In this document: one piece after another, positions 1-64,000 of the stretch
Numbering within the stretch: the stretch's first letter is position 1
How the letters are laid out: each line of letters opens with the position of its first letter
Assembly (NCBI RefSeq): GCF_000013565.1
Contig: NC_007802.1
Span: 2,852,001-2,916,000, forward strand
Direction of reading: 5' to 3'
Origin: Jannaschia sp. CCS1
GTDB taxonomy: Bacteria; Pseudomonadota; Alphaproteobacteria; Rhodobacterales; Rhodobacteraceae
DNA: 64,000 nucleotides
Made by a program: the position numbers and the translations under genes
Notes under the pieces: model-generated
Told to the model about the DNA's origin: nothing
The model's database searches: none
The model's input: only the letters and a program-made list of their open reading frames with translations

Positions 1-608
1 TTGTGATAGTTGCGGATCGTGTTGACCGCCGCCGACAGGCCCATCCCCCGGACCAGATCGAAGGGGTAGTCGGGCGGCAACAGCTGCCCCGCCGATGCGC
101 CTTCCCATTCATGGGCGTCGCCGATGCGCCCGCCCTCTGCGGCACACAATTGTGCAGCCTCATTCGCGCGGACCCAGACGACCGGGTAAACCATTGGGAT
201 GTTGGGATATTCAAACATATCCGCACATACCGTGGCATCGCGCGGGGTCTGCGTCGCCGGATCATAGAGCGGCACCATATAGGGCCCGCCACAGATCCTC
301 TCATAGTCGCGGTTGCGATAGCTGGCCTGCACCTGAGCCACCGTGCCGCCGACCTGCGCGGCCGCCTGCTCCGGCGTCAACGGGTGCTGCGTGACGGCCG
401 GATTGCCCTGCCCCATCCAGCCATTAGGGGAGTTGGCGAAGATCGTCCGCACGCGGTTGATTTCCGAGTTCGACAGGCCCCGGATCTGTTGCAATTGTTG
501 AAACAGCAGCTCATTGCGCTCGGCCAGGGATTGCGCCGTGGCCGCCCCTCCGCTCACCACCAGAAGGCCCGCAGCCAAGGCCGCCCCGACCAGAGAATTC
601 AATCGCAT
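1..608 (-). CDS. Secreted FGE/SUMF1-like (formylglycine-generating-enzyme-type) protein, partial
   Basis: The gene begins at an ATG at 608 and runs leftward off the window, so only about 202 N-terminal residues are visible and the C-terminus is missing. A hydrophobic signal peptide (residues 1-26, ending ATAQ) points to export. The later segment VRANEAAQLCAAEGGRIGDA followed by HEWEGA is typical of the FGE-sulfatase (SUMF1, C-type-lectin-like) fold. Real FGEs convert a sulfatase cysteine to formylglycine, but many bacterial relatives only bind ligands, and the catalytic cysteines would lie in the missing part. It follows the exported protein gene at 612-2345 by 3 bp and is probably cotranscribed with it. 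Confidence 0.7.
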   Translation of the reverse strand, partial: MRLNSLVGAALAAGLLVVSGGAATAQSLAERNELLFQQLQQIRGLSNSEINRVRTIFANSPNGWMGQGNPAVTQHPLTPEQAAAQVGGTVAQVQASYRNRDYERICGGPYMVPLYDPATQTPRDATVCADMFEYPNIPMVYPVVWVRANEAAQLCAAEGGRIGDAHEWEGASAGQLLPPDYPFDLVRGMGLSAAVNTIRNYH

Positions 609-611
609 CAC

Positions 612-2345
612 TTATTGCCTCCGCAGCAGGTAAAAGAAATCACGGTTGTCGGGCGCAGAGATAAACCGCGCCACGCGCCCGTTATCGGGGTCCACATCGG
701 CCATGCCCGACACGAGGTGCTGCACGTCCATATCCTCTTCGCCGTCCTCATCATGGACATAGAGGGCCATATACGTATGCTCCTGGCTGTTCATATCGAG
801 CAGCATGGCATAGTCGCATTGGTAAGCTTGGAACGTCCGCGCCATTGCCGACGGCGTGGCCGTGGAGAAATAGGCGTAGATCAAGAACTGACGCCCCTCA
901 ACGGTGCGCATGCAGGCCCCGCCCCGCAGCGTGCGCAGGACGGCATTCGCATCGCCCGACCAATTGCCGCCGCCCCAGGACGTCACACGCGGCCCCGGTA
1001 CGCCGTCTTCGATAATCGGCACGCCATTTTGGCGCGCGAAGACCAGATCGGGCAGGATGGCGTCATCCTCCTCGGACCAGGTGCGCATCGTCACCTCCCC
1101 ATCATGGGTCAGCGACAGGGTTGCGAGGTTCGGCCACAGGCGCGACAGGATCACGCCATTCTGCATGAAGCCGTAATGGTGGCCGTAGTTGAACGTGGCG
1201 TAATCGCCAAACCGCCAGGCGCCGTGGTCGCGTTTGAAGCCTGCCGTGAACGTCGCGGCGACGCGGTCGACCAGGGCGGGGTTCAGCATGCCGGTGCGCA
1301 CCAGCGGCGCGGGCGTGTTGAAGCCGTCCGGCCCGCGTCCTTGGTTGTGCCGGTTCTGGGGGCGCGACGACCAGCCCAAGGCCGGGTGATCGGTGCCAAC
1401 CTCATAGCCGATGTCAAACCGCGCCATGTCAAAGGCCACCAGATAAACGTCGGCCCGACGCTCGATCCCGTCCAGACCGTTGGCCCCACCGGTCTGCATC
1501 ACCTCGCCCGCGATCATGCCCGGCTGCATGACGGAGGCATAGATGCCGGGGCTTTCCTCCACCTCATACCAGGCGCCAGCGGTCATCGCGCCGGCATCTG
1601 TGCCCGTCAGGTCGAACCCCATATAGGGCCGCATATTGGGCGTGCTGTCTAAAAGCGCCGTCCCGAGGAGTTCGACGCCATCGATTTCCTCCAGCTCTTC
1701 CTCCCCTTCCGACGAGACCATGAAGGCATCCTCGAAGAAGGCCCCCTTGATCAGGTTCACGATGGATTCGCCGAAGATCACGTTTTCGCGCAGGAATTCC
1801 GCCACCGCCTCGCGGGTCGTGCGATTGCCCGACACCGGGTTGCGCACGAACAGGCTCCAATCACAGACCGGCGCGTAGGGCAGAGAGCTGGATTGCGCCT
1901 CCGCCAATTCGCCATCCTCCCACGGGGCGCAGGCAAAGCTGTCACCCTCGCCTTCGATCAGCAGGGCCGGGCCGTCCTCATCAATCAGGGAAATGTCCCA
2001 GGTGTCAGGCGCGCCGTTTTCAAAGTGCACAAATCTAGGGCGTCCACCGACGGGCGTCGTTTCCAGCACAAACCAGGAGTTAACGTGTGGGTTGAGCGAG
2101 GTCAGCGTGTAGGTCGTGCCATCCTCGCCCGTCAGGGTCTGTGCGTTTCGGAAGGGCTGCATGGCGAAAATCGAGCCGGGGACAGTTGCGCCCAATTCCG
2201 CAAGTTGCGCCTCAATGACGGATTGCGAAGGTAATTCAATGCCTTGGGCGGATGCTTGCGGAGACAGCGCAAACGCGAGAACGGCAGCTGTTGATAAAGA
2301 GAAACAAGAGAAAACTGGAAACTGAGGCAGCAAGACAAGCTCCAT
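612..2345 (-). CDS. Exported protein of unknown function (577 aa)
   Basis: I do not recognise a characterised family. The open frame extends upstream to 2441, but I place the start at the ATG at 2345 because it directly precedes a signal peptide (MELVLLPQFPVF..., cleavage near QASAQ, about residue 34). The upstream extension has no exported or conserved character. The mature protein is rich in acidic residues and aromatic/glycine turns, with no obvious transmembrane segment, so a periplasmic or surface location is likely. The stop lies 3 bp before the FGE-like gene, which suggests a two-gene operon. Function unknown. Confidence 0.65.
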   Translation of the reverse strand: MELVLLPQFPVFSCFSLSTAAVLAFALSPQASAQGIELPSQSVIEAQLAELGATVPGSIFAMQPFRNAQTLTGEDGTTYTLTSLNPHVNSWFVLETTPVGGRPRFVHFENGAPDTWDISLIDEDGPALLIEGEGDSFACAPWEDGELAEAQSSSLPYAPVCDWSLFVRNPVSGNRTTREAVAEFLRENVIFGESIVNLIKGAFFEDAFMVSSEGEEELEEIDGVELLGTALLDSTPNMRPYMGFDLTGTDAGAMTAGAWYEVEESPGIYASVMQPGMIAGEVMQTGGANGLDGIERRADVYLVAFDMARFDIGYEVGTDHPALGWSSRPQNRHNQGRGPDGFNTPAPLVRTGMLNPALVDRVAATFTAGFKRDHGAWRFGDYATFNYGHHYGFMQNGVILSRLWPNLATLSLTHDGEVTMRTWSEEDDAILPDLVFARQNGVPIIEDGVPGPRVTSWGGGNWSGDANAVLRTLRGGACMRTVEGRQFLIYAYFSTATPSAMARTFQAYQCDYAMLLDMNSQEHTYMALYVHDEDGEEDMDVQHLVSGMADVDPDNGRVARFISAPDNRDFFYLLRRQ

Positions 2346-2675
2346 CCTTATGAAAATGGGTCCGCGCAACGGGCAGCGTGCGGGGGTATTAGAAAGATCC
2401 GGATTAGGTTTGCAACAAACCAGCCGATGACGCAACGGCATGGCGGATGGATGTGATCGGGGATGCGTCGGCGTGTTTGCGTCGCAGGAGCGGCCATCAC
2501 CATTGTATGCAATCCATTTTTGCGATCAAATTGAAACTATCCGCCGAGTCTCGTTGCGAAATTAACAAGTTATTAACTCCCAGATGAGTTACCATATTCT
2601 TAATGCAGAGAATCCCCGGGCAATTGCTTTGGGACTTTGACGATGTCGGAACCAGTCTGAAACGAGGGAACGCCA
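2346..2675. other. Intergenic region between divergent genes
   Basis: This 330-bp gap separates the minus-strand exported protein from the plus-strand TPR-like gene and must contain both promoters. The part from about 2510 to 2610 is clearly AT-richer than its surroundings (ATTAACAAGTTATTAACTCC), as expected for promoter DNA. I see no RNA gene and no strong inverted repeat in it. Confidence 0.4.
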
Positions 2676-3206
2676 ATGGGCCGCAAACAGGAAGATTTGT
2701 CTGACGCATCCACGTTGGCGATGCAGAGACGGACGCCGCAGCGTCCTCAGGCGGACCGTCGTGATGAAATGGATGGCACCGCGGCGGACCCACTGAGCGA
2801 ACTGACCTTTGAACAGGCCCTGCGCGACGCGTTGGCCAGCGGCCAGATCGCCGAGGCGCGCACCCTCATCGCAACTGCCGAAGCCGCGCTGCACGCCCCC
2901 GGCATGCCCGGTCAAGGGTACGGCGACATGGTGGGGCCCACGGATCTGGCCGCTGCGAAGGCGCGCACGGCGATGGCAACGGGCGACCGCGCTGCCGCCC
3001 GAGCCATCTTGATCAGGGCGATCGAGGCCGATCCGAAGGCGGCACCGCTGAAGGCGCTGATGACGGAAGTCATGATGGCGGATGGCCGCGCGACTGATGT
3101 CCGCCCCGTCCTGCAGCACCTGGGCAACGACCCGACAGACATCACCACGACCCCCGGCACTTCAGATGAGGGGCCCGGCCCCATACTGCGCGACACCTCG
3201 GGCTGA
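2676..3206 (+). CDS. Small TPR-like protein of unknown function (176 aa)
   Basis: The ATG at 2676 follows a GAGGG Shine-Dalgarno sequence. The central part (residues about 45-130) is alanine-rich and helical, and contains two helix-pair units of the kind seen in tetratricopeptide repeats (TFEQALRDALASGQIAEA... and AAKARTAMATGDRAAARAIL...AIEADPKAAPLKAL). No signal peptide is present, so it should be cytoplasmic. The last 30 residues are Pro/Thr/Gly-rich and probably disordered. It stands alone on this strand. The role is unknown; a protein-interaction function is only inferred from the repeat pattern. Confidence 0.55.
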   Translation: MGRKQEDLSDASTLAMQRRTPQRPQADRRDEMDGTAADPLSELTFEQALRDALASGQIAEARTLIATAEAALHAPGMPGQGYGDMVGPTDLAAAKARTAMATGDRAAARAILIRAIEADPKAAPLKALMTEVMMADGRATDVRPVLQHLGNDPTDITTTPGTSDEGPGPILRDTSG

Positions 3207-3393
3207 GATCCTTGACTGCCAGCTGTCCCGCACGCAGCCGGCGGATCAACCTGCGCCGTTGCCGTGGGAGCGTGGTGGATATGCTGCCCGAATAAGAGGG
3301 GCTGTTCGCTGGCAAGGGATGGCCCGCCCGGACTGTCCGGAACGATCCTGCACACGCCATCGCGTCAGGGACTAGGCGGCCTTGGCCACGGCG

Positions 3394-3768
3394 TCAGAAC
3401 AAATACATGTCCTGTTGGTCGTCTACCTCTGTTTGCGCGGCCCGTTCGGTGCGCAGGCAGGCGTTGCGCACGCTCTCCATCGTGACGGATTTGGTGAGCG
3501 CGTCGTGTGACAGCAAAACGTCTGCGTCCATAGGAAACTCGTCCGCGGCGGAAGACGTAATCTGCGCGAGGGCGTGCAAGGCCTGTCGCAACGCGTCCAT
3601 ATCTTGCAGGTCAACGCCGAGCCGATTGACACTATCGTCCGTGCTTGCAGACAATTGCCCGACCAAGTCGTCCAGACGCTCGGCAACCTGCGCCCAACAC
3701 GCGACCTCAGCCGCTACATTGCGCAACAGGGCTTTCGCCCCGATGGTCTGCCCTGACGTCGGTTCCAT
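3394..3768 (-). CDS. Small helical chemotaxis-cluster protein, candidate CheY-P phosphatase (CheZ/CheT-like)
   Basis: This 124-aa protein is the last gene of the minus-strand che operon; its ATG abuts the TAG of the upstream cheY with no gap. It is predicted all-helical. Residues 53-62 read DLQDMDALRQ and contain a D-x3-Q arrangement (D58, Q62), the signature of CheZ-type phosphatases. The C-terminus ends DDQQDMYLF, which recalls the acidic/hydrophobic CheY-binding tail of CheZ. No other CheZ, CheC or CheX appears in the cluster. The phosphatase role is inference from these short motifs and position; it could equally be an unrelated che-associated protein. Confidence 0.55.
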   Translation of the reverse strand: MEPTSGQTIGAKALLRNVAAEVACWAQVAERLDDLVGQLSASTDDSVNRLGVDLQDMDALRQALHALAQITSSAADEFPMDADVLLSHDALTKSVTMESVRNACLRTERAAQTEVDDQQDMYLF

Positions 3769-4155
3769 CTACAGGGGCCCAACGACGCGTTCGATGCAAG
3801 CCTTCAGGGCCGTTGGTGAAAAGGGTTTTTTCAGAAAATTGTTCATCCCCAACTGTTTTCCCTTGTCGATGACCCCGTTGTCGGTGGTTCCCGTGATCAG
3901 GATAAACCCGGTCCGCGCGGTCTGCTGATTGCTTCTCAACGAGTGCAGCAACTGCAGGCCATCCATGCCGGGCATGTTGTAGTCCGAGATCACCATATGC
4001 ACCGGGGACGACGCCATTTTCTGCAAGGCGGTCGTTCCATCCGCACAGTGATCAATCGCGCCGATCCCCATCCACTCCAACGCCTGGACGATCAATCCCC
4101 GGCTGGTCGACATGTCGTCAACCACCAACACGCGTAGTTTATCCTTTGTACTCAT
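3769..4155 (-). CDS. cheY: CheY-type single-domain response regulator (second copy)
   Basis: A stand-alone receiver domain of 128 aa with all functional residues: acidic pair D13-D14 (VVDDMSTSR), phospho-acceptor D58 in MVISDYNMPGMDG, a Thr in the LITGT segment and the conserved Lys in NFLKKPFSP (about K110). It should take phosphate from the CheA in the same operon and signal to the motor or act as a phosphate sink. Its ATG overlaps the cheR stop by 4 bp. It is only moderately similar to the cheY at 7727-8107, so the two probably have different roles. Confidence 0.9.
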   Translation of the reverse strand: MSTKDKLRVLVVDDMSTSRGLIVQALEWMGIGAIDHCADGTTALQKMASSPVHMVISDYNMPGMDGLQLLHSLRSNQQTARTGFILITGTTDNGVIDKGKQLGMNNFLKKPFSPTALKACIERVVGPL

Positions 4156-5033
4156 GTCATTGCCCCCTGGGCTTGCAGTTCATAATGCGTGACGCCGACG
4201 GATCGCAATGGTGTCAGAGCCGGCCCCGTGACACGCTCCGAATGACCGATCATCAAATGACCGCCGTGGTTCAGTGCCTTCGCAAATCGGGGCCACAATT
4301 TCTGTTGCGTCTCCGTCGAGAAATAGATCACCACGTTGCGGCAGAAGATGACGTCGAATTTCCCCTGCATGGGCCACGGATCTTGCAGGTTCAGCCTGGC
4401 AAAGCGGACCATGGATTTCGCAGGCTCGGCGATGTCGACGTATCGGTCTCGGCCCGGTACTTTCACCATATGCTTCAGAAGGATTGGATGCTCGGACAGG
4501 TCGTCTTCGCTTAGCTGATATCGCGCCGTCTGACCCTTTGTGATCATGTTGCTGTCAATATCGGTGGCGAGGATGCGAATGTTGGACGGGGCGGCTTGCG
4601 GGAAGGCCTCCAACACGCACATCGCCATCGAATAGGCCTCCTCCCCCGACGAACACCCGGCCGACCAAAGGCGCACCCGGCCGCCGGATTTCGCCTTCGC
4701 CACCAGACCTGGCAGAATCTGGGTGCGCAGGGCATCGTAGTGATGCGGTTCCCTGAAGAACCTTGTGACATTCGTTGTCAGCAGAAGAACCATTTCCTGC
4801 ATCTCCGCCGCGCCATCGGGGCCCGACAACACATCGCAATAGGCGTCGAAATCCGGCAGTTGCAGTGCGCGCAAGCGCCGTGACAACCGAGACACGGCCA
4901 AACCCTTCTTGACGTCCGTCAGCACGATTCCGGTCTGCTCCTGCAGGTGGCGCGCGACAGTCCGAAAGGCGGCGTCGCCAATCGTCTGGCCATTGGCTTG
5001 ACCGACGGCAGGGATCATATGTGGTCCATTCAT
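4152..5033 (-). CDS. cheR: Chemotaxis protein methyltransferase CheR
   Basis: CheR methylates glutamates of chemoreceptors using S-adenosylmethionine. The 293-aa protein has the N-terminal helical CheR domain (about residues 20-90, with ADVKKG-type basic helix and NVTRFFRE) and the C-terminal SAM-binding domain with [14 protein letters not shown] and the acidic ILATDIDSN strand. Length is normal. Start and stop overlap the neighbouring cheW and cheY by 4 bp each, so translation is coupled. The partner demethylase is the divergent cheB. Confidence 0.93.
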
Positions 5034-5497
5034 GCAGCTTCCAACGTCGTCTTCGGGACGACGCTGGACAGGTCCAACCGGCGGATCATCCGTTCATCGA
5101 TCAACACGACGCCCGAGATAAAAGACTTCACCTGATCTGACACCATGTCCGGGACCGGGTGCATACTATCATCAGACACTGCGAGGATATCGGACACGAC
5201 ATCGGCCAGAAGGCCAATCGTCTGGCCCTCCACAACCGTGATGATGATCACGTGCCGGGCGCAGGCCTGCGTTGGACCAAAGCCCAGGCGGTCCGACAGG
5301 TCGACAACCGGCACAACCGAGCCGCGCAGATTGATCACGCCTTTCACATAGCTCTGGGCGTGGGGCAGCGTCGTCGTTTCGGTCCATCCTCTGATCTCGC
5401 GCACGGACATGATGTCGAAACAAAAATCTTGCTCGGCCACGCGAAACGCGACGACCTCGTGGTGCTTGGCGTGCTGGTCAGTTTCAACTTGCGACAT
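5030..5497 (-). CDS. cheW: Chemotaxis coupling protein CheW
   Basis: CheW links chemoreceptors to the CheA kinase in the cytoplasmic face array. The 155-aa protein consists of a single CheW-like SH3-type domain, with [21 protein letters not shown] near the N-terminus and the typical [22 protein letters not shown] segment in the middle. Its start overlaps the end of cheA by 14 bp and its stop overlaps cheR by 4 bp, consistent with coupled translation and fixed stoichiometry. Confidence 0.93.
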
Positions 5498-7730
5498 GTT
5501 GGTCTCCTTCTGAAGCGATCAGGTCGGGGGCAGAGGTCTGGCAGGATTGGGGTAGCGCAATGCCTCCGGCGATATCCTCCGGGTCAACGATCAGCGCGAT
5601 ACGGCCATCGCCAAGGATCGTGGCGGCAGCAATGCCTGAAACGTGGGAATAGTTGGTTTCCAAGCTCTTGATGACGACTTGGCGCTGGTCCTGCAGACGA
5701 TCCACAATCAAGGCGCAGCGTTTTTCAGTTTCGGTCTCGATGACGAGCAGGACACGGTCGTCGAGATCCATTGGGGTATCCCGAAACCCGAAAATGGCGC
5801 CCAGATCTTCGATTGGCACCAATGTGTTGCGAATGGACAGAACGCGGCCGCCAGACCCTATGGTATGGATCTGGGCGGTACTGGGTTGCAGCGTCTCCTG
5901 AATGGCCGTGATCGGCACGACCATGGTTTGACCCGCAACCTCAACAACCATCCCCTCCAGAACGGCCAGGGTCAGGGGTAAACTGATCGAAAAATCTGTG
6001 CCTTTGCCCAGTTCCGAGGAGATCGACATGCGCCCACCCAAGGCGGAAATCTCGCTGCGCACGACGTCAAGTCCCACGCCGCGCCCGGACAATTCGGACA
6101 CTTCCTCTTTCATCGAGAAGCCGGGCATGAACAGCAAGGCGTCCACCTCGGACGGCGTCAGCGTGGCATCGGGTAAGACGAGGCCCCTGGACTCTGCGTG
6201 TTGACGGACCTTGTCCCGGTTGATCCCGCCCCCGTCATCGGAGATCTCGATCACAACGCGGCCGGAACGATGGGCCGCCGAAAGGGTCACCGTCCCTTCC
6301 GCCGGTTTGCCCGCGGCTATGCGCTCCTCAGCTGATTCGAGACCATGGTCGACCGCATTGCGAACCATGTGGTTGAGCGGATCAACGAGGCGCTCCAGCA
6401 CGGTCTTGTCGACCTCGGCTGCCTCCCCTTTCATGGTCAGCCGGACGCGTTTTCCCGTGGTCGTGCTTGCATCTCGAATCGTCCGAGCCATCCGTTGAAA
6501 CAGGGGTTTGACGGGTTGCGCCCGAATGGCCATGACGCCTTCCTGAATCTCGCCAGCCAGCTGTTTAAGGCCCTCTATTTCCTGCAGAACATCGTTGCCG
6601 TTGGTCAGGTTTAGTTTTTCGACCGCCTGGGACAGCATCGCTTCCTTGATCACCAACTCACCAACGAGATTGATCAGCTTGTCGACCCGTTCGAAATCCA
6701 CCCGGATCGTCTGGGGTGCCGCAGTGGTCTTCGCAGCATCGGGTGCGGTTGGTTTGGACGCTCCGACCTCCTGCGGGGGGGACGATTCGGGCGGCGTTGG
6801 CGGGGCCGATGTGTCTTCAACCTTGGCAACAATCGCCTCCTGAACCGGCGGAACCGGGGCGATTTGGGGCAGCGTCGGCTCGACCGCACCGGGTCCGTCG
6901 TCCGCGATCGGGTCCGGTAGTTCGGACAAGGGAGGCCCGGATCGGTCAAGCGGCGCAATGTCGATCACGGCGCAATCGGATACGAAGTCAAAAACGTCGC
7001 GGATCACATCCTCGGTGGCGTCTGTTTCAAGATCAATTGACCACTTCATGTAAGGCATGGTCGGATCAAGGCGGCTGAGGCTCGGCACGTCGTCAAGGTC
7101 TGCGGCGACCTGGACGCGCCCGTATCTGTCCAGCGCCTTGAACAGCAACGCCGGCTCATTGCCACAAGAGAACAGTTCCGGTTCAGCGACGAATGTCACG
7201 TTGAACCCGGCCCGCATGTCCTCTGCCCCATCATCGGCGATCCCGGGCAATGACGACGGGTCATCAAAGGCATCGAAATCGAATGTCAGGGGCTCGAACG
7301 TCTCGGCGGCGTCCGTCTCCGATATATCGGTGTCCTCCGGGCTGCCAATCACCTCATCCAGTTGGCGGCTGAGCGCCTCGGCCTGCGCAGGCTCGACCGC
7401 ATCTCCGTTGCGGGCCGCCGCGACCAGATCAGACAGGTGATCGCCACATAGCTGAAACAGGGACAGAAGATCGTCTGATGACTCGGTTTTCCCCGCGCGG
7501 ACCCGGTCGAGAGCCGTTTCAAAATGGTGTGCAAAGGCCACCAGATCATCGAGACCGAACGCCCCCGACCCGCCCTTGATCGAATGGACGGCCCGAAAGA
7601 CAACGTGGATGGTCTCGTCATCATCCTCGCCATTCACCATGAGGCCGAAGCCATCATGCATGGCTTCCAGCAGCTCTTCGCATTCCTCGAAAAAGGAGGC
7701 GCGAAACTCGTCTGATCCGCCGACCGTCAT
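5484..7730 (-). CDS. cheA: Chemotaxis histidine kinase CheA
   Basis: A 748-aa kinase with the standard layout: P1 Hpt domain with phosphorylated H49 in [13 protein letters not shown]; a long Pro-rich, acidic linker (about 265-340, rich in APP/TPP) between P2 and P3; P3 dimerisation helices; P4 HATPase domain with N box [13 protein letters not shown]1 box ISDDGGGIN and G2 box [10 protein letters not shown]; and a C-terminal P5 CheW-like domain. All catalytic boxes are intact. The ATG overlaps the preceding cheY stop by 4 bp. No chemoreceptor gene is nearby, so it must serve receptors encoded elsewhere. Confidence 0.95.
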
Positions 7731-8107
7731 GCCGCGCCTCCGGTATTGGCCACACGCTCGATCGCCCAGACGAGCTTTTCATCGTCGAACGGCTTCACGA
7801 TCCAACCGGTCGCGCCGGCCTTTCGGGCGCGCGCGCGCAGTTCCGGCGCTGTTTCCGTTGTCAGGACGAGGATGGGCACCAATCGGTCTCGCGGCAATTT
7901 CCGCGCCGCCTCAATGAACCCGAACCCATCAAGGTTCGGCATGTTGATATCGGTAATCACCACATCGGGGTCGGTCTTGTTGAACCGGTCCAACCCCTCG
8001 CTGCCGTCTTCGGCAAGGTCGATGTCGTAGCCGACGCGGCCCAAGGCTGCGCTCAGCAGGTTCCGCATGGTTCGGGAATCGTCAATGGCCAGGACCGAGA
8101 GGCTCAT
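7727..8107 (-). CDS. cheY: CheY-type response regulator (first copy)
   Basis: A 126-aa receiver-only protein with D9-D10 (AIDDSRTMR), phospho-acceptor D53 (VVITDINMPNLDG), the Thr pair in VLTTETAPE and K105 in GWIVKPFDDEKL. It lies between the STAS gene and cheA, overlapping both by 4 bp. The operon has two cheY genes, a pattern common in alphaproteobacteria where one CheY binds the flagellar motor and another drains phosphate; which is which cannot be decided from sequence here. Confidence 0.92.
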   Translation of the reverse strand: MSLSVLAIDDSRTMRNLLSAALGRVGYDIDLAEDGSEGLDRFNKTDPDVVITDINMPNLDGFGFIEAARKLPRDRLVPILVLTTETAPELRARARKAGATGWIVKPFDDEKLVWAIERVANTGGAA

Positions 8108-8406
8108 GCGCGGCCCTCCCCGGCTGCAAGGCCTGTATCGGTTGCATTGATATCCTGCAGGGACACGCCAAGCCCTTCTACTGATGCCACGAAGGCCTGA
8201 CTAAGCGGTGCAATCTGAAAGCTCTGCTCATCTTCGGCCCATTGTTTTCGGGCTGCGACGAGGATCTGAAGTGGCAGCGTTCCAACGAAGGTAACCTCAC
8301 CGGCATCAATGCAAATGGGCTGGCCGCAGCGATCCGTAAGCTCAGAGGCCAATGGCGCGGCGACAGCGCTGTCGAGATGTCCCGGTAATTTGTAGGTGAT
8401 GGTCAT
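8104..8406 (-). CDS. STAS-domain protein at the head of the che operon
   Basis: A roughly 100-aa single STAS domain protein (TITYKLPGHLDSAVAAPLASEL...ICIDAGEVTFVGTLPLQILVAARKQW). STAS domains act as partner-switch modules or ligand binders; the phosphorylatable Ser/Thr of anti-sigma antagonists is replaced by the local sequence EVTFVGT, so the switching residue is not certain. I place the start at the ATG at 8406, preceded by AGGAG with 7 bp spacing; in-frame ATGs at 8409 and 8427 are alternatives. Alphaproteobacterial che operons often begin with such a gene, whose exact role is unclear. Confidence 0.75.
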   Translation of the reverse strand: MTITYKLPGHLDSAVAAPLASELTDRCGQPICIDAGEVTFVGTLPLQILVAARKQWAEDEQSFQIAPLSQAFVASVEGLGVSLQDINATDTGLAAGEGRA

Positions 8407-8663
8407 CATCTCACTCCTCATCCGCATACCGCGTCCGGCGATGCCGCATTGTCCAGGTCAGGGTGTCGCAACCATTGCCCGACGCATGGGCATTGGCATC
8501 GCGACGCCTGATATTTGGGAGGGATAGCGGTCGGTGGATGAAGACCGAGTTAACGGGCGCACAATTTGAAGGATACGACGACGGACGCCATCACATTCCC
8601 GTCCTGGATCGGATCAAGACTGTTTGTTAACTTTTTGCCTCTAGAGACGGGAGACATCTTGAG

Positions 8664-9698
8664 TTGAAGACAGGCGTTGTGGCGGCGGTCAAGGCCTCGG
8701 TAAGGGAATACGAAAGAGTGTACCACGGGCTGAAGCCACCGCTGAAAACCGCAATTGTGCTTGCGGGGCAAGGCCAGCGCAGGGCGTTGACCTCGGAGCT
8801 GAAGCAGGACGGGCGGTTTGTAATCGTCGGGGAGTTTGGGTCACTCGGCGAAAGCTACGCGGACATTGAAGCGCAGTCGCCCGATGTCACGATATGCACC
8901 AAGGCCCTGACCGACTTGCCCGAATTTCACATGTTTGCGGCCATGTTGCGGATGGTTGGCAGCACCTTGATCACGGTCGAGGACAGAGATTGCGCAAGAC
9001 GGGTGACGCGCCTGCTTGGCCTGCCGAAAAACGTCGGCGCAAGCCCCGTTGCAACCCCGATGCCGCACACGCCGCCGCCAGATCGCTCTTCGCTGACGGC
9101 CGACACCCGCGGGGCGCCGCAGCGTCTGGTCGCCATCGGGGCCTCCACCGGCGGGATCGAAGCGCTGGCGCAGGTCCTGGCAAGCTACCCCATCCTGTGC
9201 CCGCCCACTGTCATCGTGCAGCACATCAAGCCAGACTATCTTGCATCCGTGGTGCAGCGGCTGGATCGCGTCTGCCCTGCCAAGGTCGTGGCCGCCTCCC
9301 ATCATCTGCCCATCCGGCCGGGCCAGGTTGTGTTTGCTCCGGGCCAGCCTCTGCATCTTGAGGTTCAGCACCGCTCCATGCGCTGTGTGCTGAGCGACGC
9401 GCCCCCGGTATCCGGTCACCGCCCATCCATCGACGTGCTGTTTCACAGCTTGGTGCCCCTCAACCACAAGGCGGTCGGCGTGATCCTGACGGGCATGGGT
9501 CGCGATGGCGCCGAGGGTATGGGGGCCATGCGGCGGGCGGGTGCATGGACGATTGCGCAGGATGCGGCAACGTCGACCGTTCATGGCATGCCACGGGTCG
9601 CCGCGGAACAGGGGGCCGCGTGCCAGGTCCTGCCGCTACAGAAAATTTCCAAGGCGATCTTGGCCGCCGCCACAGCCCATGAGGACGCCAGCAGTTGA
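8664..9698 (+). CDS. cheB: Chemotaxis methylesterase CheB with degenerate receiver domain
   Basis: The C-terminal methylesterase/deamidase domain is complete: S161 in AIGASTGG, H187 in VIVQHIKP and D281 in LTGMGRDGAEG form the catalytic triad that removes methyl groups from chemoreceptors. The N-terminal region (about 28-125) has the length and predicted pattern of a receiver domain. The acidic pair is missing (IVLAGQGQ, residues 31-38) and the phospho-acceptor position reads DVTICTKAL (74-82) with no Asp in place. The start is a TTG at 8664, which I accept because it keeps the receiver-like region whole. It is divergent from the main che operon and overlaps cheD by 4 bp. Confidence 0.88.
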   Translation: MKTGVVAAVKASVREYERVYHGLKPPLKTAIVLAGQGQRRALTSELKQDGRFVIVGEFGSLGESYADIEAQSPDVTICTKALTDLPEFHMFAAMLRMVGSTLITVEDRDCARRVTRLLGLPKNVGASPVATPMPHTPPPDRSSLTADTRGAPQRLVAIGASTGGIEALAQVLASYPILCPPTVIVQHIKPDYLASVVQRLDRVCPAKVVAASHHLPIRPGQVVFAPGQPLHLEVQHRSMRCVLSDAPPVSGHRPSIDVLFHSLVPLNHKAVGVILTGMGRDGAEGMGAMRRAGAWTIAQDAATSTVHGMPRVAAEQGAACQVLPLQKISKAILAAATAHEDASS

Positions 9699-10222
9699 CC
9701 CATCTGAGATCAAGGTCGGGGAACGTCACGCATGTCATGCAGGGGCAATTATACATTTCACAAACGCCGGGCGAGAGTCTCACCTGCATTCTGGGATCGT
9801 GTGTCGCGGCGTGCGTCCACGACCCGGCCCTGCGCATCGGGGGTATGAACCACTTCCTTCTCCCCGGCCGCGACCCGCATGACACCGGAAGCGTTCGCTA
9901 TGGCGCGCGCAGCATGGAAGCATTGATCGACGCGTTGCTGCACAAGGGCGCGGATCGGCAGCGGCTGAACGTCTGGCTGTTTGGCGGGGCCAATGTTCTG
10001 GGAACACAGACCGGCATCGGCGCGGCCAACAGCGCGTTCGCGGTGGACTTCACCCGGGCGCAGGGGCTCACCCTGCGTGGCAGCGATCTTGGCGGCACGC
10101 GCGGGCGGCGCGTCCACTTCACCCCGGCCACGGGGGACCCGCGGGTCGACTACATGCAGAGCGATGGGATTGACGACCCGATCGCCGGGCCGTTGGGCGC
10201 GCCGGGGGTTGAGCTTTTTTGA
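9695..10222 (+). CDS. cheD: Chemoreceptor glutamine deamidase CheD
   Basis: CheD deamidates specific glutamines of chemoreceptors. The 175-aa protein has the catalytic Cys in CILGSCVAACVHD, the catalytic His in GGMNHFLLPG and the conserved LFGGANVL strand. It starts at a TTG that overlaps the cheB stop codon (TTGA), so it is translated together with cheB. With cheR and cheB it completes the receptor-modification set of this cluster. The short gap after it (10223-10341) holds no gene. Confidence 0.92.
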   Translation: MTHLRSRSGNVTHVMQGQLYISQTPGESLTCILGSCVAACVHDPALRIGGMNHFLLPGRDPHDTGSVRYGARSMEALIDALLHKGADRQRLNVWLFGGANVLGTQTGIGAANSAFAVDFTRAQGLTLRGSDLGGTRGRRVHFTPATGDPRVDYMQSDGIDDPIAGPLGAPGVELF

Positions 10223-10341
10223 CGTTTTCCCTTTGATCTGCGGCAACCAAGGTCCTATGTCCGGATTGCGCGGGGCAGGAGGTCTCGCCGCGACGAGGCC
10301 AATCTGTTCCGGACTCGTTGAGACAGTCACCTTGCGCCGCC

Positions 10342-10372
10342 CTGGCCTTATCCACTGAGATAATTGGCCCTA
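10342..10372 (+). promoter_or_regulatory. Paired TauR-type boxes upstream of xsc
   Basis: CTGGCCTTA (10342-10350) and TTGGCCCTA (10364-10372) form a direct repeat with starts exactly 22 bp apart, about 75 bp before the xsc ATG. The same pair with the same spacing lies before tpa (13324, 13346). From memory, the TauR activator of Rhodobacter capsulatus uses direct repeats of the form CTGGACYTAA; these boxes differ by one base. Binding is inferred. Confidence 0.65.
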
Positions 10373-10447
10373 CCGTTTTTGAGACTTCTGGGCTCATTAA
10401 GGCGCAATCGCGGACCCACGGGGGAGTCCGCTCTCGGGAGATTCGCC

Positions 10448-12229
10448 ATGAAAATGACCACCGAAGAAGCCTTCGTCAAAACACTGCAAATGCACGGCAT
10501 CGACAATGCATTCGGCATTATCGGCTCTGCGATGATGCCGATCTCGGATATCTTTCCCGATGCGGGCATCAAGTTCTGGGACTGTGCCCATGAAGGCTCC
10601 GCTGGCATGATGTCCGATGGCTACACCCGCGCCACCGGCAAGATCTCCATGATGATCGCGCAAAACGGCCCCGGCATCACCAACTTCGTGACCGCCGTGA
10701 AGACCGCTTACTGGAACCACACGCCGCTGCTGCTGGTGACCCCGCAGGCGGCCAACAAGACCATCGGTCAGGGCGGTTTTCAGGAAGTCGAGCAGATGAA
10801 ACTGTTCGAAGACATGGTCGCCTACCAAGAAGAGGTGCGCGACCCGACCCGCGTGGCCGAAGTTCTGACCCGTGTGATTTCCCAGGCCAAGCGCCTGTCC
10901 GGCCCTGCCCAGATCAACATCCCGCGCGATTTCTGGACGCAAGTGGTCGACATCGAAATCCCCGAACCGATCGAATTCGAAGCCTCCCCCGGCGGCGAAA
11001 ACTCCGTGGCCGAAGCCGCAGCCCTGCTGTCGCAGGCGAAGAACCCCGTCATCCTGAACGGCGCGGGCGTGGTCCTGTCCAAGGGCGGGATCGACGCCTC
11101 CCAGGCCCTGGCCGAACGCCTGACCGCGCCGGTCTGTGTCGGCTACCAGCACAACGATGCGTTCCCCGGAAACCACCCGCTTTTCGCAGGCCCGCTTGGC
11201 TATAACGGGTCCAAGGCGGGGATGGAGCTGATCAAGGACGCCGACGTCGTTTTGTGCCTTGGCACACGCCTCAACCCCTTCTCCACCCTGCCCGGCTACG
11301 GGATTGAATACTGGCCCGCTGACGCCAAGATCATTCAGGTCGACATCAACCCCGACCGCATCGGCCTGACCAAAAAGGTCACTGTGGGCATCGTGGGCGA
11401 CGCCGCAAAGGTGGCCAACGGCATCCTGAACCAGCTTGCCGAGGATGCGGGCGATGCGGGGCGTGAGGATCGCAAGAACCACATCGCCCAGACCAAATCC
11501 GCCTGGGCGCAGGAGCTGTCGTCCATGACGGAAGAGGCCGACGATCCCGGCACCAACTGGAACGAGCGGGCCCGCGCGGCGAAGCCCAACTGGATGGCCC
11601 CCCGCATGGCGTGGCGCGCGATCCAGGCCGCCCTGCCGGTGGAGGCGATCATCTCCAGCGATATCGGCAACAATTGCGCCATCGGCAACGCCTACCCGTC
11701 GTTCAATGAGGGCCGAAAGTACCTAGCCCCCGGCCTCTTCGGTCCCTGCGGCTACGGCCTTCCGGCGATTGTCGGCGCAAAGATCGGCCAGCCGGACGTG
11801 CCCGTTGTGGGCTTTGCCGGGGACGGCGCATTTGGCATCGCGGTCAATGAATTAACGGCCATCGGGCGCGGCGACTGGCCCGCCATCACGCAGATCGTCT
11901 TCCGCAACTACCAGTGGGGCGCGGAAAAGCGGAACTCCACGCTGTGGTTTGACGACAACTTCGTCGGCACGGAACTGGATGAAGACGTATCCTACTCCGG
12001 CATCGCCAACGCGTGCGGTCTGAAGGGCGTGGTCGCCCGCACCCAGGAGGAGCTGACGGCAGCGCTGGATCAGGCGATCAAGGACCAGATGGAAAATGGG
12101 ATCACAACGCTGATCGAGGCGATGATCAACCAGGAATTGGGCGATCCCTTCCGCCGCGATGCGATGAAGAAGCCCGTGGAAGTGGCCGGTATCTCGGCGT
12201 CGGACATGAAGCCGCAGAAGGTCGCCTGA
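10448..12229 (+). CDS. xsc: Sulfoacetaldehyde acetyltransferase
   Basis: Xsc is a thiamine-diphosphate enzyme that converts sulfoacetaldehyde plus phosphate to acetyl phosphate and sulfite. The 593-aa length fits the family. Residues near the N-terminus ([33 protein letters not shown]) carry the conserved ThDP-activating Glu. The C-terminal domain has the ThDP/Mg motif [16 protein letters not shown]...RNYQWGAEK. The frame is open farther upstream, but the ATG at 10448 follows GGGAG and matches the family start. It is followed 2 bp later by pta. Expected control is by TauR through the boxes at 10342-10372. Confidence 0.95.
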
Positions 12230-12231
12230 TC

Positions 12232-13239
12232 ATGGGCGGGGGGCCAGATGATCCGCTGGCCGCCATTGCCGCCCGTGCCGCGGCAGATATCAAGCACATC
12301 GTGCTGAGCGAAGGCAGTGATCCGCGCGTGCAAGACGCCGCGCGGGTCGCCGCAGAAACTGGTTTGGCGCGGGTCACGATTGTGGGACCAAGCGCCCTTG
12401 CGGGACAGATCGGGGGCGCAGTCGCCGTCGAAGATCCCGACACATCGCCGCATCTTCCGGCTTTCGCAAAGGCCTTCCACGCATTGCGTGCCCATAAGGG
12501 CGTGACCGAGGAACAGGCCGCCGAAATCGTCCGCCAACCCCTTGTTTTTGCAGCCATGATGGTGCGAGAGAGTCTGGCCGATGGAACGGTCGGCGGGGCG
12601 GTTCACACCACGTCTGACACCGTCCGCGCGGCGTTGCAGGTGATCGGCAACGCAAAGGGGGCGGCCCTCGTCTCGTCGTTCTTCCTGATGGCGCTGCCCA
12701 AGGGGCACCCCACGGGTGAACAGGGTATGATCTTCTCGGATTGCGGGTTGGTCATTGATCCCTCCACCGAGGAGCTGGCCGCCATCGCACAACAGGCGGC
12801 GGCGTCCGCGCAGACGCTGCTCGGCACCCCACCCAGGGTTGCCATGCTGTCGTTTTCCTCCAAGGGCAGCGCGCGGCACCCGAGCGTCGACAAGGTCGTC
12901 CAGGCGACCGCTCTGGTGCAGGCCGCCGCCCCCGATCTGGATATCGATGGAGAGCTTCAGTTCGACGCCGCAATTGTGCCGTCCGTCGGTGCGTCCAAAG
13001 CCTCCGGATCAGCGGTCGCAGGCCACGCCAATGTCCTGGTGTTCCCCAATCTCGACGCAGGCAATATCGGTTACAAGATTGCGCAAAGACTGGGCGGCGC
13101 GACGGCGATTGGACCCGTGCTGCAAGGCTTGGCCAAACCGGCGAACGATTTATCGCGCGGCTGCACGGCCGACGACATCGTGCAGATCATCGCGGTCACG
13201 GCGGTCCAGGCCCAGGCCCAGGCCCAGGCGAGCAGCTGA
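12232..13239 (+). CDS. pta: Phosphate acetyltransferase (taurine pathway)
   Basis: Pta converts acetyl phosphate made by Xsc to acetyl-CoA. The 335-aa protein is the short, single-domain phosphotransacetylase type without the regulatory N-terminal part; it shows [16 protein letters not shown] at the start and the [17 protein letters not shown] and [20 protein letters not shown] signatures. The ATG at 12232 is 2 bp after the xsc stop, so the pair is cotranscribed. The C-terminus ends in a QAQAQAQA tail encoded by a four-fold CAGGCC-type hexamer repeat near 13207-13230, a likely length-variable end with no catalytic role. Confidence 0.93.
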
Positions 13240-13323
13240 ATTTCATCGCTTTTTCAACGACCTGCACTCGCGTTAGCGGACCGATAGACATGCGCCCGTC
13301 CGCGCGCGAACACGTCCAGTCGC

Positions 13324-13354
13324 CTGGCCTTACTCAACGTCCCTTCTGGCCCTA
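13324..13354 (+). promoter_or_regulatory. Paired TauR-type boxes upstream of tpa
   Basis: CTGGCCTTA (13324-13332) and CTGGCCCTA (13346-13354) are direct repeats with starts 22 bp apart, the same arrangement as before xsc. They lie about 75 bp upstream of the tpa ATG, a fitting position for an activator. This suggests tpa has its own promoter and is not only read from xsc-pta. Confidence 0.65.
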
Positions 13355-13429
13355 CTCCGACTCTGTCAGCGGAGCGATTTTCGCGCATCGTTTTACGGTC
13401 CCGCGGGGCTCAATTGGGGAGGGTCCACC

Positions 13430-14761
13430 ATGGCCTATGATGCAACGAACTCGCTGGAAGCGCATTGGATGCCATTCTCGGACAACCGGGGTTTCAAGGA
13501 AGATCCGCGTCTGGTTGTCCGCGCGGAAGGCGTGCACCTTTATGACCATCGTGGCGGACAATTGCTGGACGGGTCATCGGGCCTCTTCTGCTCGCCCGCC
13601 GGTCACTGCCACCCGAAAATCGCAGAGGCCGTCGCCAAGCAGATGATGGAATACACCTACGTCATGCCGTTCCAGGCCGGCCACCCGGGATCTTTCAAGC
13701 TGGCGGAGAAGATCAGCCGCATGTTGCCCGAGCAGATGAACCACGTGTTCTTCACCAATTCCGGCTCTGAATCGGTGGACACGGCGATGAAGATCGTCAT
13801 GGCCTACTGGAATGCGCGCGGCGAGTCCCGCCCCCGTTTCGTGAGCCGCGAGCGCGCCTACCACGGCGTGAACATCGGCGGCGTCAGCCTCAGCGGCATG
13901 GTCAAGAACCGCGACATCTTCCACGCCACGGTTCCCGGCGTCATGATGCTGCGCCACACCTATGACCCGTCGGAAAAATTCATCCCCGGCGGCCATTCCC
14001 AGCACAACGGCGTTGAACTCGCCAATGATCTGGAACGGATGGCCCAGACCTACGGCGGCGCCAACATCGCGGCCGTCTTCGTGGAACCCGTCGCAGGCTC
14101 CACCGGCGCGCTTCCGCCGCCCAAAGGCTACCTGCAACAGCTTCGCAAGATCTGTGACCAATACGGCATCCTGCTGGTGTTTGACGAAGTGATCACCGGG
14201 TTTGGCCGCATGGGCACGGCCTTCGCGGCGCAAAAATACGGCGTGGAGCCCGACATCATCACCATGGCCAAGGCGCTCACCAACGGCTCGATCCCCATGG
14301 GCGCGGTCGCCTGCCGCGATGACATCTACGAGACGGTCGTGGGAAGCAGCAAGCGCGGCCTGACCGAATTCTTCCACGGCTACACCTATTCCGGCCACCC
14401 CGCGGCCTGCGCGGCGGGCAACGCGATGATGGACATCCTTGAAGAGGAAGACCTGATCACCCGTGCCGCCGACCTGATCCCCTATTTCGAGGCCGCCCTG
14501 ATGGACGGCCTGAAGCAACATCCGATGATCAAGGACATCCGCGTCGCGGGCCTGATGGCGGGCGTCGAAGTCCACGCCGAAGGTGGGCCCGGCATGCGCG
14601 GGACCGAGCTGCAAAAGCGCATGTTCTGGGATGGTCTGTCGGTCAAGTTCACCGGCGACAATGCGATCCTCGCGCCGCAGTTCATCGCCACCCGCGACAA
14701 TGTTGACGAGATCGTGGGCCGCTTCCGCAAGACCCTCGACCACATGCAGGCGAATGGGTAA
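13430..14761 (+). CDS. tpa: Taurine:pyruvate aminotransferase
   Basis: Tpa transfers the amino group of taurine to pyruvate, giving sulfoacetaldehyde for Xsc. The 443-aa class III aminotransferase has NSGSESVDTAMK, the Asp of LVFDEVITGFGRMG (D252) and the PLP lysine K281 in ITMAKALTNGS. The sequence alone would also fit an omega-amino acid:pyruvate (beta-alanine) transaminase; the neighbouring xsc, pta and tauR make Tpa the better call. A strong GGGGAGGG ribosome site precedes the ATG, and an intrinsic terminator follows at 14769. Confidence 0.9.
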   Translation: MAYDATNSLEAHWMPFSDNRGFKEDPRLVVRAEGVHLYDHRGGQLLDGSSGLFCSPAGHCHPKIAEAVAKQMMEYTYVMPFQAGHPGSFKLAEKISRMLPEQMNHVFFTNSGSESVDTAMKIVMAYWNARGESRPRFVSRERAYHGVNIGGVSLSGMVKNRDIFHATVPGVMMLRHTYDPSEKFIPGGHSQHNGVELANDLERMAQTYGGANIAAVFVEPVAGSTGALPPPKGYLQQLRKICDQYGILLVFDEVITGFGRMGTAFAAQKYGVEPDIITMAKALTNGSIPMGAVACRDDIYETVVGSSKRGLTEFFHGYTYSGHPAACAAGNAMMDILEEEDLITRAADLIPYFEAALMDGLKQHPMIKDIRVAGLMAGVEVHAEGGPGMRGTELQKRMFWDGLSVKFTGDNAILAPQFIATRDNVDEIVGRFRKTLDHMQANG

Positions 14762-14768
14762 CGCTTCG

Positions 14769-14795
14769 GGGCGGGGGGACACCTCCGCCCTTTTT
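14769..14795 (+). terminator. Intrinsic terminator after tpa
   Basis: A 9-bp GC-rich stem (14769-14777 pairing with 14782-14790, one G-U pair) closes a GACA tetraloop and is followed at once by TTTTT. It ends only about 23 bp before the next gene's ATG at 14818, so it should attenuate read-through from tpa into that gene. Confidence 0.8.
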
Positions 14796-14817
14796 CCTTC
14801 AGACCGGGTTTGCTCAC

Positions 14818-17256
14818 ATGACCGAAATTCCCTCCCATGCGCGCGTCGTCATTGTCGGCGGCGGTGTTGCCGGGTGTTCCGTAGCCTATCACCTGACGAA
14901 ACTTGGCTGGACCGATGTGGTGCTTTTGGAACGCAAGCGCCTGACAAGCGGCACCACATGGCATGCGGCAGGCCTGATCGCGCAATTGCGTGCGACGAAG
15001 AACATGACCCGCCTCGCGAAATATTCCCAGGAACTCTACGGCAATCTGGAGGCTGAGACCGGCGTCGCCACAGGCTTCCGCCGCTGCGGTTCCATCACCA
15101 TGGCGCTGACCGATCACCGCGCGGAGGAGATCCGCAGGCAGGCCTCCATGGCCCGCTCCTTCGGCGTGGAGGTGGAGGAAATCGACGCCGCCGCCGTCCT
15201 GAAACACTACCCCCACGTGAACACCGACGGCATGACAGCCGCCGTCTGGCTGCCGCTGGATGGGCAAGGCGACCCGGCCAACATCGCGCTTTCGATGGCC
15301 AAAGGCGCGCGCATGGGCGGGGCGACCGTGCTGGAAAACGTCAAGGTCACGGGCGTCGATACCGATGGCGGCAAGGTGGGCGGCGTCAGCTGGGAAGCGG
15401 ACGGAGACACGGGCACGATCAAAGCCGACATCGTCGTGAATTGCGCCGGCATGTGGGCGCGCGACTTTGGCCAGATGGCCGGCGTGAACGTGCCGCTTCA
15501 GGCCTGCGAACACTTCTACATCGTCACAGAATCCATCCCCAATCTCAGCCAGCTCCCCGTCCTTCGCGTGCCCGACGAATGCGCCTATTACAAGGAAGAC
15601 GCAGGAAAAATGCTTCTGGGCGCTTTCGAGCCGGTCTCCAAACCCTGGGGTCCGATCCCGGACGATTTTGAATTCGACCAATTGCCCGAGGATTTCGACC
15701 ACTTCGAGCCGATCCTTGAAAACGCCATTGAGCGGATGCCGATGCTGGCGGAGGCGGGCATTCACACCTTCTTTAATGGTCCCGAAAGTTTTACTCCCGA
15801 TGATGCCTATCACATGGGCCCCGCGCCGGAGGTGGACGGCTATTGGGTCTGCGCGGGCTTCAACTCCATCGGCATCCAGTCGGCGGGCGGGGCCGGATGG
15901 GCCTTGGCGGAATGGATGGAAAACGGCATCCCCCCCTTCGATGTGGGGGAGGTCGACATTCGCCGGATGCAGCCCTTCCAGCGCAACAAACGCTACCTGA
16001 AGGAACGCGCGTCCGAGACGCTCGGCCTGCTTTACGCCGACCATTACCCCAACCGTCAAAAGGCCACCGCACGCGGTGTGCGACGCTCGCCGTTGCATGA
16101 ACATCTCAAGGCGCAGGGGGCCGTCTTCGGTGAATTGGCCGGGTGGGAACGGGCCAATTGGTTCGCCAATGAAGGTCAGGAACGGGAATATAAATACGAC
16201 TGGAAGGGTCAGAACTGGTTCGACAATCAGGCGCAGGAACACCGCGCGGTACGCGAGACGGTGGGCCTCTATGACATGTCGTCATTCGGCAAGATCCGCG
16301 TCGATGGCCCCGATGCGGAGGCGTTCCTGAACCGCATCGCGGCGGGCAACATGTCCGTGCCCGTGGGCAAGATCGTCTACACGCAATTCCTGAACATGCG
16401 TGGCGGGATTGAAGCCGACGTGACGATCACGCGGCTGGCGCAGGACAGTTATTTCATCGTCACCCCGGCGGCCACGCTGATCCGCGACATGGCGTGGCTG
16501 AAGATGAACCGGCGCGACGAGGTGGTGATCCTGTCGGACATCACGGCATCGGAGGCGGTGATCTGCGTCATGGGCCCGAATTCCCGCGCGCTGATGCAAT
16601 CAGTCAGCCCGCATGATTGGTCGAATGCGGCCTTCCCCTTTGGCGTGGCGCAGCAGGTGGACATCGGCCTCGGCATCGCCCGCGCCCACCGCGTCACTTA
16701 TGTGGGCGAATTGGGGTGGGAGCTGTATGTCTCCGCCGATCAGGCCGCCCATGTGTTTGAAACCTTGCATGAGGCGGGCGCCGATCACGGGTTGCGGCTC
16801 TGCGGCTTGCACATGATGGACAGCGCCCGGATCGAAAAGGCCTTCCGCCATTTTGGCCATGACATCACCGGCGAGGATCACGTGATCGAGGCCGGTCTTG
16901 GGTTCGCAGTGTCCAAGACCAAGAACAATTTCATCGGGGCCGATGCCGTGGCCCGCAAGCGCGACGAGGGGCTGCAAATGCGGATGGTCCAGTTCAAACT
17001 GACGGATCCCGAAGCGATGCTGTTCCACGCAGAGCCGATCATTCGCAACGGAGAGGTCGTCAGCTACATCACCTCCGGCAATTACGGCCACACTTTGGGC
17101 GGCGCGATTGGAATGGGCTACGTCCCCTGCCCCGGTGAAACCCCGGCAGAGATGCTGGCCTCCGCGTACGAGATCGAGGTCGCGGGCACTCGCGTGGCGG
17201 CAGAGGCCAGCACCCGTCCGATGTATGATCCAACGTCCGAGCGGGCACGCGGCTGA
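14818..17256 (+). CDS. FAD-dependent dimethylglycine/sarcosine dehydrogenase-like protein with GcvT domain
   Basis: An 812-aa protein. Residues 9-30 form the FAD-binding motif (VVIVGGGVAGCSVAYHL), followed by a DAO-type oxidoreductase domain and FAO_M linker (to about 425), then an aminomethyltransferase (GcvT) domain that binds tetrahydrofolate. This architecture belongs to dimethylglycine and sarcosine dehydrogenases, which oxidise N-methyl groups and pass the C1 unit to folate. It lies 57 bp after tpa, separated by a terminator, and faces tauR. The substrate is not shown by sequence. An N-methylated amine such as N-methyltaurine would fit the taurine context, but dimethylglycine is equally possible. 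Confidence 0.85.
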   Translation: MTEIPSHARVVIVGGGVAGCSVAYHLTKLGWTDVVLLERKRLTSGTTWHAAGLIAQLRATKNMTRLAKYSQELYGNLEAETGVATGFRRCGSITMALTDHRAEEIRRQASMARSFGVEVEEIDAAAVLKHYPHVNTDGMTAAVWLPLDGQGDPANIALSMAKGARMGGATVLENVKVTGVDTDGGKVGGVSWEADGDTGTIKADIVVNCAGMWARDFGQMAGVNVPLQACEHFYIVTESIPNLSQLPVLRVPDECAYYKEDAGKMLLGAFEPVSKPWGPIPDDFEFDQLPEDFDHFEPILENAIERMPMLAEAGIHTFFNGPESFTPDDAYHMGPAPEVDGYWVCAGFNSIGIQSAGGAGWALAEWMENGIPPFDVGEVDIRRMQPFQRNKRYLKERASETLGLLYADHYPNRQKATARGVRRSPLHEHLKAQGAVFGELAGWERANWFANEGQEREYKYDWKGQNWFDNQAQEHRAVRETVGLYDMSSFGKIRVDGPDAEAFLNRIAAGNMSVPVGKIVYTQFLNMRGGIEADVTITRLAQDSYFIVTPAATLIRDMAWLKMNRRDEVVILSDITASEAVICVMGPNSRALMQSVSPHDWSNAAFPFGVAQQVDIGLGIARAHRVTYVGELGWELYVSADQAAHVFETLHEAGADHGLRLCGLHMMDSARIEKAFRHFGHDITGEDHVIEAGLGFAVSKTKNNFIGADAVARKRDEGLQMRMVQFKLTDPEAMLFHAEPIIRNGEVVSYITSGNYGHTLGGAIGMGYVPCPGETPAEMLASAYEIEVAGTRVAAEASTRPMYDPTSERARG

Positions 17257-17385
17257 GGGCCACGCCCACCTCATCCGCGCCTCAGATCGCGTTCTGGGCG
17301 ATGTGATTGGAGCGCGTTTGATCCCTCAAGGCGCCCCAGCCCCGCGCGCGTTTTCGGGTCGGGCACGGCGTTTTGCGTGATGTTT

Positions 17386-17420
17386 AATTTATTATATAAT
17401 AACATAATTATATAGGTAAA
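17386..17420. repeat. AT-only inverted repeat between convergent genes
   Basis: TATATAAT (17393-17400) and ATTATATA (17407-17414) form an 8-bp inverted repeat with a 6-bp spacer inside a stretch of about 35 bp that is almost free of G and C, striking in a GC-rich genome. It lies between the 3' ends of the dehydrogenase-like gene and tauR. There is no T-tract typical of a terminator. Role unknown. Confidence 0.5.
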
Positions 17421-17460
17421 ACATAGTTTTAGGTAGGGTTCTCAACCTTGCAGCCCACCC

Positions 17461-18948
17461 TTAGCGCGGGGTTGGAGCCTGCTCCCTGATCGCCTCGGCA
17501 ATTAGCGCCACACCGTCCGCAATCCGCGCCGTCTCGATCGTGGCGAAGCCCAACCGCACCCGATTGCGCGGCGCGTCGCCCCCCGCGTAGAAGGCCGATC
17601 CAGCCTCGATCAGCACGCTCTTGTCGCGCAACGACACCGCTAGCGCATCCGCATCCAGATCCTCCGGCCCCAGGAGCCAGAGCGTCGTGCCCCCGGTCGC
17701 GCGCCGCAGGGCAGGCGTCAGCCCGTGCTCCGCCAAAGCCTCCCGCAACACTTCATTGCGGCGCGCCATCCGCATCCGCATCCGGCGCGAATGGCTGTTG
17801 TAATGCCCCTCCGACAGGAAATAGGCGACCGTGCGTTGGGTCAGCCCCGGCGGGTGACGCTCCGATAACGTGCGGATCGCGCGGGCATGTTCCACGACAC
17901 GGGCATCGGCGGTCAGATACCCCAAGCGAAGACCGGGAAAGATCGATTTAGAGAAGCTGCCGATATAGATCACCCGGCCCCGCTGATCGAGTGATTTCAG
18001 GGCAGGCAGGGATGGGGAGGCATAGCTCATCTCATAATCGTAATCGTCCTCGATCACGACGAAATCCTCCGCCTCCGCCCGCTCCAGCAAGGCCTGTCGC
18101 CGCGCCATCGACATCGTGGCCCCCGTCGGTGCCTGATGGGAGGGCGTCACGAAAACCGCACGCACGCCCTCGGGGATGCGGTCGACCTTCAGGCCGTCGC
18201 GGTCCACGGGGACCGGGTGGATCGTCAACCGCTGCTGGCGCAGGAGGTTGCGCAACTCCGGGTAGCCCGGATCCTCCATCGCCACCTCCCCGCCCTGCCC
18301 GCCAAAAAGAACCTGCACCATCAGCCACAGCGCATTCTGCGCCCCCGCCGTCACCAGAACCTCATCCACCGTCGCCGCCACACCGCGCCCAGAGACCGAC
18401 CGGCGCACGATCTGCTCCACCAGAAACGGGTCGTCGCGGTCGCTGGCGTCATCGGCGACCTGCTCAAAATGGCGCTTGCCAAGACCGCGACGCACACAAT
18501 CGCGCCAATCATCGACCGGGAAGCGTGCCACATCGGGCTCCCCAAAAATGAACGGATAGCGAAACCGGCGCCAATCGGCGGGGGTGGCCTGCGCCCCAAG
18601 GGCGGGCGGCACAGGCCCCAGGCGCGCGGCCCAATCCAACCGGTCGCGCGCATCGCCCTTGCCGGGCGTCACGATCTCCATCCGCGTGGGCGCGTCACTG
18701 GCCACGAAATACCCCGACCGCGCGATGGAGACGATGTAGCCCGTCGATAAAAGCGCATCATAGGCCAGACTCACGGTGATCCGGCTGATCCCAAGGTGTC
18801 GCGCCAGGGCACGTGTGGCGGGAAGGCGGTCCCCCGGCGCGAAGCGACCATCCCAGATCGCGCGGGTGATGGCGTCTTTCAGGCGGGTTTGCAGGCCCAC
18901 ATTTGCGTCGTCCGAAAGGAAGATATGATGCTCTGAAATGATGGCCAT
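17461..18948 (-). CDS. tauR: MocR-family (GntR-HTH plus aminotransferase) regulator, TauR
   Basis: The protein has an N-terminal winged-helix GntR domain (LKDAITRAIWDGRFAPGDRL, ATRALARHLGISRITVSLAYD) joined to a fold-type-I aminotransferase domain that binds PLP, with IEDDYDYEMSY and the PLP lysine in YIGSFSKSIFPGLRLGY. Such MocR proteins activate catabolic genes on binding an amine/PLP adduct. Position next to tpa and xsc identifies it as the likely taurine activator TauR. I set the start at the ATG at 18948 (MAIISEHHIF), 495 aa; the frame stays open to 19008 but that part overlaps the putative operator. Confidence 0.88.
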   Translation of the reverse strand: MAIISEHHIFLSDDANVGLQTRLKDAITRAIWDGRFAPGDRLPATRALARHLGISRITVSLAYDALLSTGYIVSIARSGYFVASDAPTRMEIVTPGKGDARDRLDWAARLGPVPPALGAQATPADWRRFRYPFIFGEPDVARFPVDDWRDCVRRGLGKRHFEQVADDASDRDDPFLVEQIVRRSVSGRGVAATVDEVLVTAGAQNALWLMVQVLFGGQGGEVAMEDPGYPELRNLLRQQRLTIHPVPVDRDGLKVDRIPEGVRAVFVTPSHQAPTGATMSMARRQALLERAEAEDFVVIEDDYDYEMSYASPSLPALKSLDQRGRVIYIGSFSKSIFPGLRLGYLTADARVVEHARAIRTLSERHPPGLTQRTVAYFLSEGHYNSHSRRMRMRMARRNEVLREALAEHGLTPALRRATGGTTLWLLGPEDLDADALAVSLRDKSVLIEAGSAFYAGGDAPRNRVRLGFATIETARIADGVALIAEAIREQAPTPR

Positions 18949-18966
18949 AAGGACTCGCGATCTGGA

Positions 18967-19008
18967 TAAGGCCAGAATGGGGAATGCCGCCGAAAACAAC
19001 AAGGCCAA
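18967..19008 (-). promoter_or_regulatory. TauR-type box(es) at the tauR start
   Basis: Read on the minus strand, CTGGCCTTA lies at 18975-18967, just upstream of the tauR ATG. A weaker copy (TTGGCCTTG) occurs at 19008-19000, with starts 33 bp apart (three helical turns, compared with two at xsc and tpa). This suggests autoregulation of tauR. The second copy is degenerate and may be chance. Confidence 0.45.
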
Positions 19009-19076
19009 GGGCGCGGTAGGGGTTGCGGACGGTCGGCTGCCATGGTGCTTTGCCGGGACGATACAGGAGCCGCCCG

Positions 19077-20108
19077 ATGTCCCAATATACCGCCGCCGCC
19101 ATGCCCGCCGGCCCGATTGCCGCCGACCTTCGGTCTGACACGGTTACGCAGCCCTGTGCGGCCATGCGCGCGGCGATGGCAGGGGCCGAGGTGGGCGATG
19201 ACGTTTACGGCGACGACCCCTGCATCAACCGGCTGGAGGCCTCTCTGGCCGAGCGGTTGGGCAAGGACGAGGGGCTGTTTGTCCCGTCCGGCACGCAGTC
19301 GAACCTTCTCGCTATGCTTGCCCATTGCGGCCGGGGTGAAGAGGTGATCGCGGGCGACAGCTACCACGTGATCCGCTACGAGGCGGCGGGGGCGTCGGTC
19401 TTGGGGGGCGTGCCGCTTCACGCGCTGAACGTGGCGGACGATGGTGCGGTCGAGGCGGGGGATGTGACGGCGGCGATCAAGGACGACGACAGCCACCACC
19501 CGATCAGCCGTTTGTTATCTTTGGAGAATACCAATTACGGACGCGCCATCCCCCTGCCCCGCATGACAGCCGCGATTGACGCGGGCCGCGCGGGTGGCCT
19601 CAACCTGCATCTGGACGGCGCGCGGTTTTTCAACGCGATCACGGCTCTTGGGTGCACGGAGACGGAGCTTGCGGGTCCGTTCGACACGGTGTCCGTCTGC
19701 CTCTCCAAAGGGTTGGGGGCCCCGGTGGGCTCGGTCCTCGTCGGGCCTCCGGACCTGCTGGCCGCCGCGCGGCGGATGCGAAAGATGCTTGGCGGCGGCA
19801 TGCGGCAGGCGGGTGTTCTGGCCGCCGCCGGGCTTCACGCCCTAGAACACAATGTTAAAAGATTGGCCGACGATCACGCCCGGGCCGAAGCGCTGGCCGC
19901 ACATCTGTCCAATCTGGGGCTCGGCGACGTCAGCCAGGCCACCAACATGGTTTTCCTGACCCCGCATCCGGGCGTGGATCTGGCCCCCCTTGCGGACCAC
20001 GGTATCCGAACCTCTGCGCCGGAACCCGCCCTGCGGCTGGTCCTGCACCGTGACATCGACGATGGGGCCTTCGACACGGTTCTGAAGGCATTCTCAGCCT
20101 GCGCCTAA
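19077..20108 (+). CDS. ltaE: Low-specificity L-threonine aldolase
   Basis: A PLP enzyme that splits L-threonine or allo-threonine to glycine and acetaldehyde. The 343-aa protein shows DLRSDTVTQP at the N-terminus, EVGDDVYGDDPCINRLE, the LHLDGARFFNA aspartate segment and the PLP lysine in VSVCLSKGLGAPVGS. I use the ATG at 19077 (MSQYTAAAMP) rather than an upstream GTG-type extension that overlaps the tauR promoter. It is divergent from tauR; no functional link with taurine is evident apart from shared acetaldehyde/glycine chemistry. Confidence 0.92.
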   Translation: MSQYTAAAMPAGPIAADLRSDTVTQPCAAMRAAMAGAEVGDDVYGDDPCINRLEASLAERLGKDEGLFVPSGTQSNLLAMLAHCGRGEEVIAGDSYHVIRYEAAGASVLGGVPLHALNVADDGAVEAGDVTAAIKDDDSHHPISRLLSLENTNYGRAIPLPRMTAAIDAGRAGGLNLHLDGARFFNAITALGCTETELAGPFDTVSVCLSKGLGAPVGSVLVGPPDLLAAARRMRKMLGGGMRQAGVLAAAGLHALEHNVKRLADDHARAEALAAHLSNLGLGDVSQATNMVFLTPHPGVDLAPLADHGIRTSAPEPALRLVLHRDIDDGAFDTVLKAFSACA

Positions 20109-20368
20109 GGGGTGGCGACGCTTGGGGCCGGACCGCCCCGCTCCATCATCAGGCTGGCAAGGTAGGGCACCGATAGGCCGAGGGCGATGATCGCCCCCAC
20201 GATGATCACCCACCGCAAACCCGACATCACCCGGCGCAGGATCTGTTCCACCGCGAACCAGGTGAACAGGCCCAAGCCGAATGCCACCGTCCCCGGCAGA
20301 TCATTGACCGACGATCCGATGCGCACGATCCAATCCGTGAGGCTTTGCACGAGTGTGCCGAAATCCAT
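20105..20368 (-). CDS. Small inner-membrane protein (87 aa)
   Basis: Two predicted transmembrane segments: residues about 28-45 (TVAFGLGLFTWFAVEQIL) and 52-73 (RWVIIVGAIIALGLSVPYLA). The short N-terminal part is amphipathic and the C-terminus is Pro/Ala-rich. The start is the ATG at 20368; the longer open frame upstream runs into the promoter of the divergent aminotransferase. It converges with the threonine aldolase gene and overlaps its stop by 4 bp. No family is recognised. Confidence 0.6.
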   Translation of the reverse strand: MDFGTLVQSLTDWIVRIGSSVNDLPGTVAFGLGLFTWFAVEQILRRVMSGLRWVIIVGAIIALGLSVPYLASLMMERGGPAPSVATP

Positions 20369-20493
20369 GGCCGCGTCCCTTCCGTTGTGCGCCCGTGGTG
20401 CCTGAGCGCGCGCCGAAATTCCAGAGGGCACGGACAACCGTGACAAGTCGGCCCGCCTTCGCCACAAAGGGCGCAACAGCAGCGAGGCCGCAG

Positions 20494-21420
20494 ATGTCAG
20501 ACACGCACACCACCCACGACGCCCTGGAAGATCCGCGCAACGCGGACATCCTGATCTATGTGAACGGCGATCTCGTTCACCGGGACGACGCGAAGGTCTC
20601 GGTCTATGACAGCGGGTTTCTGCTTGGCGATGGCATGTGGGAAGGTCTGCGCCTTTATGACGGGGTGTGGAGCTTTTTTGACGACCACATGGACCGCTTC
20701 TTCGACAGTTGCAAAGCGGTGTCGCTGGATGTGGGCATGGACCGAGCCGGAGTTTTCGCGGCGCTGGAGGCCACGCGGAAGGCCAACGATATGCACACGG
20801 ATGTGCATTGCCGCCTGATGCTGACCCGTGGCGTGAAAGTGAAGCCGTTCCAGCACCCATCGCTATCGCGCTCCGGCCCGACGCTGGTGATTATCTGTGA
20901 GCATTCCAAGCCGGTTGACCGGCTGCAGGGCGCGGGCATCCGGCTGGCGACCGTCCCGCAGGTGCGCGGATTGCCGATGAGCCAGGACGCGAAATACAAC
21001 AGCCATTCCAAGCTGAATTGCGTCATTGCCTGCCTGCAGGCCGAACAGGCGGGCGCAGATGAGGGGTTGATGCTGGACCCCAATGGCTTCGTGAACACCA
21101 CCAATGCGTGCAACTTCTTCATCGTGCGCAAGGGGGAGGTTTGGACCTCCACCGGGGATTATTGCATGAACGGGGTGACGCGGCAGAAGGTGATCGACCT
21201 GTGCCGGGCCGAGGGGATTGCGGTGTTCGAGAAGAACTTCTCGCTCTACGAGGCTGTGTCGGCAGATGAGGCGTTTCTGACCGGTACCTTCGGGGCACAG
21301 ACCCCGGTGGCGGAGATCGACGGGAAGGCCATTGGTAATGGCGAACGCCCCATCACCACACGCATTCAGGCCGCCTATAAGGCGTTGATCGCGCACCATA
21401 TTGCGGAGATGCGCAGCTAG
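20494..21420 (+). CDS. Class IV (D-amino acid / branched-chain type) aminotransferase
   Basis: A 308-aa PLP fold-type-IV aminotransferase. It shows VYDSGFLLGDGMWEGLRLYDG near the N-terminus, the PLP lysine in SQDAKYNSHSKLN, and the phosphate-binding segments NGFVNTTNACNFF and GVTRQKVIDLC with the final TGTFGAQTPVAEIDG motif. Members include branched-chain aminotransferase, D-alanine aminotransferase and aminodeoxychorismate lyase, and substrate cannot be fixed from sequence. The ATG at 20494 lies well after the start of the open frame and matches the family N-terminus. It ends 4 bp into the convergent phnM stop. Confidence 0.85.
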   Translation: MSDTHTTHDALEDPRNADILIYVNGDLVHRDDAKVSVYDSGFLLGDGMWEGLRLYDGVWSFFDDHMDRFFDSCKAVSLDVGMDRAGVFAALEATRKANDMHTDVHCRLMLTRGVKVKPFQHPSLSRSGPTLVIICEHSKPVDRLQGAGIRLATVPQVRGLPMSQDAKYNSHSKLNCVIACLQAEQAGADEGLMLDPNGFVNTTNACNFFIVRKGEVWTSTGDYCMNGVTRQKVIDLCRAEGIAVFEKNFSLYEAVSADEAFLTGTFGAQTPVAEIDGKAIGNGERPITTRIQAAYKALIAHHIAEMRS

Positions 21421-22595
21421 GCCGCACGCCGCCCCGCCGACCAGACCGATTGCAGCACCGGCACGCCGTCCATCGTGCGAAAGCGAATGACATCCGCCCG
21501 TTGCCCCACGGCCAGAGCCCCCCGATCCGTCAGACCTGCGGCACGGGCGGGCGTCGTTGTGACCGTGGCCATGGCGCGGGCCATGTCGCCCCAAAGCGCG
21601 CCCAACCGGACGGCGGAGAACAACAGGGCCGACGGCACGTAGTCTGACGACAGGATGTCCAACAGCCCCGCCTCCGCCAATTCACCCGCCGCAACATTGC
21701 CGGAATGCGACGCGCCCCGGATCAGGTTCGGCGCGCCCATCATCACGGCGATCCCCGCGTCCCGGCAGGCCTCGGCCGCCACACGGGTCGTCGGAAACTC
21801 GGCCAGCGCCACGCCATGGTGCTTGGAGCGCGCGACATGATCCGGCGTGGTGTCATCGTGGCTTGCCATCGCCGCGCCAAAGCGGTGGGCGGCGGCCACG
21901 GCGGCGGCCTCATGATCGTCGCGCACCTCGTCCCCCAGCGCGATCCGCGTGCGCACATGCTCCTCAAACGTGCCCTGCGACAGGCCGTGTTTGCCGCGCA
22001 TGTAGATCTCATATTGCTTGAGGTCGGCGAATTGTCTCTGCCCCGGCGTATGATCCATGAGCGAGACGATCCCCACACGATCCTCGACCCCGAACTCCTC
22101 CAGCTCCTCCAGAAGAGTGTGCGAACAGATCTCGGCCCGCAGGTGCAGATGGTGGCTGATCCGAAACGCGCCGTTCTTCCGCGCCCCGCGCATCTCATTG
22201 GCCAGATCCCGGGCATATCGCACCCAACTGGCATCGCCCTTCGCCTTCAACGACCCCACGCGGATGGCGTCGAAGACCGTCGTGATCCCGCAGGACGCAA
22301 TCTCCGCATCATGGGCGATCAGGGCGGCGGCGTGGGGCCAGTGGACCGCCGGACGGGGGCGGATGTGACGCTCCAGATTGTCGGTGTGCAATTCCACGAG
22401 GCCCGGGGCGACGATATCCCCGCCACAATCCACGGCCCCGTTGGGCACGGCGGCGCCTTTGGTGATCTCTGCGATCTTGCCGTCGGACAGGGTGATCTGG
22501 CCGCGCATCTCACCGTCGGGCAGGATCAGACGGGCATTGGCAAGGGTCATTGGCCGGGGCCATAAGGGCTCGGGCATGGGATGGGTCTCAGGCAT
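21417..22595 (-). CDS. phnM: Alpha-D-ribose 1-methylphosphonate 5-triphosphate diphosphatase PhnM
   Basis: PhnM removes pyrophosphate from the C-P lyase intermediate ribose 1-methylphosphonate 5-triphosphate. It is an amidohydrolase-type metal enzyme; visible are the N-terminal beta domain (TLANARLILPDGEMRGQ), the metal ligands in DIVAPGLVELHTDNLERH, FRISHHLHLRAE, and MASHDDTTPDH plus AEFPTT. I place the start at 22595 (GAGG site 5 bp upstream); ATGs at 22577 and 22550 are alternatives, and the last best matches homologues. It is followed upstream by DUF1045 on the opposite strand, so transcription from phnN would run antisense across that gene. Confidence 0.92.
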   Translation of the reverse strand: MPETHPMPEPLWPRPMTLANARLILPDGEMRGQITLSDGKIAEITKGAAVPNGAVDCGGDIVAPGLVELHTDNLERHIRPRPAVHWPHAAALIAHDAEIASCGITTVFDAIRVGSLKAKGDASWVRYARDLANEMRGARKNGAFRISHHLHLRAEICSHTLLEELEEFGVEDRVGIVSLMDHTPGQRQFADLKQYEIYMRGKHGLSQGTFEEHVRTRIALGDEVRDDHEAAAVAAAHRFGAAMASHDDTTPDHVARSKHHGVALAEFPTTRVAAEACRDAGIAVMMGAPNLIRGASHSGNVAAGELAEAGLLDILSSDYVPSALLFSAVRLGALWGDMARAMATVTTTPARAAGLTDRGALAVGQRADVIRFRTMDGVPVLQSVWSAGRRAA

Positions 22596-22614
22596 GGCAA
22601 CCTCGGAGGGTGAA

Positions 22615-23289
22615 GTGGACGGGTTCAAACGGTACGGGCTGTATGTGGTGCCAGACGGCGCGCTGTTTGCGGCGGGCTCTGCCTGGCTGGGATGGGACAG
22701 CGTCGCGGGCGCGTCGGTCACGCAACCGACGGTTTCGGGTCTGGATGCAGAGGCTTTGACAGCCACCCCACGCAAATATGGCTTCCACGGCACGATCAAG
22801 CCGCCATTTGCCTTGATGGATGGGACGAACGCCGCGGGCCTTGACGCTGCAGCCCGCTGGTTCTGCGCGGGCCGCGTCCCGGTGGAGATCCCGGCCCTCG
22901 ACATCCGCCGTCTTGGCACCTTCGTGGCGCTGGTTCCATCGGCGCCATCGGAGGGCCTCGCCGACCTCGCAGGGGCAGCCGTTGAGGCGCTGGACCCGTT
23001 CCGGGCACCGCCGTCTGAGGCCGAGCTTGCGCGCCGTCGCAAGCCGGGCCTCAGTGATCGCCAGGAGACTATGTTGCAGCGTTGGGGGTATCCCTATTTG
23101 CGCGAAGAGTTCAGATTTCACATGACGTTGACGGGGCGCACCGCCGAGGCCGAGCGGGTGTGCACCGCCTTGGCGCAGCACTTCGCGCCGGTCCTGCCGC
23201 GGCCCTTCGTGATTGAAAGCCTCGCGCTGATGGGCGAGGACGCGGAGGGTGCGTTTCATCTGATCCACCGCTACCCCCTGTCCGGATAA
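22615..23289 (+). CDS. DUF1045 phosphonate-operon protein (2H-phosphoesterase-like)
   Basis: A protein of about 224 aa of the family found in phn operons (DUF1045), distantly related to 2H phosphoesterases; the two HxT motifs are visible as YGFHGTIKPPF and FRFHMTLTGR. A cyclic-phosphate phosphodiesterase role in phosphonate metabolism is plausible. I choose the GTG at 22615, 5 bp after a GGAGG site and giving VDGFKRYGLYVVP; the ATG at 22594 has a poorer ribosome site. It lies on the strand opposite to phnM and phnN and overlaps the end of phnN by 19 bp. Confidence 0.82.
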   Translation: MDGFKRYGLYVVPDGALFAAGSAWLGWDSVAGASVTQPTVSGLDAEALTATPRKYGFHGTIKPPFALMDGTNAAGLDAAARWFCAGRVPVEIPALDIRRLGTFVALVPSAPSEGLADLAGAAVEALDPFRAPPSEAELARRRKPGLSDRQETMLQRWGYPYLREEFRFHMTLTGRTAEAERVCTALAQHFAPVLPRPFVIESLALMGEDAEGAFHLIHRYPLSG

Positions 23290-23834
23290 AGCGCGTCGAG
23301 CGCCGTGGCGATGCTGTCGGCCAGTGAACCGGAATTGTCGATCTCGATCACCTTCAGGCCATCGGGCAAAGCCGGGGCTGGCCGCGTCAGGCGCGCTGCC
23401 GCGTCGCGCCCCATTTCGCGTCCCCTGCGGGCCACGCGCTGTGCCAGGACATCGGGCGGCGCGGTTATGTGTAACACGACCATGTTCTCAAAAACTCCTT
23501 CGGCCTCCGCCAGCGCCCCGCGAGAGAGGTTGGCAAGCACGTCCAGCCCTCTGTCCAACGCCTCTTGCACCCCGGTCGGGATCCCATAGTTCAACCCATG
23601 GGCCTGCCAGTGCAGCGCAAAGTCACCCCGCGCGGCCTTCATGGCGAATGTGGCCTCCGAGACGGCATCAAAAGCCTCCCCTCCCGCAGTGCTGGCCCGG
23701 GTGATGACCCGCCTTGCGCTTTGCAGTTCCGGGCGCGCGGCACACAGCCCGTCCATCACGCTGTCCTTGCCCGCTCCGGACGGGCCGATAACGGCGATCA
23801 GCCGACCTTTGGGAGTGGGCTCGGGGCTAGACAT
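23271..23834 (-). CDS. phnN: Ribose 1,5-bisphosphate phosphokinase PhnN
   Basis: PhnN phosphorylates ribose 1,5-bisphosphate to PRPP, the last step that recycles the C-P lyase product. The 187-aa guanylate-kinase-like P-loop protein has Walker A AVIGPSGAGKDSVMDGL, the substrate segment RRVITRAS and the Arg-rich RVARRGREMG lid. It starts at 23834, divergent from phnF across a 94-bp region with a probable PhnF operator. The other phn genes (phnG-L, transporter) are not in this window. Confidence 0.93.
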   Translation of the reverse strand: MSSPEPTPKGRLIAVIGPSGAGKDSVMDGLCAARPELQSARRVITRASTAGGEAFDAVSEATFAMKAARGDFALHWQAHGLNYGIPTGVQEALDRGLDVLANLSRGALAEAEGVFENMVVLHITAPPDVLAQRVARRGREMGRDAAARLTRPAPALPDGLKVIEIDNSGSLADSIATALDALYPDRG

Positions 23835-23856
23835 CTTGCGGCGTTGTCCATTTAAT

Positions 23857-23871
23857 TATACAACTATACAA
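23857..23871. promoter_or_regulatory. Probable PhnF operator between phnN and phnF
   Basis: TATACAA at 23857-23863 and again at 23865-23871 form a tight direct repeat in an AT-rich patch of the phnN-phnF divergent promoter region. HutC-type GntR regulators such as PhnF usually bind short AT-rich repeats in such a place. Inferred from position and pattern only. Confidence 0.45.
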
Positions 23872-23928
23872 ATTCTTACCGTGCGAGCCCGGGCCCGCGC
23901 AACACCTTTCATCGGGAGGTCCACAAAA

Positions 23929-24645
23929 TTGGGACGCACGGCACTGTGGACGTCGATTCTTGAGACCTTGGCCGAGGAAGTCTCCAACGGCCATTACGGC
24001 CCCGGGGATCGCCTGCCCACCGAGGCACAATTGGCCAAGCGCTTCGGCGTGAACCGCCACACCGTGCGGCGGGCGCTTGGTGGTCTGGCAGAGCGGGATA
24101 TTGTTTTCGCGCGGCGGGGCGCTGGCGTGTTCGTGCGCCACGTCCCCACCCCCTACCCGATTGGTCGCCGCGTGCGCTTTCATCAAAACCTGGTGGCGGC
24201 CAACCGGGTGCCGGAACGCCGGACTCTCCACCTGGAGACGCGGGCCGCCGATATGGAAGAGGCCGACGCGTTGGCCCTCTCACACACCGCGCAGGTCCAC
24301 GTATATGAGGGGGTCAGCCTGTCAGACGGCGTGCCGCTGGCAACCTTCACATCCATCTTTCCGGCAGAGCGGTTCCCGGATTTGCCAAAGGTCCTGGAGG
24401 AGGTGAACTCTGTCACAAAGACCTTCGCGGCGTTCGAGGTTGAGGATTACACACGGGCGCGCACCGACGTCACGGCACAGATCGCCTCCAGCACACAGGC
24501 CGCCCTCCTTGCCCTGCGTCCCGGCGACGCGCTTCTCGGCACAATCAGCGTCAATGTAGACGGAGCGGGCACACCCATCGAATATGGACGCACATGGTTT
24601 GCGGCCGACCGGGTTACGCTGACGCTGTCAGGGTACGAGAGCTGA
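23929..24645 (+). CDS. phnF: Phosphonate utilisation regulator PhnF (GntR/HutC family)
   Basis: A 238-aa GntR regulator with N-terminal winged helix (ILETLAEEVSNGHYGPGDRL, EAQLAKRFGVNRHTVRRALGGL) and a C-terminal UTRA ligand-binding domain of the HutC type (HLETRAADMEEADAL..., YEGVSLSDGVPLATFTSIFP, IEYGRTWFAADR). It should repress phn genes. The frame is open far upstream, but a GGGAGG site at 23914-23919 precedes the TTG at 23929 with suitable spacing, and this start gives the usual family length. It is divergent from phnN. Confidence 0.88.
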   Translation: MGRTALWTSILETLAEEVSNGHYGPGDRLPTEAQLAKRFGVNRHTVRRALGGLAERDIVFARRGAGVFVRHVPTPYPIGRRVRFHQNLVAANRVPERRTLHLETRAADMEEADALALSHTAQVHVYEGVSLSDGVPLATFTSIFPAERFPDLPKVLEEVNSVTKTFAAFEVEDYTRARTDVTAQIASSTQAALLALRPGDALLGTISVNVDGAGTPIEYGRTWFAADRVTLTLSGYES

Positions 24646-25084
24646 CACGCCGAGGCGGCGGGCCGCCAGAGGTCCGCAACCAGCCGTGGCCCCAATCCGA
24701 GGCGGGCTTTGTGCCCTCACCCAATGAGATAGGCATCACGTAATTCGACCGCGTTTTGCCGGTCGGGGCGCGGGTCGCCCTCACGACGTCCTCCACGGCA
24801 CAGGCCATACGATTGCAATCGCGTCCTCTTTCGGAGCTGAGAAGACTGACATTCGGTCCCTCCAGAACGGCCAGCCAGCGCAGGCCCCCCCACCGAATTC
24901 CAGGTTTTCAGCCACCCTCCGGAGGGAGAACGGCCTTGAATTTCGCGCAAAAGCGCCAACCCCAATCGACATAGTTCACCGGCGCTCCGATGACCTCTCT
25001 CATGCATCTTGGATGCCATGCGGGTCGGCTTTGATGATCTGCCGCACATTCGGATGCCGCCACGAATGGTAACTGCGACCTAAA
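24646..25084. other. Non-coding or decayed chromosomal flank left of the integrative element
   Basis: About 440 bp between phnF and the left attachment repeat. Short open frames exist on the minus strand (for example 24614-24808 and 24717-25049), but they overlap each other in different frames, one runs into phnF, and none resembles a known protein. I see no RNA gene. Before the insertion this DNA would have lain directly downstream of tRNA-Phe. Confidence 0.5.
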
Positions 25085-25100
25085 TGGTGCCCGGGGGCGG
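25085..25100. repeat. Left attachment site (attL core)
   Basis: TGGTGCCCGGGGGCGG, identical to the 3'-terminal 16 bases (complement) of tRNA-Phe at 37361-37376. Identity stops right after the core on the chromosomal side, and on the island side both copies are close to GCATAACC (25100-25107; 37323-37330). Confidence 0.85.
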
Positions 25101-25138
25101 CATAACCTATTGTTTTAATTATAATAAGAAACGAGGCG

Positions 25139-25199
25139 GTGGGACTTTTTTCTTTCACCATGTTTATTGAATTTTTCCGGATTTGTGTCCCACTTTTCC
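25139..25199. repeat. Left arm-type integrase sites (GTGGGAC repeats)
   Basis: GTGGGAC followed by T6 at 25139-25151 and its inverted counterpart GTCCCACTTTT at 25187-25197. The same two heptamers recur near the right end at 37279-37285 and 37307-37313. Heptamer repeats flanking the core on both sides are what integrase arm-binding sites look like. Confidence 0.55.
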
Positions 25200-25429
25200 G
25201 AGGGTGCTGCAGGTTGGAAATTCCCGTTTTCAAATAGCGCTGCTTTGGCGTGTGCTTGGACGTGATCGCTGCAGTCTTTGCTAATGAACCCAGACGATCG
25301 CGAACTAGTATTAGCTGTGCGGGCTACGCGATGTTGATACCGGCGAAGATGCGATCCGCGCGAAAAAGTTTGATTTGACAATCGGTCACGACCAGAGCCC
25401 GCTCCCCCAGCCCCGCCGAAATCCTCCAC

Positions 25430-25900
25430 TCAGATGGGACGCGGCGGCGTTTCCGGGAAAAACAATCTGGTCGGAGACGGGCTTGGATGCCGAATAAATG
25501 CGAAGAGACCGCAGATCGTGTCGGCCCTGACGCCTTGTGCGAGCCCACATTCCCATACAATGGCGACCTTCCAGCCCATTTCGATTAAGGCTCTTTCGTT
25601 GCTGCAATCCCGCCGGACATTTGCTTCGAACTTCGCCTGCCAGAATTTGGGACGTGTCGCTGGAGTGCTCGCATACTTGCACCCGGCATGACGATGCCAG
25701 AAGCAACCGTGGACAAAAATGGCCGTTCGCCATTTCGGCAGCACGATATCGGGAGAACCAGGCAAAGATCGGACGTCCAGCCGGAACCTGAATCCTGCCG
25801 CATGCAGTTCTTGGCGAACCACCATTTCCGGTTTGGTGTTCCTTCGGCGGATCGAAGCCATCATCCTCGATCGCGTTTCCGCCGAAACGATGTCTACCAT
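25430..25900 (-). CDS. vsr: Very short patch repair endonuclease Vsr
   Basis: Vsr nicks DNA at T:G mismatches that arise when 5-methylcytosine deaminates, protecting sites methylated by the partner methyltransferase. The 156-aa protein has the hallmark N-terminus MMASIRRRNTKPEMVVRQEL, the catalytic Asp in SLPGSPDIVLPKWRTAIFVH, GCFWHRH with zinc-binding His/Cys (HAGCKYAS), and WKVAIVWECGL. It starts at 25900, divergent from the cytosine methyltransferase at 25976 with 75 bp between them, so the two share a control region. Vsr-like enzymes also occur as restriction nucleases, a possible alternative here. Confidence 0.92.
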   Translation of the reverse strand: MVDIVSAETRSRMMASIRRRNTKPEMVVRQELHAAGFRFRLDVRSLPGSPDIVLPKWRTAIFVHGCFWHRHAGCKYASTPATRPKFWQAKFEANVRRDCSNERALIEMGWKVAIVWECGLAQGVRADTICGLFAFIRHPSPSPTRLFFPETPPRPI

Positions 25901-25975
25901 CGATGAGTGCCCCCTTTGCCCCTGGCACGGCCTGCAGTCTTCAGTTTAGAAGGTTGCTCGAGAAAGGTGAAATGA

Positions 25976-27484
25976 ATGGACGGAAGCTTTGGCATTATCG
26001 ACCTCTTCGCTGGCCCAGGCGGCCTTGCGGAGGGGTTCTCCGCAGCAGGCCGCGAGACGGATACACGCATGAAGATCCGCCTCTCCATCGAGAAGGAGGC
26101 GACGGAGGTGCGCACACTTCGGCTGCGCGCATTCCTGCGTGGGTTCGATGGTGGCTTCCCGACGGAATACTACGCGGCACTCAACGCTAGCGAACCGCTA
26201 CCTGACTGGTCGGAGCTTTTTCCCGCCCGCTGGGCTGACGCCTGCAAGGAGGCGTGGCAAATGGAGTTGGGGCAGCCCGGTGTGTTCGAGGTGATCGCGA
26301 ACGTCCTCGATCGGACGCGCGAGGAACATGATGGTAACACCATCCTCATCGGCGGCCCCCCGTGCCAAGCCTACAGTCTGGCTGGACGTGCGAGAAACAA
26401 AGGTGTTGCGGACTACGTGGCAGAGAAGGATTCGAGGCATTTCCTCTACAGAGAGTACGTAGAGATTCTGAAGCGGCTAAGGCCCGCCGTCTTCGTCATG
26501 GAGAACGTCAAGGGCATGCTGTCCAGCAAGGTGAATGGCGGCGAGATCTTCGAGCGCGTCCTTGACGACCTACGCAACGCAGGTGACGGCTATACGCTCG
26601 TGCCTTTGTCTGCTCAGCGCAACCGTGAACATTTAGCGGCCCGGGACTTCATTGTACGCGCCGAGGAACACGGTGTCCCGCAGGCGAGGCATCGAGTGTT
26701 CGTCGTCGGCATACGCAATGATCTGCCGACGCCGGAAGGCGACATGCCCCTCATGCCAGCCGTAGATCAGAACTGCCGCGCGGATGTACATTCCGTTCTG
26801 GGCAGCCTGCCTGCACTTCGCAGCGGCCTGAGCCGTCAGCGAGACAATCCCGCAGCTTGGCGCAAAGTCGTACTTGAACACGCCAAACGTCTCATCGCCA
26901 GCAAGAAGGTGGATTCCGAACTGCGCCAGTATCTTGCAGAGCTGAAGAAAAGCAGTTTGGCGCGTGCATTCGAGCGTTGCCAGTCGACGAGGTCGTGTGA
27001 TGAGAGCGGGATGCCTCCCCAGCTTGCCGAATGGTTGATCGATCCCGCTCTGCAGCGGATCAGCGGACACGAGACCCGTGCGCATATCGCCGCGGATCTA
27101 GGCCGATATCTTTTCGTCTCGGCCTTTGGACGTGAGTACGGCCGATCGCCCAAGCTCTCCGAATTTCCCGACTATCTGCTACCTGCTCACCGAAATCGCT
27201 ATAGCGGAGCCTTCGCTGACAGGTTCCGGGTGCAGATAGCCGAACGTCCCTCCAGCACGGTCACTAGCCACATCTCGAAGGATGGCCACTATTTCATCCA
27301 TCCGGATCCGACTCAGGTCCGTTCACTAACAGTTCGCGAGGCCGCGCGCCTCCAGACCTTCCCGGACAACTACGTCTTTTGCGGAAACAGGACACAGCAA
27401 TATCATCAGGTCGGAAACGCGGTTCCTCCGTTCCTAGCGCTACGGATCGCACGTGTGATCCGAGACATTATGGGGCGCTTCTGA
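25976..27484 (+). CDS. DNA (cytosine-5-)-methyltransferase of the tRNA-Phe island
   Basis: A 502-aa C5 cytosine methyltransferase. Motif I is FGIIDLFAGPGGLAEGF (SAM binding), motif IV is ILIGGPPCQAYSLAGRAR with nucleophile C130, motif VI is VFVMENVKGML, motif VIII carries QARHRVFVVGIR, and motifs IX-X are SLTVREAARLQTFPD and QVGNAVPP. The insert between motifs I and IV (about residues 30-120) and the long region from 270 to 400 are larger than in simple Dcm enzymes, so the target domain is unusual. The ATG at 25976 follows AAAGGTGA. The target sequence cannot be read off. The last 79 bp overlap the convergent DUF6339-like gene. Confidence 0.93.
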   Translation: MDGSFGIIDLFAGPGGLAEGFSAAGRETDTRMKIRLSIEKEATEVRTLRLRAFLRGFDGGFPTEYYAALNASEPLPDWSELFPARWADACKEAWQMELGQPGVFEVIANVLDRTREEHDGNTILIGGPPCQAYSLAGRARNKGVADYVAEKDSRHFLYREYVEILKRLRPAVFVMENVKGMLSSKVNGGEIFERVLDDLRNAGDGYTLVPLSAQRNREHLAARDFIVRAEEHGVPQARHRVFVVGIRNDLPTPEGDMPLMPAVDQNCRADVHSVLGSLPALRSGLSRQRDNPAAWRKVVLEHAKRLIASKKVDSELRQYLAELKKSSLARAFERCQSTRSCDESGMPPQLAEWLIDPALQRISGHETRAHIAADLGRYLFVSAFGREYGRSPKLSEFPDYLLPAHRNRYSGAFADRFRVQIAERPSSTVTSHISKDGHYFIHPDPTQVRSLTVREAARLQTFPDNYVFCGNRTQQYHQVGNAVPPFLALRIARVIRDIMGRF

Positions 27485-28281
27485 TCCGGCTTTCCGGCAG
27501 TATCTCCACGTTGCGAAATGCCCTCCGAAGACCTGGCGAAGGCATGTTCCACTTCCTTGGCGAGTTCCTCAGGGGAAAGGTAGGTCAGGTCAATGATCTG
27601 GTTGCGCATCCTGAGGAGCTTTGTAGCGCGCCTCATGACATTCTCCATGCGTGCTCGACCAATGCGTTCGGCGGCCTCGAGCCAGCCAGCCGCAATGGCC
27701 CGCGCAAGCTGGGCGTCCGACGCTATCGACGCACGCTCGAATATCTGGACCATCGCATCCTCGCTGAGCCCCTCAAGCAGCCGCCAGCGATCGTCACCCG
27801 AACTTTCGCCCTGATCAAGGGTGCGGCCGCGCATCCAGAGCCTCTGAATAGTGTTGCGCACACCTCCGGAGAAACGCGCTCTCTGTCGCGCAGAATAGCG
27901 CCAGACAACGAGCTCCTGAAGCATGATGCAGGCGAGAAAGGCCCATACGTCATCGCGAAGCAATTCAGGAGAAGCCAACTGCGTGTGTCCGGCCAGCCAT
28001 TTCGCCGCGTCGATATCGAAGGCTGCCTTCTGTTTATCAGAAGCCCGGTCAGGAAAGCCGTGCCGTTTCGCAATCGCCGTCAGCGAGGAGCGAATTTCGT
28101 CAACCAATTCGGGAGAAACTGAACCGCCGCTTGGAGCATACCAAATCCATCCCTCATATTCGTTCCGGCGTCTATCTAAGCCAAAGAGTTCGCCTTTGTC
28201 GTCGGCGAGACGTTCGAGATCCTCCATGCATCTCGTGACACCAATAGCGTTCAGGCGCGGAAGAAGCCTCACATTGCTCAT
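27406..28281 (-). CDS. DUF6339-like protein, last gene of the Z1/GHKL defence operon
   Basis: A 291-aa protein starting at 28281 (MSNVRLLPRLNAIGV), overlapping the preceding gene by 4 bp. It is mostly helical, with WIWYAPSGGSVSPELVDEI in the N-terminal third, LRDDVWAFLACIMLQELVVWRY in the middle and a basic C-terminus. No catalytic motif is obvious. I associate it with the DUF6339 family because such proteins accompany Z1 and DUF4420 genes; that is from memory of neighbourhoods, not a search. Its final 79 bp are antisense to the methyltransferase 3' end. Confidence 0.6.
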   Translation of the reverse strand: MSNVRLLPRLNAIGVTRCMEDLERLADDKGELFGLDRRRNEYEGWIWYAPSGGSVSPELVDEIRSSLTAIAKRHGFPDRASDKQKAAFDIDAAKWLAGHTQLASPELLRDDVWAFLACIMLQELVVWRYSARQRARFSGGVRNTIQRLWMRGRTLDQGESSGDDRWRLLEGLSEDAMVQIFERASIASDAQLARAIAAGWLEAAERIGRARMENVMRRATKLLRMRNQIIDLTYLSPEELAKEVEHAFARSSEGISQRGDTAGKPDQKRPIMSRITRAIRSARNGGTAFPT

Positions 28282-29192
28282 TCGATATCCCCTAATTCGG
28301 CCGCAGCATGGATGCTGGCATGGAAATGGCCCGGCAGGCTGTGCCGGATGTTCCTGACTTCGGACAGTTCGCGGCCGGGAAACGCCAAGTCGAGCCAGCC
28401 AGCGATCTGCGCGCCGACCGAGCCTTCCTCGCATCCATTGAGTTGCTCCGCGACATCTTCCGCGTCGAGAGCGGCCCCGACAATCTGCACCATCACGTCA
28501 CCGAGGATCGCCTGCAGCGTGAGCGTATCGCCGCTCACGACCCGTTCCGCCAATTCCTCATGGTCCGAATTGACGTAGAGGCGGATCGAGCCCCCGAAAT
28601 CTGCGGAGAGCCCTCCCGGCTTCCAAGAGAGATACCAAGGCGCCGTGACGTGCCGGTGGTTAGGGAACGTCTCGGTGAAGGAGACGACCTCGATCGGGAA
28701 CCGGTTGTCGCCACCATCCTCGAGCTCGACCGAGAATTCGTCCGTCCAAAGGCGAGATCCGGTGCGGGTGGGGGACAGGATCGAGGCATTCTCGGCTGGC
28801 GTCGCGAGGAGCACGTCGATGCGCACATGCAGACGACCAGACAGTGTATTTCCAGGTACGATTGCATGCAGTTCCACCGGCTGATCCGTCTCCGCATCGA
28901 CAAATCGAGAACTCACGCGTTCGACGATCCTTGGAAAGCGACCCCGACCCGTACCAATTTTGAGAACGATCGCGAGCTTCAGTTCTTCGTCCGGGATCGC
29001 AAGCATCTCGGCTGCGACCCGCCGGTCGATCGATATGGAACCGCGAAACTCGATATCCGCTGCGTAATCCCATTCGTCGAAAATGGGTTTCATAGGCGGG
29101 AGAGGTCCACCGGTCTGGCCGATCATCCAGCGTCCCAGTGTTACAGCCTCATCCGGTAGGCTCAGGAACGGAAAGGCAAAGCTTGCGGTCAT
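28278..29192 (-). CDS. Unrecognised 304-aa component of the Z1/GHKL defence operon
   Basis: No family recognised. The protein is acidic, with alternating beta-type stretches (IEFRGSISIDRRVAAEMLAI, KLAIVLKIGTGRGRFPRIVE, GRLHVRIDVLLATPAENASI) that look like a beta-sandwich, then a helical C-terminal part. No transmembrane segment or nuclease motif is visible. It overlaps both neighbours by 4 bp (ATGA), so it is made together with the GHKL ATPase and the DUF6339-like protein. It may be a scaffold or target-recognition subunit; this is inference. Confidence 0.6.
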   Translation of the reverse strand: MTASFAFPFLSLPDEAVTLGRWMIGQTGGPLPPMKPIFDEWDYAADIEFRGSISIDRRVAAEMLAIPDEELKLAIVLKIGTGRGRFPRIVERVSSRFVDAETDQPVELHAIVPGNTLSGRLHVRIDVLLATPAENASILSPTRTGSRLWTDEFSVELEDGGDNRFPIEVVSFTETFPNHRHVTAPWYLSWKPGGLSADFGGSIRLYVNSDHEELAERVVSGDTLTLQAILGDVMVQIVGAALDAEDVAEQLNGCEEGSVGAQIAGWLDLAFPGRELSEVRNIRHSLPGHFHASIHAAAELGDIE

Positions 29193-31036
29193 TTGGCACT
29201 TTCCTCCTCGAAGCTGAAGCGGATGCCGACGGCTGAATCTTCCGGCACGGTGACACGGCAGGAGACGGTTCCCTGCACCTCCTCGATCCTAATTCCTTCG
29301 GAACCGGCGATCCTATCCCCGAGTGACAGGTCCACGAGGTCGACAACTATGTCGCCGGGCAGATCGTCTGCCGAGGTCAAGGAGCCATCCAGCACCAGAT
29401 GCGGACTTCCATGAAGGATGAGATCAGGCCGACTGCCATCGTTGGTCAGGTTAGCCTCGAACCTTGCTACGCGCTGTCCGTCATGGTGCTCAAGACCAAC
29501 GAAACGTGGTGCGGAGATCGTGATCTTCTTCCTGCTCCCGATACCGCTGGGGGAGGTCGCCCGACCCGGCCCCTTGCCCGAGGTGCTGGACAGAAGTCTG
29601 CCCAGCTTGGCCGCGGTCTTGGCAACAGAGGGCCCGCGATCCTCGCCCGTTCCAAGGGCAGCCATCGGCTGGACGTAGGTCGCCGCAGCCAGTTTCAGTT
29701 CCCGAAGCGCCACATTGACGAAGGTCTTGGATCGGCCCTTCGGCAGCATGTCAGGGATCCAGTCGTCATGTGCCGGAGGTTCGGCAACGGCGAAGGCCTT
29801 CTCGACCTCGTCCTCCTTCGAGCAGATGAAGACACCTGCCCATTCGAAGCGATTGTCCGCGAAGGCCTCGCCGGGCAGGTACCGGACGACCAGTTCCACG
29901 GGCCGCATCAGCGCAATGGCATGCGCCTGCTGGCGCATCGGGCTCTCCTCGCGCAGCGCCATCAGGTTGCGCGGCGCATTCAGTCCCCGGACAATCGAGA
30001 GACGGCCGAGGTCAGCAATCGGTTTACCGCTTCGGATTGTGGTGACTTCCCCGTCACCTTCGCCACGAACGTTTCGCAACGCTTGGGCATAAAGATCGAG
30101 CGGCGGGTAATTCTCGGGCACCGGGATCTCGACTTGCTCGCCCTCGAATTCGACACGCACCTCAATCTTTCGCTCTGGCGACGTAAAACGGCACATCCTC
30201 GGCCAGAAGTTCCAGAGAACAGTTTCTACGAGTTCAGCACGCAGATCTTCCCCGCGATCCACGTGGGGAGCAATGATCGCGATCGTCGTACCAGGCAGGC
30301 TCTCGTTTCGCGAAGGAAGTCCAAGGAGTTTGGAGAGCTCGACCGCTTCCGCGCCCTCGAGCGGTTCCACGCCACCTTCGTCATCGTGACGCCCCCACCA
30401 ATGCCGCCCGGTGAAGCAGCGACGCGCCTCGTCCGTGACAGCCTCAAAGGCATCGCCCAGATGGCATCCCATGATCCGGCGAACAGGGCTTCCATCGCAG
30501 GTGGTCTGGCTATCTGCGATAATGGTGGAGACGCGGCTCAATGAATAAAGCGAAGTCTTTCCGTAACCATAGGTCCCCCCACCGTGTTGCGTGTCACGCG
30601 CCGCGCCGACATTGCGTAGAAAATTAACGAAATCGAGGTCTTCTTCACCCATCGCGACATCCGCGCGGGTAGGTCCCGCCAAGCCAGTGGTATTGAAATC
30701 GGCGATCTCAAGAATCGAGAGGCGTTCCTCGCCAAGGAGGTCGCGCAAGCTAGCCTTGTCGTCATCCTCGTTGGTCGAATCTGCCTCTTTCGGCGGGAGC
30801 ATCCCGAAAAAGAAATCGCGCATCGAGGCAAGCGTCTCACCTTCTAGCGTCCGAAACCGCAGAAGAACCTCTACCTTGTTGCCCCTAGGTGCCGCATCGA
30901 CCGAGTTCTGCAGTGCTTCCCGGATCACCGTTTGTAGGAGGCCAAGCGTAGGGCGACCCAAGAGGCGTCGAAACCCCTCGCCGGCGATGTTTCCGGTCCG
31001 AGCAAATTTCTCGCTATGCAGATCAAGTGGGGTCAT
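29189..31036 (-). CDS. GHKL (MutL/MORC-like) ATPase of the defence operon
   Basis: A 615-aa protein with an N-terminal GHKL ATP-binding domain. The N box is TVIREALQNSVDAA (E40 catalytic, N44 Mg-binding). The G1 box is ILEIADFNTTGLAG, with the usual DxGxG loosened to D-x-N-x-x-G. The lid is GGGTYGYGKTSLYSLS (152-167). The remaining part resembles MutL-type transducer and accessory regions but gives no clear nuclease. I set the start at the ATG at 31036; the longer frame upstream overlaps the DUF4420 gene. GHKL ATPases of this kind clamp DNA and could couple ATP use to the nuclease subunit next door. Confidence 0.78.
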   Translation of the reverse strand: MTPLDLHSEKFARTGNIAGEGFRRLLGRPTLGLLQTVIREALQNSVDAAPRGNKVEVLLRFRTLEGETLASMRDFFFGMLPPKEADSTNEDDDKASLRDLLGEERLSILEIADFNTTGLAGPTRADVAMGEEDLDFVNFLRNVGAARDTQHGGGTYGYGKTSLYSLSRVSTIIADSQTTCDGSPVRRIMGCHLGDAFEAVTDEARRCFTGRHWWGRHDDEGGVEPLEGAEAVELSKLLGLPSRNESLPGTTIAIIAPHVDRGEDLRAELVETVLWNFWPRMCRFTSPERKIEVRVEFEGEQVEIPVPENYPPLDLYAQALRNVRGEGDGEVTTIRSGKPIADLGRLSIVRGLNAPRNLMALREESPMRQQAHAIALMRPVELVVRYLPGEAFADNRFEWAGVFICSKEDEVEKAFAVAEPPAHDDWIPDMLPKGRSKTFVNVALRELKLAAATYVQPMAALGTGEDRGPSVAKTAAKLGRLLSSTSGKGPGRATSPSGIGSRKKITISAPRFVGLEHHDGQRVARFEANLTNDGSRPDLILHGSPHLVLDGSLTSADDLPGDIVVDLVDLSLGDRIAGSEGIRIEEVQGTVSCRVTVPEDSAVGIRFSFEEESAK

Positions 31037-32037
31037 GAGGTGAACTCCGACAAGACGGCTGCCGTCTGCGCCGGGTCGAGCAGATGCCCACGGGCGGTCG
31101 AGAGGTCGATCTCGTAGGTTAAATTCACGACTCCCGCGGGTAACATATCGTCCGAAAACGATGCGGGTGTCACGCTCGGAAAACCGGTCGACACGGCGTA
31201 GAAGTCTATACCTTCGATCGCGAAGCGCGTCGCATTCCATTCCTCTGCCCGCGGATCACGGCAACCTATTTCGGCCAACCGTTCGTCCAAGGCAAGCTCG
31301 TCTGTTCCATGCTTGATGATGGCCTGATGTAGCTCCGCGACGGAGAGAGCACCACCATCCACGGGCTCCAGCCGGATATGCACAAGGATCAGGCGACCGT
31401 CCGACGGAGGTAGAAGTTGTTCCGGCCCGTGTATTGTCACGCGCGCTGCATCGGAACGTAGTGAGCTCTTGACCTCGAGAGCGATGCTGCAGCGGCGGAA
31501 GTCGTGGCGCTGGCCGATCGGGCCGGTCCATCCGTCCAGCGCTTCGGGTCGCATAGCGGTCAGTCTTTCGAGGATAACCAACTCACCGATCAGCCCGCCG
31601 AGCTTGGTGAGAGGTATCTCGCCCTCGGGTGTCTTGGCGAGAAGATTGCGAAAGTCCTGTATGGTCCCGTGGACAGAGGATTCCGGGGGCTCGCCGTTCT
31701 CCAGCCTTTTAAGTATCTCCTCGACCAGTTCGGTGAAGACCCTGGTCAGCTGCGAATTGCGCAGAGTCACGTCGATGAAATGCTCGAGCTTTCCCGATGA
31801 TCTGAATGAAGAACGCGCGAGGACGAGGTTGCGGCTACCAACATTCGTACTCCCGCTGGCAGGACTTCCCACGGGAACGAGAAGCCGGGGTTCGCCTTGC
31901 GGGCCGATGGCGATGCGCACATGACCGTAGCCGGTTGTCACTGCCGTCGCACGGCTCGGAACTTCCAGGATTCCGTCACCTTGTCCAGTGGCGCGGATCT
32001 CGATCCATTCCCTCTCGAGCAATCCAAGATCATGCAT
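31033..32037 (-). CDS. PD-(D/E)XK motif protein (DUF4420-like), candidate nuclease of the defence operon
   Basis: A 334-aa protein with a recognisable PD-(D/E)XK core: helix GLIGELVILERL (E152), then WTGPIGQRHDF (D179) and the strand ALEVKSSLRS (E188-x-K190). This is the layout of DUF4420 proteins found next to Z1 ATPases. It should be the DNA-cutting component. The start at 32037 overlaps the Z1 gene by 8 bp and the stop overlaps the GHKL gene by 4 bp. Confidence 0.75.
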   Translation of the reverse strand: MHDLGLLEREWIEIRATGQGDGILEVPSRATAVTTGYGHVRIAIGPQGEPRLLVPVGSPASGSTNVGSRNLVLARSSFRSSGKLEHFIDVTLRNSQLTRVFTELVEEILKRLENGEPPESSVHGTIQDFRNLLAKTPEGEIPLTKLGGLIGELVILERLTAMRPEALDGWTGPIGQRHDFRRCSIALEVKSSLRSDAARVTIHGPEQLLPPSDGRLILVHIRLEPVDGGALSVAELHQAIIKHGTDELALDERLAEIGCRDPRAEEWNATRFAIEGIDFYAVSTGFPSVTPASFSDDMLPAGVVNLTYEIDLSTARGHLLDPAQTAAVLSEFTS

Positions 32038-34648
32038 CGGTGCCTTCCACTTCCTCGATCTGATCCTCGCCCTCTTCTGTCTCCTCGAGTGCCGGGGCCT
32101 CGATATCGACCGAGAAATAGCCGCCCGAGCGATCCTTCTGTCCCGGAAAAACGATGCCGAACCCGACGATGTCCGACACTGCGTCGAGTGCGACACGGGA
32201 AGGCGGCTTGTCGCCGCTCGATTTCCGTTCCTGTGGTTTCGATTTCGCGTCGATCAGGTAGAGGAGCAGTAGAGGTGCCTCCGGGCGGCAAGCCTTGTAG
32301 GTCGTCCAATCCTCCCTGCCCTCGGGCTCCCGATCAGCGTCGATCAGGATGTCGGCCTTGGACATCAATGCTTTGATGTCGGCGTAACGGGGGGATGCCT
32401 CGCTCAGGCGCGATCGACGCATGGTCGGAACTTGTCCGAGCTTGCCGAGCGGTTTGGCGGATTTCGTGTTCGATTTCGTCTGGATGACCGCAACGTTCCA
32501 GTGGGCAAGCGAGCTCTCCGCCTCGTCGAGATAGCGGATCAGATGCGGTTTCTTGAGGTCCATGTGCTCGCCGGAGATCTCGGTCGCGGCGACGAAGCGG
32601 CGCACCAACTGGAAGCGTATGTCCCGGAACAGGATTCCCCTTGTCTCCTCTGTTGCCTTGGCTGTTTCCAACATCGAGTCAACGAGTTGCGAGGCGGCGT
32701 TCCAGTTGCCCCCAACGATCTCACTATCACGATGATCGAAGCGTATGGTCTGTACGTGCTTTCCCGAGAAACTCATACTCGTACGGAGTGCGTGCTTCAT
32801 CTTCGTCGCCGCTGTGATCGCCATGCCGGGGATCGAGCGCACCTTCACCGCGAAGTCGCGCGGCGTGAGCTTGTTCTCGCGATAGACCGCGATGTCCGCG
32901 CGAATCTCCTCCTCGATCACGGCCAGAGAGCGGAACTTCGAAGCAAGATCCTCGGTCGTCCAGAGGCGTGGAAGATCTTCGTAGTCGCGGCGGTAGCCGA
33001 ACCAGCGACCCATCTGGAGCAACGTATCATACTGCTTCGAAGTCCTCAGGAAGAACGAGACGCAGAGCCCTTCAAGAGTGAGTCCGCGAGCAAGAACCGT
33101 TCCCCCGACCACGATGCAAGTGACCGGATCGCCTGTGTAGTCGAGGCGCAGGGCTTCTTCCGTCTCGCCATTCTCGACCGGATAGCGGAGTGCATCGATG
33201 ACCGCGGGTAGATAAGCAAGAACGGTATCGAAATCCTCCGGGATGCGATCTCGGCCAGCAGGAGCTGTTCGTTCCAGTTCGCGCTCGAAAACCTCGCGAA
33301 GTCTCTCTGCGGGTTCGCCAGTCCCGGCGATCAGGTCGGACTTTCTCTGTTCCACCCAGTTACGTATTAGCCCGGACATATATTCGTGCTGGCGCACATA
33401 CTGCGAGGAATGAACCAGCATCGACATGTGCTCGCCGTCCTGCCCACGTGAACGGCGGATGGCGCAGCTAGTAAGAAACCAGAGGATCGCGTCCTCGAGA
33501 CTCCGGGTCATTTCGGGATGGAAACTCTCCTTGTTTTTCGGCGAGGTTGGTCGCAGGCGATCCGGATCGTCTTGATGAAGGATGCGGATCATGTCGCGCT
33601 CTTCGCCTTCCGGCTCGGCGCTGTCGCTTCCGAAGACTTCGCGAGCTCCGAAATAACCGATTGGCTGCTCCAGTGCCGTGATGAAATCCCGCGGGTAGAG
33701 GTCATCCAGATCCTCGTCGTTACCGTAGGGATAGGGGTTGATGAATACATTGGCAAAGGGTGTTGCGGTGTAGCCGACGTAGGTGACGGCCGGCAGAGCA
33801 GCCAAGACAGTCCGGATCTCGGCATTGATCCGGGTCATGTCGAACTCGCCGCGCGCGGAATTCACAGAGGCCTGATCACATTCATCATCTATCAGGAGCA
33901 CCCTAAGCTCTCGCAAGACGACCGCTGGCGTTCTGGCAATCGTGCGGCGCAGCTGCTTGAGACGGCTCCCTTCCTTTTTCATTACGATCAACTGGGCGTG
34001 AGCCTCAGACGGCATTGCAAAGCCCCCGTTCGCAGGCTGGACGAAATCCCCTGCCGAATCGCTGGTGGTATATAGCTGCCAGAGACTGCGGTGGCGCAAA
34101 ACATCCTGCTCGAAGCGATCTTGGGTCTGCTTCCTGAGCTTGTTGGTCACCCCACCGAGAACGATGATCATGTTGTATCCGGCATCGACGGCCTTCGCCA
34201 TTACGGCTGTCATGTTGGCGGTCTTGCCGGATTGCACGTATCCTACCACCAAGCCGCGGCAAGCAAACTTGCCTCTTCCAGGATTGCCCAAGAGCGACAC
34301 TACCTCTGTAGAGGCTTTGTCAAGTGAACCTATCGTGTGGGGATTCCAGCCCTTTGTCTTGAGGTACTCGTGCAGCGCCGTCCAATGATGGCTGTTCTTA
34401 CCCGGCCCATGATACCAGTCTTCGGGAGCATCGACGATCGAGTGTCGACGGAGGATCTCTACGTCTTGGATCTCCGCTCTAACGATCTCCACGGCCTTTT
34501 CAAGATTTCCGATCATCTCTGGTCCCAAAGCCCCGAACAACCCCTCCATCTCGAGGCGGCAGGCGGCTGCGGCGTCATCGAGGGTGTGATAATTTGCACG
34601 TCTCTGACGGAGCTGAGTGGCGAAGGTCTCGATCTGGGGAGATGGCAT
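32030..34648 (-). CDS. Z1-domain ATPase/helicase-like protein, first gene of the defence operon
   Basis: An 872-aa P-loop protein. Walker A is VVGYVQSGKTANMTAVM (around 136-146), Walker B is RVLLIDDECDQAS (250-261). The region VVGGTVLARGLTLEGLCVS...LLQMGRWFGYR holds the superfamily-2-like motifs V and VI with an arginine finger, as in Z1 domain proteins. An N-terminal 100-residue helical domain precedes the ATPase. Z1 proteins have been predicted to be the motor of modification-dependent or MutL/MORC-associated restriction systems. It heads a five-gene operon whose genes all overlap. A short upstream gap to 34755 should contain the promoter. Confidence 0.85.
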   Translation of the reverse strand: MPSPQIETFATQLRQRRANYHTLDDAAAACRLEMEGLFGALGPEMIGNLEKAVEIVRAEIQDVEILRRHSIVDAPEDWYHGPGKNSHHWTALHEYLKTKGWNPHTIGSLDKASTEVVSLLGNPGRGKFACRGLVVGYVQSGKTANMTAVMAKAVDAGYNMIIVLGGVTNKLRKQTQDRFEQDVLRHRSLWQLYTTSDSAGDFVQPANGGFAMPSEAHAQLIVMKKEGSRLKQLRRTIARTPAVVLRELRVLLIDDECDQASVNSARGEFDMTRINAEIRTVLAALPAVTYVGYTATPFANVFINPYPYGNDEDLDDLYPRDFITALEQPIGYFGAREVFGSDSAEPEGEERDMIRILHQDDPDRLRPTSPKNKESFHPEMTRSLEDAILWFLTSCAIRRSRGQDGEHMSMLVHSSQYVRQHEYMSGLIRNWVEQRKSDLIAGTGEPAERLREVFERELERTAPAGRDRIPEDFDTVLAYLPAVIDALRYPVENGETEEALRLDYTGDPVTCIVVGGTVLARGLTLEGLCVSFFLRTSKQYDTLLQMGRWFGYRRDYEDLPRLWTTEDLASKFRSLAVIEEEIRADIAVYRENKLTPRDFAVKVRSIPGMAITAATKMKHALRTSMSFSGKHVQTIRFDHRDSEIVGGNWNAASQLVDSMLETAKATEETRGILFRDIRFQLVRRFVAATEISGEHMDLKKPHLIRYLDEAESSLAHWNVAVIQTKSNTKSAKPLGKLGQVPTMRRSRLSEASPRYADIKALMSKADILIDADREPEGREDWTTYKACRPEAPLLLLYLIDAKSKPQERKSSGDKPPSRVALDAVSDIVGFGIVFPGQKDRSGGYFSVDIEAPALEETEEGEDQIEEVEGTDA

Positions 34649-34754
34649 TACAAACCTTTGGTTGAAAACTCTTTTCTATATCTAGCTTCACGCAGGTTCG
34701 CGCGTAAAGAACCGGATGCGGCACTCCGCAAATTGAAAGAGATCCGCAGGGCGA

Positions 34755-34925
34755 CTAAAGTGGGATCGCCCGGGCCACCCGATTGCGTTGGTCGATGATC
34801 ACCGCCAGACAGTGCCGGACGCCGCCATTGCGCAACATTTCCCGAGCGTCTCGCTCAGCCTCGCGGCGCCGCTCCGCACGACGGTCCGCATGTTTACGGG
34901 CTTCGTCCGTGCCAACGAGCTGCAT
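34755..34925 (-). CDS. Possible small protein (56 aa), unknown
   Basis: A short open frame from an ATG at 34925 encodes a highly charged N-terminal helix (TDEARKHADRRAERRREAER) and a hydrophobic end (RHCLAVIIDQRNRVARAI). It lies just upstream of the Z1 gene on the same strand. A longer frame upstream lacks protein-like character. It may be a leader or regulator of the defence operon, or not a gene at all. Confidence 0.3.
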   Translation of the reverse strand: MQLVGTDEARKHADRRAERRREAERDAREMLRNGGVRHCLAVIIDQRNRVARAIPL

Positions 34926-35295
34926 TAGCCAGCGTGTGTAGGTCCGAACCCGGAGCCAGAAAATACCGCATAACGCGACTTGCTGTGGCCATTCAGACGC
35001 CACGCATCGAGGCGAACCAACCAGAACACCCGCCACGCCTTGTTCTCGTAACGTTTCGACCGCACCGGAGGTCCTCCCATGACCGAAGGAACCCCACGTG
35101 CCCGCAAACGGTACCCCGAAACGGAGGTGCAATTAGCGGACGGATACCAACACCGGAAGTATCGCAAGATAAAAGGCCTGGCACGGTTGCCAAGCAGGCG
35201 GTTGAATTCTCGGCCAATTCGCCGTGCCGGATCGACACGGACCGTGCCAATCCTTCTGGCAAGTGATTGATTTCCAAAGGATGCAACCGTGCCAA
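34907..35295. repeat. Cluster of CCGTGCC heptamers in the island control region
   Basis: CCGTGCC occurs at 34907, 35222, 35242 and 35287 and in inverted orientation (GGCACGG) at 35180-35186; three of the direct copies continue as CCGTGCCAA. The region 34926-35465 (540 bp) has no convincing gene, so the repeats may be binding sites for the AlpA-like protein encoded downstream or for the integrase. Confidence 0.5.
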
Positions 35296-35465
35296 CGCAA
35301 GGACCTCGCGCGCTCCATCTGCCTGACGTCCAGACGACGCGAGAAGCCAATAGCCGCCCTGCACCTGCCCTTCTACGACTCTTCTCTACGCACACGTTTC
35401 GCGGCTTTGGTTTGGCCGCCCCCTGCGGCATTCTTGGGGAAACCGGACCCGCTATCGAACCTAAC

Positions 35466-35705
35466 ATGCCAAAGCGCCCCGCCATCCTGCCGCCCACTCT
35501 CCAGCCACGCGGACTCTCTAGAACGGAGTCAGCAGCCTATATCGGCGTGTCGCCTACTCTCTTCGATCACCTGGTCCGCGACCGGCGCATGCCGCCTCCC
35601 AAGCGGATCAATGCCCGCACGGTCTGGGACCGGAATAAACTTGACCGGGCGTTCGAGCTGATCCCTGATGTGGATCACTCCGACCACAATCCCTGGGACG
35701 ACTGA
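35466..35705 (+). CDS. AlpA/excisionase-like HTH DNA-binding protein
   Basis: A 79-aa protein starting at ATG 35466. Residues about 15-45 (GLSRTESAAYIGVSPTLFDH LVRDRRMPPPKRI) are the MerR-like helix-turn-helix of AlpA/HTH_17 proteins, in which a helix-turn-helix is followed by a Pro-rich wing. Such proteins regulate the integrase or act as recombination directionality factors. It ends 25 bp before the integrase start, so both are probably one transcript. Confidence 0.75.
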   Translation: MPKRPAILPPTLQPRGLSRTESAAYIGVSPTLFDHLVRDRRMPPPKRINARTVWDRNKLDRAFELIPDVDHSDHNPWDD

Positions 35706-35730
35706 CGGCTGACGAAAGGCAGCGCGCACC

Positions 35731-36843
35731 ATGCCTACATTCAGAATGAGAGACGGCTCGGGCAGCATCCGCCTGAAACACGTCATCGAGGACACCGACC
35801 GGCACGGGAACGTGCGCCTCTACCTGCGGCGGCCCGGGCACCTCAAGGTGCGGCTGCGCAGCCAGCCGGGAACGGAGGACTTCCTCGCCGAGTACCGTGT
35901 AGCCATGATGGGCGCGACACCGCGCGCGCCGGCCGGGCCGCTCGAACGGCGCGGCTCGAAGGGCAGCTTCAAATGGCTCTGCGAGCAGTATTACGTCTCG
36001 GCCGAATACCAGCGGCTGAGTGGCCGCACCAAGTACGTCCGGCGCGGCATCCTCGACCGGATCTGCGAGAAGAACGGATCGAAGCCCTACGCGCTGATGG
36101 AGCCCCGTCACGTCCGCCGCATGCGCGACGAGATGGCCGACCGGCCCGAGGCCGCGAACGGCTTCGTCAAGGCGCTCAGGCAGGTCTATGCCTTCGCCGT
36201 GGAGTACGAGCTGGCGCAGCGCAACCCGGCCCGCGACGTGCCCTACCTCAAGGCCAAGGGCGACGGCTTCCACTCCTGGACGATGGAGGAGGTCCGCCAG
36301 TTCGAGGACCATCACCCGATCGGCAGCAAGCCGCGGCTGGCGCTCGCGCTCATGCTGTACACCGGGCAGCGGCGGTCTGACATCGTCCGGCTCGGGCCAC
36401 AGCACATCAAGGACGGCTGGATCACCATGACGCAGGCCAAGAACCGCGACCGCAAGCCCGTCACCCTCTCCATCCCGGTCCTGCTGGAGCTGAAGGCGGT
36501 GCTCGATGCCACGCCCACCGGCAACCTCGCCTTCCTCGTCACGACCTTCGGCAAGCCCTTCACCTCGAACGGCTTCGGCAACTGGTTTCGCAAGCAATGC
36601 GACGTGGCCGGGTTGAAGCATTGCTCCGCCCACGGGCTGCGCAAGGCGGGCGCGGCGCTGGCGGCCGAGAACGGCGCGACCGAGCGGCAACTGATGGCGA
36701 TCTTCGGCTGGTCGACCATGAAGGAAGCCTCGCGCTACACCCGCGCCGCGCGCCAGAAGGTGCTGGCGGCGTCCGGGATGAAGCTGTTGTCGCGGGACGC
36801 GGGCGGGCCGGGAAGAGGGGAAGCGCGGGGTGGCGGTACCTGA
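35731..36843 (+). CDS. Tyrosine integrase of the tRNA-Phe island
   Basis: A 370-aa tyrosine recombinase. The N-terminal part has a DUF4102-free, SAM-like core-binding domain (KWLCEQYYVSAEYQRLS...KALRQVYAFAVEYELAQRNPA). The catalytic domain has R214 (LYTGQRRSDIVRL), H301-x-x-R304 (SAHGLRKAGA), W327 in place of the usual His (IFGWSTMKEASRY) and nucleophile Y336. All residues needed for strand exchange are present. It lies about 0.5 kb from the right attachment core in tRNA-Phe, the usual position for an integrase. Confidence 0.92.
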   Translation: MPTFRMRDGSGSIRLKHVIEDTDRHGNVRLYLRRPGHLKVRLRSQPGTEDFLAEYRVAMMGATPRAPAGPLERRGSKGSFKWLCEQYYVSAEYQRLSGRTKYVRRGILDRICEKNGSKPYALMEPRHVRRMRDEMADRPEAANGFVKALRQVYAFAVEYELAQRNPARDVPYLKAKGDGFHSWTMEEVRQFEDHHPIGSKPRLALALMLYTGQRRSDIVRLGPQHIKDGWITMTQAKNRDRKPVTLSIPVLLELKAVLDATPTGNLAFLVTTFGKPFTSNGFGNWFRKQCDVAGLKHCSAHGLRKAGAALAAENGATERQLMAIFGWSTMKEASRYTRAARQKVLAASGMKLLSRDAGGPGRGEARGGGT

Positions 36844-36979
36844 GTTCCGGGCTCGACCGCGACGGCCCGCTTGCTGCGCCAAACCCCACAACGGCAAACC
36901 TGTTTCCTCCGCTGCCAGTATCCTAAATACTCGACAGGGGCTCCCGCGCGTTGCCCTAGCACCGGAACGGACCGAGACG

Positions 36980-37114
36980 ATGACCCGCAGCCTTAAGGAA
37001 AAGCTCACCACCCTCGACCCCGCCCGCCGCGCCGCGATCAAAGACGACGCCGATCGTTTCCATGCAGAATACCTGAAGCACGAAGAAAAGCGGACGACCG
37101 ATCAGCCTTCTTAG
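36980..37114 (+). CDS. Possible small helical protein (44 aa), unknown
   Basis: An ATG at 36980 opens a 44-codon frame (MTRSLKEKLTTLDPARRAAI...HEEKRTTDQPS) whose N-terminus resembles the segment that precedes the HTH of some XRE antitoxins, but no HTH follows. It may be a truncated antitoxin or a small accessory protein of the island. No clear ribosome site. Confidence 0.35.
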   Translation: MTRSLKEKLTTLDPARRAAIKDDADRFHAEYLKHEEKRTTDQPS

Positions 37115-37278
37115 GTTCCGCCATAGTACCATGCCCACGGTCAGCCAATCGATCTTGCCTAGGTGGTCGCATCCGACGCCTTTTCCCAAACTCCAATCCT
37201 TCGAAATCCATGACTCCCCGGACGCCGCCAAGGGCACGAAAACCCGCGCCGGAACGCGAACGTCTCACGAACAAAAAA

Positions 37279-37313
37279 GTCCCACTTTTGCCCAGCCGCG
37301 CAAAAGGTGGGAC
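37279..37313. repeat. Right arm-type sites forming an inverted repeat
   Basis: GTCCCACTTTTGC (37279-37291) and GCAAAAGGTGGGAC (37300-37313) are inverted copies around an 8-bp centre, with one unpaired base. The heptamers match those at 25139 and 25187 near the left end. The hairpin could also terminate transcription from the integrase operon. Confidence 0.55.
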
Positions 37314-37360
37314 AACTTTGGCGCATAACCCATTGATATCATTTACACCGGGAGGTGCTT

Positions 37361-37376
37361 TGGTGCCCGGGGGCGG
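37361..37376. repeat. Right attachment site (attR core) inside tRNA-Phe
   Basis: TGGTGCCCGGGGGCGG, the complement of the CCA end, discriminator, acceptor 3' strand and first T-arm bases of tRNA-Phe. The island restores the complete tRNA 3' end, so the gene stays functional. Confidence 0.85.
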
Positions 37377-37435
37377 AATCGAACCACCGACACGAGGATT
37401 TTCAATCCACTGCTCTACCCCTGAGCTACCCGGGC
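37361..37435 (-). tRNA. tRNA-Phe (GAA)
   Basis: Read on the minus strand, the 7-bp acceptor GCCCGGG pairs with CCCGGGC followed by ACCA. The D arm is GCTC-AGGGGTA-GAGC, the anticodon loop TTGAAAA gives anticodon GAA, and the T arm is GGTGG-TTCGATT-CCGCC. The anticodon stem GTGGA/TCCTC contains one T-T mismatch. The CCA is genome-encoded. It is the attachment target of the 12.3-kb island to its left. Confidence 0.95.
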
Positions 37436-37538
37436 ACGGGTTTCGGGCACGCGTCTAGCGTCCCTTGGGTGGGCGCGTTCTAGGGTGTTCGTCGGGCGCT
37501 GTCCATAGCGACTTTCGGGTTTTTCCAGGCCATGGGTG

Positions 37539-37721
37539 TCAATGAATTTTGCGGTCTTCGCGGGCGGCCTCTTCCAGCGCCTGCTCAATGTCGTCCGGGT
37601 CGGTTGAGGGCACCGCATAGGCGCCGTTGAGCCAGCGTCCAAGGTCCACATTGGCGCATCGTTTCGAGCAAAACGGTCGGTACGCGGCGTCCGTTTCTTT
37701 TTCACATATCGGGCATGGCAC
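37539..37721 (-). CDS. yacG: DNA gyrase inhibitor / zinc-binding protein YacG
   Basis: A 60-aa zinc-ribbon protein with the YacG pattern: CPICEKETDAAYRPFCSKRC supplies four cysteines, followed by DLGRWLNGAYAVP. YacG binds GyrB and limits gyrase activity. I choose the GTG at 37721 because it places the start just before the first Cys pair and gives the normal family length; the frame continues upstream without homology. In related genomes it follows rng and maf; here a lytic transglycosylase gene on the opposite strand lies between. Confidence 0.85.
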   Translation of the reverse strand: MPCPICEKETDAAYRPFCSKRCANVDLGRWLNGAYAVPSTDPDDIEQALEEAAREDRKIH

Positions 37722-37861
37722 GGGCGATCTCCACTGCTTGACTGGCCATGATTGTGCGCGAGCAGATGATTGCTCGCAAGCCCGCAAGAGCTTCGGTAAG
37801 CTTGCAAAATGCGCTGATGCGCCGATACCTCTGGGCAAACCGAACATAAAGGGCTGACGCG

Positions 37862-39139
37862 ATGCGGATCACACGGCGAACATTTGGGGCGGGTGCAGGG
37901 TCTTTGGCCCTGAGCGGCTGTGTCGGCGGCCTTGGCGGCGGGCTCGGTGCTGGGTTGGGCGGCGGGATCGGGACGCCGGGCGATGGCGGGCCGTCCACGG
38001 ATCCGGACTTCAGGCCGCAACCCAATGCCTCCTACGACGCCTGGCTGGACGGCTTTCGGGATCGGGCGCAGGCGGCGGGGATCTCGGAGGATGCCCTGAC
38101 GCGCGGATTGCGCGGTGTGGGTTACTTGCCTGGCGTGGTCGAACGGGACCGCAATCAAACGGAATTTCGCCGCTCGACCGAGGATTATCTGGCCCTTGTG
38201 GCGGGCGACGACGATGTCAGCCTGGGGCGGTCGCGCTTCAACGCGCAGCGCAGCGTGCTGGCGGATGTGGAGGCGCGGTACGGCGTCCCCGCCGAGGTGT
38301 GCTGTGCGGTCTGGGGTGTTGAGAGCCGCTATGGCACGCGGTTGGGGGACATTCCGGTGATCTCGGCCGTGTCCACGCTGGCCTGGGAAGGGCGGCGCGG
38401 GGACTTCTTTGAAGCGCAGACCATTGCCGCCCTCCGCATCATCCAGAATGGCGACACGACCACCGACCGCATGCTGGGATCCTGGGCCGGAGCGATGGGG
38501 CATACGCAATTGATTCCAACGACTTACGAGGAATATGCCGTGGACTTCCGGGGCGATGGGCGGCGCGACATCTGGACCAATGATCCCACCGATGCCTTCG
38601 CCTCCACGGCCAGCTATTTCAGCCGGTTCAACTGGCGCACGGGTCAGCCCTGGGGCATGGAGGTGGAGCTTCCGTCCGGGTTCAGCGCCGCCACCGGGCG
38701 CAACAATCGCCGCTCTGTGGCGAGTTGGAGCGGCCTTGGGGTTCGGCGCGCGGGGGGCGGTGCGTTGCCGGATCATGGGCAAGCGGCCATTCATGCCCCC
38801 GGCGGCGCGGGCGCACCTGCATGGATTTTGTATCACAATTTCAACGTTATACTCCGCTATAACGCCTCCACCAATTACGGGATCGGCGTGGGATACCTCT
38901 CGGATCGGATCGCGGGCGGTGGGCCGTTGCGGCAGAGTTTCGGGGCCGATGCCAGCGGGCTGACGCAGGCGCAGCGGAGAGAATTACAGGAGCGCCTCAA
39001 CAGCGCCGGTTATGATGCGGGCACGCCCGATGGGGTCATCGGATCGGGCACCGAGGCCGCGATTGAGGCCTATCAATCGGCCAACGGATTGCCGGTGACC
39101 GGAGAGCCCTCGGCGAGCCTTCTGCGGCGATTGCGGTAG
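37862..39139 (+). CDS. Lytic murein transglycosylase (MltB-type) lipoprotein with C-terminal peptidoglycan-binding domain
   Basis: A 425-aa protein. The N-terminus has twin arginines (ITRRTFGAGAGSLALSGC) and a lipobox-like LSGC, so Tat export and lipidation are likely. A Gly-rich linker (about 20-45) leads to an SLT_2/MltB domain (about 55-340) with catalytic Glu in WGVESRYGTRLG and AGAMGHTQLIPTTYEEYAVD. A PG_binding_1 domain follows (about 360-420; LTQAQRRELQERLNSAGYDA). It cleaves peptidoglycan glycan strands to 1,6-anhydro ends in the periplasm. It is convergent with rng. Confidence 0.92.
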   Translation: MRITRRTFGAGAGSLALSGCVGGLGGGLGAGLGGGIGTPGDGGPSTDPDFRPQPNASYDAWLDGFRDRAQAAGISEDALTRGLRGVGYLPGVVERDRNQTEFRRSTEDYLALVAGDDDVSLGRSRFNAQRSVLADVEARYGVPAEVCCAVWGVESRYGTRLGDIPVISAVSTLAWEGRRGDFFEAQTIAALRIIQNGDTTTDRMLGSWAGAMGHTQLIPTTYEEYAVDFRGDGRRDIWTNDPTDAFASTASYFSRFNWRTGQPWGMEVELPSGFSAATGRNNRRSVASWSGLGVRRAGGGALPDHGQAAIHAPGGAGAPAWILYHNFNVILRYNASTNYGIGVGYLSDRIAGGGPLRQSFGADASGLTQAQRRELQERLNSAGYDAGTPDGVIGSGTEAAIEAYQSANGLPVTGEPSASLLRRLR

Positions 39140-39150
39140 CGATTTGGCGT

Positions 39151-39205
39151 GTAGTGAACCCGTAGTGATACCGTAGTGATACCGTAGTTTTTCTGTAACT
39201 ACACG
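39151..39205. terminator. 11-bp tandem repeat and hairpin between convergent genes
   Basis: Three 11-bp units (GTAGTGAACCC, GTAGTGATACC, GTAGTGATACC) start at 39151, 39162 and 39173. A hairpin GTAGTT (39184-39189) / AACTAC (39197-39202) with a following ATTTTT tract looks like a weak intrinsic terminator. CGTGTAGT (39148-39155) and ACTACACG (39198-39205) could form an outer stem. Confidence 0.5.
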
Positions 39206-39261
39206 ATTTTTGCACTCAATCCGTCAGAATCTCAGCCAAACGTGCACAGTCGCACGAACAC

Positions 39262-40296
39262 CTAGCGCGGCCAGACCTGCGCCAAAGGCGCGCGGTCCCG
39301 CTTGCTGGTCAGCTCCAGGTTGCCAAGGGGCGTCCACCCGGCAACGACCACATCACCCCCGCCCAGACGGAAGGCTTTCTTCACGGCATCCTCCACCTGC
39401 TTGCGGTCGCGCTTCGGCATCGGCGCGAGATCCAGGGTGAATTGCCCGCCGAGCCCCTTGATCCGAGTCAGGCGCGGCAGCTCCCGGACCAGCGCGAGGT
39501 TTGCCTTCAGGCCCGCCGCCAGCGAATGATCTGTGCCGGTGTTCACATCCACGGCGATCAACGCCCGGGTCGCCTCGATAAACGCAGAGGCTCCACCCGG
39601 CAGCGGCTGGTGCGGGGACAGGGCGGCGTCAACCGCCTCCAACACGCCGTGGTCGGCAAAGCCGCCCTCGATCACCTCATCGGGCGTGTCCCAGTCGCGC
39701 CAGGCCTGCACGTGGGCATCGTCGGCATCCAGCAACCATTCCGGGGCGCCCGCCTCTTCCACCATCACGTCGGCCGCGGTTGCGCACATGGCCGCGATAT
39801 CCTCGGAGAGGACATCCGCGAGGACGCCTTCGGCGGAGGAGCGGACGATCAGCCCGAAGCCGGAGGCGGAGGCGGCGCTGTCGTGGGCGATTTCCAGCAG
39901 GCGGTCCCGCTCATCCTCATCGCGGATCGCGCGGCTGACGTTGAGGCCGGGCTTGCGTGGGGTCACAATCGCGTAGCGGGATTTGAAGATCAGATCGGGG
40001 GTGACGGGCGCGGCCTTGCCCGGTTCGGCCACGCCCGAGACCTGCACGAGGACCACATCCCCCGGCGCGATGTCTTTCGCCCGCCGCATGTAGCCCATCA
40101 CGCCATCGCCAAGCTGAAGGGTGATGCCCCCCTGCCCTTTCAGCGGCCGGTCGGCTTTCGCGCGGGCAATCGCGCCCACGCCGGGGGCGGCCCCTTCGGG
40201 CGGGTCGATGAGGATATCGTGGAGCTTTCCGTCAACCATCAGGGCCGCGGCGCGACGGCCATCGACCTCATCCAGGATAACAACGCGGCCTTTCAT
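39262..40296 (-). CDS. rng: Ribonuclease E/G family protein (short form)
   Basis: A 344-aa member of the RNase E/G family, which cleaves single-stranded RNA in mRNA decay and rRNA maturation. Visible are the S1-like N-terminal part (LVQVSGVAEPGKAAPVTPDL), the metal-binding AVDVNTGTD and the second acidic strand GGQFTLDLAPM. It is shorter than RNase G of E. coli (about 490 aa), lacking much of the small domain, as is common for the copy next to maf in Rhodobacterales. I set the start at 40296 (MKGRVVILDEV); the frame stays open to 40506 inside maf. Confidence 0.85.
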   Translation of the reverse strand: MKGRVVILDEVDGRRAAALMVDGKLHDILIDPPEGAAPGVGAIARAKADRPLKGQGGITLQLGDGVMGYMRRAKDIAPGDVVLVQVSGVAEPGKAAPVTPDLIFKSRYAIVTPRKPGLNVSRAIRDEDERDRLLEIAHDSAASASGFGLIVRSSAEGVLADVLSEDIAAMCATAADVMVEEAGAPEWLLDADDAHVQAWRDWDTPDEVIEGGFADHGVLEAVDAALSPHQPLPGGASAFIEATRALIAVDVNTGTDHSLAAGLKANLALVRELPRLTRIKGLGGQFTLDLAPMPKRDRKQVEDAVKKAFRLGGGDVVVAGWTPLGNLELTSKRDRAPLAQVWPR

Positions 40297-40321
40297 GTCA
40301 CTGCCCCGGACGTCAGCATCG

Positions 40322-40894
40322 TCATGTCTTCCAAACCTCAATGCCCGCCGCCTGCAACAGATGCGCGGTTTCGACCATCGGCAAGCCCACAATCGCGCTG
40401 TGGCTGCCGGAGATCCAGGGAAAGAACGCGCCCGCGGGGCCGTGGATGGCGTAGCCGCCCGCCTTGCCCTGCCAGTCGCCAGTGGCCATATAACCGTCCA
40501 TCTCAACCTTGCTCAGGCGTTTCATCTTAACGCGGCTTTCCACGATGCGGGTCATCAGGCGGTCATCGGTCTTCACGGCGAGGCCGGTCAGGACGCGGTG
40601 ACGACGTCCACCCAGAAGGGTAAGGAAGGCGCGGGCCTCGGCCTCATCCGCCGGTTTGCCGAGGATGCGACGCCCCACGGCGACGGTGGTATCGGCGCAC
40701 AGGACCACATCCCCGGGATCAGACGGAACCGCCTCGGCTTTCGCACGGATGATGCGGTCCACGTAGGGTCTGGGAAGCTCGCTCGGCAGAGGGTCTTCGT
40801 CAATATCCGGCGGGCGGATATCATCGGGGGTGAGGCCAAGGACGGCCAGAATTTCAACGCGGCGCGGGCTGCCAGAGCCGAGGATGAGTTTCAT
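40322..40894 (-). CDS. maf: Maf-family nucleotide pyrophosphatase
   Basis: Maf proteins hydrolyse non-canonical or modified nucleoside triphosphates such as dTTP/UTP analogues. The 190-aa protein has the N-terminal [14 protein letters not shown] motif, the catalytic Asp in [13 protein letters not shown], and [12 protein letters not shown]...[10 protein letters not shown] near the C-terminus. Start overlaps the upstream 182-aa gene by 4 bp; rng follows 25 bp downstream. Confidence 0.92.
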
Positions 40895-41439
40895 TTCGCA
40901 AGCGCCACACGCGCGGCGGCGTTGTAATCGAGCTGCATCCGTTCCATCCGGCGGTGGTCCTTGCCCTCGGGGATCACGAATTCAGACTTTTCGCCCTTGA
41001 ACTGGGTGTGACGGAACTTGAACAGGTCGAAATCATCGGCCAGCCTGGCCCATTTCACCACGTCGGCGTCATCCGTCAGCAGGTGGCGCTGCGCCTTCCG
41101 GGTGGGTTTGGAGTTGAGGTAATCGAACGCCCAGGCGCTGTCGCGGATGAACAGAACCTGCGTTTCGCCATCAATCGGAGGGGTGATGTCAACAAGCGCC
41201 CCATCGCGAGAGATCACCGCGTGGCGTTGCGCTTCCAGCCAATATCCCGTCAGCTCCCACATCAGCCAGCCGAACACGGGCGTCGCACCCGACATGATGA
41301 CGTTGTAGAACGGCTGATCTTCCACCGCGCCGTCCGTGGGCAAGACATTGACCAGTTCGGCCACGCCATCGCCCAGGGTCGCGGCATAGGCCACGACCGC
41401 GTCCGACATGTTGGGCGTGGTGATGGTCCGCTCGGTCAA
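40891..41439 (-). CDS. Conserved hypothetical protein between infA and maf
   Basis: A 182-aa cytoplasmic protein with no recognised domain. It has [40 protein letters not shown] and a C-terminal basic/acidic helix ([20 protein letters not shown]). It sits between infA (7 bp) and maf (4-bp overlap), a position where Rhodobacterales often have such a gene, so it is probably a real, conserved member of this housekeeping operon. Function unknown. Confidence 0.65.
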
Positions 41440-41446
41440 GACCGGC

Positions 41447-41665
41447 TCACTTGAAGCGGTAGTTGATCCGGCCCTTGGTCAGATCATAGGGGGTCATTTC
41501 GACCTGGACTTTGTCGCCTGCCAGAACCCGGATGCGGTTCTTGCGCATCTTGCCTGCCGTATGCGCGATGATCTCATGGCCGTTTTCGAGCTCGACCCGG
41601 AATGTCGCGTTTGGCAGGAGTTCCTTAACGACACCAGGAAATTCGAGCATCTCTTCCTTAGCCAT
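41447..41665 (-). CDS. infA: Translation initiation factor IF-1
   Basis: The 72-aa OB-fold protein matches IF-1 over its full length: [39 protein letters not shown], the [19 protein letters not shown] core and the final [11 protein letters not shown]-1 binds the ribosomal A site during initiation. It leads the infA-(182 aa)-maf-rng run on the minus strand. Confidence 0.98.
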
Positions 41666-41734
41666 GTGTACTCCAGTTGTTGCGCCCCTTGGATGGGGCT
41701 GATGCCGGGTAAATGCGCCGAAAGTCCAAAGGTT

Positions 41735-42622
41735 TCAAGGCAAATCGCCGTTTTTGGCGGATTGTGCCGCTGCGACGCTTTCCGGCCAGTGGGCGTGGTT
41801 GAAAACGGAGCCCTCCGCGCGGACCCGGTGGATGGCCTGGATATCGACGTCGGCATAGGTCCAGCCGGGGGTGTCGAGGGGGCCTTCCGCAAGGATACCC
41901 GTGGGCGGAAAGCCCAGATCCGGCGGGCCGTAAATGGCTGCGGCCCCTACATTTTCGTCCACGGCGGGCGACCAGGGCGCGGGTCCGACGGTGGGCGACT
42001 GGACGGTGACGCATTGCCCCTCCAGCGCGCGGGCCATGGCGCCGATGCGCACCCGGGAATAGCCCGAAAGGCTATCGGTGCAGGAGGGACAGAGGAGGAG
42101 TTCGGCCCCCTGTTCGATCAGCGCGCGGCCCAGATGCGGGAATTCCGCGTCGTAACAGATGAGGATGCCGATTTTGCCAAGGGCGGTGTCGATGATTTCA
42201 AGCGGGTCGCCGGAGGTGACGTGCCAGTGTTCCCGCTCAAACCGGGTCATGATCTGCTTGTCCTGGTGGCCCAGATAGCCCTCGGGCCCGAAGAGGGAGG
42301 CCTGATTGGTGGGGCGGTCGTGGCCTTCGGTGAAAACGGGACCGGAGGGGGCGAGGATGTGGACGCCATAGCCCTCCGCAAGGCTGGCGGTCAGGGCATC
42401 GGCGTCTTCCGCGTAGGCGCTCGCGGCATGGAGGGAGGTTTCCAGATCACCCGCCGCCCGTTCGCCCGACAGGCCCGCCAGTTCAATGCGGCCATATTCG
42501 GGAAATACCAGCAAATCCGCGCCGTTGGACGCGGCCTCCCGCACCCACATGATCTGCTTCTCGGCATAGGCCGTGAAATCCGGCAGGAGGTCCAGCGGAT
42601 AGGCGGCGGTGGCGATTTTCAT
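41735..42622 (-). CDS. Carbon-nitrogen hydrolase (nitrilase superfamily)
   Basis: A 295-aa amidase/nitrilase-fold protein. The Glu-Lys-Cys triad is visible: Glu in LLVFPEYGRIEL, Lys in LGHQDKQIMTRFE and Cys in IGILICYDAEFPHLGRAL. Substrate unknown. It is the last gene of a three-gene operon (SnoaL-like, GNAT, nitrilase) in which all starts and stops overlap by 4 bp, so the three enzymes probably act on one small nitrogen compound. Confidence 0.88.
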   Translation of the reverse strand: MKIATAAYPLDLLPDFTAYAEKQIMWVREAASNGADLLVFPEYGRIELAGLSGERAAGDLETSLHAASAYAEDADALTASLAEGYGVHILAPSGPVFTEGHDRPTNQASLFGPEGYLGHQDKQIMTRFEREHWHVTSGDPLEIIDTALGKIGILICYDAEFPHLGRALIEQGAELLLCPSCTDSLSGYSRVRIGAMARALEGQCVTVQSPTVGPAPWSPAVDENVGAAAIYGPPDLGFPPTGILAEGPLDTPGWTYADVDIQAIHRVRAEGSVFNHAHWPESVAAAQSAKNGDLP

Positions 42623-43194
42623 AAGCGTTTGGTCCAGACTTGCAGGTGTTTCGGGGTCTCGGCGCTGTCGCCGATATCGGTCCAGGAGAAAGTGGCCGTG
42701 ACGCCCGGTTTGGGCGCATAGCCCCGCGCGCGCCAGAAGGGATCGAGGGGACTGTAATCGGCGGGCCGCGCGGGGTGGTCCGGCGGGCGGATCACGGCGC
42801 AGAAGGCGGAGTGGGTGGCGTCGAGCGCGCGGGCGTGGTCTTCGCGCAGGTCAAAGAAACGGTGGCCGAGACCGCGGCCACGATAGGCGGGCAACAGCAC
42901 GCTTTCAGCGCAGTAGAAGGTGTCTTGCGGCAGATCGCCGGAGATTTGGGCCGCGTCGCCGTGGTGGTGGAGCAGCATGCCCGTGGCCGCGCCGACGATT
43001 GTGTCCCCGTCCAGGGCCGCGACAAGCACCGCGCCGGGTGTGTCGCGGTAGGACCGCAGATAATCGGCCTCATAAGCCGCATCCCCCTGATAGAGATAGG
43101 CAAAATCCGCAAAGACCTCCATTCGCAGGCGGGCGAGATCCGGCAGCGCGGCGGTCAACCCGTCGCCAGTCAACATCTCCACCCGCACAGTCAT
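42619..43194 (-). CDS. GNAT-family N-acetyltransferase
   Basis: A 191-aa GNAT enzyme with the acetyl-CoA-binding segment VLLPAYRGRGLGHRFFDLRE. The start is the ATG at 43194, overlapping the upstream stop as ATGA; the frame is open a little further to 43215. It lies between the SnoaL-like and nitrilase genes. Acceptor unknown. Confidence 0.85.
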   Translation of the reverse strand: MTVRVEMLTGDGLTAALPDLARLRMEVFADFAYLYQGDAAYEADYLRSYRDTPGAVLVAALDGDTIVGAATGMLLHHHGDAAQISGDLPQDTFYCAESVLLPAYRGRGLGHRFFDLREDHARALDATHSAFCAVIRPPDHPARPADYSPLDPFWRARGYAPKPGVTATFSWTDIGDSAETPKHLQVWTKRL

Positions 43195-43592
43195 GCGGAG
43201 ACCTGGGCCATCCAATCGGACAGGTTGTAATAGGTCACGACGCGGGTGATCCTGCCGTCTTCCACGCTGAAAAACCCGCCTGCGGGCAGCCTGTAGGTCT
43301 GGCCCCGCGCCTCGGGCAGGCCGTCGTCGGTGTGCAGATAAGTGCCATTGACCGTGAACTCCGCCGCCGCACGGGTGCCGTCGGGCGTGGCCATGATGGT
43401 GATGTCGGTCAGCTCCTCCCGGTAGCAGCGGGTCATATGGGCGCTAAAGGCGCGGAACGCCTCGGTGCCGATGCGGATGTCCCCCTCGTTCACGTGGTGC
43501 GCGACATCGGGCGCAAGGCAGGCGATCATGGCGTCGGGGTCGGCGGCATTGAAGGCGGCGTAATAGCGGGTGATGAGAGCGTGCGTGTCCAT
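43191..43592 (-). CDS. SnoaL / ketosteroid-isomerase-related protein (NTF2-like fold)
   Basis: A 133-aa protein of the NTF2-like superfamily: ITRYYAAFNAADPDAMIACL is the usual N-terminal helix, followed by VNGTYLHTDDGLPEARGQ and FFSVEDGRITRVVTYYNL. Start at 43592. In many bacteria such a ketosteroid-isomerase-related gene precedes a GNAT and a nitrilase gene, as here. A catalytic or binding role on a small molecule is likely but not known. Confidence 0.8.
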   Translation of the reverse strand: MDTHALITRYYAAFNAADPDAMIACLAPDVAHHVNEGDIRIGTEAFRAFSAHMTRCYREELTDITIMATPDGTRAAAEFTVNGTYLHTDDGLPEARGQTYRLPAGGFFSVEDGRITRVVTYYNLSDWMAQVSA

Positions 43593-43704
43593 GGCCGGCA
43601 AGATAATTCGGGACGGCAGCGGAGGAAAGGATCCCATTTGCGGCCCGGATCACAGCCCTGCACGCGTGTTGCCATTTGCGCCGCCCCGCCCCATCGTCAG
43701 CCCC

Positions 43705-44733
43705 ATGCATCCTCGCTTGCCCATCGTCACCGCCCCCACCCCGCTGGACCCCGCCGAAAATCTGTCCGCGCATCTTGGGATAGACCTGCACATCAAACGC
43801 GATGACCTTGCCGGGCCCACATTGGGCGGCAACAAGGCGCGGCAATTGGAATATTACTTTGGCGCGGCACAGGCCGAGCGGGCGGATGTGATCCTGATCA
43901 CCGGGGCGGTCCAGTCCAACTTCGCGCGCCTCGCGGTGGCCATCGCGCGGCGACAGGGGATGGAGGCAGTGATCCAGCTGGAGGACCGCGTGCCGGGCAA
44001 ACCCGCGCAGTACCGCGCAGGCGGCAATGTGCTTCTGTCTCGGTTGATGGGGGCGGAGATCCTCAACTACCCCGAGGGGGAGGATGAAGCGGGCGCCGAT
44101 GCCGCCCTTCACACCAAGGCAGAGGCGTTGCGCGCGGAGGGCAAGCGGCCCTATGTGATTCACCTGTCGGAAGGGCACCCGCCGCTGGGGGCGCTGGGAT
44201 ATGTGGATGCGGCCCATGAGATCCTGGCGCAGAAGTCTGACTTCGACATCTTCGTCGTGGCATCGGGCAGCGGATCGACCCATGCGGGGCTATTAGCCGG
44301 GCTGCGGGGGGCCGGATGCACGGCCCCTGTCATCGGGTCCTGCGTGCGGCGCGCGGCATCGGTGCAGACGCCCCGGATCAGGCGCGTGACTGACCGATTG
44401 GCCAAGCTACACGACGGCGCGACGCGGGTCACGGACGCGGATATCATCACATGGGACGGGGCCTTGTCGCCGGGATATGGCCAGTTGGGACCAGCCGCGC
44501 GGGACGCGATGGAGATGATGGCGCGCCATGAGGGGCTGATGCTGGACCCGGTCTATACCGCCAAGAGTTTCGCCGCGATCCCGGCCCTTGTGGCCAGCGG
44601 CGAGATCCCCAAGGGCAGCCGGGTGTGTTTCGTGCATACCGGCGGGCTGGCGGCTTTGTTTGCCTATGAGGCCGCGCTGACAGAGGGGCTTGAAGCGCGG
44701 CCTACGGATCTTCCAGACGCGGCGCGGCGCTGA
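43705..44733 (+). CDS. PLP-dependent D-cysteine desulfhydrase / ACC deaminase family enzyme (possible cysteate sulfo-lyase)
   Basis: A 342-aa fold-type-II PLP enzyme. The PLP lysine is in LGGNKARQLEYYFG, the phosphate/substrate segment in ITGAVQSNFARL (Phe where the D-cysteine desulfhydrase signature usually has His), and the C-terminus has FVHTGGLAALFAY. Family members are D-cysteine desulfhydrase, ACC deaminase and CuyA (L-cysteate sulfo-lyase). The neighbouring TRAP transporter, LysR regulator and D-amino-acid dehydrogenase point to uptake and breakdown of one amino acid. The start is ATG 43705. The 3' end overlaps the convergent LysR gene by 32 bp. Confidence 0.8.
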   Translation: MHPRLPIVTAPTPLDPAENLSAHLGIDLHIKRDDLAGPTLGGNKARQLEYYFGAAQAERADVILITGAVQSNFARLAVAIARRQGMEAVIQLEDRVPGKPAQYRAGGNVLLSRLMGAEILNYPEGEDEAGADAALHTKAEALRAEGKRPYVIHLSEGHPPLGALGYVDAAHEILAQKSDFDIFVVASGSGSTHAGLLAGLRGAGCTAPVIGSCVRRAASVQTPRIRRVTDRLAKLHDGATRVTDADIITWDGALSPGYGQLGPAARDAMEMMARHEGLMLDPVYTAKSFAAIPALVASGEIPKGSRVCFVHTGGLAALFAYEAALTEGLEARPTDLPDAARR

Positions 44734-45646
44734 TATCGGCCAGTTGGCGCCACACCTCATCTTCCCAACGGCACCGCACGTTTTCCCCCAGGGCCGAGAT
44801 CGCACGGAAGCGGGGCCAGTAGATACCATAGCGATAACGAAAGTCAGTGATCAGAGGCTTGACCAGAATGGGCCCTTGTGACCGACCCGTCGCGTGGATA
44901 TGGGTGGCGGTCAAGGGATCAATGATCGCGGCGCAGAGCCCCGCCTCCACGAATTGCAGGACCGGAAGGAAGGTCTGACTTTCCAGAAAGACATGGAGCG
45001 TGCCGCCCGCCGCGGTCATCTGGTTTTCCAGCTTCCGGCGCAGGGCATGGTCCGATTGCAGCGTTCCCAGCGGCACGCCATCCAGATCGCTGAGGTGCAC
45101 CGCGTCGCGGTCGGCCAGGGGATGGGCCGGGTCCATGACGACGCAGCACTGGCCCGAGATCACGCGACACTCATAGAGCGCCTTGCCATCCTGACTGGAG
45201 GGGGCATCGCCGAAGCCGAAATCAATGCTCTGGGCTTTGGCAAGCTCTTCAATCTGGGCGGAGCTTCGGGCGAACAGGGACAGGGACAGCCCCTCCGTAT
45301 CCGTCAGAAGGCTGGCAATGAAACGCGGAAACAGGAGCGCGGCGGGCCCCGGCATGGCCACGGCGGTCATCGACCCGGTCTGGCCCAGGGTCATGGTTTG
45401 CATCGTGTGCGAGATCCGGCGCGACTGGGCCAGCATGGATTCCGCTTCCGACAACAGGTAATGCGCCTCGGGCCTGGGGGAGAGTTTGCGGCCCACGCGG
45501 TCAAACAGCGTCACGCCCAACGCATCCTCCAACGCCTTGAGCGACGCACTTACCGCCGGTTGCGTGCGGCCCAGTTTGGTGGCCGCATCGGACATGTTGG
45601 ACGAGGTCATGACAGCGCAAAACGTGCGGATCTGTTGGAGATTCAT
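44702..45646 (-). CDS. LysR-family transcriptional regulator
   Basis: A 314-aa LysR protein: N-terminal winged helix (LQQIRTFCAVMTSSNMSDAATKLGRTQPAVSASLKALEDALG in pieces of the usual pattern) and a periplasmic-binding-like effector domain. It is divergent from the TAXI transporter operon across 128 bp and convergent with the PLP enzyme, so it should control one or both in response to their substrate. Confidence 0.9.
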   Translation of the reverse strand: MNLQQIRTFCAVMTSSNMSDAATKLGRTQPAVSASLKALEDALGVTLFDRVGRKLSPRPEAHYLLSEAESMLAQSRRISHTMQTMTLGQTGSMTAVAMPGPAALLFPRFIASLLTDTEGLSLSLFARSSAQIEELAKAQSIDFGFGDAPSSQDGKALYECRVISGQCCVVMDPAHPLADRDAVHLSDLDGVPLGTLQSDHALRRKLENQMTAAGGTLHVFLESQTFLPVLQFVEAGLCAAIIDPLTATHIHATGRSQGPILVKPLITDFRYRYGIYWPRFRAISALGENVRCRWEDEVWRQLADISAAPRLEDP

Positions 45647-45677
45647 TCCGCTTGTATAGATTTTGTTATGGTCTTTG

Positions 45678-45694
45678 CAAATCTTTCAAATTTG
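45678..45694. promoter_or_regulatory. Candidate LysR operator
   Basis: CAAAT-N7-ATTTG (45678-45694) is a dyad in the AT-rich divergent region between the LysR gene and the TRAP operon. The architecture suits LysR binding. No experimental model is known to me, so this is a guess from position. Confidence 0.35.
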
Positions 45695-45774
45695 TTTTTA
45701 TGGATCGCTTCGGTACGGTTTGTCTGTTCGAAGGCACCGGCAGACCGGTGCGATAAAAAAACAGGGAGATCGCA

Positions 45775-46782
45775 ATGAGTTTTGCACCCAAGCTGGCCAG
45801 CGTCGCGCTTATCGCGGCCATGGCGGCTGCTGCACCTGCCGCAGCACAAGAATTTTTCCGCATCGGGACAGGTGGGGCCGGCGGCACCTACTTCCCCATT
45901 GGCGGCGCGATTGCGACCGCGATATCTGCGCCTCCGGGCTCACGTCCCTGCGACGAGGGCGGGCAATGCGGCGTCGAGGGGCTGATCGCCATCGCCCAAT
46001 CCACGACTGCGTCGGTGTTCAACAACGCCGCCGTCCAGAACGGAGAGCTGGAGGCTGGCCTTGCGGCGGCGGATGTGACCCGGTCCATGTATCTGGCCGA
46101 GGGCAATTTCGAGGGGCGCGAGCATCCGAACCTGCGCATCATCGCCAACCTGTTCCCGGAAGACCTGCATCTGGTGCTGCCCGCGGGAGAGACGATCAAC
46201 GACCTGAGCGATCTGGAAGGTCTGCGGGTGGGCATCGCCCAGGCAGGCTCCGGCACACAGGTGGCCGTGCTGCAAATGCTGGAATTGTGGGGCATCACCC
46301 GCGACAACATCGAAGAGGCGGAGTTGAACAACAGCCAATCCGCCGCGCGCCTGGCCGATGGTCAGCTGGACGCTTACTTTTATGCGGCGGGCTGGCCGGT
46401 CGCAGCGATGGTGCAGCTGGCGTCGACATCGGGCATGAACCTGCATTCCTTCACCGAGGAAGACATGGCCCGCATCAACGATGCGATCCCGTCCTATATC
46501 CCCTCGATGATCCCCGGCGGCACCTATGAGGGCATCGACAATGACACGCTGACCCCTGCCGTGTCCGCGCTTCTGGTGACCTCGTCCGAGGTGGATGAAG
46601 AGCTGATGTATAACATCACTGCCGCCCTGTGGAACGACGCCACGCGCCGCATTCTGGATAACGGCCACCCCAAAGGCCGCCAGATCACGCCGGACACGGC
46701 GCTGGCAGGCATCGAGGCGTTGGGCGTGCCGCTGCACCCCGGCGCACAGCGTTTCTATGAGGAAGCGGGCCTGATGGAGTGA
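45775..46782 (+). CDS. TAXI-type TRAP transporter solute-binding protein
   Basis: A 335-aa periplasmic binding protein with signal peptide (residues 1-25, ending AAAQ) and the TAXI family start FFRIGTGGAGGTYFPIGGAIA, plus VGIAQAGSGTQVAVLQML in the middle. It delivers substrate to the fused permease at 46866. TAXI proteins usually bind glutamate-like or other amino acids; the ligand here is unknown. A GGGAG site precedes the ATG. A stable hairpin separates it from the permease gene. Confidence 0.92.
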   Translation: MSFAPKLASVALIAAMAAAAPAAAQEFFRIGTGGAGGTYFPIGGAIATAISAPPGSRPCDEGGQCGVEGLIAIAQSTTASVFNNAAVQNGELEAGLAAADVTRSMYLAEGNFEGREHPNLRIIANLFPEDLHLVLPAGETINDLSDLEGLRVGIAQAGSGTQVAVLQMLELWGITRDNIEEAELNNSQSAARLADGQLDAYFYAAGWPVAAMVQLASTSGMNLHSFTEEDMARINDAIPSYIPSMIPGGTYEGIDNDTLTPAVSALLVTSSEVDEELMYNITAALWNDATRRILDNGHPKGRQITPDTALAGIEALGVPLHPGAQRFYEEAGLME

Positions 46783-46805
46783 TCGCTCCACCCGTTTGAA
46801 GACTT

Positions 46806-46832
46806 CTGGGGCGTCCGAAGCGGGCGCCCCAG
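46806..46832 (+). terminator. Hairpin between binding-protein and permease genes
   Basis: CTGGGGCG (46806-46813) pairs with CGCCCCAG (46825-46832) around an 11-base loop. There is no T-tract, so it probably acts as an mRNA 3'-end stabiliser or partial terminator that makes the binding protein more abundant than the permease. Confidence 0.55.
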
Positions 46833-46865
46833 TCACAAGAGATACCAGAACCGGCAGGGGCATCG

Positions 46866-49085
46866 ATGGCAGATCAGACCGCACAGCAGGACGACACGCG
46901 CACGTTGACCGAAGAGGAACTTGCCGAGATCGAGCGCAAGTATGACGAGGGCGCCGCCACTCGGCCCGTCGGCCCGCGGCTGGGGTTGGCCCTGCGCGCC
47001 GTGGCGCTGACATTCGCCGTCTACCATTACCTGACCGCAGGCTTCGCCCTGCCCGCCGACCACTGGCACATGGGCTGGCATCTGGCGGGCCTGTTCATCC
47101 TGACCTACGCCTTCTTCCCCCTCTTCAAGACCAAACGCGCGTTCGAGATGCGCCCCAGCGCGTTCCGCGTCGGCAATGTGCCGATCTTCGATTTCGTCCT
47201 GATGATCCTTGGCGTCGGCGCGGCCCTTTATCTGGGGCTCGCGTGGCGCGGCATCCCCGGGCTCGGCATCGACGAGCAGACGTTTCGCATGGGCAACCCG
47301 AACAATTACGACATCTTCTTCGGCCTCGTGCTGATCATCCTGGTCCTCGACATCGCGCGCCGGACATTGGGCTGGATCCTGCCCGCGATCATCTGCGTCT
47401 TCATCGCCTATGCGCTGTTCGGCCCGTGGTTTCCGGGCGTGTTGCAACATCCCGGCGTGCGGTTCCGCACCTTCGTGTCGTCGATGTATTTCCCGCAGGA
47501 AGGCATCTTTGGCGTCACGCTCTGGGTCGTGTCCACCATCGTCTTCCACTTCGTGCTGTTCGGCGTGATCGCGCAGCGCACGGGCCTGGGGCAGTTGTTC
47601 ATCGACAACGCGACGATCCTTGCGGGGCGCTATACGGGCGGACCTGCGAAAGTGTCCGTCGTGTCCTCGGCCTTTTTTGGCACGATCTCGGGCAGTTCAG
47701 TGGCCAACACCGTCTCCACCGGCGCGCTGACCATCCCCAACATGAAACGGCTGGGGTATCCGGGCCATTTCGCGGGCGGGGTGGAGGCAGCCTCCTCCGC
47801 CGGTGGCCAGATCACGCCGCCGATCATGGGCGCGGCCGCCTTCATCATGGCCGAATTCCTGGAGGTCCCCTACACCACCATCGTCATCGCCGCGATCTTC
47901 CCGGCGCTGCTGCACTATGTGGGCGTCTTCACCGTTGTGCACCTGATGGCCAAAAAGCTGGACCTTAAGGGCCTGACCAAAGACGCGATGCCGCAATTCA
48001 AGGCGGTCTGGAAGGAGGGATGGGCCAATATCGTGCCGCTGGTGGCGCTGCTGGTCGTCCTCTTCTCCGGCTACACGCCTTATATGTCGGCCTTCTGCGG
48101 GATATCCGTGGCGATCATCGCGGGCATGAGCCGTGTGCGGGAGCCGCTGTCGCTGATCTATGCCATAGCCTTCATCGCCTTCGTGATCTGGAAATACATG
48201 GGTGGCGGGTTTGACATCGGCATGTCGGGCATCCTGATCGCCTGCGCCGTCTTGGGGTCGTTCAACCCGCAGGCCCGGGTGAAGCTGCCGGAAATGGCCA
48301 CCACGTTCGAGACGGGCGTGAAATACGCGCTGGCCGTGGGGGCGGCCTCGGCGGCGGTGGGCATCGTGGTGGGGGTGATCAACACCACGGGCATCGGCTT
48401 CCGCATCGGCTTCATGGTGACGCAGGGCGCGTCCAATCTGGGCTCCGACCTGCATGTGCTGTTTGCCATGACAGGGCTGCAATTCATCACCGTGGAAGAT
48501 CTGACGCTGTTCATCAGCCTCGTCTTCATCGCCGTGGCCTGCATCCTGATGGGCGCGGGCGTGCCGACGACGGCGCTCTATATCATGCTGGTCTCCGTCG
48601 CGCAGCCGGCGCTGTCGCAACTGGGCATTCCGCCCATCGCGTCGCATATGTTCGTACTCTATTACGGGGTCGTGGCGGAGATCACGCCACCGGTCTGCAC
48701 ATCGGCCTATGCGGCAGCAGCCATCGCCAATTCCAACCCGTTCAGAACCGGCATATCCGCCTTCACCCTGGGCCTTGGCAAGGTGGTGGCGCCGATGGCC
48801 TTCGTCTATGCGCCGGTCCTGTTGTTCGTATCCTCAACCGGGTTCGACTTCTGGGAATTCACCTACACCGCCGCCAGTTGCATCGCGGGGGTCGTGGCGC
48901 TGTCCACGGCGGTGGTCGGCTACTTCTACGCGCCGGTGAATATCGCCTTCCGGTGGTTGCTGGCGTTTGCCGGGCTGGTCTTCATCGCGCCATCCATTCA
49001 GGCCGATATCTTCGCGCTGGTCCTGTGCACGCCGGTGATCATCAGCCAGTTGGTGAAGCGCCGCACGGTGGCCCCAGCCGGATGA
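46866..49085 (+). CDS. TRAP transporter fused permease (DctQM-type, TAXI system)
   Basis: A 739-aa integral membrane protein fusing the small (4-TM) and large (12-TM) TRAP subunits, the normal arrangement for TAXI systems. The first TM segments lie around 55-110; the M part contains GTISGSSVANTVSTGALTIP, GGQITPPIMGAAAFIMAEF and the second inverted-repeat counterpart VVAEITPPVCTSAYAAAAIA, the Na+-coupled transport signatures. The N-terminal 40 residues are charged and cytoplasmic. The stop overlaps the ATG of the D-amino-acid dehydrogenase gene. Confidence 0.93.
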   Translation: MADQTAQQDDTRTLTEEELAEIERKYDEGAATRPVGPRLGLALRAVALTFAVYHYLTAGFALPADHWHMGWHLAGLFILTYAFFPLFKTKRAFEMRPSAFRVGNVPIFDFVLMILGVGAALYLGLAWRGIPGLGIDEQTFRMGNPNNYDIFFGLVLIILVLDIARRTLGWILPAIICVFIAYALFGPWFPGVLQHPGVRFRTFVSSMYFPQEGIFGVTLWVVSTIVFHFVLFGVIAQRTGLGQLFIDNATILAGRYTGGPAKVSVVSSAFFGTISGSSVANTVSTGALTIPNMKRLGYPGHFAGGVEAASSAGGQITPPIMGAAAFIMAEFLEVPYTTIVIAAIFPALLHYVGVFTVVHLMAKKLDLKGLTKDAMPQFKAVWKEGWANIVPLVALLVVLFSGYTPYMSAFCGISVAIIAGMSRVREPLSLIYAIAFIAFVIWKYMGGGFDIGMSGILIACAVLGSFNPQARVKLPEMATTFETGVKYALAVGAASAAVGIVVGVINTTGIGFRIGFMVTQGASNLGSDLHVLFAMTGLQFITVEDLTLFISLVFIAVACILMGAGVPTTALYIMLVSVAQPALSQLGIPPIASHMFVLYYGVVAEITPPVCTSAYAAAAIANSNPFRTGISAFTLGLGKVVAPMAFVYAPVLLFVSSTGFDFWEFTYTAASCIAGVVALSTAVVGYFYAPVNIAFRWLLAFAGLVFIAPSIQADIFALVLCTPVIISQLVKRRTVAPAG

Positions 49086-50320
49086 ACGACGACACCACGA
49101 GTGTTCTGGGCGCGGGCATCGTGGGCCTGTGTTGCGCGCTGTCCTTGGCCGAGCGGGGGCACAAGGTGCGCGTGATTGACCGTGATGCGCCGGGGCGGGC
49201 GACGTCTTATGGCAATGCGGGCGTCATATCGCCGTGGTCGATTGTGCCGCAATCCATGCCCGGCCTGTGGCGCAAGATCCCCGGTCTGTTGATGGACCCC
49301 GGCAAACCCCTGCGCGTGCGCGCGTCCCATTGGCCCCGAATGGTCGGCTGGGGCCTGCGATTTCTGGCCAATGGGCGGGAGGATCGAGTGCGGCAGGTGT
49401 CTGACGCGATGGAGCATCTGTGCGGTCCGTCCGTGGATCTGTACCGCCGCCACCTGTCCGGCACCGGGCACGAACATCTGGTGAAGGACGCCTGCTACAT
49501 CCACGCCTTTCGCAATGCGGGACAGGCGGATTTATCAGGCCTGGACTACAGCCTGCGGGCGGAGAAGGGCGCGGATATGGCGGTGTTGGGCGCTGACGAT
49601 CTGCGCGCGTTGGAGCCTGCGTTGAGCCCCGAGTTCAAGGCCGCCGTCCTGATCAAGGGACAGGCCCGCGCGGACTCGCCCGGTGCGATTTGCGCGGCGA
49701 TTGCCGAGAAGGCGCGCGCGATGGGGGTCACATTTGTGCACGACGATGTGGTGGGGGTTGCGCGGGATGGGGACGGCTGGCGGATCGACTGCGCCAGCGG
49801 GCCAAGGCACAGCGACACGCTGGTCGTGGCGATGGGCGTGTGGTCTGCCGCAATGCTGAAGGGCATGGGCTTGCGCCTGCCCTTGCAGGCCGAGCGCGGC
49901 TATCACGTGGAGTTTGAGGGTCCCGGCGTGGCGCTGACCCATTCGGTCATGGATGTGGATCGCAAGGTGGTGCTGAGCAGTATGGAGGGGCGTATTCGCA
50001 TCGCGGGTCAAGCAGAGTTTGCGGCCATCGACGCGCCACCGGACCCCACGCGCAAGGCGGTCCTGACACGGCAGGCCAGCGCCGCCCTGCCCGGCCTGAA
50101 TGCGCGCGAAGCGGAGGTCTGGATGGGCCACCGGCCCTCCTTCCCCGACAGTCTTCCGGCGATCGGAGAGGTGCAAGGGCAAGAGGGGCTGTTCGCCTGT
50201 TTCGGCCATTCGCACTACGGATTGATGATGGCGCCAAAATCCGGGGAAATCGTGGCGGATCTGGTGGAGGGGCGGGTGCAGAACCGGGACCTGTCGGCTT
50301 ACGGTGTCGCGCGGTTTTAG
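49082..50320 (+). CDS. FAD-dependent D-amino-acid dehydrogenase (DadA-like)
   Basis: A 412-aa DAO-family flavoprotein with the N-terminal FAD motif VLGAGIVGLCCALSLAERGHK, YGNAGVISPWS near residue 40 and the C-terminal GHSHYGLMMAPKSGEIVADL. Such enzymes oxidise D-amino acids or D-hydroxyproline to 2-oxo acids and feed electrons to the respiratory chain. The ATG at 49082 overlaps the permease stop (ATGA), so it is the third gene of the transporter operon. The substrate is probably what the TAXI system imports. Confidence 0.87.
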   Translation: MNDDTTSVLGAGIVGLCCALSLAERGHKVRVIDRDAPGRATSYGNAGVISPWSIVPQSMPGLWRKIPGLLMDPGKPLRVRASHWPRMVGWGLRFLANGREDRVRQVSDAMEHLCGPSVDLYRRHLSGTGHEHLVKDACYIHAFRNAGQADLSGLDYSLRAEKGADMAVLGADDLRALEPALSPEFKAAVLIKGQARADSPGAICAAIAEKARAMGVTFVHDDVVGVARDGDGWRIDCASGPRHSDTLVVAMGVWSAAMLKGMGLRLPLQAERGYHVEFEGPGVALTHSVMDVDRKVVLSSMEGRIRIAGQAEFAAIDAPPDPTRKAVLTRQASAALPGLNAREAEVWMGHRPSFPDSLPAIGEVQGQEGLFACFGHSHYGLMMAPKSGEIVADLVEGRVQNRDLSAYGVARF

Positions 50321-50331
50321 TCGGACATGGC

Positions 50332-50787
50332 CTAGTCTTCCGTCGCCTCGCCAAAACGCGCCTTCATGCGATCCACGATCTGATCGCGGGCCTGGCGGTA
50401 GCTGGTCAGCTTTGCTTCGCGGGTTTCGCCCAGGCCGGTGGGGTCGATGATCGGCCAGTATTCCACATCAATGTGAAACGTGCGGGTCATCTCCAGCGCC
50501 CGGCGCTGGCTGGCGGGGGAAAGGGCCACGATCAGATCAAAGCCCGACAGGTCGTCGCCCCATTGCTCCATCTCATCGAAAGACCGCACGCGGTGGCGTT
50601 CCAGCTCCACCCCCAATTCCGCGCAGACCGACACGGCAAAACCGTCAATCTCCATCTCGCCCTTGACGCCTGCCGACTGGACATAGGCGCGGTGGCCGTA
50701 GAAGCGTTTCATCAACCCCTCGGCCATCGGCGACCGGGTGGAATTGTGGTCGCAGCAGAAGAGGACGGATTGGGGGAAATCTTGCAC
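50332..50787 (-). CDS. Low-molecular-weight phosphotyrosine phosphatase family protein
   Basis: A 151-aa protein with the LMW-PTP/arsenate reductase P-loop C-x5-R (LFCCDHNSTRSPMAEG) and the general-acid region IIDPTGLGETREAK, where the usual DP of the DPxx loop is present. The gene follows UPF0262 and hisD, its usual position in Rhodobacterales, which argues for a housekeeping phosphatase rather than an arsenic resistance enzyme. Stop at 50332, just past the convergent D-amino-acid dehydrogenase. Confidence 0.85.
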   Translation of the reverse strand: MQDFPQSVLFCCDHNSTRSPMAEGLMKRFYGHRAYVQSAGVKGEMEIDGFAVSVCAELGVELERHRVRSFDEMEQWGDDLSGFDLIVALSPASQRRALEMTRTFHIDVEYWPIIDPTGLGETREAKLTSYRQARDQIVDRMKARFGEATED

Positions 50788-50791
50788 GAAA

Positions 50792-51262
50792 TCAGGCCCC
50801 GAAATGCAGGACGCAGATCAGGGTGAACAGGCGGCGGGCGGTGTCGGTGTCAATCTCGGCCTTGCCCTCCAGGCGTTCCTGCAATAGCCGCGCGCCCTCA
50901 TTGTGGATGCCCCGCCGCGCCATATCAATCGCCTCGATCTGGCTTGGCGGCAGCTTTTTGACGGCGTCGAAATAGGCCTCACAGATCTGCCAGTAATCCT
51001 TCACGGTCTGGCGGAAGGGGGCCAGTGACAGGTGGAATTCAGCCGCCTCCGCGCCGTCTTCGGTGTCGATGTCAAAGACCAGCCGCTTCTCCCGGATGGC
51101 AAGGCTCAACCGGTAGGGGCCGGACGGGGCATCCTCATGCGGGAGGGTGAAGGTATTCTCCTCCAGCAGGTCAAAAATGGCGACCTTGCGCTCCTGCTCG
51201 ATCTCGGGCGTGGGCGCGGGGAGGCCTTGGGTGTCAATCTCGATATGGCAGATATGCATCAT
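50792..51262 (-). CDS. UPF0262 family protein
   Basis: A 156-aa alphaproteobacterial protein of unknown function (UPF0262): ERKVAIFDLLEENTFTLP, YRLSLAIREKRLVFDIDTED, LAPFRQTVKDYWQICEAYFDA, ARRGIHNEGARLLQERL. It is cytoplasmic with no known motif. The start overlaps the hisD stop by 4 bp and the phosphatase gene follows after 4 bp, so the three are one transcript. Confidence 0.88.
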   Translation of the reverse strand: MMHICHIEIDTQGLPAPTPEIEQERKVAIFDLLEENTFTLPHEDAPSGPYRLSLAIREKRLVFDIDTEDGAEAAEFHLSLAPFRQTVKDYWQICEAYFDAVKKLPPSQIEAIDMARRGIHNEGARLLQERLEGKAEIDTDTARRLFTLICVLHFGA

Positions 51263-52578
51263 CGCGTCCCCTCGTCATCTTTGTTCAGCCGCGCCAGACG
51301 GGCGGCCACGGAGGCCCCGTGCGCCCCCAATCCTTCGGAGGCCGCGAGGACCTCTGCCGCCGGGCCGATGGCCTTGAGTGCCGCAGGCGTCATCCGCGCC
51401 ACGGTGGTGCGCTTCATGAAATCCAACACGTTCAACCCGCTGGAAAAGCGCGCGGACCGCGCCGTGGGCAGCACGTGATTTGGCCCGCCGATGTAATCGC
51501 CGATGGCCTCCGGTGTCCACTGGCCCAGGAACACCGCACCGGCATGCTTGAGCCGGGCAAAGAGCGATTCAGGCGCCGTGACGCAGAGTTCAAGATGCTC
51601 CGGCGCGATCTGATCGGACAGGGCGGCGGCCTGCGTCATGTTTTCGGTCACGATGATCGCCCCGAAATCGCGCCAGGAAGGCCCGGCGATATGGGCGCGC
51701 TGCAGGGTTTCCAACTGTTTGGTGACGGCGTTCGCGACAGCCTCGCCGAAGGCCGCGTCGTCGGTGATCAGGATCGATTGGGCGCTTTCGTCATGTTCGG
51801 CCTGTGACAGAAGATCCGTGGCGATCCAGTCAGGGTCATTGTCGCGGTCGGCGATGACAAGGATTTCCGAGGGGCCCGCGATCATGTCGATGCCCACCTT
51901 GCCGAAGACGCGCCGCTTGGCGGCGGCCACAAAGGCATTTCCGGGACCGGTGATCTTGTCTACAGGCGCGATGGTGTCCGTGCCATAGGCCATGGCCGCA
52001 ATCGCCTGCGCGCCGCCGATGCGGTAGATCGTGTCCACGCCGGAGAGCTGTGCTGCCAACAAGACCAGCGGGTTGACGACACCATCGGGCGTGGGCGCGC
52101 AGATGATGAGGCGTTCGACGCCCGCGACCTGGGCCGGGATGGCGTTCATCAGGACCGACGAGGGATAGGAGGCAAGGCCGCCGGGCACGTAGAGACCTGC
52201 GGCAGAGACCGGGCCCCAGCGCCAGCCAAGTTCGGCCCCGTCGGGGTCGGTCCAGCGGGCATCCTCGGGGCGTTGGCGGACGTGATAGGCGCGGATGCGT
52301 TCCGCCGCGAGTTCCAGCGCTGCGCGCTCGGACCCGGGCACCTCCTCGACCGCTGCCGCGATCTCCTCGGCGCTGAAGGCCATCGTCTCGGGCGTCAGGG
52401 TCAGGCGGTCAAACGTTTCGGTCAGCTCAATCACGGCGGCATCGCCGCGTGCGCGCACGTCGGCGATGATCTCGGCCACGGTCGCGTCGACATCGGGGGC
52501 GTCTTCGCGCTTCATCTCCAGCAGGGCAGCGAAGCGGCTGGCGAAATCTGCGTCCGTGGTATTGAGAAACTGCGGCAT
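51259..52578 (-). CDS. hisD: Histidinol dehydrogenase
   Basis: HisD carries out the last two steps of histidine synthesis, L-histidinol to L-histidine with two NAD+. The 439-aa protein includes VPGGLASYPSSVLMNAIPAQVAGV, KITGPGNAFVAAAKR, the Zn-ligand region LSQAEHDESAQSI and GDYIGGPNHVLPTARSARFSSGL. I use the ATG at 52578 (MPQFLNTTDADF); five more codons upstream are open. It is transcribed toward UPF0262. Confidence 0.96.
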   Translation of the reverse strand: MPQFLNTTDADFASRFAALLEMKREDAPDVDATVAEIIADVRARGDAAVIELTETFDRLTLTPETMAFSAEEIAAAVEEVPGSERAALELAAERIRAYHVRQRPEDARWTDPDGAELGWRWGPVSAAGLYVPGGLASYPSSVLMNAIPAQVAGVERLIICAPTPDGVVNPLVLLAAQLSGVDTIYRIGGAQAIAAMAYGTDTIAPVDKITGPGNAFVAAAKRRVFGKVGIDMIAGPSEILVIADRDNDPDWIATDLLSQAEHDESAQSILITDDAAFGEAVANAVTKQLETLQRAHIAGPSWRDFGAIIVTENMTQAAALSDQIAPEHLELCVTAPESLFARLKHAGAVFLGQWTPEAIGDYIGGPNHVLPTARSARFSSGLNVLDFMKRTTVARMTPAALKAIGPAAEVLAASEGLGAHGASVAARLARLNKDDEGTR

Positions 52579-52629
52579 GGGGGCCCCTTGCATTGGTCCC
52601 CGGGCAGATAGCGCGGGTGGACAGGAGGC

Positions 52630-53637
52630 TCAAGCGCGCAGCGTGCGGACCATGAGGTGTTGGTCGTGAATGTGGCCGTCATGGTTCAGACAATTGGGGA
52701 TGGTGCCGACGACGTTGTAGCCCGCCGCATCATAGGCGGCGATGGCTGGCGCATTCTCGACACCAACGTCCAGTTCCAACTGCGAGATCCCCTGCGCGCG
52801 GGCGTCCTCCTCGACCCGGGTGAGCAATTGCGCGGACAGCCCGCTCCCCCGCGCCCGCGGCGTGGTGTAGACCGCGATGACGTGACCCCGATGGGCCTGA
52901 ACGGCCCCGCCCAAGGCGTGCCACCCGGCCGTGGCCACGACCACGCCGCCCTCCACCGCCGCCCAAAGGTGGATTGATGTGAGCCAATCCCGGATCTCAT
53001 CGGGGGCCAATGCAGACCAATCCGCCAGCGTGGAGCCAAAACATGTCGGCGCGTCGCGTAGCATTTCCAGGCGGATATTGCGGAAAATGCGCCAGTCGCC
53101 CGCGTGGAGCCGCCGCAACCCATCGGGCCCACGCACCGGGAGATCGACCGTCAGATCGCGCACCATGAAGAGATCATCGCGCGCCGTGCCGTCCTGGATC
53201 ACCGCCGCCGGGATGCGGCCCACGACCGTGAAGCCATGGCGCGCGTAGAAGGCGCGGGCGCGGGTGTTGGCCTTTGCCACCCAAAGCTCCATCTGCGTGC
53301 AGGCGCAGGATTTGGCGAAGTCGAACAGGTGTTCAAGGAGCAAATCGGCCGCCCCGGAGCCTTGCGCATCCGGGGTGACGTAGAACGGGCCCATATGAAT
53401 GCGGTGGCGGGACATGGCGAAGGTCTGACCGCGCAGGCCCGCGAACCCGATGAGGCGATCTTTGGAAACGACGCCAAAGGCGGTGCCATTGTTGATCCAG
53501 GCCGACAGGCTATCGTCGGGGGCTGCAAGCGCCTCCTCCTCCGTCAGAAGAAAGGCGTCCGGGAACAGGCGGATGCCTTCCAGACGCAGCGCCGTCAGTG
53601 CGGGCAGGTCGCCCTCCTCCAGCGCGCGGGTGATCAC
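52630..53637 (-). CDS. Tandem two-domain GNAT acetyltransferase
   Basis: A 335-aa protein made of two GNAT domains. The first (about 1-165) has YVTPDAQGSGAADLLLEHLF; the second (about 170-335) has YTTPRARGSGLSAQLLTRVE. Both have the acetyl-CoA pyrophosphate-binding pattern. Substrates unknown. It overlaps the DUF2948 gene by 4 bp and lies between DUF2948 and hisD, where related genomes usually have these two adjacent, so it may be a later insertion. Confidence 0.85.
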   Translation of the reverse strand: MITRALEEGDLPALTALRLEGIRLFPDAFLLTEEEALAAPDDSLSAWINNGTAFGVVSKDRLIGFAGLRGQTFAMSRHRIHMGPFYVTPDAQGSGAADLLLEHLFDFAKSCACTQMELWVAKANTRARAFYARHGFTVVGRIPAAVIQDGTARDDLFMVRDLTVDLPVRGPDGLRRLHAGDWRIFRNIRLEMLRDAPTCFGSTLADWSALAPDEIRDWLTSIHLWAAVEGGVVVATAGWHALGGAVQAHRGHVIAVYTTPRARGSGLSAQLLTRVEEDARAQGISQLELDVGVENAPAIAAYDAAGYNVVGTIPNCLNHDGHIHDQHLMVRTLRA

Positions 53638-54110
53638 GGGGAATGATCCGGGGTCTTGCCCGAGACGGCGCCATAGGGTTGGGTCACGTCCTTCAAGGTC
53701 ACTTCCAGCGCTTCCACATCAAGCGCGATGACCCCGTCGCCTGCCAAGGTCAGCTCCAACCGGCCCATGCCGTCCTCCCCCGGGCTCCAGGTGAGCGCAA
53801 GGAGCGAGAAGACGAGATCCGGATCAGAGCGGTCAATGCCCTGGCTTGCCACCTTCAACACATCGTCAACGGCCAGCACGGCCTGCACCCGTTCAGGCGC
53901 GCCGCCGGACTGTTCCCACCGGAACCGGTTCAGCAGCACGGCAAAGCGGCGGCGGGCGGCGTCCCAGCGCATCTCCGTGGCCGGGAAGACCGCGTCCTGG
54001 ATCAGGGCGGAGATGATTGGGACATCCGCCGCCTCCAAGGCGCGCAGGGCGACGGGGGCGTCGCCTGCATCTTCAAACCGGGCGTCCTGGGGGGTAGGGC
54101 CATTAGCCAT
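53634..54110 (-). CDS. DUF2948 family protein
   Basis: A 158-aa alphaproteobacterial protein of unknown function: [22 protein letters not shown] and [21 protein letters not shown] are typical of DUF2948, found next to murA and hisD. The ATG at 54110 overlaps the murA stop by 8 bp. No catalytic motif is known. Confidence 0.82.
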
Positions 54111-55365
54111 CGGACAGCCGCTCCACATTCGCGCCGACACCGCGCAGTTTGCGGACCAGGTGTTCATAGCCACGATCCAGGTGGTAGACGCGGTTCACTG
54201 TGGTTTCCCCATCGGCGGCGAGGCCCGCGAGGATGAGCGACACCGAGGCCCGCAGATCCGTCGCCATCACAGGCGCACCGCGCAGACGATCCACGCCGGT
54301 GACGCGGGCGGTATTGCCCTGCACGTCGATGCTGGCGCCCATGCGGATCAGCTCCGGGGCATGCATGAAGCGGTTCTCGAATATCGTCTCTTCCAGCACA
54401 GACGTGCCGTCGGCAAAGCACATCATCGCCATGAATTGCGCCTGCAAATCGGTGGGGAAGCCCGGGAACGGCGCGGTGGCGACGTCGACGGCCTTCAACC
54501 GCCCGCCGGGATGACGAACCTTGAGGCCCGCGTCGGTTTCAGTGATCTCCAGCCCCGCCGCTTCCATCTTGTCACAGAGCGAGGCGACCAGCGCACGGGT
54601 GCCGCCGAGGCATTCAACCTCGCCGCCCGCGATGCCGGGGGCGCACATGTAAGTGCCCATTTCGATCCGGTCAGCGATGACGCGATGGGTGGCGCCGTGC
54701 AGACGGTCGACACCGCGCACGATCATGGTTTCGGTCCCTGCCCCTTCGATATCCGCGCCCATGGCGATCAGACAATCGGCCAGCGCCTTGGTATCCGGCT
54801 CCCGCGCGGCGTTCTTGATGACCGTTGTGCCCTTGGCGCGCACGGCGGCGCACATGACGTTTTCGGTCGCGCCCACGGAGGGGAAGGGAAATTCGATCTC
54901 CGCCCCCTTCAGGTCGCCCGCGGCATGGACGTAGCCGTCTTTCAACTCAATCTTCGCGCCCATCGCCTCAAGGCCGGTGATGTGGAAATCAACGGCACGG
55001 GCCCCGATGGCGCACCCGCCGGGCAGCGACACGACCGCCTGCCCCGTGCGGCCCAGAAGCGGGCCCAATACGTTGAAGGAGGCGCGGAGCTTGCGCACGA
55101 TGTCATAATGGGCCAGCTGAGAGGTCAGCGTGTTGGCCGAAAACGCCAGCGTCTGGCCGTCATCCAGCCGCCCGATCTGCACACCGAGACTTTCGAGAAG
55201 CTCGCTCAGCGTGGCCACGTCCGAGAGACGCGGGACATTGGTCAGCGTCAGCGGCTCATCACTCAAAAGCGCGGCACACATCAGCTTCAGGCAGGTGTTT
55301 TTCGCCCCCGCAATCGGGATTTGGCCACTTAACGGGCCCGAGCCCTTCACAACGATCCTGTCCAT
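54103..55365 (-). CDS. murA: UDP-N-acetylglucosamine 1-carboxyvinyltransferase
   Basis: MurA starts peptidoglycan precursor synthesis by transferring enolpyruvate from PEP to UDP-GlcNAc. The 420-aa protein has [17 protein letters not shown] near the N-terminus (Lys-Asn pair), catalytic Cys in [17 protein letters not shown], and the [20 protein letters not shown] signature near the C-terminus. Cysteine rather than aspartate means it is the fosfomycin-sensitive type. It leads the run murA, DUF2948, double GNAT, hisD, UPF0262, LMW-PTP. Confidence 0.96.
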
Positions 55366-55383
55366 CTGCCCTTGCCTCTCGCT

Positions 55384-55560
55384 CTACTCGTCCGCCGGTT
55401 TGTCGGCGTGATCCTGATTATCGTCCGCGCTTGTGGCTGTCCGGGCCCGCGCCTGGGCCTTGCGGCGGCCCATGTTGGCCTTCAACGCCGCCTTCAGCCG
55501 ATCCTCCCGGCCCGGCTTGGTGGACTTGCGGCCCGCGTCGCTGTTGTTGTCCTGCGCCAT
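55384..55560 (-). CDS. Small basic conserved hypothetical protein (58 aa)
   Basis: The ATG at 55560 gives MAQDNNSDAGRKSTKPGRED followed by RLKAALKANMGRRKAQARAR and an acidic tail. It is highly charged with one basic helix and no other features. It sits 18 bp upstream of murA on the same strand. Small proteins of this type occur before murA in related genomes; function unknown. Confidence 0.6.
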   Translation of the reverse strand: MAQDNNSDAGRKSTKPGREDRLKAALKANMGRRKAQARARTATSADDNQDHADKPADE

Positions 55561-55754
55561 ACTCCTGCCTTTACAGCGCCCGGCGGGGGGCGTCCAGATT
55601 GCGCTTGCAAGGTCGTGCAACAGCGTCTAGGACGCGGCGCAATGTCGCCAATCGGGCCGTTTGCGGTACTCTGGGGACAAGTCCCGCCCGGACCCACTTG
55701 CCACGGCCCCCTTGCATTGGATCGGGGCGCGCGGCTAGAGAGACGAGACGGTAT

Positions 55755-55829
55755 GCTGTGGTAGCTCAGTGGTAGAGCACACCCTTGGTAAGGGTGAGGT
55801 CGAGAGTTCAATCCTCTCTCACAGCACCA
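55755..55829 (+). tRNA. tRNA-Thr (GGT)
   Basis: Acceptor GCTGTGG pairs with TCACAGC (one G-T pair), D arm GCTC-AGTGGTA-GAGC, anticodon stem CACCC/GGGTG with loop TTGGTAA giving anticodon GGT, T arm GAGAG-TTCAATC-CTCTC, and encoded ACCA end. Foreign-looking genes begin right after its 3' end, so it is probably an integration target. Confidence 0.95.
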
Positions 55830-55979
55830 TCTCCCCCTACAAATCAAGAGCTTATGGGTGCGCTCCGCCCCCATGTCTGCGTTACCCCAGTATTACCCGG
55901 CGGATTTCAGCGCCCGGTGAATCATTGACTACATGTTGTGGAAGTTGTCCAATGCACCGCAAGGCGCGGAGGCAACCCA

Positions 55980-57005
55980 TTGGCAGAAGAGCGGTTTCAC
56001 ATTGCGGAATGGTATGGACACCCATTCAAGGACCTAGGCGACTGGGACCGGGTGAGGCTGGCCGGACATGACGTGGGCGGCTCGGCAATGTCGAAGGCAG
56101 AGCTGGCCCGGATGATCGCCCTTGAAGAAAAGGACGCCCTCGGGACCATCAAGCCCAAGGAGGCCGACCGGCTCAACGTTCTGCGTAGCAAGCTGGCCCA
56201 GCAGCAGGCGGAGGAGCTGCCGTGTCCGTTTCGCACGGATAGCCCGCACCCGACCTGCACCAAGCCCGGCGGCGTCTGCTCAATCCGCATCTATCGCGAG
56301 GAGGCCGGGGTCATCGCTCCTATTGACGGGGAACGCGGACGGCTGCGCGCCCTCTGTCCTTGGCGGTTCCATCAGGACGGCACCGCCTTCGACAAGATTG
56401 GTGAGAGCCTCCTTGCGGACCCATCGCCCCTGCGCGCCGGTGAAGTGGGCTTCCTCGAATCAACCGGCAACCTCGACAGCGCAGCAGGCGAGGACGTGGG
56501 CCGCATCGACATGATCCTCGTCAAGTCGAACAGCGTGGACGGCGCGCCGATGGACTGGGTGGCCGTGGAGGTGCAAGCCGTCTACTTCTCCGGCAAGAAG
56601 ATGAGCATCGAGTTTGACCACCTCAAGCTAACGCAGGGTAGGCTGTCGATGGCCCAAGAGAAGCGCCGCCCCGACTACCGCAGCAGCGGGGTCAAGCGCC
56701 TGATGCCGCAGCTCCTGACCAAGGTTCCAACCCTCCGACGCTGGGGCAAGAAGATGGCCGTGGTAGTCGATGCGCCGTTTTTCTACTCGATGGGCAAGAT
56801 GGAGCGTGTCCCGCACCTCTCGAATGCGGACATTGTCTGGTTCCTCGTTGATTTCAAGCAGGCCGCACCCGGCGCGCCGTTCCAGCTTGAGGTCGTGGAG
56901 GAGTTTTACACCACACTTGAGAGCGCCACCCTCGGGCTGACGGGTGGCGTCCCCGTGTCGCAGGGCGCGTTTGAGGCGCGGATCACGGCGAAGGCCCAGA
57001 AATAG
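55980..57005 (+). CDS. NotI-like type II restriction endonuclease
   Basis: A 341-aa protein resembling NotI. It starts with HIAEWYGHPFKD, like the NotI N-terminus, and has the four-cysteine iron-binding pattern C82-P-F, C93, GGVC100, C126-P. The PD-(D/E)XK core is GRIDMILVK and VAVEVQAVYFSGK with the E-x-Q variant of the NotI group. I choose the TTG at 55980, 7 bp after GGAGG; a GTG at 55938 in frame has no good ribosome site. The adjacent methyltransferase (57075) completes an R-M pair. NotI cuts GCGGCCGC; whether this one does is not known. Confidence 0.82.
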   Translation: MAEERFHIAEWYGHPFKDLGDWDRVRLAGHDVGGSAMSKAELARMIALEEKDALGTIKPKEADRLNVLRSKLAQQQAEELPCPFRTDSPHPTCTKPGGVCSIRIYREEAGVIAPIDGERGRLRALCPWRFHQDGTAFDKIGESLLADPSPLRAGEVGFLESTGNLDSAAGEDVGRIDMILVKSNSVDGAPMDWVAVEVQAVYFSGKKMSIEFDHLKLTQGRLSMAQEKRRPDYRSSGVKRLMPQLLTKVPTLRRWGKKMAVVVDAPFFYSMGKMERVPHLSNADIVWFLVDFKQAAPGAPFQLEVVEEFYTTLESATLGLTGGVPVSQGAFEARITAKAQK

Positions 57006-57074
57006 AAGTTGCCCAGTTAACCCCCTGTAAGGTAAGTCTGGGACAAAATGAGAACAAAAGCGGAGGCGAGCCCG

Positions 57075-58196
57075 ATGACATACACAGCGATAGACTTGTT
57101 TTGCGGGGCTGGCGGCCTGTCCGCCGGGCTTGAGATGGCAGGCTTCACCGTGCTGGCGGGCAATGACCTCTTTGACGCGGCGGGCCGGACGTTTGAGGCC
57201 ACGCACCCGAGGGCGAAGTTTATCTCCGGCCCGATTGAGGAGCTTTCTGTTGAGCGCCTGATGGAAGTCACGGGCCTGCGCAAGGGCGAGTTGTCGGTGC
57301 TGGTCGGTGGCCCGCCCTGTCAGGCCTATTCGGTCTACAACCACCAGCGCGGGATGCACGACGCCCGGGCTTCCCTGTTCCGGGAATACCTGCGGATAGT
57401 CGATGGCCTGCGGCCCGAATGGATTGTGATGGAGAACGTCACCGGCATCTACTCCATCGCCAACGGGGAAGCCGTCCGGGCGATCAAGGCGGAGTTTGCG
57501 GCCCTCGGTTATGCCGTGGAGGACGCGGTGCTGCGCGCAGAGGACTACGGGGTGCCACAGGAACGGCGGCGCGTCGTGTTCATTGGCAACCGCGTAGGTG
57601 CGCCCATCTCGCACCCGGAGCCCACGCACGGGCCGGGGCGCGCTAACCCGTTCACCAAGATCAGGGACGCAATAGGGGACCTGCCCCCGCTCGACAATGG
57701 CGAGAACCCGGGCCGCGTTGCCTACGCTGATGCCAGACCGAGCAAATACCAGCGCCAGATGCGCGGGAACGCGATCACCGTGGGCAACCACGCAGCCCCG
57801 AGGCTCGGCAAGGTCAACATGGACCGGCTGCCCTACATCCCACCCGGCGGGAGCTGGCGCGACATTCCGCATGACCTGCTGCCCGAGGGGATGAAGCGCG
57901 CCAAGCGGTCGGACCATACCAAGCGATACGGGCGCATGACATGGGACGGGCTTTCTTGCACAGTCCTGACCAAATGCGACATCCACTGGGGGGCCTACAT
58001 CCACCCGGAACAGGACCGCGCCATTTCGGTGCGCGAGGCGGCGCGGCTCCAAGCCTTCCCCGACTGGTTCGAGTTTGCTGGATCGAAGACAGAACAGTAT
58101 GTGCAGGTCGGCAACGCGGTCCCGCCCCTCTTGGGCAAGGCTGTTGGCGACCACCTGATGCAGCTCATGGCTGCGCAGGGCGAAGTCGCAGCCTGA
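57075..58196 (+). CDS. DNA (cytosine-5-)-methyltransferase of the NotI-like system
   Basis: A 373-aa C5 methyltransferase. Motif I is TAIDLFCGAGGLSAGLEMAG, motif IV VLVGGPPCQAYSVYNHQR (nucleophile Cys 82), motif VI WIVMENVTGIYS, motif VIII VPQERRRVVFIG, and motifs IX-X AISVREAARLQAFPDWF and VQVGNAVPP. The target region is about 215-290. The ATG at 57075 has GGAGG 8 bp upstream; an in-frame ATG at 57048 has none. It should protect the host from the NotI-like enzyme 69 bp upstream. Confidence 0.93.
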   Translation: MTYTAIDLFCGAGGLSAGLEMAGFTVLAGNDLFDAAGRTFEATHPRAKFISGPIEELSVERLMEVTGLRKGELSVLVGGPPCQAYSVYNHQRGMHDARASLFREYLRIVDGLRPEWIVMENVTGIYSIANGEAVRAIKAEFAALGYAVEDAVLRAEDYGVPQERRRVVFIGNRVGAPISHPEPTHGPGRANPFTKIRDAIGDLPPLDNGENPGRVAYADARPSKYQRQMRGNAITVGNHAAPRLGKVNMDRLPYIPPGGSWRDIPHDLLPEGMKRAKRSDHTKRYGRMTWDGLSCTVLTKCDIHWGAYIHPEQDRAISVREAARLQAFPDWFEFAGSKTEQYVQVGNAVPPLLGKAVGDHLMQLMAAQGEVAA

Positions 58197-58324
58197 CACC
58201 GGCCCGTCCGTCGCACTAATTCCCGCCGATTCAGCGTCCAATTGGCGCGACCGACACAGGGCGAGCCTTGTGAGACTTCTCCAACCACTGGCCGATTGGG
58301 CCGGAGGAAAAAAGGAGAAGAATA

Positions 58325-58750
58325 GTGAGCATTCAACAAGCCATACACATCACGGTCAGCGAACGCATGGAAAGCCGTCCGGCGGAGAACTGGGACGGCT
58401 CCGAGCCGGATTTTTACCGCATCGCCCTCGAACTGGAACATCTATACGCATTGGCCGCTGAGGGTTGGTGGGGTGATTGGTGGGGTTGCATGTATTCAGA
58501 AAATGCAATTCGTGCCTTTGCGCCTATCGTAGCAATGGCTGCCGCGAACTGCGCGACCGGCACTGACAGCGATGCCACCACAACTACTGTCAGTGTTCTT
58601 AACTGCATGGACAACTACATTGCCCATCCTCTCATGTCTGGAGCCGATGATGACGAAACCGCAGCTGACCTCGTTGAAAGAGCACGGGCTGCGATGGAGG
58701 CACTGAATGTCTACCTCTTGGCTAAGGGCCAGGCGGACACGCAGCACTAA
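58325..58750 (+). CDS. Hypothetical protein (141 aa)
   Basis: A GTG start at 58325 follows AAAGGAG. The protein has LELEHLYALAAEGWWGDWWG, an alanine-rich middle and an acidic C-terminal helix. No signal peptide, TM segment or known domain. It lies after the methyltransferase on the same strand, 128 bp away. Possible accessory of the R-M system or a separate island gene. Confidence 0.45.
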   Translation: MSIQQAIHITVSERMESRPAENWDGSEPDFYRIALELEHLYALAAEGWWGDWWGCMYSENAIRAFAPIVAMAAANCATGTDSDATTTTVSVLNCMDNYIAHPLMSGADDDETAADLVERARAAMEALNVYLLAKGQADTQH

Positions 58751-58854
58751 CAGCTACCCCGAAAGGGTCGCGCCGATTATTCCCGGCGCGACCCTGTTTC
58801 GTTGGAATCATCGGTTGTGGCGGCCAGCCACCCCGGGAACGTCCGCCTGCGGGG

Positions 58855-59220
58855 TCAGTGCAGGACGGGGCGTGGCTGCCAGAGGTCGCGTGCGAACAGG
58901 CACCAGCCAAGCGCAACCCGCACGGCGTGGTCGTGCTGCTGGATCAAATGCGGCGTGGCCCGCTCGGGGTCGCGGATGGCGTCCGTCCACACGTCGCGCC
59001 GGGTCCCCGGGTAGCGCTGGCAGAGTAGCCCAACCAAGGCCCCCAGCCGGGCGCGGGGAACGCGGTAGAGGCGCGAGAACTGGACAACCATATCGGGTGT
59101 GGCCCAGCCGTCCGCGCTCGCCTCCTCCGCATGGGCGACAAGCGCGAGGTGCGCCAGTTGAAGACGCCGGGGAAACAGCTGCCCGTAGGCGTCTGTCAGC
59201 CGGTCCGCGTCCATCTTCAC
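58855..59220 (-). CDS. Hypothetical island protein, third of a coupled set (121 aa)
   Basis: I choose the GTG at 59220, which overlaps the previous gene's stop as GTGA, followed by KMDADRLTDAYGQLFPRRLQ. The protein is helical with HAEEASADGWATPDMVVQFS and RLGALVGLLCQRYP. No known domain. It is the end of a three-gene minus-strand operon (60190 to 58855) of mobile-element type. Confidence 0.5.
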   Translation of the reverse strand: MKMDADRLTDAYGQLFPRRLQLAHLALVAHAEEASADGWATPDMVVQFSRLYRVPRARLGALVGLLCQRYPGTRRDVWTDAIRDPERATPHLIQQHDHAVRVALGWCLFARDLWQPRPVLH

Positions 59221-59477
59221 GCGCCGCGCCCCGGGCCGGTGTACGTTGCGCCCAAGGCATCGCCTTGGAACACACAGGGGACAAAACCGCCCGCCACCGT
59301 GGCCGCAACCTGCGTTGTGTCGAAGCCCGCGAACGGGGTGTTCAGGTGCGGCGTGAGGGCATCGGCGGCGAGGACTGCCGCCGGGCCGTCCGCTGCGTCC
59401 ACCAGTGCGGCATGGATGGCAGAGGGGTTCTTGAGATGGGCAGCGCCCTTGGGGCGGGTGACGAGGTAGAGGGGCAT
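59217..59477 (-). CDS. Hypothetical island protein, second of a coupled set (86 aa)
   Basis: MPLYLVTRPKGAAHLKNPSA and the rest form a small alpha/beta protein (VDAADGPAAVLAADALTPHL, FDTTQVAATVAGGFV). No known family. Its ATG shares one base with the stop of the 237-aa gene upstream, and its stop overlaps the next start, so it is translationally coupled on both sides. Confidence 0.5.
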   Translation of the reverse strand: MPLYLVTRPKGAAHLKNPSAIHAALVDAADGPAAVLAADALTPHLNTPFAGFDTTQVAATVAGGFVPCVFQGDALGATYTGPGRGA

Positions 59478-60190
59478 CAGTTGGCATCCTTCTTGTTAAG
59501 CGCGAGCTTCACGCGGTCCATCGGGCGAACGCGCCCGGCCTCGTACTCGCGGTTGCGGTTGATCGCGCGCTGGGCAGCCAGCTTCACGGCGGCGATGGCG
59601 GCTTGGACACTGCGCGTCTCCTCGCCCACCAGTTTGTCGGCAAGGTCCTGTGCGCTGAACGGGCGGGACCGCGCAGGCATCCGGTCGATGATGGAGACTA
59701 TGGCCGCGCCCAGAGCTTTGTTGTTTGTGGCCACGGCCAGCAGCGCGACGTTCTTCAGGTCCACGACGCCAGAGCCGTCAAGCTGCTGTTGATATGCAGA
59801 GCGCTCCGGCGTCCCGAGCCCGGCACGGGCTAGGACGGTCACGGGCGAAGCCCAGAGTTGGGCCGTGGTGGCGAGGCTGTCAGACGCCGCGCTCAGCTCC
59901 TTGAGGTGAGCCCAACGGGTATCGGAGGAGTTGGTGACGACCTCCCGGCGGGCGATGGCCGCCGCCTTGTCCGCCGCCGTCTGCTGGTCCTTGGGCTGGA
60001 AGCCCGCGCGGGAGAAGCTTTCAGCCGCGTCCGCCGCACGCTTGGCAACGCCAGCATCCAGCGTGTCGATCAGCGTCCCGAACTTCTCAGCGCGCTTTGC
60101 CGCGACCTCAGCGAGGCTGACCACCTCAGCGGTGGACAAGATGGGTTTGTCGGGGATGTCTAGGGGGAGTGATGGGGCGGGGTCTGCCAT
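59477..60190 (-). CDS. Hypothetical helical island protein, first of a coupled set (237 aa)
   Basis: A mostly helical 237-aa protein: KPILSTAEVVSLAEVAAKRA, ADAAESFSRAGFQPKDQQTA and VAAIAAVKLAAQRAINRNRE-type segments suggest coiled coils. No signal peptide or known catalytic motif. It heads the three-gene operon on the minus strand and diverges from the gene pair starting at 60400. It resembles structural or accessory proteins of mobile elements only in general character. Confidence 0.5.
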   Translation of the reverse strand: MADPAPSLPLDIPDKPILSTAEVVSLAEVAAKRAEKFGTLIDTLDAGVAKRAADAAESFSRAGFQPKDQQTAADKAAAIARREVVTNSSDTRWAHLKELSAASDSLATTAQLWASPVTVLARAGLGTPERSAYQQQLDGSGVVDLKNVALLAVATNNKALGAAIVSIIDRMPARSRPFSAQDLADKLVGEETRSVQAAIAAVKLAAQRAINRNREYEAGRVRPMDRVKLALNKKDAN

Positions 60191-60399
60191 GTCGGGCTCC
60201 TCATGCCGTGGGCGGCTCCATTGCCGTCCCTTCGCCCAGAGAATACCGCGCCGCCGTGGTGGGAGGCGACTGGAAAGGATTGTTGTTCAAGCAATAGCGC
60301 TCACCGCGAAACTCAACCCATTGTTGTGCGCAGCCAGCGAACCTCTATATTTGCCAAGATCAGGCAAGAATATTGGCGATTCACAAGGAGCAATTCAAT

Positions 60400-61338
60400 T
60401 TGGCAAGGCAGACAAAGACACTCGAATACAGACGCGCACGTTTCCTAGACGACGGGCAGAACCTAGAGGCGCTGGTGCGGCAAGCATGGGGCCAATTCGG
60501 AACGCAGGCGGAGCGGACGATCACTTTCAGCGACGACAGGTCAAGCTGCGGCCTCCGGGCTCGGGACTGCAACGCCAACGGGTTCGCCGTTCACTGCGGA
60601 CGCTACACCGATGGTCAAGGCGTCGGTACAATTCCGACCGTCCCCGCGCCTGAGGTTGAGGTGGGAGAGCGCCCGCCCGAGCCGGGTGAGAATTTTCTCA
60701 ACTCTGACTTGATGGCGCTCATCTCCGGCAACCATGTCATCTGCATGAACTGCGGCCGCAACGCGGGCTCACTGCGCATCTACCTGCAACAGCTATTCCG
60801 CAAAGCCGGTATGCCCGACGAGTCCCGACAATTTGAACTTGTCCGCATCGGGAGCCCGGACAAACTCGCCATCATCGAAGCCGTGGGCGTTAAGAGCATC
60901 GACCTTGAGGTGGACATCTCCGAGGCCACGGCATTTGAGGTGGTCGAAGGCGACGGTGGCGGAGGCATTTGGCAGTCGATCAAGCAAAACTTTGGCAACG
61001 CGCTTGCGGCAGTGACGGCGCGGGACGAATCGGTGGAACAATTGCGGACCGCCGAACGTGGCACCATGAAGGTTTCGATCAATGTGCCCAAGGGAGACCT
61101 AGACGCAGCGAAACACGGGCTGGACGACTTTGCCGAGGAAGTGGTCGAGGATGAGGAGTCAGACGCATTCACGATTCACCTGCGGGACGGAAGGACGACC
61201 ATTAAACCGAACGAGGTTTCTGTGCGAAAACAGGTTAAGCTCGAAACGGCGGCAAACTCAGTAAGTGTTTTTCAAGCATGGGATGCGATGGAGACTTATA
61301 TGGGTGAACTGAATGAAAATGGACAGATAGAGGCGTAA
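60400..61338 (+). CDS. Unrecognised 312-aa soluble protein, partner of a membrane protein
   Basis: I place the start at the TTG at 60400, 9 bp after AAGGAG, giving ARQTKTLEYRRARFLDDGQN; an earlier in-frame TTG at 60373 lacks a ribosome site. Features: possible Cys pair in HVICMNCGRNAGSLRIYLQQ, a Gly-rich stretch EVVEGDGGGGIWQSIKQNFG, and an acidic middle (GLDDFAEEVVEDEESD). No TM segment. The next gene, a four-TM membrane protein, starts 1 bp after its stop. Two-gene soluble-plus-membrane modules are common in abortive phage defence; the family here is unknown to me. Confidence 0.6.
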   Translation: MARQTKTLEYRRARFLDDGQNLEALVRQAWGQFGTQAERTITFSDDRSSCGLRARDCNANGFAVHCGRYTDGQGVGTIPTVPAPEVEVGERPPEPGENFLNSDLMALISGNHVICMNCGRNAGSLRIYLQQLFRKAGMPDESRQFELVRIGSPDKLAIIEAVGVKSIDLEVDISEATAFEVVEGDGGGGIWQSIKQNFGNALAAVTARDESVEQLRTAERGTMKVSINVPKGDLDAAKHGLDDFAEEVVEDEESDAFTIHLRDGRTTIKPNEVSVRKQVKLETAANSVSVFQAWDAMETYMGELNENGQIEA

Positions 61339-61339
61339 A

Positions 61340-61873
61340 TTGGAGCTATTGAAGCGAACGGACTGGTGGAGGTTGACGCAACTCGTTGTGGCAATCGGCG
61401 TGTCCAGCTTCATCGGCTACCGTTTCCAGCCTATGGTCGCCAACAATCCCAACGCCGTGAACACGGTGGTGACGATCTTCTCCATACTCGCCGGGTTCTT
61501 GATCGCCGTGATTACGTTCATCGCAGAGCCGACGCTGCAACAGGCCCGGACTTGGGATGAATTGCAGCGGATGAAGGAGACGGTCCGGCGCAAGTTGATC
61601 CGTCAGAAGCTGCTGTTCTTCCTCTACCTCCTCACGCTTGGGATTGCTCTCGCGATGTTCCTGACGCCACCGACCATGCTGGAACCGCTCAAGTGGCTGC
61701 AAACGGCATTCTTGGGGCTCGCTACATTCGTCTTTCTGGCGTCATTCTCGCTGCCCGGTTCGCTGATGAAGATTCAGATGGAGCGCTATGAGGCGGCCCT
61801 AGAGGACTCACGGCCCAAGGTCGTCACCGACGCCAAGAAGGCGGCGGAGCAGGCAAAGAAGCGTAAACCCTAG
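61340..61873 (+). CDS. Four-TM membrane protein, partner of the 312-aa protein
   Basis: A 177-aa protein starting at TTG 61340. Four hydrophobic stretches: about 12-27, 42-62 (TVVTIFSILAGFLIAVITFI), 92-108 (LLFFLYLLTLGIALAMF) and 119-139 (WLQTAFLGLATFVFLASFSL). Between the second and third lies a charged helix rich in R/K/E; the C-terminus is very basic (KAAEQAKKRKP). It could be a pore-forming or anchoring effector controlled by the upstream partner. No known family. Confidence 0.6.
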   Translation: MELLKRTDWWRLTQLVVAIGVSSFIGYRFQPMVANNPNAVNTVVTIFSILAGFLIAVITFIAEPTLQQARTWDELQRMKETVRRKLIRQKLLFFLYLLTLGIALAMFLTPPTMLEPLKWLQTAFLGLATFVFLASFSLPGSLMKIQMERYEAALEDSRPKVVTDAKKAAEQAKKRKP

Positions 61874-62403
61874 TCACCGCGCCGCGTCTCCGGGTCAACG
61901 ACAACCTCCGGCTCGCCCGGGATGCGCTTCACGGCGTCGGGCCGGATGGGGCTGTCATACGTTCCCGCCTGCCGCTGCGCCTCCAAGAACTCCTCCATGC
62001 TCATCTTGTTCGGGACAACGAGGACGCCGCCGGTGTCGATGCTCAGGTTCACGTTCGCCTCGAACTGCTCGCCCTCGCGGTAGCCGTGGCGGGCCTTCAA
62101 GAGGAACATCGCCGGGACGTACTGCCCTTCCATTGCAAGGTCATGCAGGACGCCCACCAGCTTGTCGTGTTCGACCGCGCGGCCCCGGTCGATGGCCTCC
62201 TGCACGGCAGGGTCGCGGCGCTTGGCGGCTCGGAAAGCGTCCTTGCCCATCCGCAGGGCCTTGGCCATCGTCGCCTCCGCCACGCCCCGGGCGGCAAGCT
62301 CCTCCACGATCTTCAAGCCACGCCGCCCAACGCGGTAAGCCGGGCCACCCGGGGTGCCGTCCGAGACGCGACGCGCCACCGCATCAAACCTGTTTTCATC
62401 CAT
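61870..62403 (-). CDS. Phage-type HTH protein (terminase-small-subunit-like)
   Basis: A 177-aa protein with a helix-turn-helix region GRRGLKIVEELAARGVAEAT, followed by AKALRMGKDAFRAAKRRDPA and AVQEAIDRGRAVEHDKL, then MEGQYVPAMFLLKARHGYREG. This arrangement is seen in small terminase-like or phage DNA-binding proteins that precede recombinase genes. The start overlaps the end of the serine recombinase by 8 bp, so both are one operon. Confidence 0.6.
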   Translation of the reverse strand: MDENRFDAVARRVSDGTPGGPAYRVGRRGLKIVEELAARGVAEATMAKALRMGKDAFRAAKRRDPAVQEAIDRGRAVEHDKLVGVLHDLAMEGQYVPAMFLLKARHGYREGEQFEANVNLSIDTGGVLVVPNKMSMEEFLEAQRQAGTYDSPIRPDAVKRIPGEPEVVVDPETRRGD

Positions 62404-63016
62404 GTGCCATCTCCTTGTCGAACTCTTGGCAGACCCGCTGGCTTAGGCCCTTGCCGCATTTCAGTTGCCTTGCGATCCGGTCCATCCCGATGCCGTCAGC
62501 GCGCAGGGCGCGGATCGCATCTTTCAGAGCCTCGGGTGCCGGGGCGCGCCCGATCTGCTTTCCGTTGGCCCGGGCGCGCGCCATCCCGGCTTTCGTGCGC
62601 TCCACTATCATCGCGCGCTCGAACTCCGCGAACACGCCGGACATCTGCAACAGGGCGCGGCCTGCCGGGGTCGATGTGTCCAACGCCTGCTGTTCCAGAA
62701 AGAGGTCGCAGCCGACGCTGCGCAGCATCTCGAACAGATCCACCAGATCGCGCAGGGACCGCCCAAGGCGCGACACGTCCCAAGCCATCACTACATCGAA
62801 CCGGCGGCGCGCGGCGTCCTTCACCATCGCGTCCAGCGCGGGCCGCGCGCGCTTGGTACCGGAAGCCGTCTCAACATATTCGCACACGACCGCCCAGCCC
62901 GCGCGCTCTGCCACCTCTCGCAGGCGGATAAGCTGGTTCTCGGGTGTCTGTTCGCCGGTCGATACGCGGGCGTAGATCGCGGCCCGGCGCTGGGGTGTTT
63001 TCGGATAGTCCATCAT
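62396..63016 (-). CDS. Serine site-specific recombinase (resolvase/invertase family)
   Basis: A 206-aa small serine recombinase. The catalytic Ser is in AAIYARVSTGEQTPENQL; other signatures are VVMAWDVSRLGRSLRDLVDL, ALLQMSGVFAEFERAMIVER and the C-terminal HTH (ALKDAIRALRADGIGMDRIA). I use the ATG at 63016 (GGAG site upstream). Such enzymes resolve multimers or invert DNA; its sites may lie in the adjacent repeat field (63371-63640). Confidence 0.9.
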   Translation of the reverse strand: MMDYPKTPQRRAAIYARVSTGEQTPENQLIRLREVAERAGWAVVCEYVETASGTKRARPALDAMVKDAARRRFDVVMAWDVSRLGRSLRDLVDLFEMLRSVGCDLFLEQQALDTSTPAGRALLQMSGVFAEFERAMIVERTKAGMARARANGKQIGRAPAPEALKDAIRALRADGIGMDRIARQLKCGKGLSQRVCQEFDKEMAHG

Positions 63017-63370
63017 TGTTGCTCCATTTCTCCGCTCAACCATAAGTAGAACATAACGTGAACACACTGGGCCCGTCTATCGGAAAGCACCCCCTGCCGG
63101 TCGCTCTGGGGGTGACCTTCGGGGTGCGGAGAAATGCCTGCGAGCATGGGCTTTCTTGCTTCCAGATCGCGCGACCTTTGCGGGGTGGCCGCTTTCCAAA
63201 TGGAGGAGTGCCATCACATCGGTGGCGTCGGACTGAAACCTGCCGAACAATCCGTCAGGTCACAGATCGGTCGCCGCCTTTTAGGAGCGACGCAGAACGC
63301 GGGTTTCGGTGTTTCTACCACGATGAACTCCGCCACGGACAAACTGCCCAGACAGGTCATAGAGGCACGA

Positions 63371-63640
63371 ACCCGGTAATCCCGGTTAGACCCGGTAATC
63401 ACTTTTCCTCTAACTCTCAGATACTTAACCGACTTTACCGGGTTTACCGGGTTTAGAGTTAAGAGGTAGAACCGCCGGAACGTCTCCCTCTTTGGGCATC
63501 GGTGTGGCGCGAGCCGGGGGAACGAAAACGAGGCGGTAAACCCGGCTAACCCGGTTAATGGGTTGTTCTCGAACAGAAAAGCATTACCGGGTTGGCCGGA
63601 TGAAGGGCCAACCCGGTAATCAGCGGCGCTAACCCGGTAA
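63371..63640. repeat. ACCCGGTAA iteron-like repeat field
   Basis: The 9-mer ACCCGGTAA or its complement occurs at 63371, 63390, 63435, 63444, 63584, 63611 and 63632, with degenerate copies (ACCCGG-C/T-TA) at 63540 and 63549. They are in both orientations. The roughly 630 bp from 63017 to 63651 contain no convincing gene. Lying between a serine recombinase and a replication- or primase-like gene, the field could be a replication origin with iterons or a recombinase binding region. Confidence 0.7.
63583..63620. repeat. Perfect 15-bp inverted repeat within the iteron field
   Basis: ATTACCGGGTTGGCC (63583-63597) and GGCCAACCCGGTAAT (63606-63620) are exact inverted copies around an 8-bp spacer. 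Each arm contains one iteron. It can form a hairpin or serve as a dimer binding site. Confidence 0.7.
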
Positions 63641-63651
63641 TCAACTACCGC

Positions 63652-64000
63652 TCACCACGGCTCACCTCCCCCCGCCCAGTCAGCGGCATCATCCCAAATC
63701 TGGGTGGGAAGGTCCGGCTGCGCGTCCCAAGCCGCCCGAGCCTCTGCCAAGAGCGGCAGGACGTAGCCAGATGGGCGGCGCTTGCGGTTCTTCTCCCCGC
63801 CGATCTTGTCCAGCAGCTTCGACACAACGACAGACGTGACCACAGCCCTGCTCTGGCGCTGGACGAATGCCGCCAATTCATCGGTGGCAACAAAGGGCCG
63901 AGCGTCGGTTCCGCGCGCGTCAGCCGATATGTCGGAAGGCAGCGCTCCCTCTCGCAGCATGTCGAGCACTGCCGCATGGACGGGATCAAGGCCGCGTGAC
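63652..64000 (-). CDS. C-terminal part of an island protein (cut by the right edge), possibly replication-related
   Basis: The frame is open to the window edge, so only the last 115 residues are seen: RGLDPVHAAVLDMLREGALP, then FVATDELAAFVQRQSRAVVT, KLLDKIGGEKNRKRRPSGYV and the end DDAADWAGGGEPW. The C-terminal wing with a basic KNRKRRPSGY segment resembles the DNA-binding end of primase/VapE-type proteins, but this is weak. The gene is transcribed away from the edge toward the repeat field, which would then lie downstream of it. Confidence 0.5.
   Translation of the reverse strand, partial: SRGLDPVHAAVLDMLREGALPSDISADARGTDARPFVATDELAAFVQRQSRAVVTSVVVSKLLDKIGGEKNRKRRPSGYVLPLLAEARAAWDAQPDLPTQIWDDAADWAGGGEPW

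Follow-up and report, generated by a model that had tools for sequence, protein, structure and literature searches.

Seven genes carried by a tRNA-Phe integrative element as a probable ATP-dependent restriction-modification system

The seven-gene set described here is the cargo of a mobile island, a 12.3-kb integrative element lodged at a tRNA-Phe gene, and probably constitutes an ATP-dependent restriction-modification (RM) system. Five of the genes form a minus-strand operon, in the order Z1, DUF4420, GHKL, X304, DUF6339; the other two encode a C5 cytosine methyltransferase (MTase) and a Vsr endonuclease. Coordinates are positions in the window, the whole 64-kb stretch of DNA analysed, whose first letter is position 1; the starts of the DUF4420, GHKL and DUF6339 genes are internal ATGs that we selected.

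25085..25103, plus strand: left attachment-site copy, a direct repeat matching the tRNA-Phe 3' end (37361-37379) at 18 of 19 bases
25430..25900, minus strand: Vsr mismatch endonuclease, 156 aa (Pfam 5.6e-28; TIGR00632 3.4e-40, over cut-off)
25976..27484, plus strand: C5 cytosine methyltransferase, 502 aa (Pfam DNA_methylase 9.5e-48; TIGR00675 3.3e-42, over cut-off; motifs DLFAGPGG, PPCQ, ENV)
27406..28281, minus strand: DUF6339 protein, 291 aa, predicted all-alpha (Pfam 3e-7, over cut-off; alignment; model pLDDT 78.1)
28278..29192, minus strand: X304, an orphan protein of 304 aa (no family match above cut-off; alignments; model pLDDT 79.5)
29189..31036, minus strand: paraMORC2-type GHKL ATPase, 615 aa (GHKL and ExxxH motifs; PADLOC PDC-M33A 9.2e-17)
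31033..32037, minus strand: DUF4420 PD-(D/E)XK protein, 334 aa (Pfam 1.5e-61; E152/D179/E188/K190)
32030..34648, minus strand: Z1-domain SF2 ATPase, 872 aa (Pfam Z1 1.1e-70; motifs GYVQSGKT, DDE, DTLLQMGRWFGYR)
35289..35705, plus strand: small ORF before the integrase, possibly an excisionase-like regulator from its position
35731..36843, plus strand: tyrosine integrase, 370 aa (Pfam Phage_integrase 2.1e-16)
37361..37435, minus strand: tRNA-Phe (gaa), the insertion site, its 3' end being the right attachment site (ARAGORN, Rfam RF00005)

Successive operon genes overlap by 8 bp (Z1/DUF4420) and then by 4 bp at DUF4420/GHKL, GHKL/X304 and X304/DUF6339, as an earlier note on this DNA had reported. 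The MTase gene is convergent with the operon, with a 79-bp antisense overlap between its 3' end and the DUF6339 gene; the Vsr gene is divergent from the MTase gene. MTase and nuclease genes occur together, as in RM systems. Promoter and terminator scans gave scores near the shuffled mean. That the MTase and Vsr genes share one mobile island with the operon, also claimed in the earlier note, is confirmed by the ends of the element: a copy of the tRNA-Phe 3' end on one side, tRNA-Phe and the integrase gene on the other. The small ORF, whose true start may be internal, has a weak HTH_31 match (Pfam E 0.077, below cut-off). G+C in 2-kb windows is 57-61% at 25-36 kb, 62-67% at 9-25 kb and 63-67% at 37-60 kb; since the integrase end is at 65% and the first 9 kb of the window at 59-64%, G+C alone proves nothing about an island. 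Comparison with the plasmid collection showed no near-identical copy of the island beyond the tRNA end. An empty insertion site could not be demonstrated among 12 other genomes of the genus: a 1085-base left-flank query matched over at most 628 bases, in 8 of the 12; in two (G1235 and G1240) some 45 kb separates the flanks, and in others they are rearranged.

Small size and the want of any recognised cargo besides the RM set in this integrase/att element recall a selfish module, in which the set stabilises the element because cells that lose it are killed, phage defence being a side effect. The rare and patchy distribution (2 of 149 family genomes and 4 of 385 class genomes, the present one counted) speaks for this too. 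We nevertheless consider it improbable as the main account: it is compatible with restriction-modification rather than exclusive of it, and relatives are located in larger, defence-rich plasmid regions.

Every catalytic motif checked is intact. The active-site columns E152/D179/E188/K190 of the DUF4420 protein are conserved across 29 aligned rows, and the GHKL motif residues E40, N44, D113 and G153-K160 are invariant in seven; E40, E188 and K190, singled out in the earlier note, are thus intact and conserved. Pfam detects only HATPase_c in the GHKL protein, at 0.0099, below its cut-off. Judged from its motifs, this protein carries the ExxxH mark of paraMORC2, placed by Iyer 2008 (PMC2292703) in the C-terminal part of the S5 domain, and ExxxHD aligns in 14 of the 14 GHKL proteins compared. 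Sequence searches of the PDB with Z1 and with a GHKL profile found nothing, and the DUF6339 model had zero PDB matches at E <= 0.001.

X304 yields only MazG in Pfam, at 0.22, below its cut-off, and matched nothing in the phage collection or among the PADLOC models. Its model predicts an N-terminal beta sandwich and a helical C-terminal half. A Foldseek search of the PDB produced 12 matches at E <= 0.001. Among the 50 matches listed, mostly beta-sandwich, TM did not exceed 0.54 when normalised to the target or 0.29 when normalised to the query; the viral structure library offered nothing better. With TM values this low among the matches listed, identification of X304 as a known DNA-recognition domain is unsupported. 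Nor did we identify a DNA-recognition domain elsewhere in the restriction operon, a point that we count against the RM reading.

Comparison of loci shows that GHKL, X304 and DUF6339 make up one conserved triad. Of the 12 X304-bearing loci examined, 11 retain the order Z1-(DUF4420)-GHKL-X304-DUF6339, the sole exception, L006, being a broken remnant; such constancy is more than chance. The type-I Z1 sequences form one clade. In the sampled loci the triad stands in place of the MORC and AIPR of MZA-like relatives; GHKL-X-DUF6339 triads occur also in haloarchaeal plasmids, in one case (L071) beside DISARM genes. Profile comparison did not establish that X304 is homologous to the X proteins of the cyanobacterial triads (E 0.078, probability 0.7%) or the haloarchaeal ones (E 0.021, probability 2.2%).

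The MTase/Vsr pair is not a fixed companion of the restriction operon. Of 11 type-I loci, 7 have both genes in the analysed stretch, and among 20 other DUF4420 loci MTase is found in 17 and Vsr in 14; in the sampled loci MTase+Vsr and Z1+DUF4420 behave as two reassorting modules (AU p = 1.3e-7). The Z1-MTase distance correlation is only 0.14, and L067 combines a type-I operon with an MTase from another clade. L064, L065 and L066 have no MTase in the analysed stretch, that of L066 lying about 11 kb from the triad and that of L065 across the record start. DUF4420 is absent from L064 and L066, so the nuclease is dispensable or replaced there. We count the low correlation, the foreign MTase of L067 and these gaps in MTase and DUF4420 against the RM reading.

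Such reassortment, and the triad loci without an adjacent MTase, could instead reflect a methylation-independent anti-phage system, in which Z1, paraMORC2, X304 and DUF6339 sense phage DNA structure or a phage protein and trigger cleavage or growth arrest, while MTase and Vsr only accompany or shield it. The replacement of MORC+AIPR by the triad points the same way, AIPR being named for abortive infection, as does DISARM, the neighbour of the triad in L071, which is reported to be able to restrict phage in which the methylation motif is missing. We regard this as doubtful: the frequency of the C5 MTase in type-I and other DUF4420 loci tells against it, and a shared MTase clade with a conserved half of the recognition region explains reassortment more simply. 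That half is the second, conserved across the MTase clade; the first is poorly conserved in the clade (0.25), which also counts against the RM reading.

Vsr varies in step with the MTase rather than with the Z1 operon, a pattern that suggests repair of deaminated 5mC. One haloarchaeal triad locus has an HhH-GPD glycosylase next to the MTase, in the slot that Vsr occupies in other loci, and this fits a repair role for the slot. For the suggestion in the earlier note that damaged DNA is sensed, we found nothing in favour. Kinship of the GHKL protein to MutL and the presence of Vsr might suggest a set for DNA repair or mismatch processing that was drawn from the MutL-like family, and Iyer 2008 leaves room for repair functions in versions found outside RM contexts; the rare, patchy distribution, the mobile context and the attachment of Vsr to the MTase rather than to Z1 make this highly improbable.

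The evidence favours an ATP-dependent RM system, a reading that draws on the intact motifs, the frequency of MTase and Vsr in both groups of loci, the glycosylase in the Vsr slot and the conserved half of the MTase recognition region. It draws also on earlier predictions of this kind of operon as RM, on the use of ATP-driven translocation by CglI, which has its own MTase, and on the occurrence of GHKL ATPases in restriction and anti-phage nucleases (the BbrUII/HgiDII family name; VcSduA). The C5 MTase would mark host DNA at one sequence, and Vsr, given its family and its travel with the MTase, would repair T:G mismatches arising from 5mC deamination. By analogy with the Z1-containing CglI motor, the Z1 ATPase may be a translocase on unmarked DNA, working with the DUF4420 protein, a predicted nuclease with conserved active-site residues; paraMORC2 GHKL, X304 and DUF6339 may assemble into a clamp-like complex by which cleavage is licensed or coupled. 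ATP-dependent sensing of unmodified DNA, as the earlier note proposed, is plausible. In the sampled loci MTase+Vsr and the restriction operon are modules exchanged separately from each other, for which the simplest account would be that one target, recognised by both operon types, is retained in the main MTase clade.

A bolder, tentative proposal is that paraMORC2-X-DUF6339 might be a portable module for ATP-driven licensing that fits several kinds of restriction machine, namely Z1 with or without DUF4420, a cluster with a cytosine MTase, and DISARM surroundings. The module that marks self DNA, a C5 MTase paired with Vsr or, in an archaeon, with HhH-GPD glycosylase, could be a second plug-in swapped between operon types, restriction and modification in this superfamily being mix-and-match parts with a common mark.

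Predictions of Z1/MORC-type systems date from 2008 and again from 2022, and the island adds another member of that kind; the literature that we found contains no worked-out mechanism for the type-I form. Found in the present comparison are the conservation of gene order, the single type-I Z1 clade, the reassortment of two modules and the triad in haloarchaeal plasmids. The island, a compact and apparently intact copy with defined ends, is handy for cloning, and if the target is shared, the MTase of a MORC/AIPR-type locus should protect against the type-I restriction operon. A prokaryotic paraMORC beside a cytosine mark also bears on the origin of eukaryotic MORC action on methylated chromatin, a link proposed in 2008.

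Compared with MZA, the island has homologous Z1 (MzaC, 1e-110) and PD-(D/E)XK (MzaD, 3e-16) proteins by NCBIfam, but far under the equivalog cut-offs (371.1 versus 1500 bits and 59.5 versus 420 bits); the type-II comparison locus L045 falls under both as well. MZA, reportedly defined by Gao in 2020 as mzaABCDE, has MzaB and AIPR where the island carries X304 and DUF6339. Pfam gave no AIPR match in nine island proteins and NCBIfam no MzaB or MzaE match in seven; lacking AIPR and MzaB, and with MzaC and MzaD under cut-off, the island is not an MZA system. In PADLOC it matches PDC-M33 partially, through GHKL (PDC-M33A) and DUF6339 (PDC-M33C, 1.4e-4), with no PDC-M33B match reported; our literature search found no paper naming PDC-M33. 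The MTase matches DrmMII (2.1e-84), the sole DISARM model matched among seven window proteins, where DrmA, DrmB and DrmC were not found. Domains of the HEF_HK/Response_reg_2 systems (PMC8011034) were likewise absent from the nine island proteins in Pfam.

CglI (PMC5737866) restricts DNA with a Z1-containing SF2 ATPase, and CglI/NgoAVII combine such an ATPase with a separate nuclease and a methyltransferase, as does the island. Their nuclease is a PLD enzyme with a B3-like domain, whereas that of the island is PD-(D/E)XK; nine island proteins had no Pfam match to either PLD nuclease or B3-like domain, and CglI membership is rejected. GHKL, X and DUF6339 proteins, all present in the island, are not described in the available text on CglI. 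VcSduA (Shedu-type), active in phage restriction, and BbrUII/HgiDII-type enzymes (paraMORC3) tie a GHKL ATPase to a PD-(D/E)XK nuclease, as in the island; in VcSduA the two are one polypeptide, whereas here they are separate and accompanied by a Z1 ATPase.

The RM reading of the earlier note, and its statement that comparative genomics had predicted such sets, are upheld by two sources. Type I of Miller 2022 (PMC9523054), a putative defence system proposed without experiment, comprises Z1, PD-(D/E)XK, C5 MTase, three more genes and DNA repair endonucleases: the first three are all present in the island, Vsr matches the repair endonuclease association, and the island likewise has three extra genes, a correspondence in number. 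Iyer 2008 predicted MORC/paraMORC operons (Z1/paraMORC/endonuclease/Dcm/Vsr) as RM; its accessible text does not name X304 or DUF6339, both present here, but its operons have in common with the island an SF2 helicase (DThhQXuRhFG), an E-D-ExK endonuclease, an ExxxH GHKL ATPase, a cytosine MTase and Vsr.

Five genes of the island follow one another closely on the minus strand, and the statement of the earlier note that they overlap by 4-8 bp agrees with the measured overlaps of 8, 4, 4 and 4 bp. The C5 methyltransferase (MTase) gene converges on this operon and shares its last 79 bp with the end of DUF6339; a Vsr gene lies upstream of the MTase gene in divergent orientation.

Elements of the island and its insertion site
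25085-25103: 19-nt copy of the tRNA-Phe 3' end
27406-34648, minus strand: Z1, DUF4420, GHKL, X304 and DUF6339 genes
34650-35460: about 0.8 kb from the Z1 start to the small ORF before the integrase; no gene recognised, no Rfam match
37361-37435: tRNA-Phe

Family search identified Z1 (E 1.1e-70), DUF4420 (1.5e-61) and DUF6339 (3e-7); the sole match of the GHKL protein is HATPase_c, at 0.0099 and under its cut-off, and X304 (304 aa) has no family match above cut-off. Z1 carries the motifs GYVQSGKT, DDE and DTLLQMGRWFGYR, the MTase carries PPCQ and ENV, and the motifs checked in DUF4420 and GHKL are also present; across 29 aligned DUF4420 rows the E-D-ExK residues are found at 29/29 (E152), 29/29 (D179), 27/29 (E188) and 28/29 (K190). 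The predicted structure of X304 (8 sequences; pLDDT 79.5, pTM 0.52) has an N-terminal beta sandwich and a helical C-terminal half, with weak PDB matches only; that of DUF6339 (8 sequences; pLDDT 78.1, pTM 0.75) is all-alpha, with no PDB match at E <= 0.001.

The tRNA-Phe 3'-end copy (18 of 19 nt identical) and the original end at 37361 are 12,276 bp apart, and a tyrosine integrase gene lies immediately inside the tRNA; remaining repeats of similar length from the same search are less alike and chance-like. Island G+C is mostly 57-61%, with the reservations that the integrase end is at 65% and that the window's first 9 kb is low too. These features make it very likely that the seven genes are carried as cargo by a small integrative element at tRNA-Phe, the end copy and integrase supporting the mobile island proposed earlier. 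Three Ruegeria/Tritonibacter replicons match the tRNA end without a difference over its first 40 bases (6 records matched overall). Copies of the tRNA-Phe 3' end, 45-48 nt long and ~15-55 kb from the tRNA-Phe locus, occur in three same-genus genomes (G1240:C1, G1242:C1, G1243:C2), and tRNA-Phe may therefore be an integration hotspot.

X304 was matched in 2/149 genomes of the family and 4/385 of the class (own genome included in each), in 2/369 of the class of genome G602 (G602 included, its sequence being in the profile), in 3/72,556 plasmid records and in 0/50,697 phage records; a single-protein pattern scan of genome contigs gave 2 loci. DUF4420 was matched in 27 of 398 genomes of the phylum, 24 of them over cut-off, and 23 of these 24 loci were examined: 21 fetched (L041-L061, L057 among them), L013 from G425 and the window's own L007; the short G646 match and three matches under cut-off were left out. 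Relative loci were annotated by HMMs made from the window proteins.

Among the 12 X304-bearing loci, 11 keep the order Z1-(DUF4420)-GHKL-X304-DUF6339: L007 (window), L004, L005, L011, L012 (which starts at a contig end that truncates Z1), L013, L057, L064, L065, L066 and L067. We call these type I, following Miller 2022 (PMC9523054), with type II as our own shorthand for the other 20 DUF4420 loci, of which the divergent L058-L061 may represent another kind of locus. DUF4420 is present in 9/11 type I loci, the exceptions being L064, on an Agrobacterium plasmid, and L066, on one of Rhizobium. The window-protein HMMs found the GHKL-X304-DUF6339 triad in 0/20 type II loci; these hold instead a MORC-like cluster (14/20), a further GHKL cluster (2/20) and an AIPR cluster (14/20), the last absent from the 8 X304-bearing loci clustered. 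The triad thus occupies the position held by MORC and AIPR in the other loci. By family search, the L045 representatives are MzaB (MORC-like, 1.1e-99) and MzaE (AIPR, 4.4e-113), both under equivalog cut-offs, and the L061 representative of the further GHKL cluster is HATPase_c_3 (3.3e-15). The 11 type I rows form one side of a branch in the 30-row Z1 tree (support 100/99); the same grouping needs 2 changes in the DUF4420 tree, because the cyanobacterial row is unresolved.

A same-family genome carries a degraded type I remnant (L006:9121-11024) with DUF6339, partial DUF4420 and partial X304 interrupted by an in-frame TGA; Z1, GHKL, MTase and Vsr were not detected in it. On the rhizobial plasmids, genes annotated as AAA-family ATPase and helicase-like lie directly upstream of the type I operon (L064:1718-4379, L066:1719-4380), an annotation that recalls Gabija. 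Adjoining three MORC/AIPR-type loci (L041:2644-5157, L042, L050) is one cluster of large proteins; that of L041, when searched, gave ankyrin, sigma-70 and GcrA-like matches, and the type is perhaps a counterpart of MzaA, termed a sigma factor in Miller 2022 (PMC9523054).

In the sampled loci the modification genes reassort against the operon. The window operon is nearest L004/L005, with which it forms one Z1 clade (100/100), and is 83% (Z1), 69% (DUF4420), 74% (GHKL), 69% (X304) and 70% (DUF6339) identical to L004, whereas MTase identity is only 49% and Vsr identity 53%. L004 is in turn 76% (MTase) and 72% (Vsr) identical to the MORC/AIPR locus L041, against 33% for Z1 and 19% for DUF4420. One MTase clade (91/97) holds 16 of 24 MTases and is common to both types; L067 is an exception, with the same operon type and an other-clade MTase. 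Constrained trees of these 16 MTases, the other 8 excluded, rejected window, L004 and L005 as one group (p-AU 1.3e-7) and the 6 type I rows as a single clade (9e-6), the groups being defined by operon but after the first tree had been seen. Among same-clade rows, near-copy L005 excluded, distances correlate for Z1-DUF4420 (r = 0.94, 15 rows) and MTase-Vsr (0.66, 14 rows), with 0/5000 permutations as high in either case; values for Z1-MTase (0.14, p 0.084), DUF4420-MTase (0.12, p 0.093) and Z1-Vsr (0.12, p 0.105) may be depressed by saturation of MTase distances, of which the L004/L041 case is independent. Within the clade (15 rows), conservation is low in the first half of the MTase recognition region (0.25), whereas the second half (0.48) comes close to the catalytic block (0.52) and differs from 7 other-clade MTases (0.17); this pattern suggests, without proving, a shared target.

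Both MTase and Vsr are within the fetched stretch in 7/11 type I loci (window, L004, L005, L011, L013, L057, L067); L012 starts at a contig end, and L064, L065 and L066 have neither there. In L066, dcm, vsr and the gene for a type II endonuclease follow ~8-11 kb past the triad, and L065 has an MTase across the record start, in the opposite cluster. The type II loci hold MTase in 17/20 and Vsr in 14/20. Methylation-dependent restriction is, on balance, the function we favour for the system; defence that operates independently of methylation is a rather unlikely substitute for it. Beside the gene set, order, motifs, mobility signs, triad conservation and module reassortment seen in the sampled loci, methylation-dependent restriction would assign self-marking to the C5 MTase, translocation to Z1, DNA cutting to DUF4420, licensing or coupling to paraMORC2-X304-DUF6339 and repair of deaminated 5mC to Vsr.

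The triad extends beyond Z1. The ExxxHD motif of the window GHKL aligned in 14/14 GHKLs, the 13 others including that of L069, a second cyanobacterial cluster, and two haloarchaeal proteins; ExxxH is the paraMORC2 mark of Iyer 2008 (PMC2292703). L069 is GHKL-X-DUF6339-MTase with no Z1 in the cluster, on the same plasmid as L065. On this plasmid, of Synechococcus elongatus IITB6, the two GHKL-X-DUF6339 clusters diverge across the record start, L065 with Z1-DUF4420 and L069 (256-5820) ending in a cytosine MTase. Haloarchaeal plasmids also carry GHKL-X-DUF6339 (L070, L071, in which GHKL is annotated as two genes, and L073), with a C5 MTase in each of the three stretches; profile comparison did not establish homology of the cyanobacterial and haloarchaeal X proteins to X304. 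Family search found DrmB (1.8e-127) and DrmC (2e-44) upstream of the L071 triad, which lies a few kb downstream of these DISARM genes (L071:390-9697). The L071 MTase adjoins an ATP-binding protein matching type II restriction enzymes, and may belong to it rather than to the triad. Beside the L070 MTase, in the slot of Vsr elsewhere, is an HhH-GPD protein (5e-16; L070:1696-3457), possibly a non-orthologous glycosylase-family replacement of Vsr for deaminated 5mC repair. An edge gene of L073:1-9697 is annotated as phospholipase D.

Prediction of such loci as restriction-modification operons by comparative genomics, mentioned in the earlier note, is found in Iyer 2008 (PMC2292703), which lists helicase, E-D-ExK endonuclease, GHKL MORC/paraMORC, cytosine MTase and Vsr; looping of DNA is also proposed in that study. 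Miller 2022 (PMC9523054) describes the putative Type I system, the DUF4220 printed there probably standing for DUF4420; Toliusis 2017 (PMC5737866) inferred ATP-driven translocation by a Z1-containing enzyme; and a Corynebacterium island is reported to combine Z1, EcoRII-like, Dcm and DUF4420 genes with three that are unclassified (PMC5379612; related literature in PMC7159879, PMC8011034, PMC12137116, PMC9142583, PMC4267653). Among the matches listed from the open-access literature, with subscription papers mostly outside its scope, there was no experimental test of the gene set, and no paper found there names DUF6339 or PDC-M33, the PADLOC candidate that GHKL and DUF6339 partly match. The window set is a real, intact-looking, mobile member of an already known kind; what is new here is that its modules reassort and that the triad also occurs on archaeal plasmids, in one case near DISARM genes.
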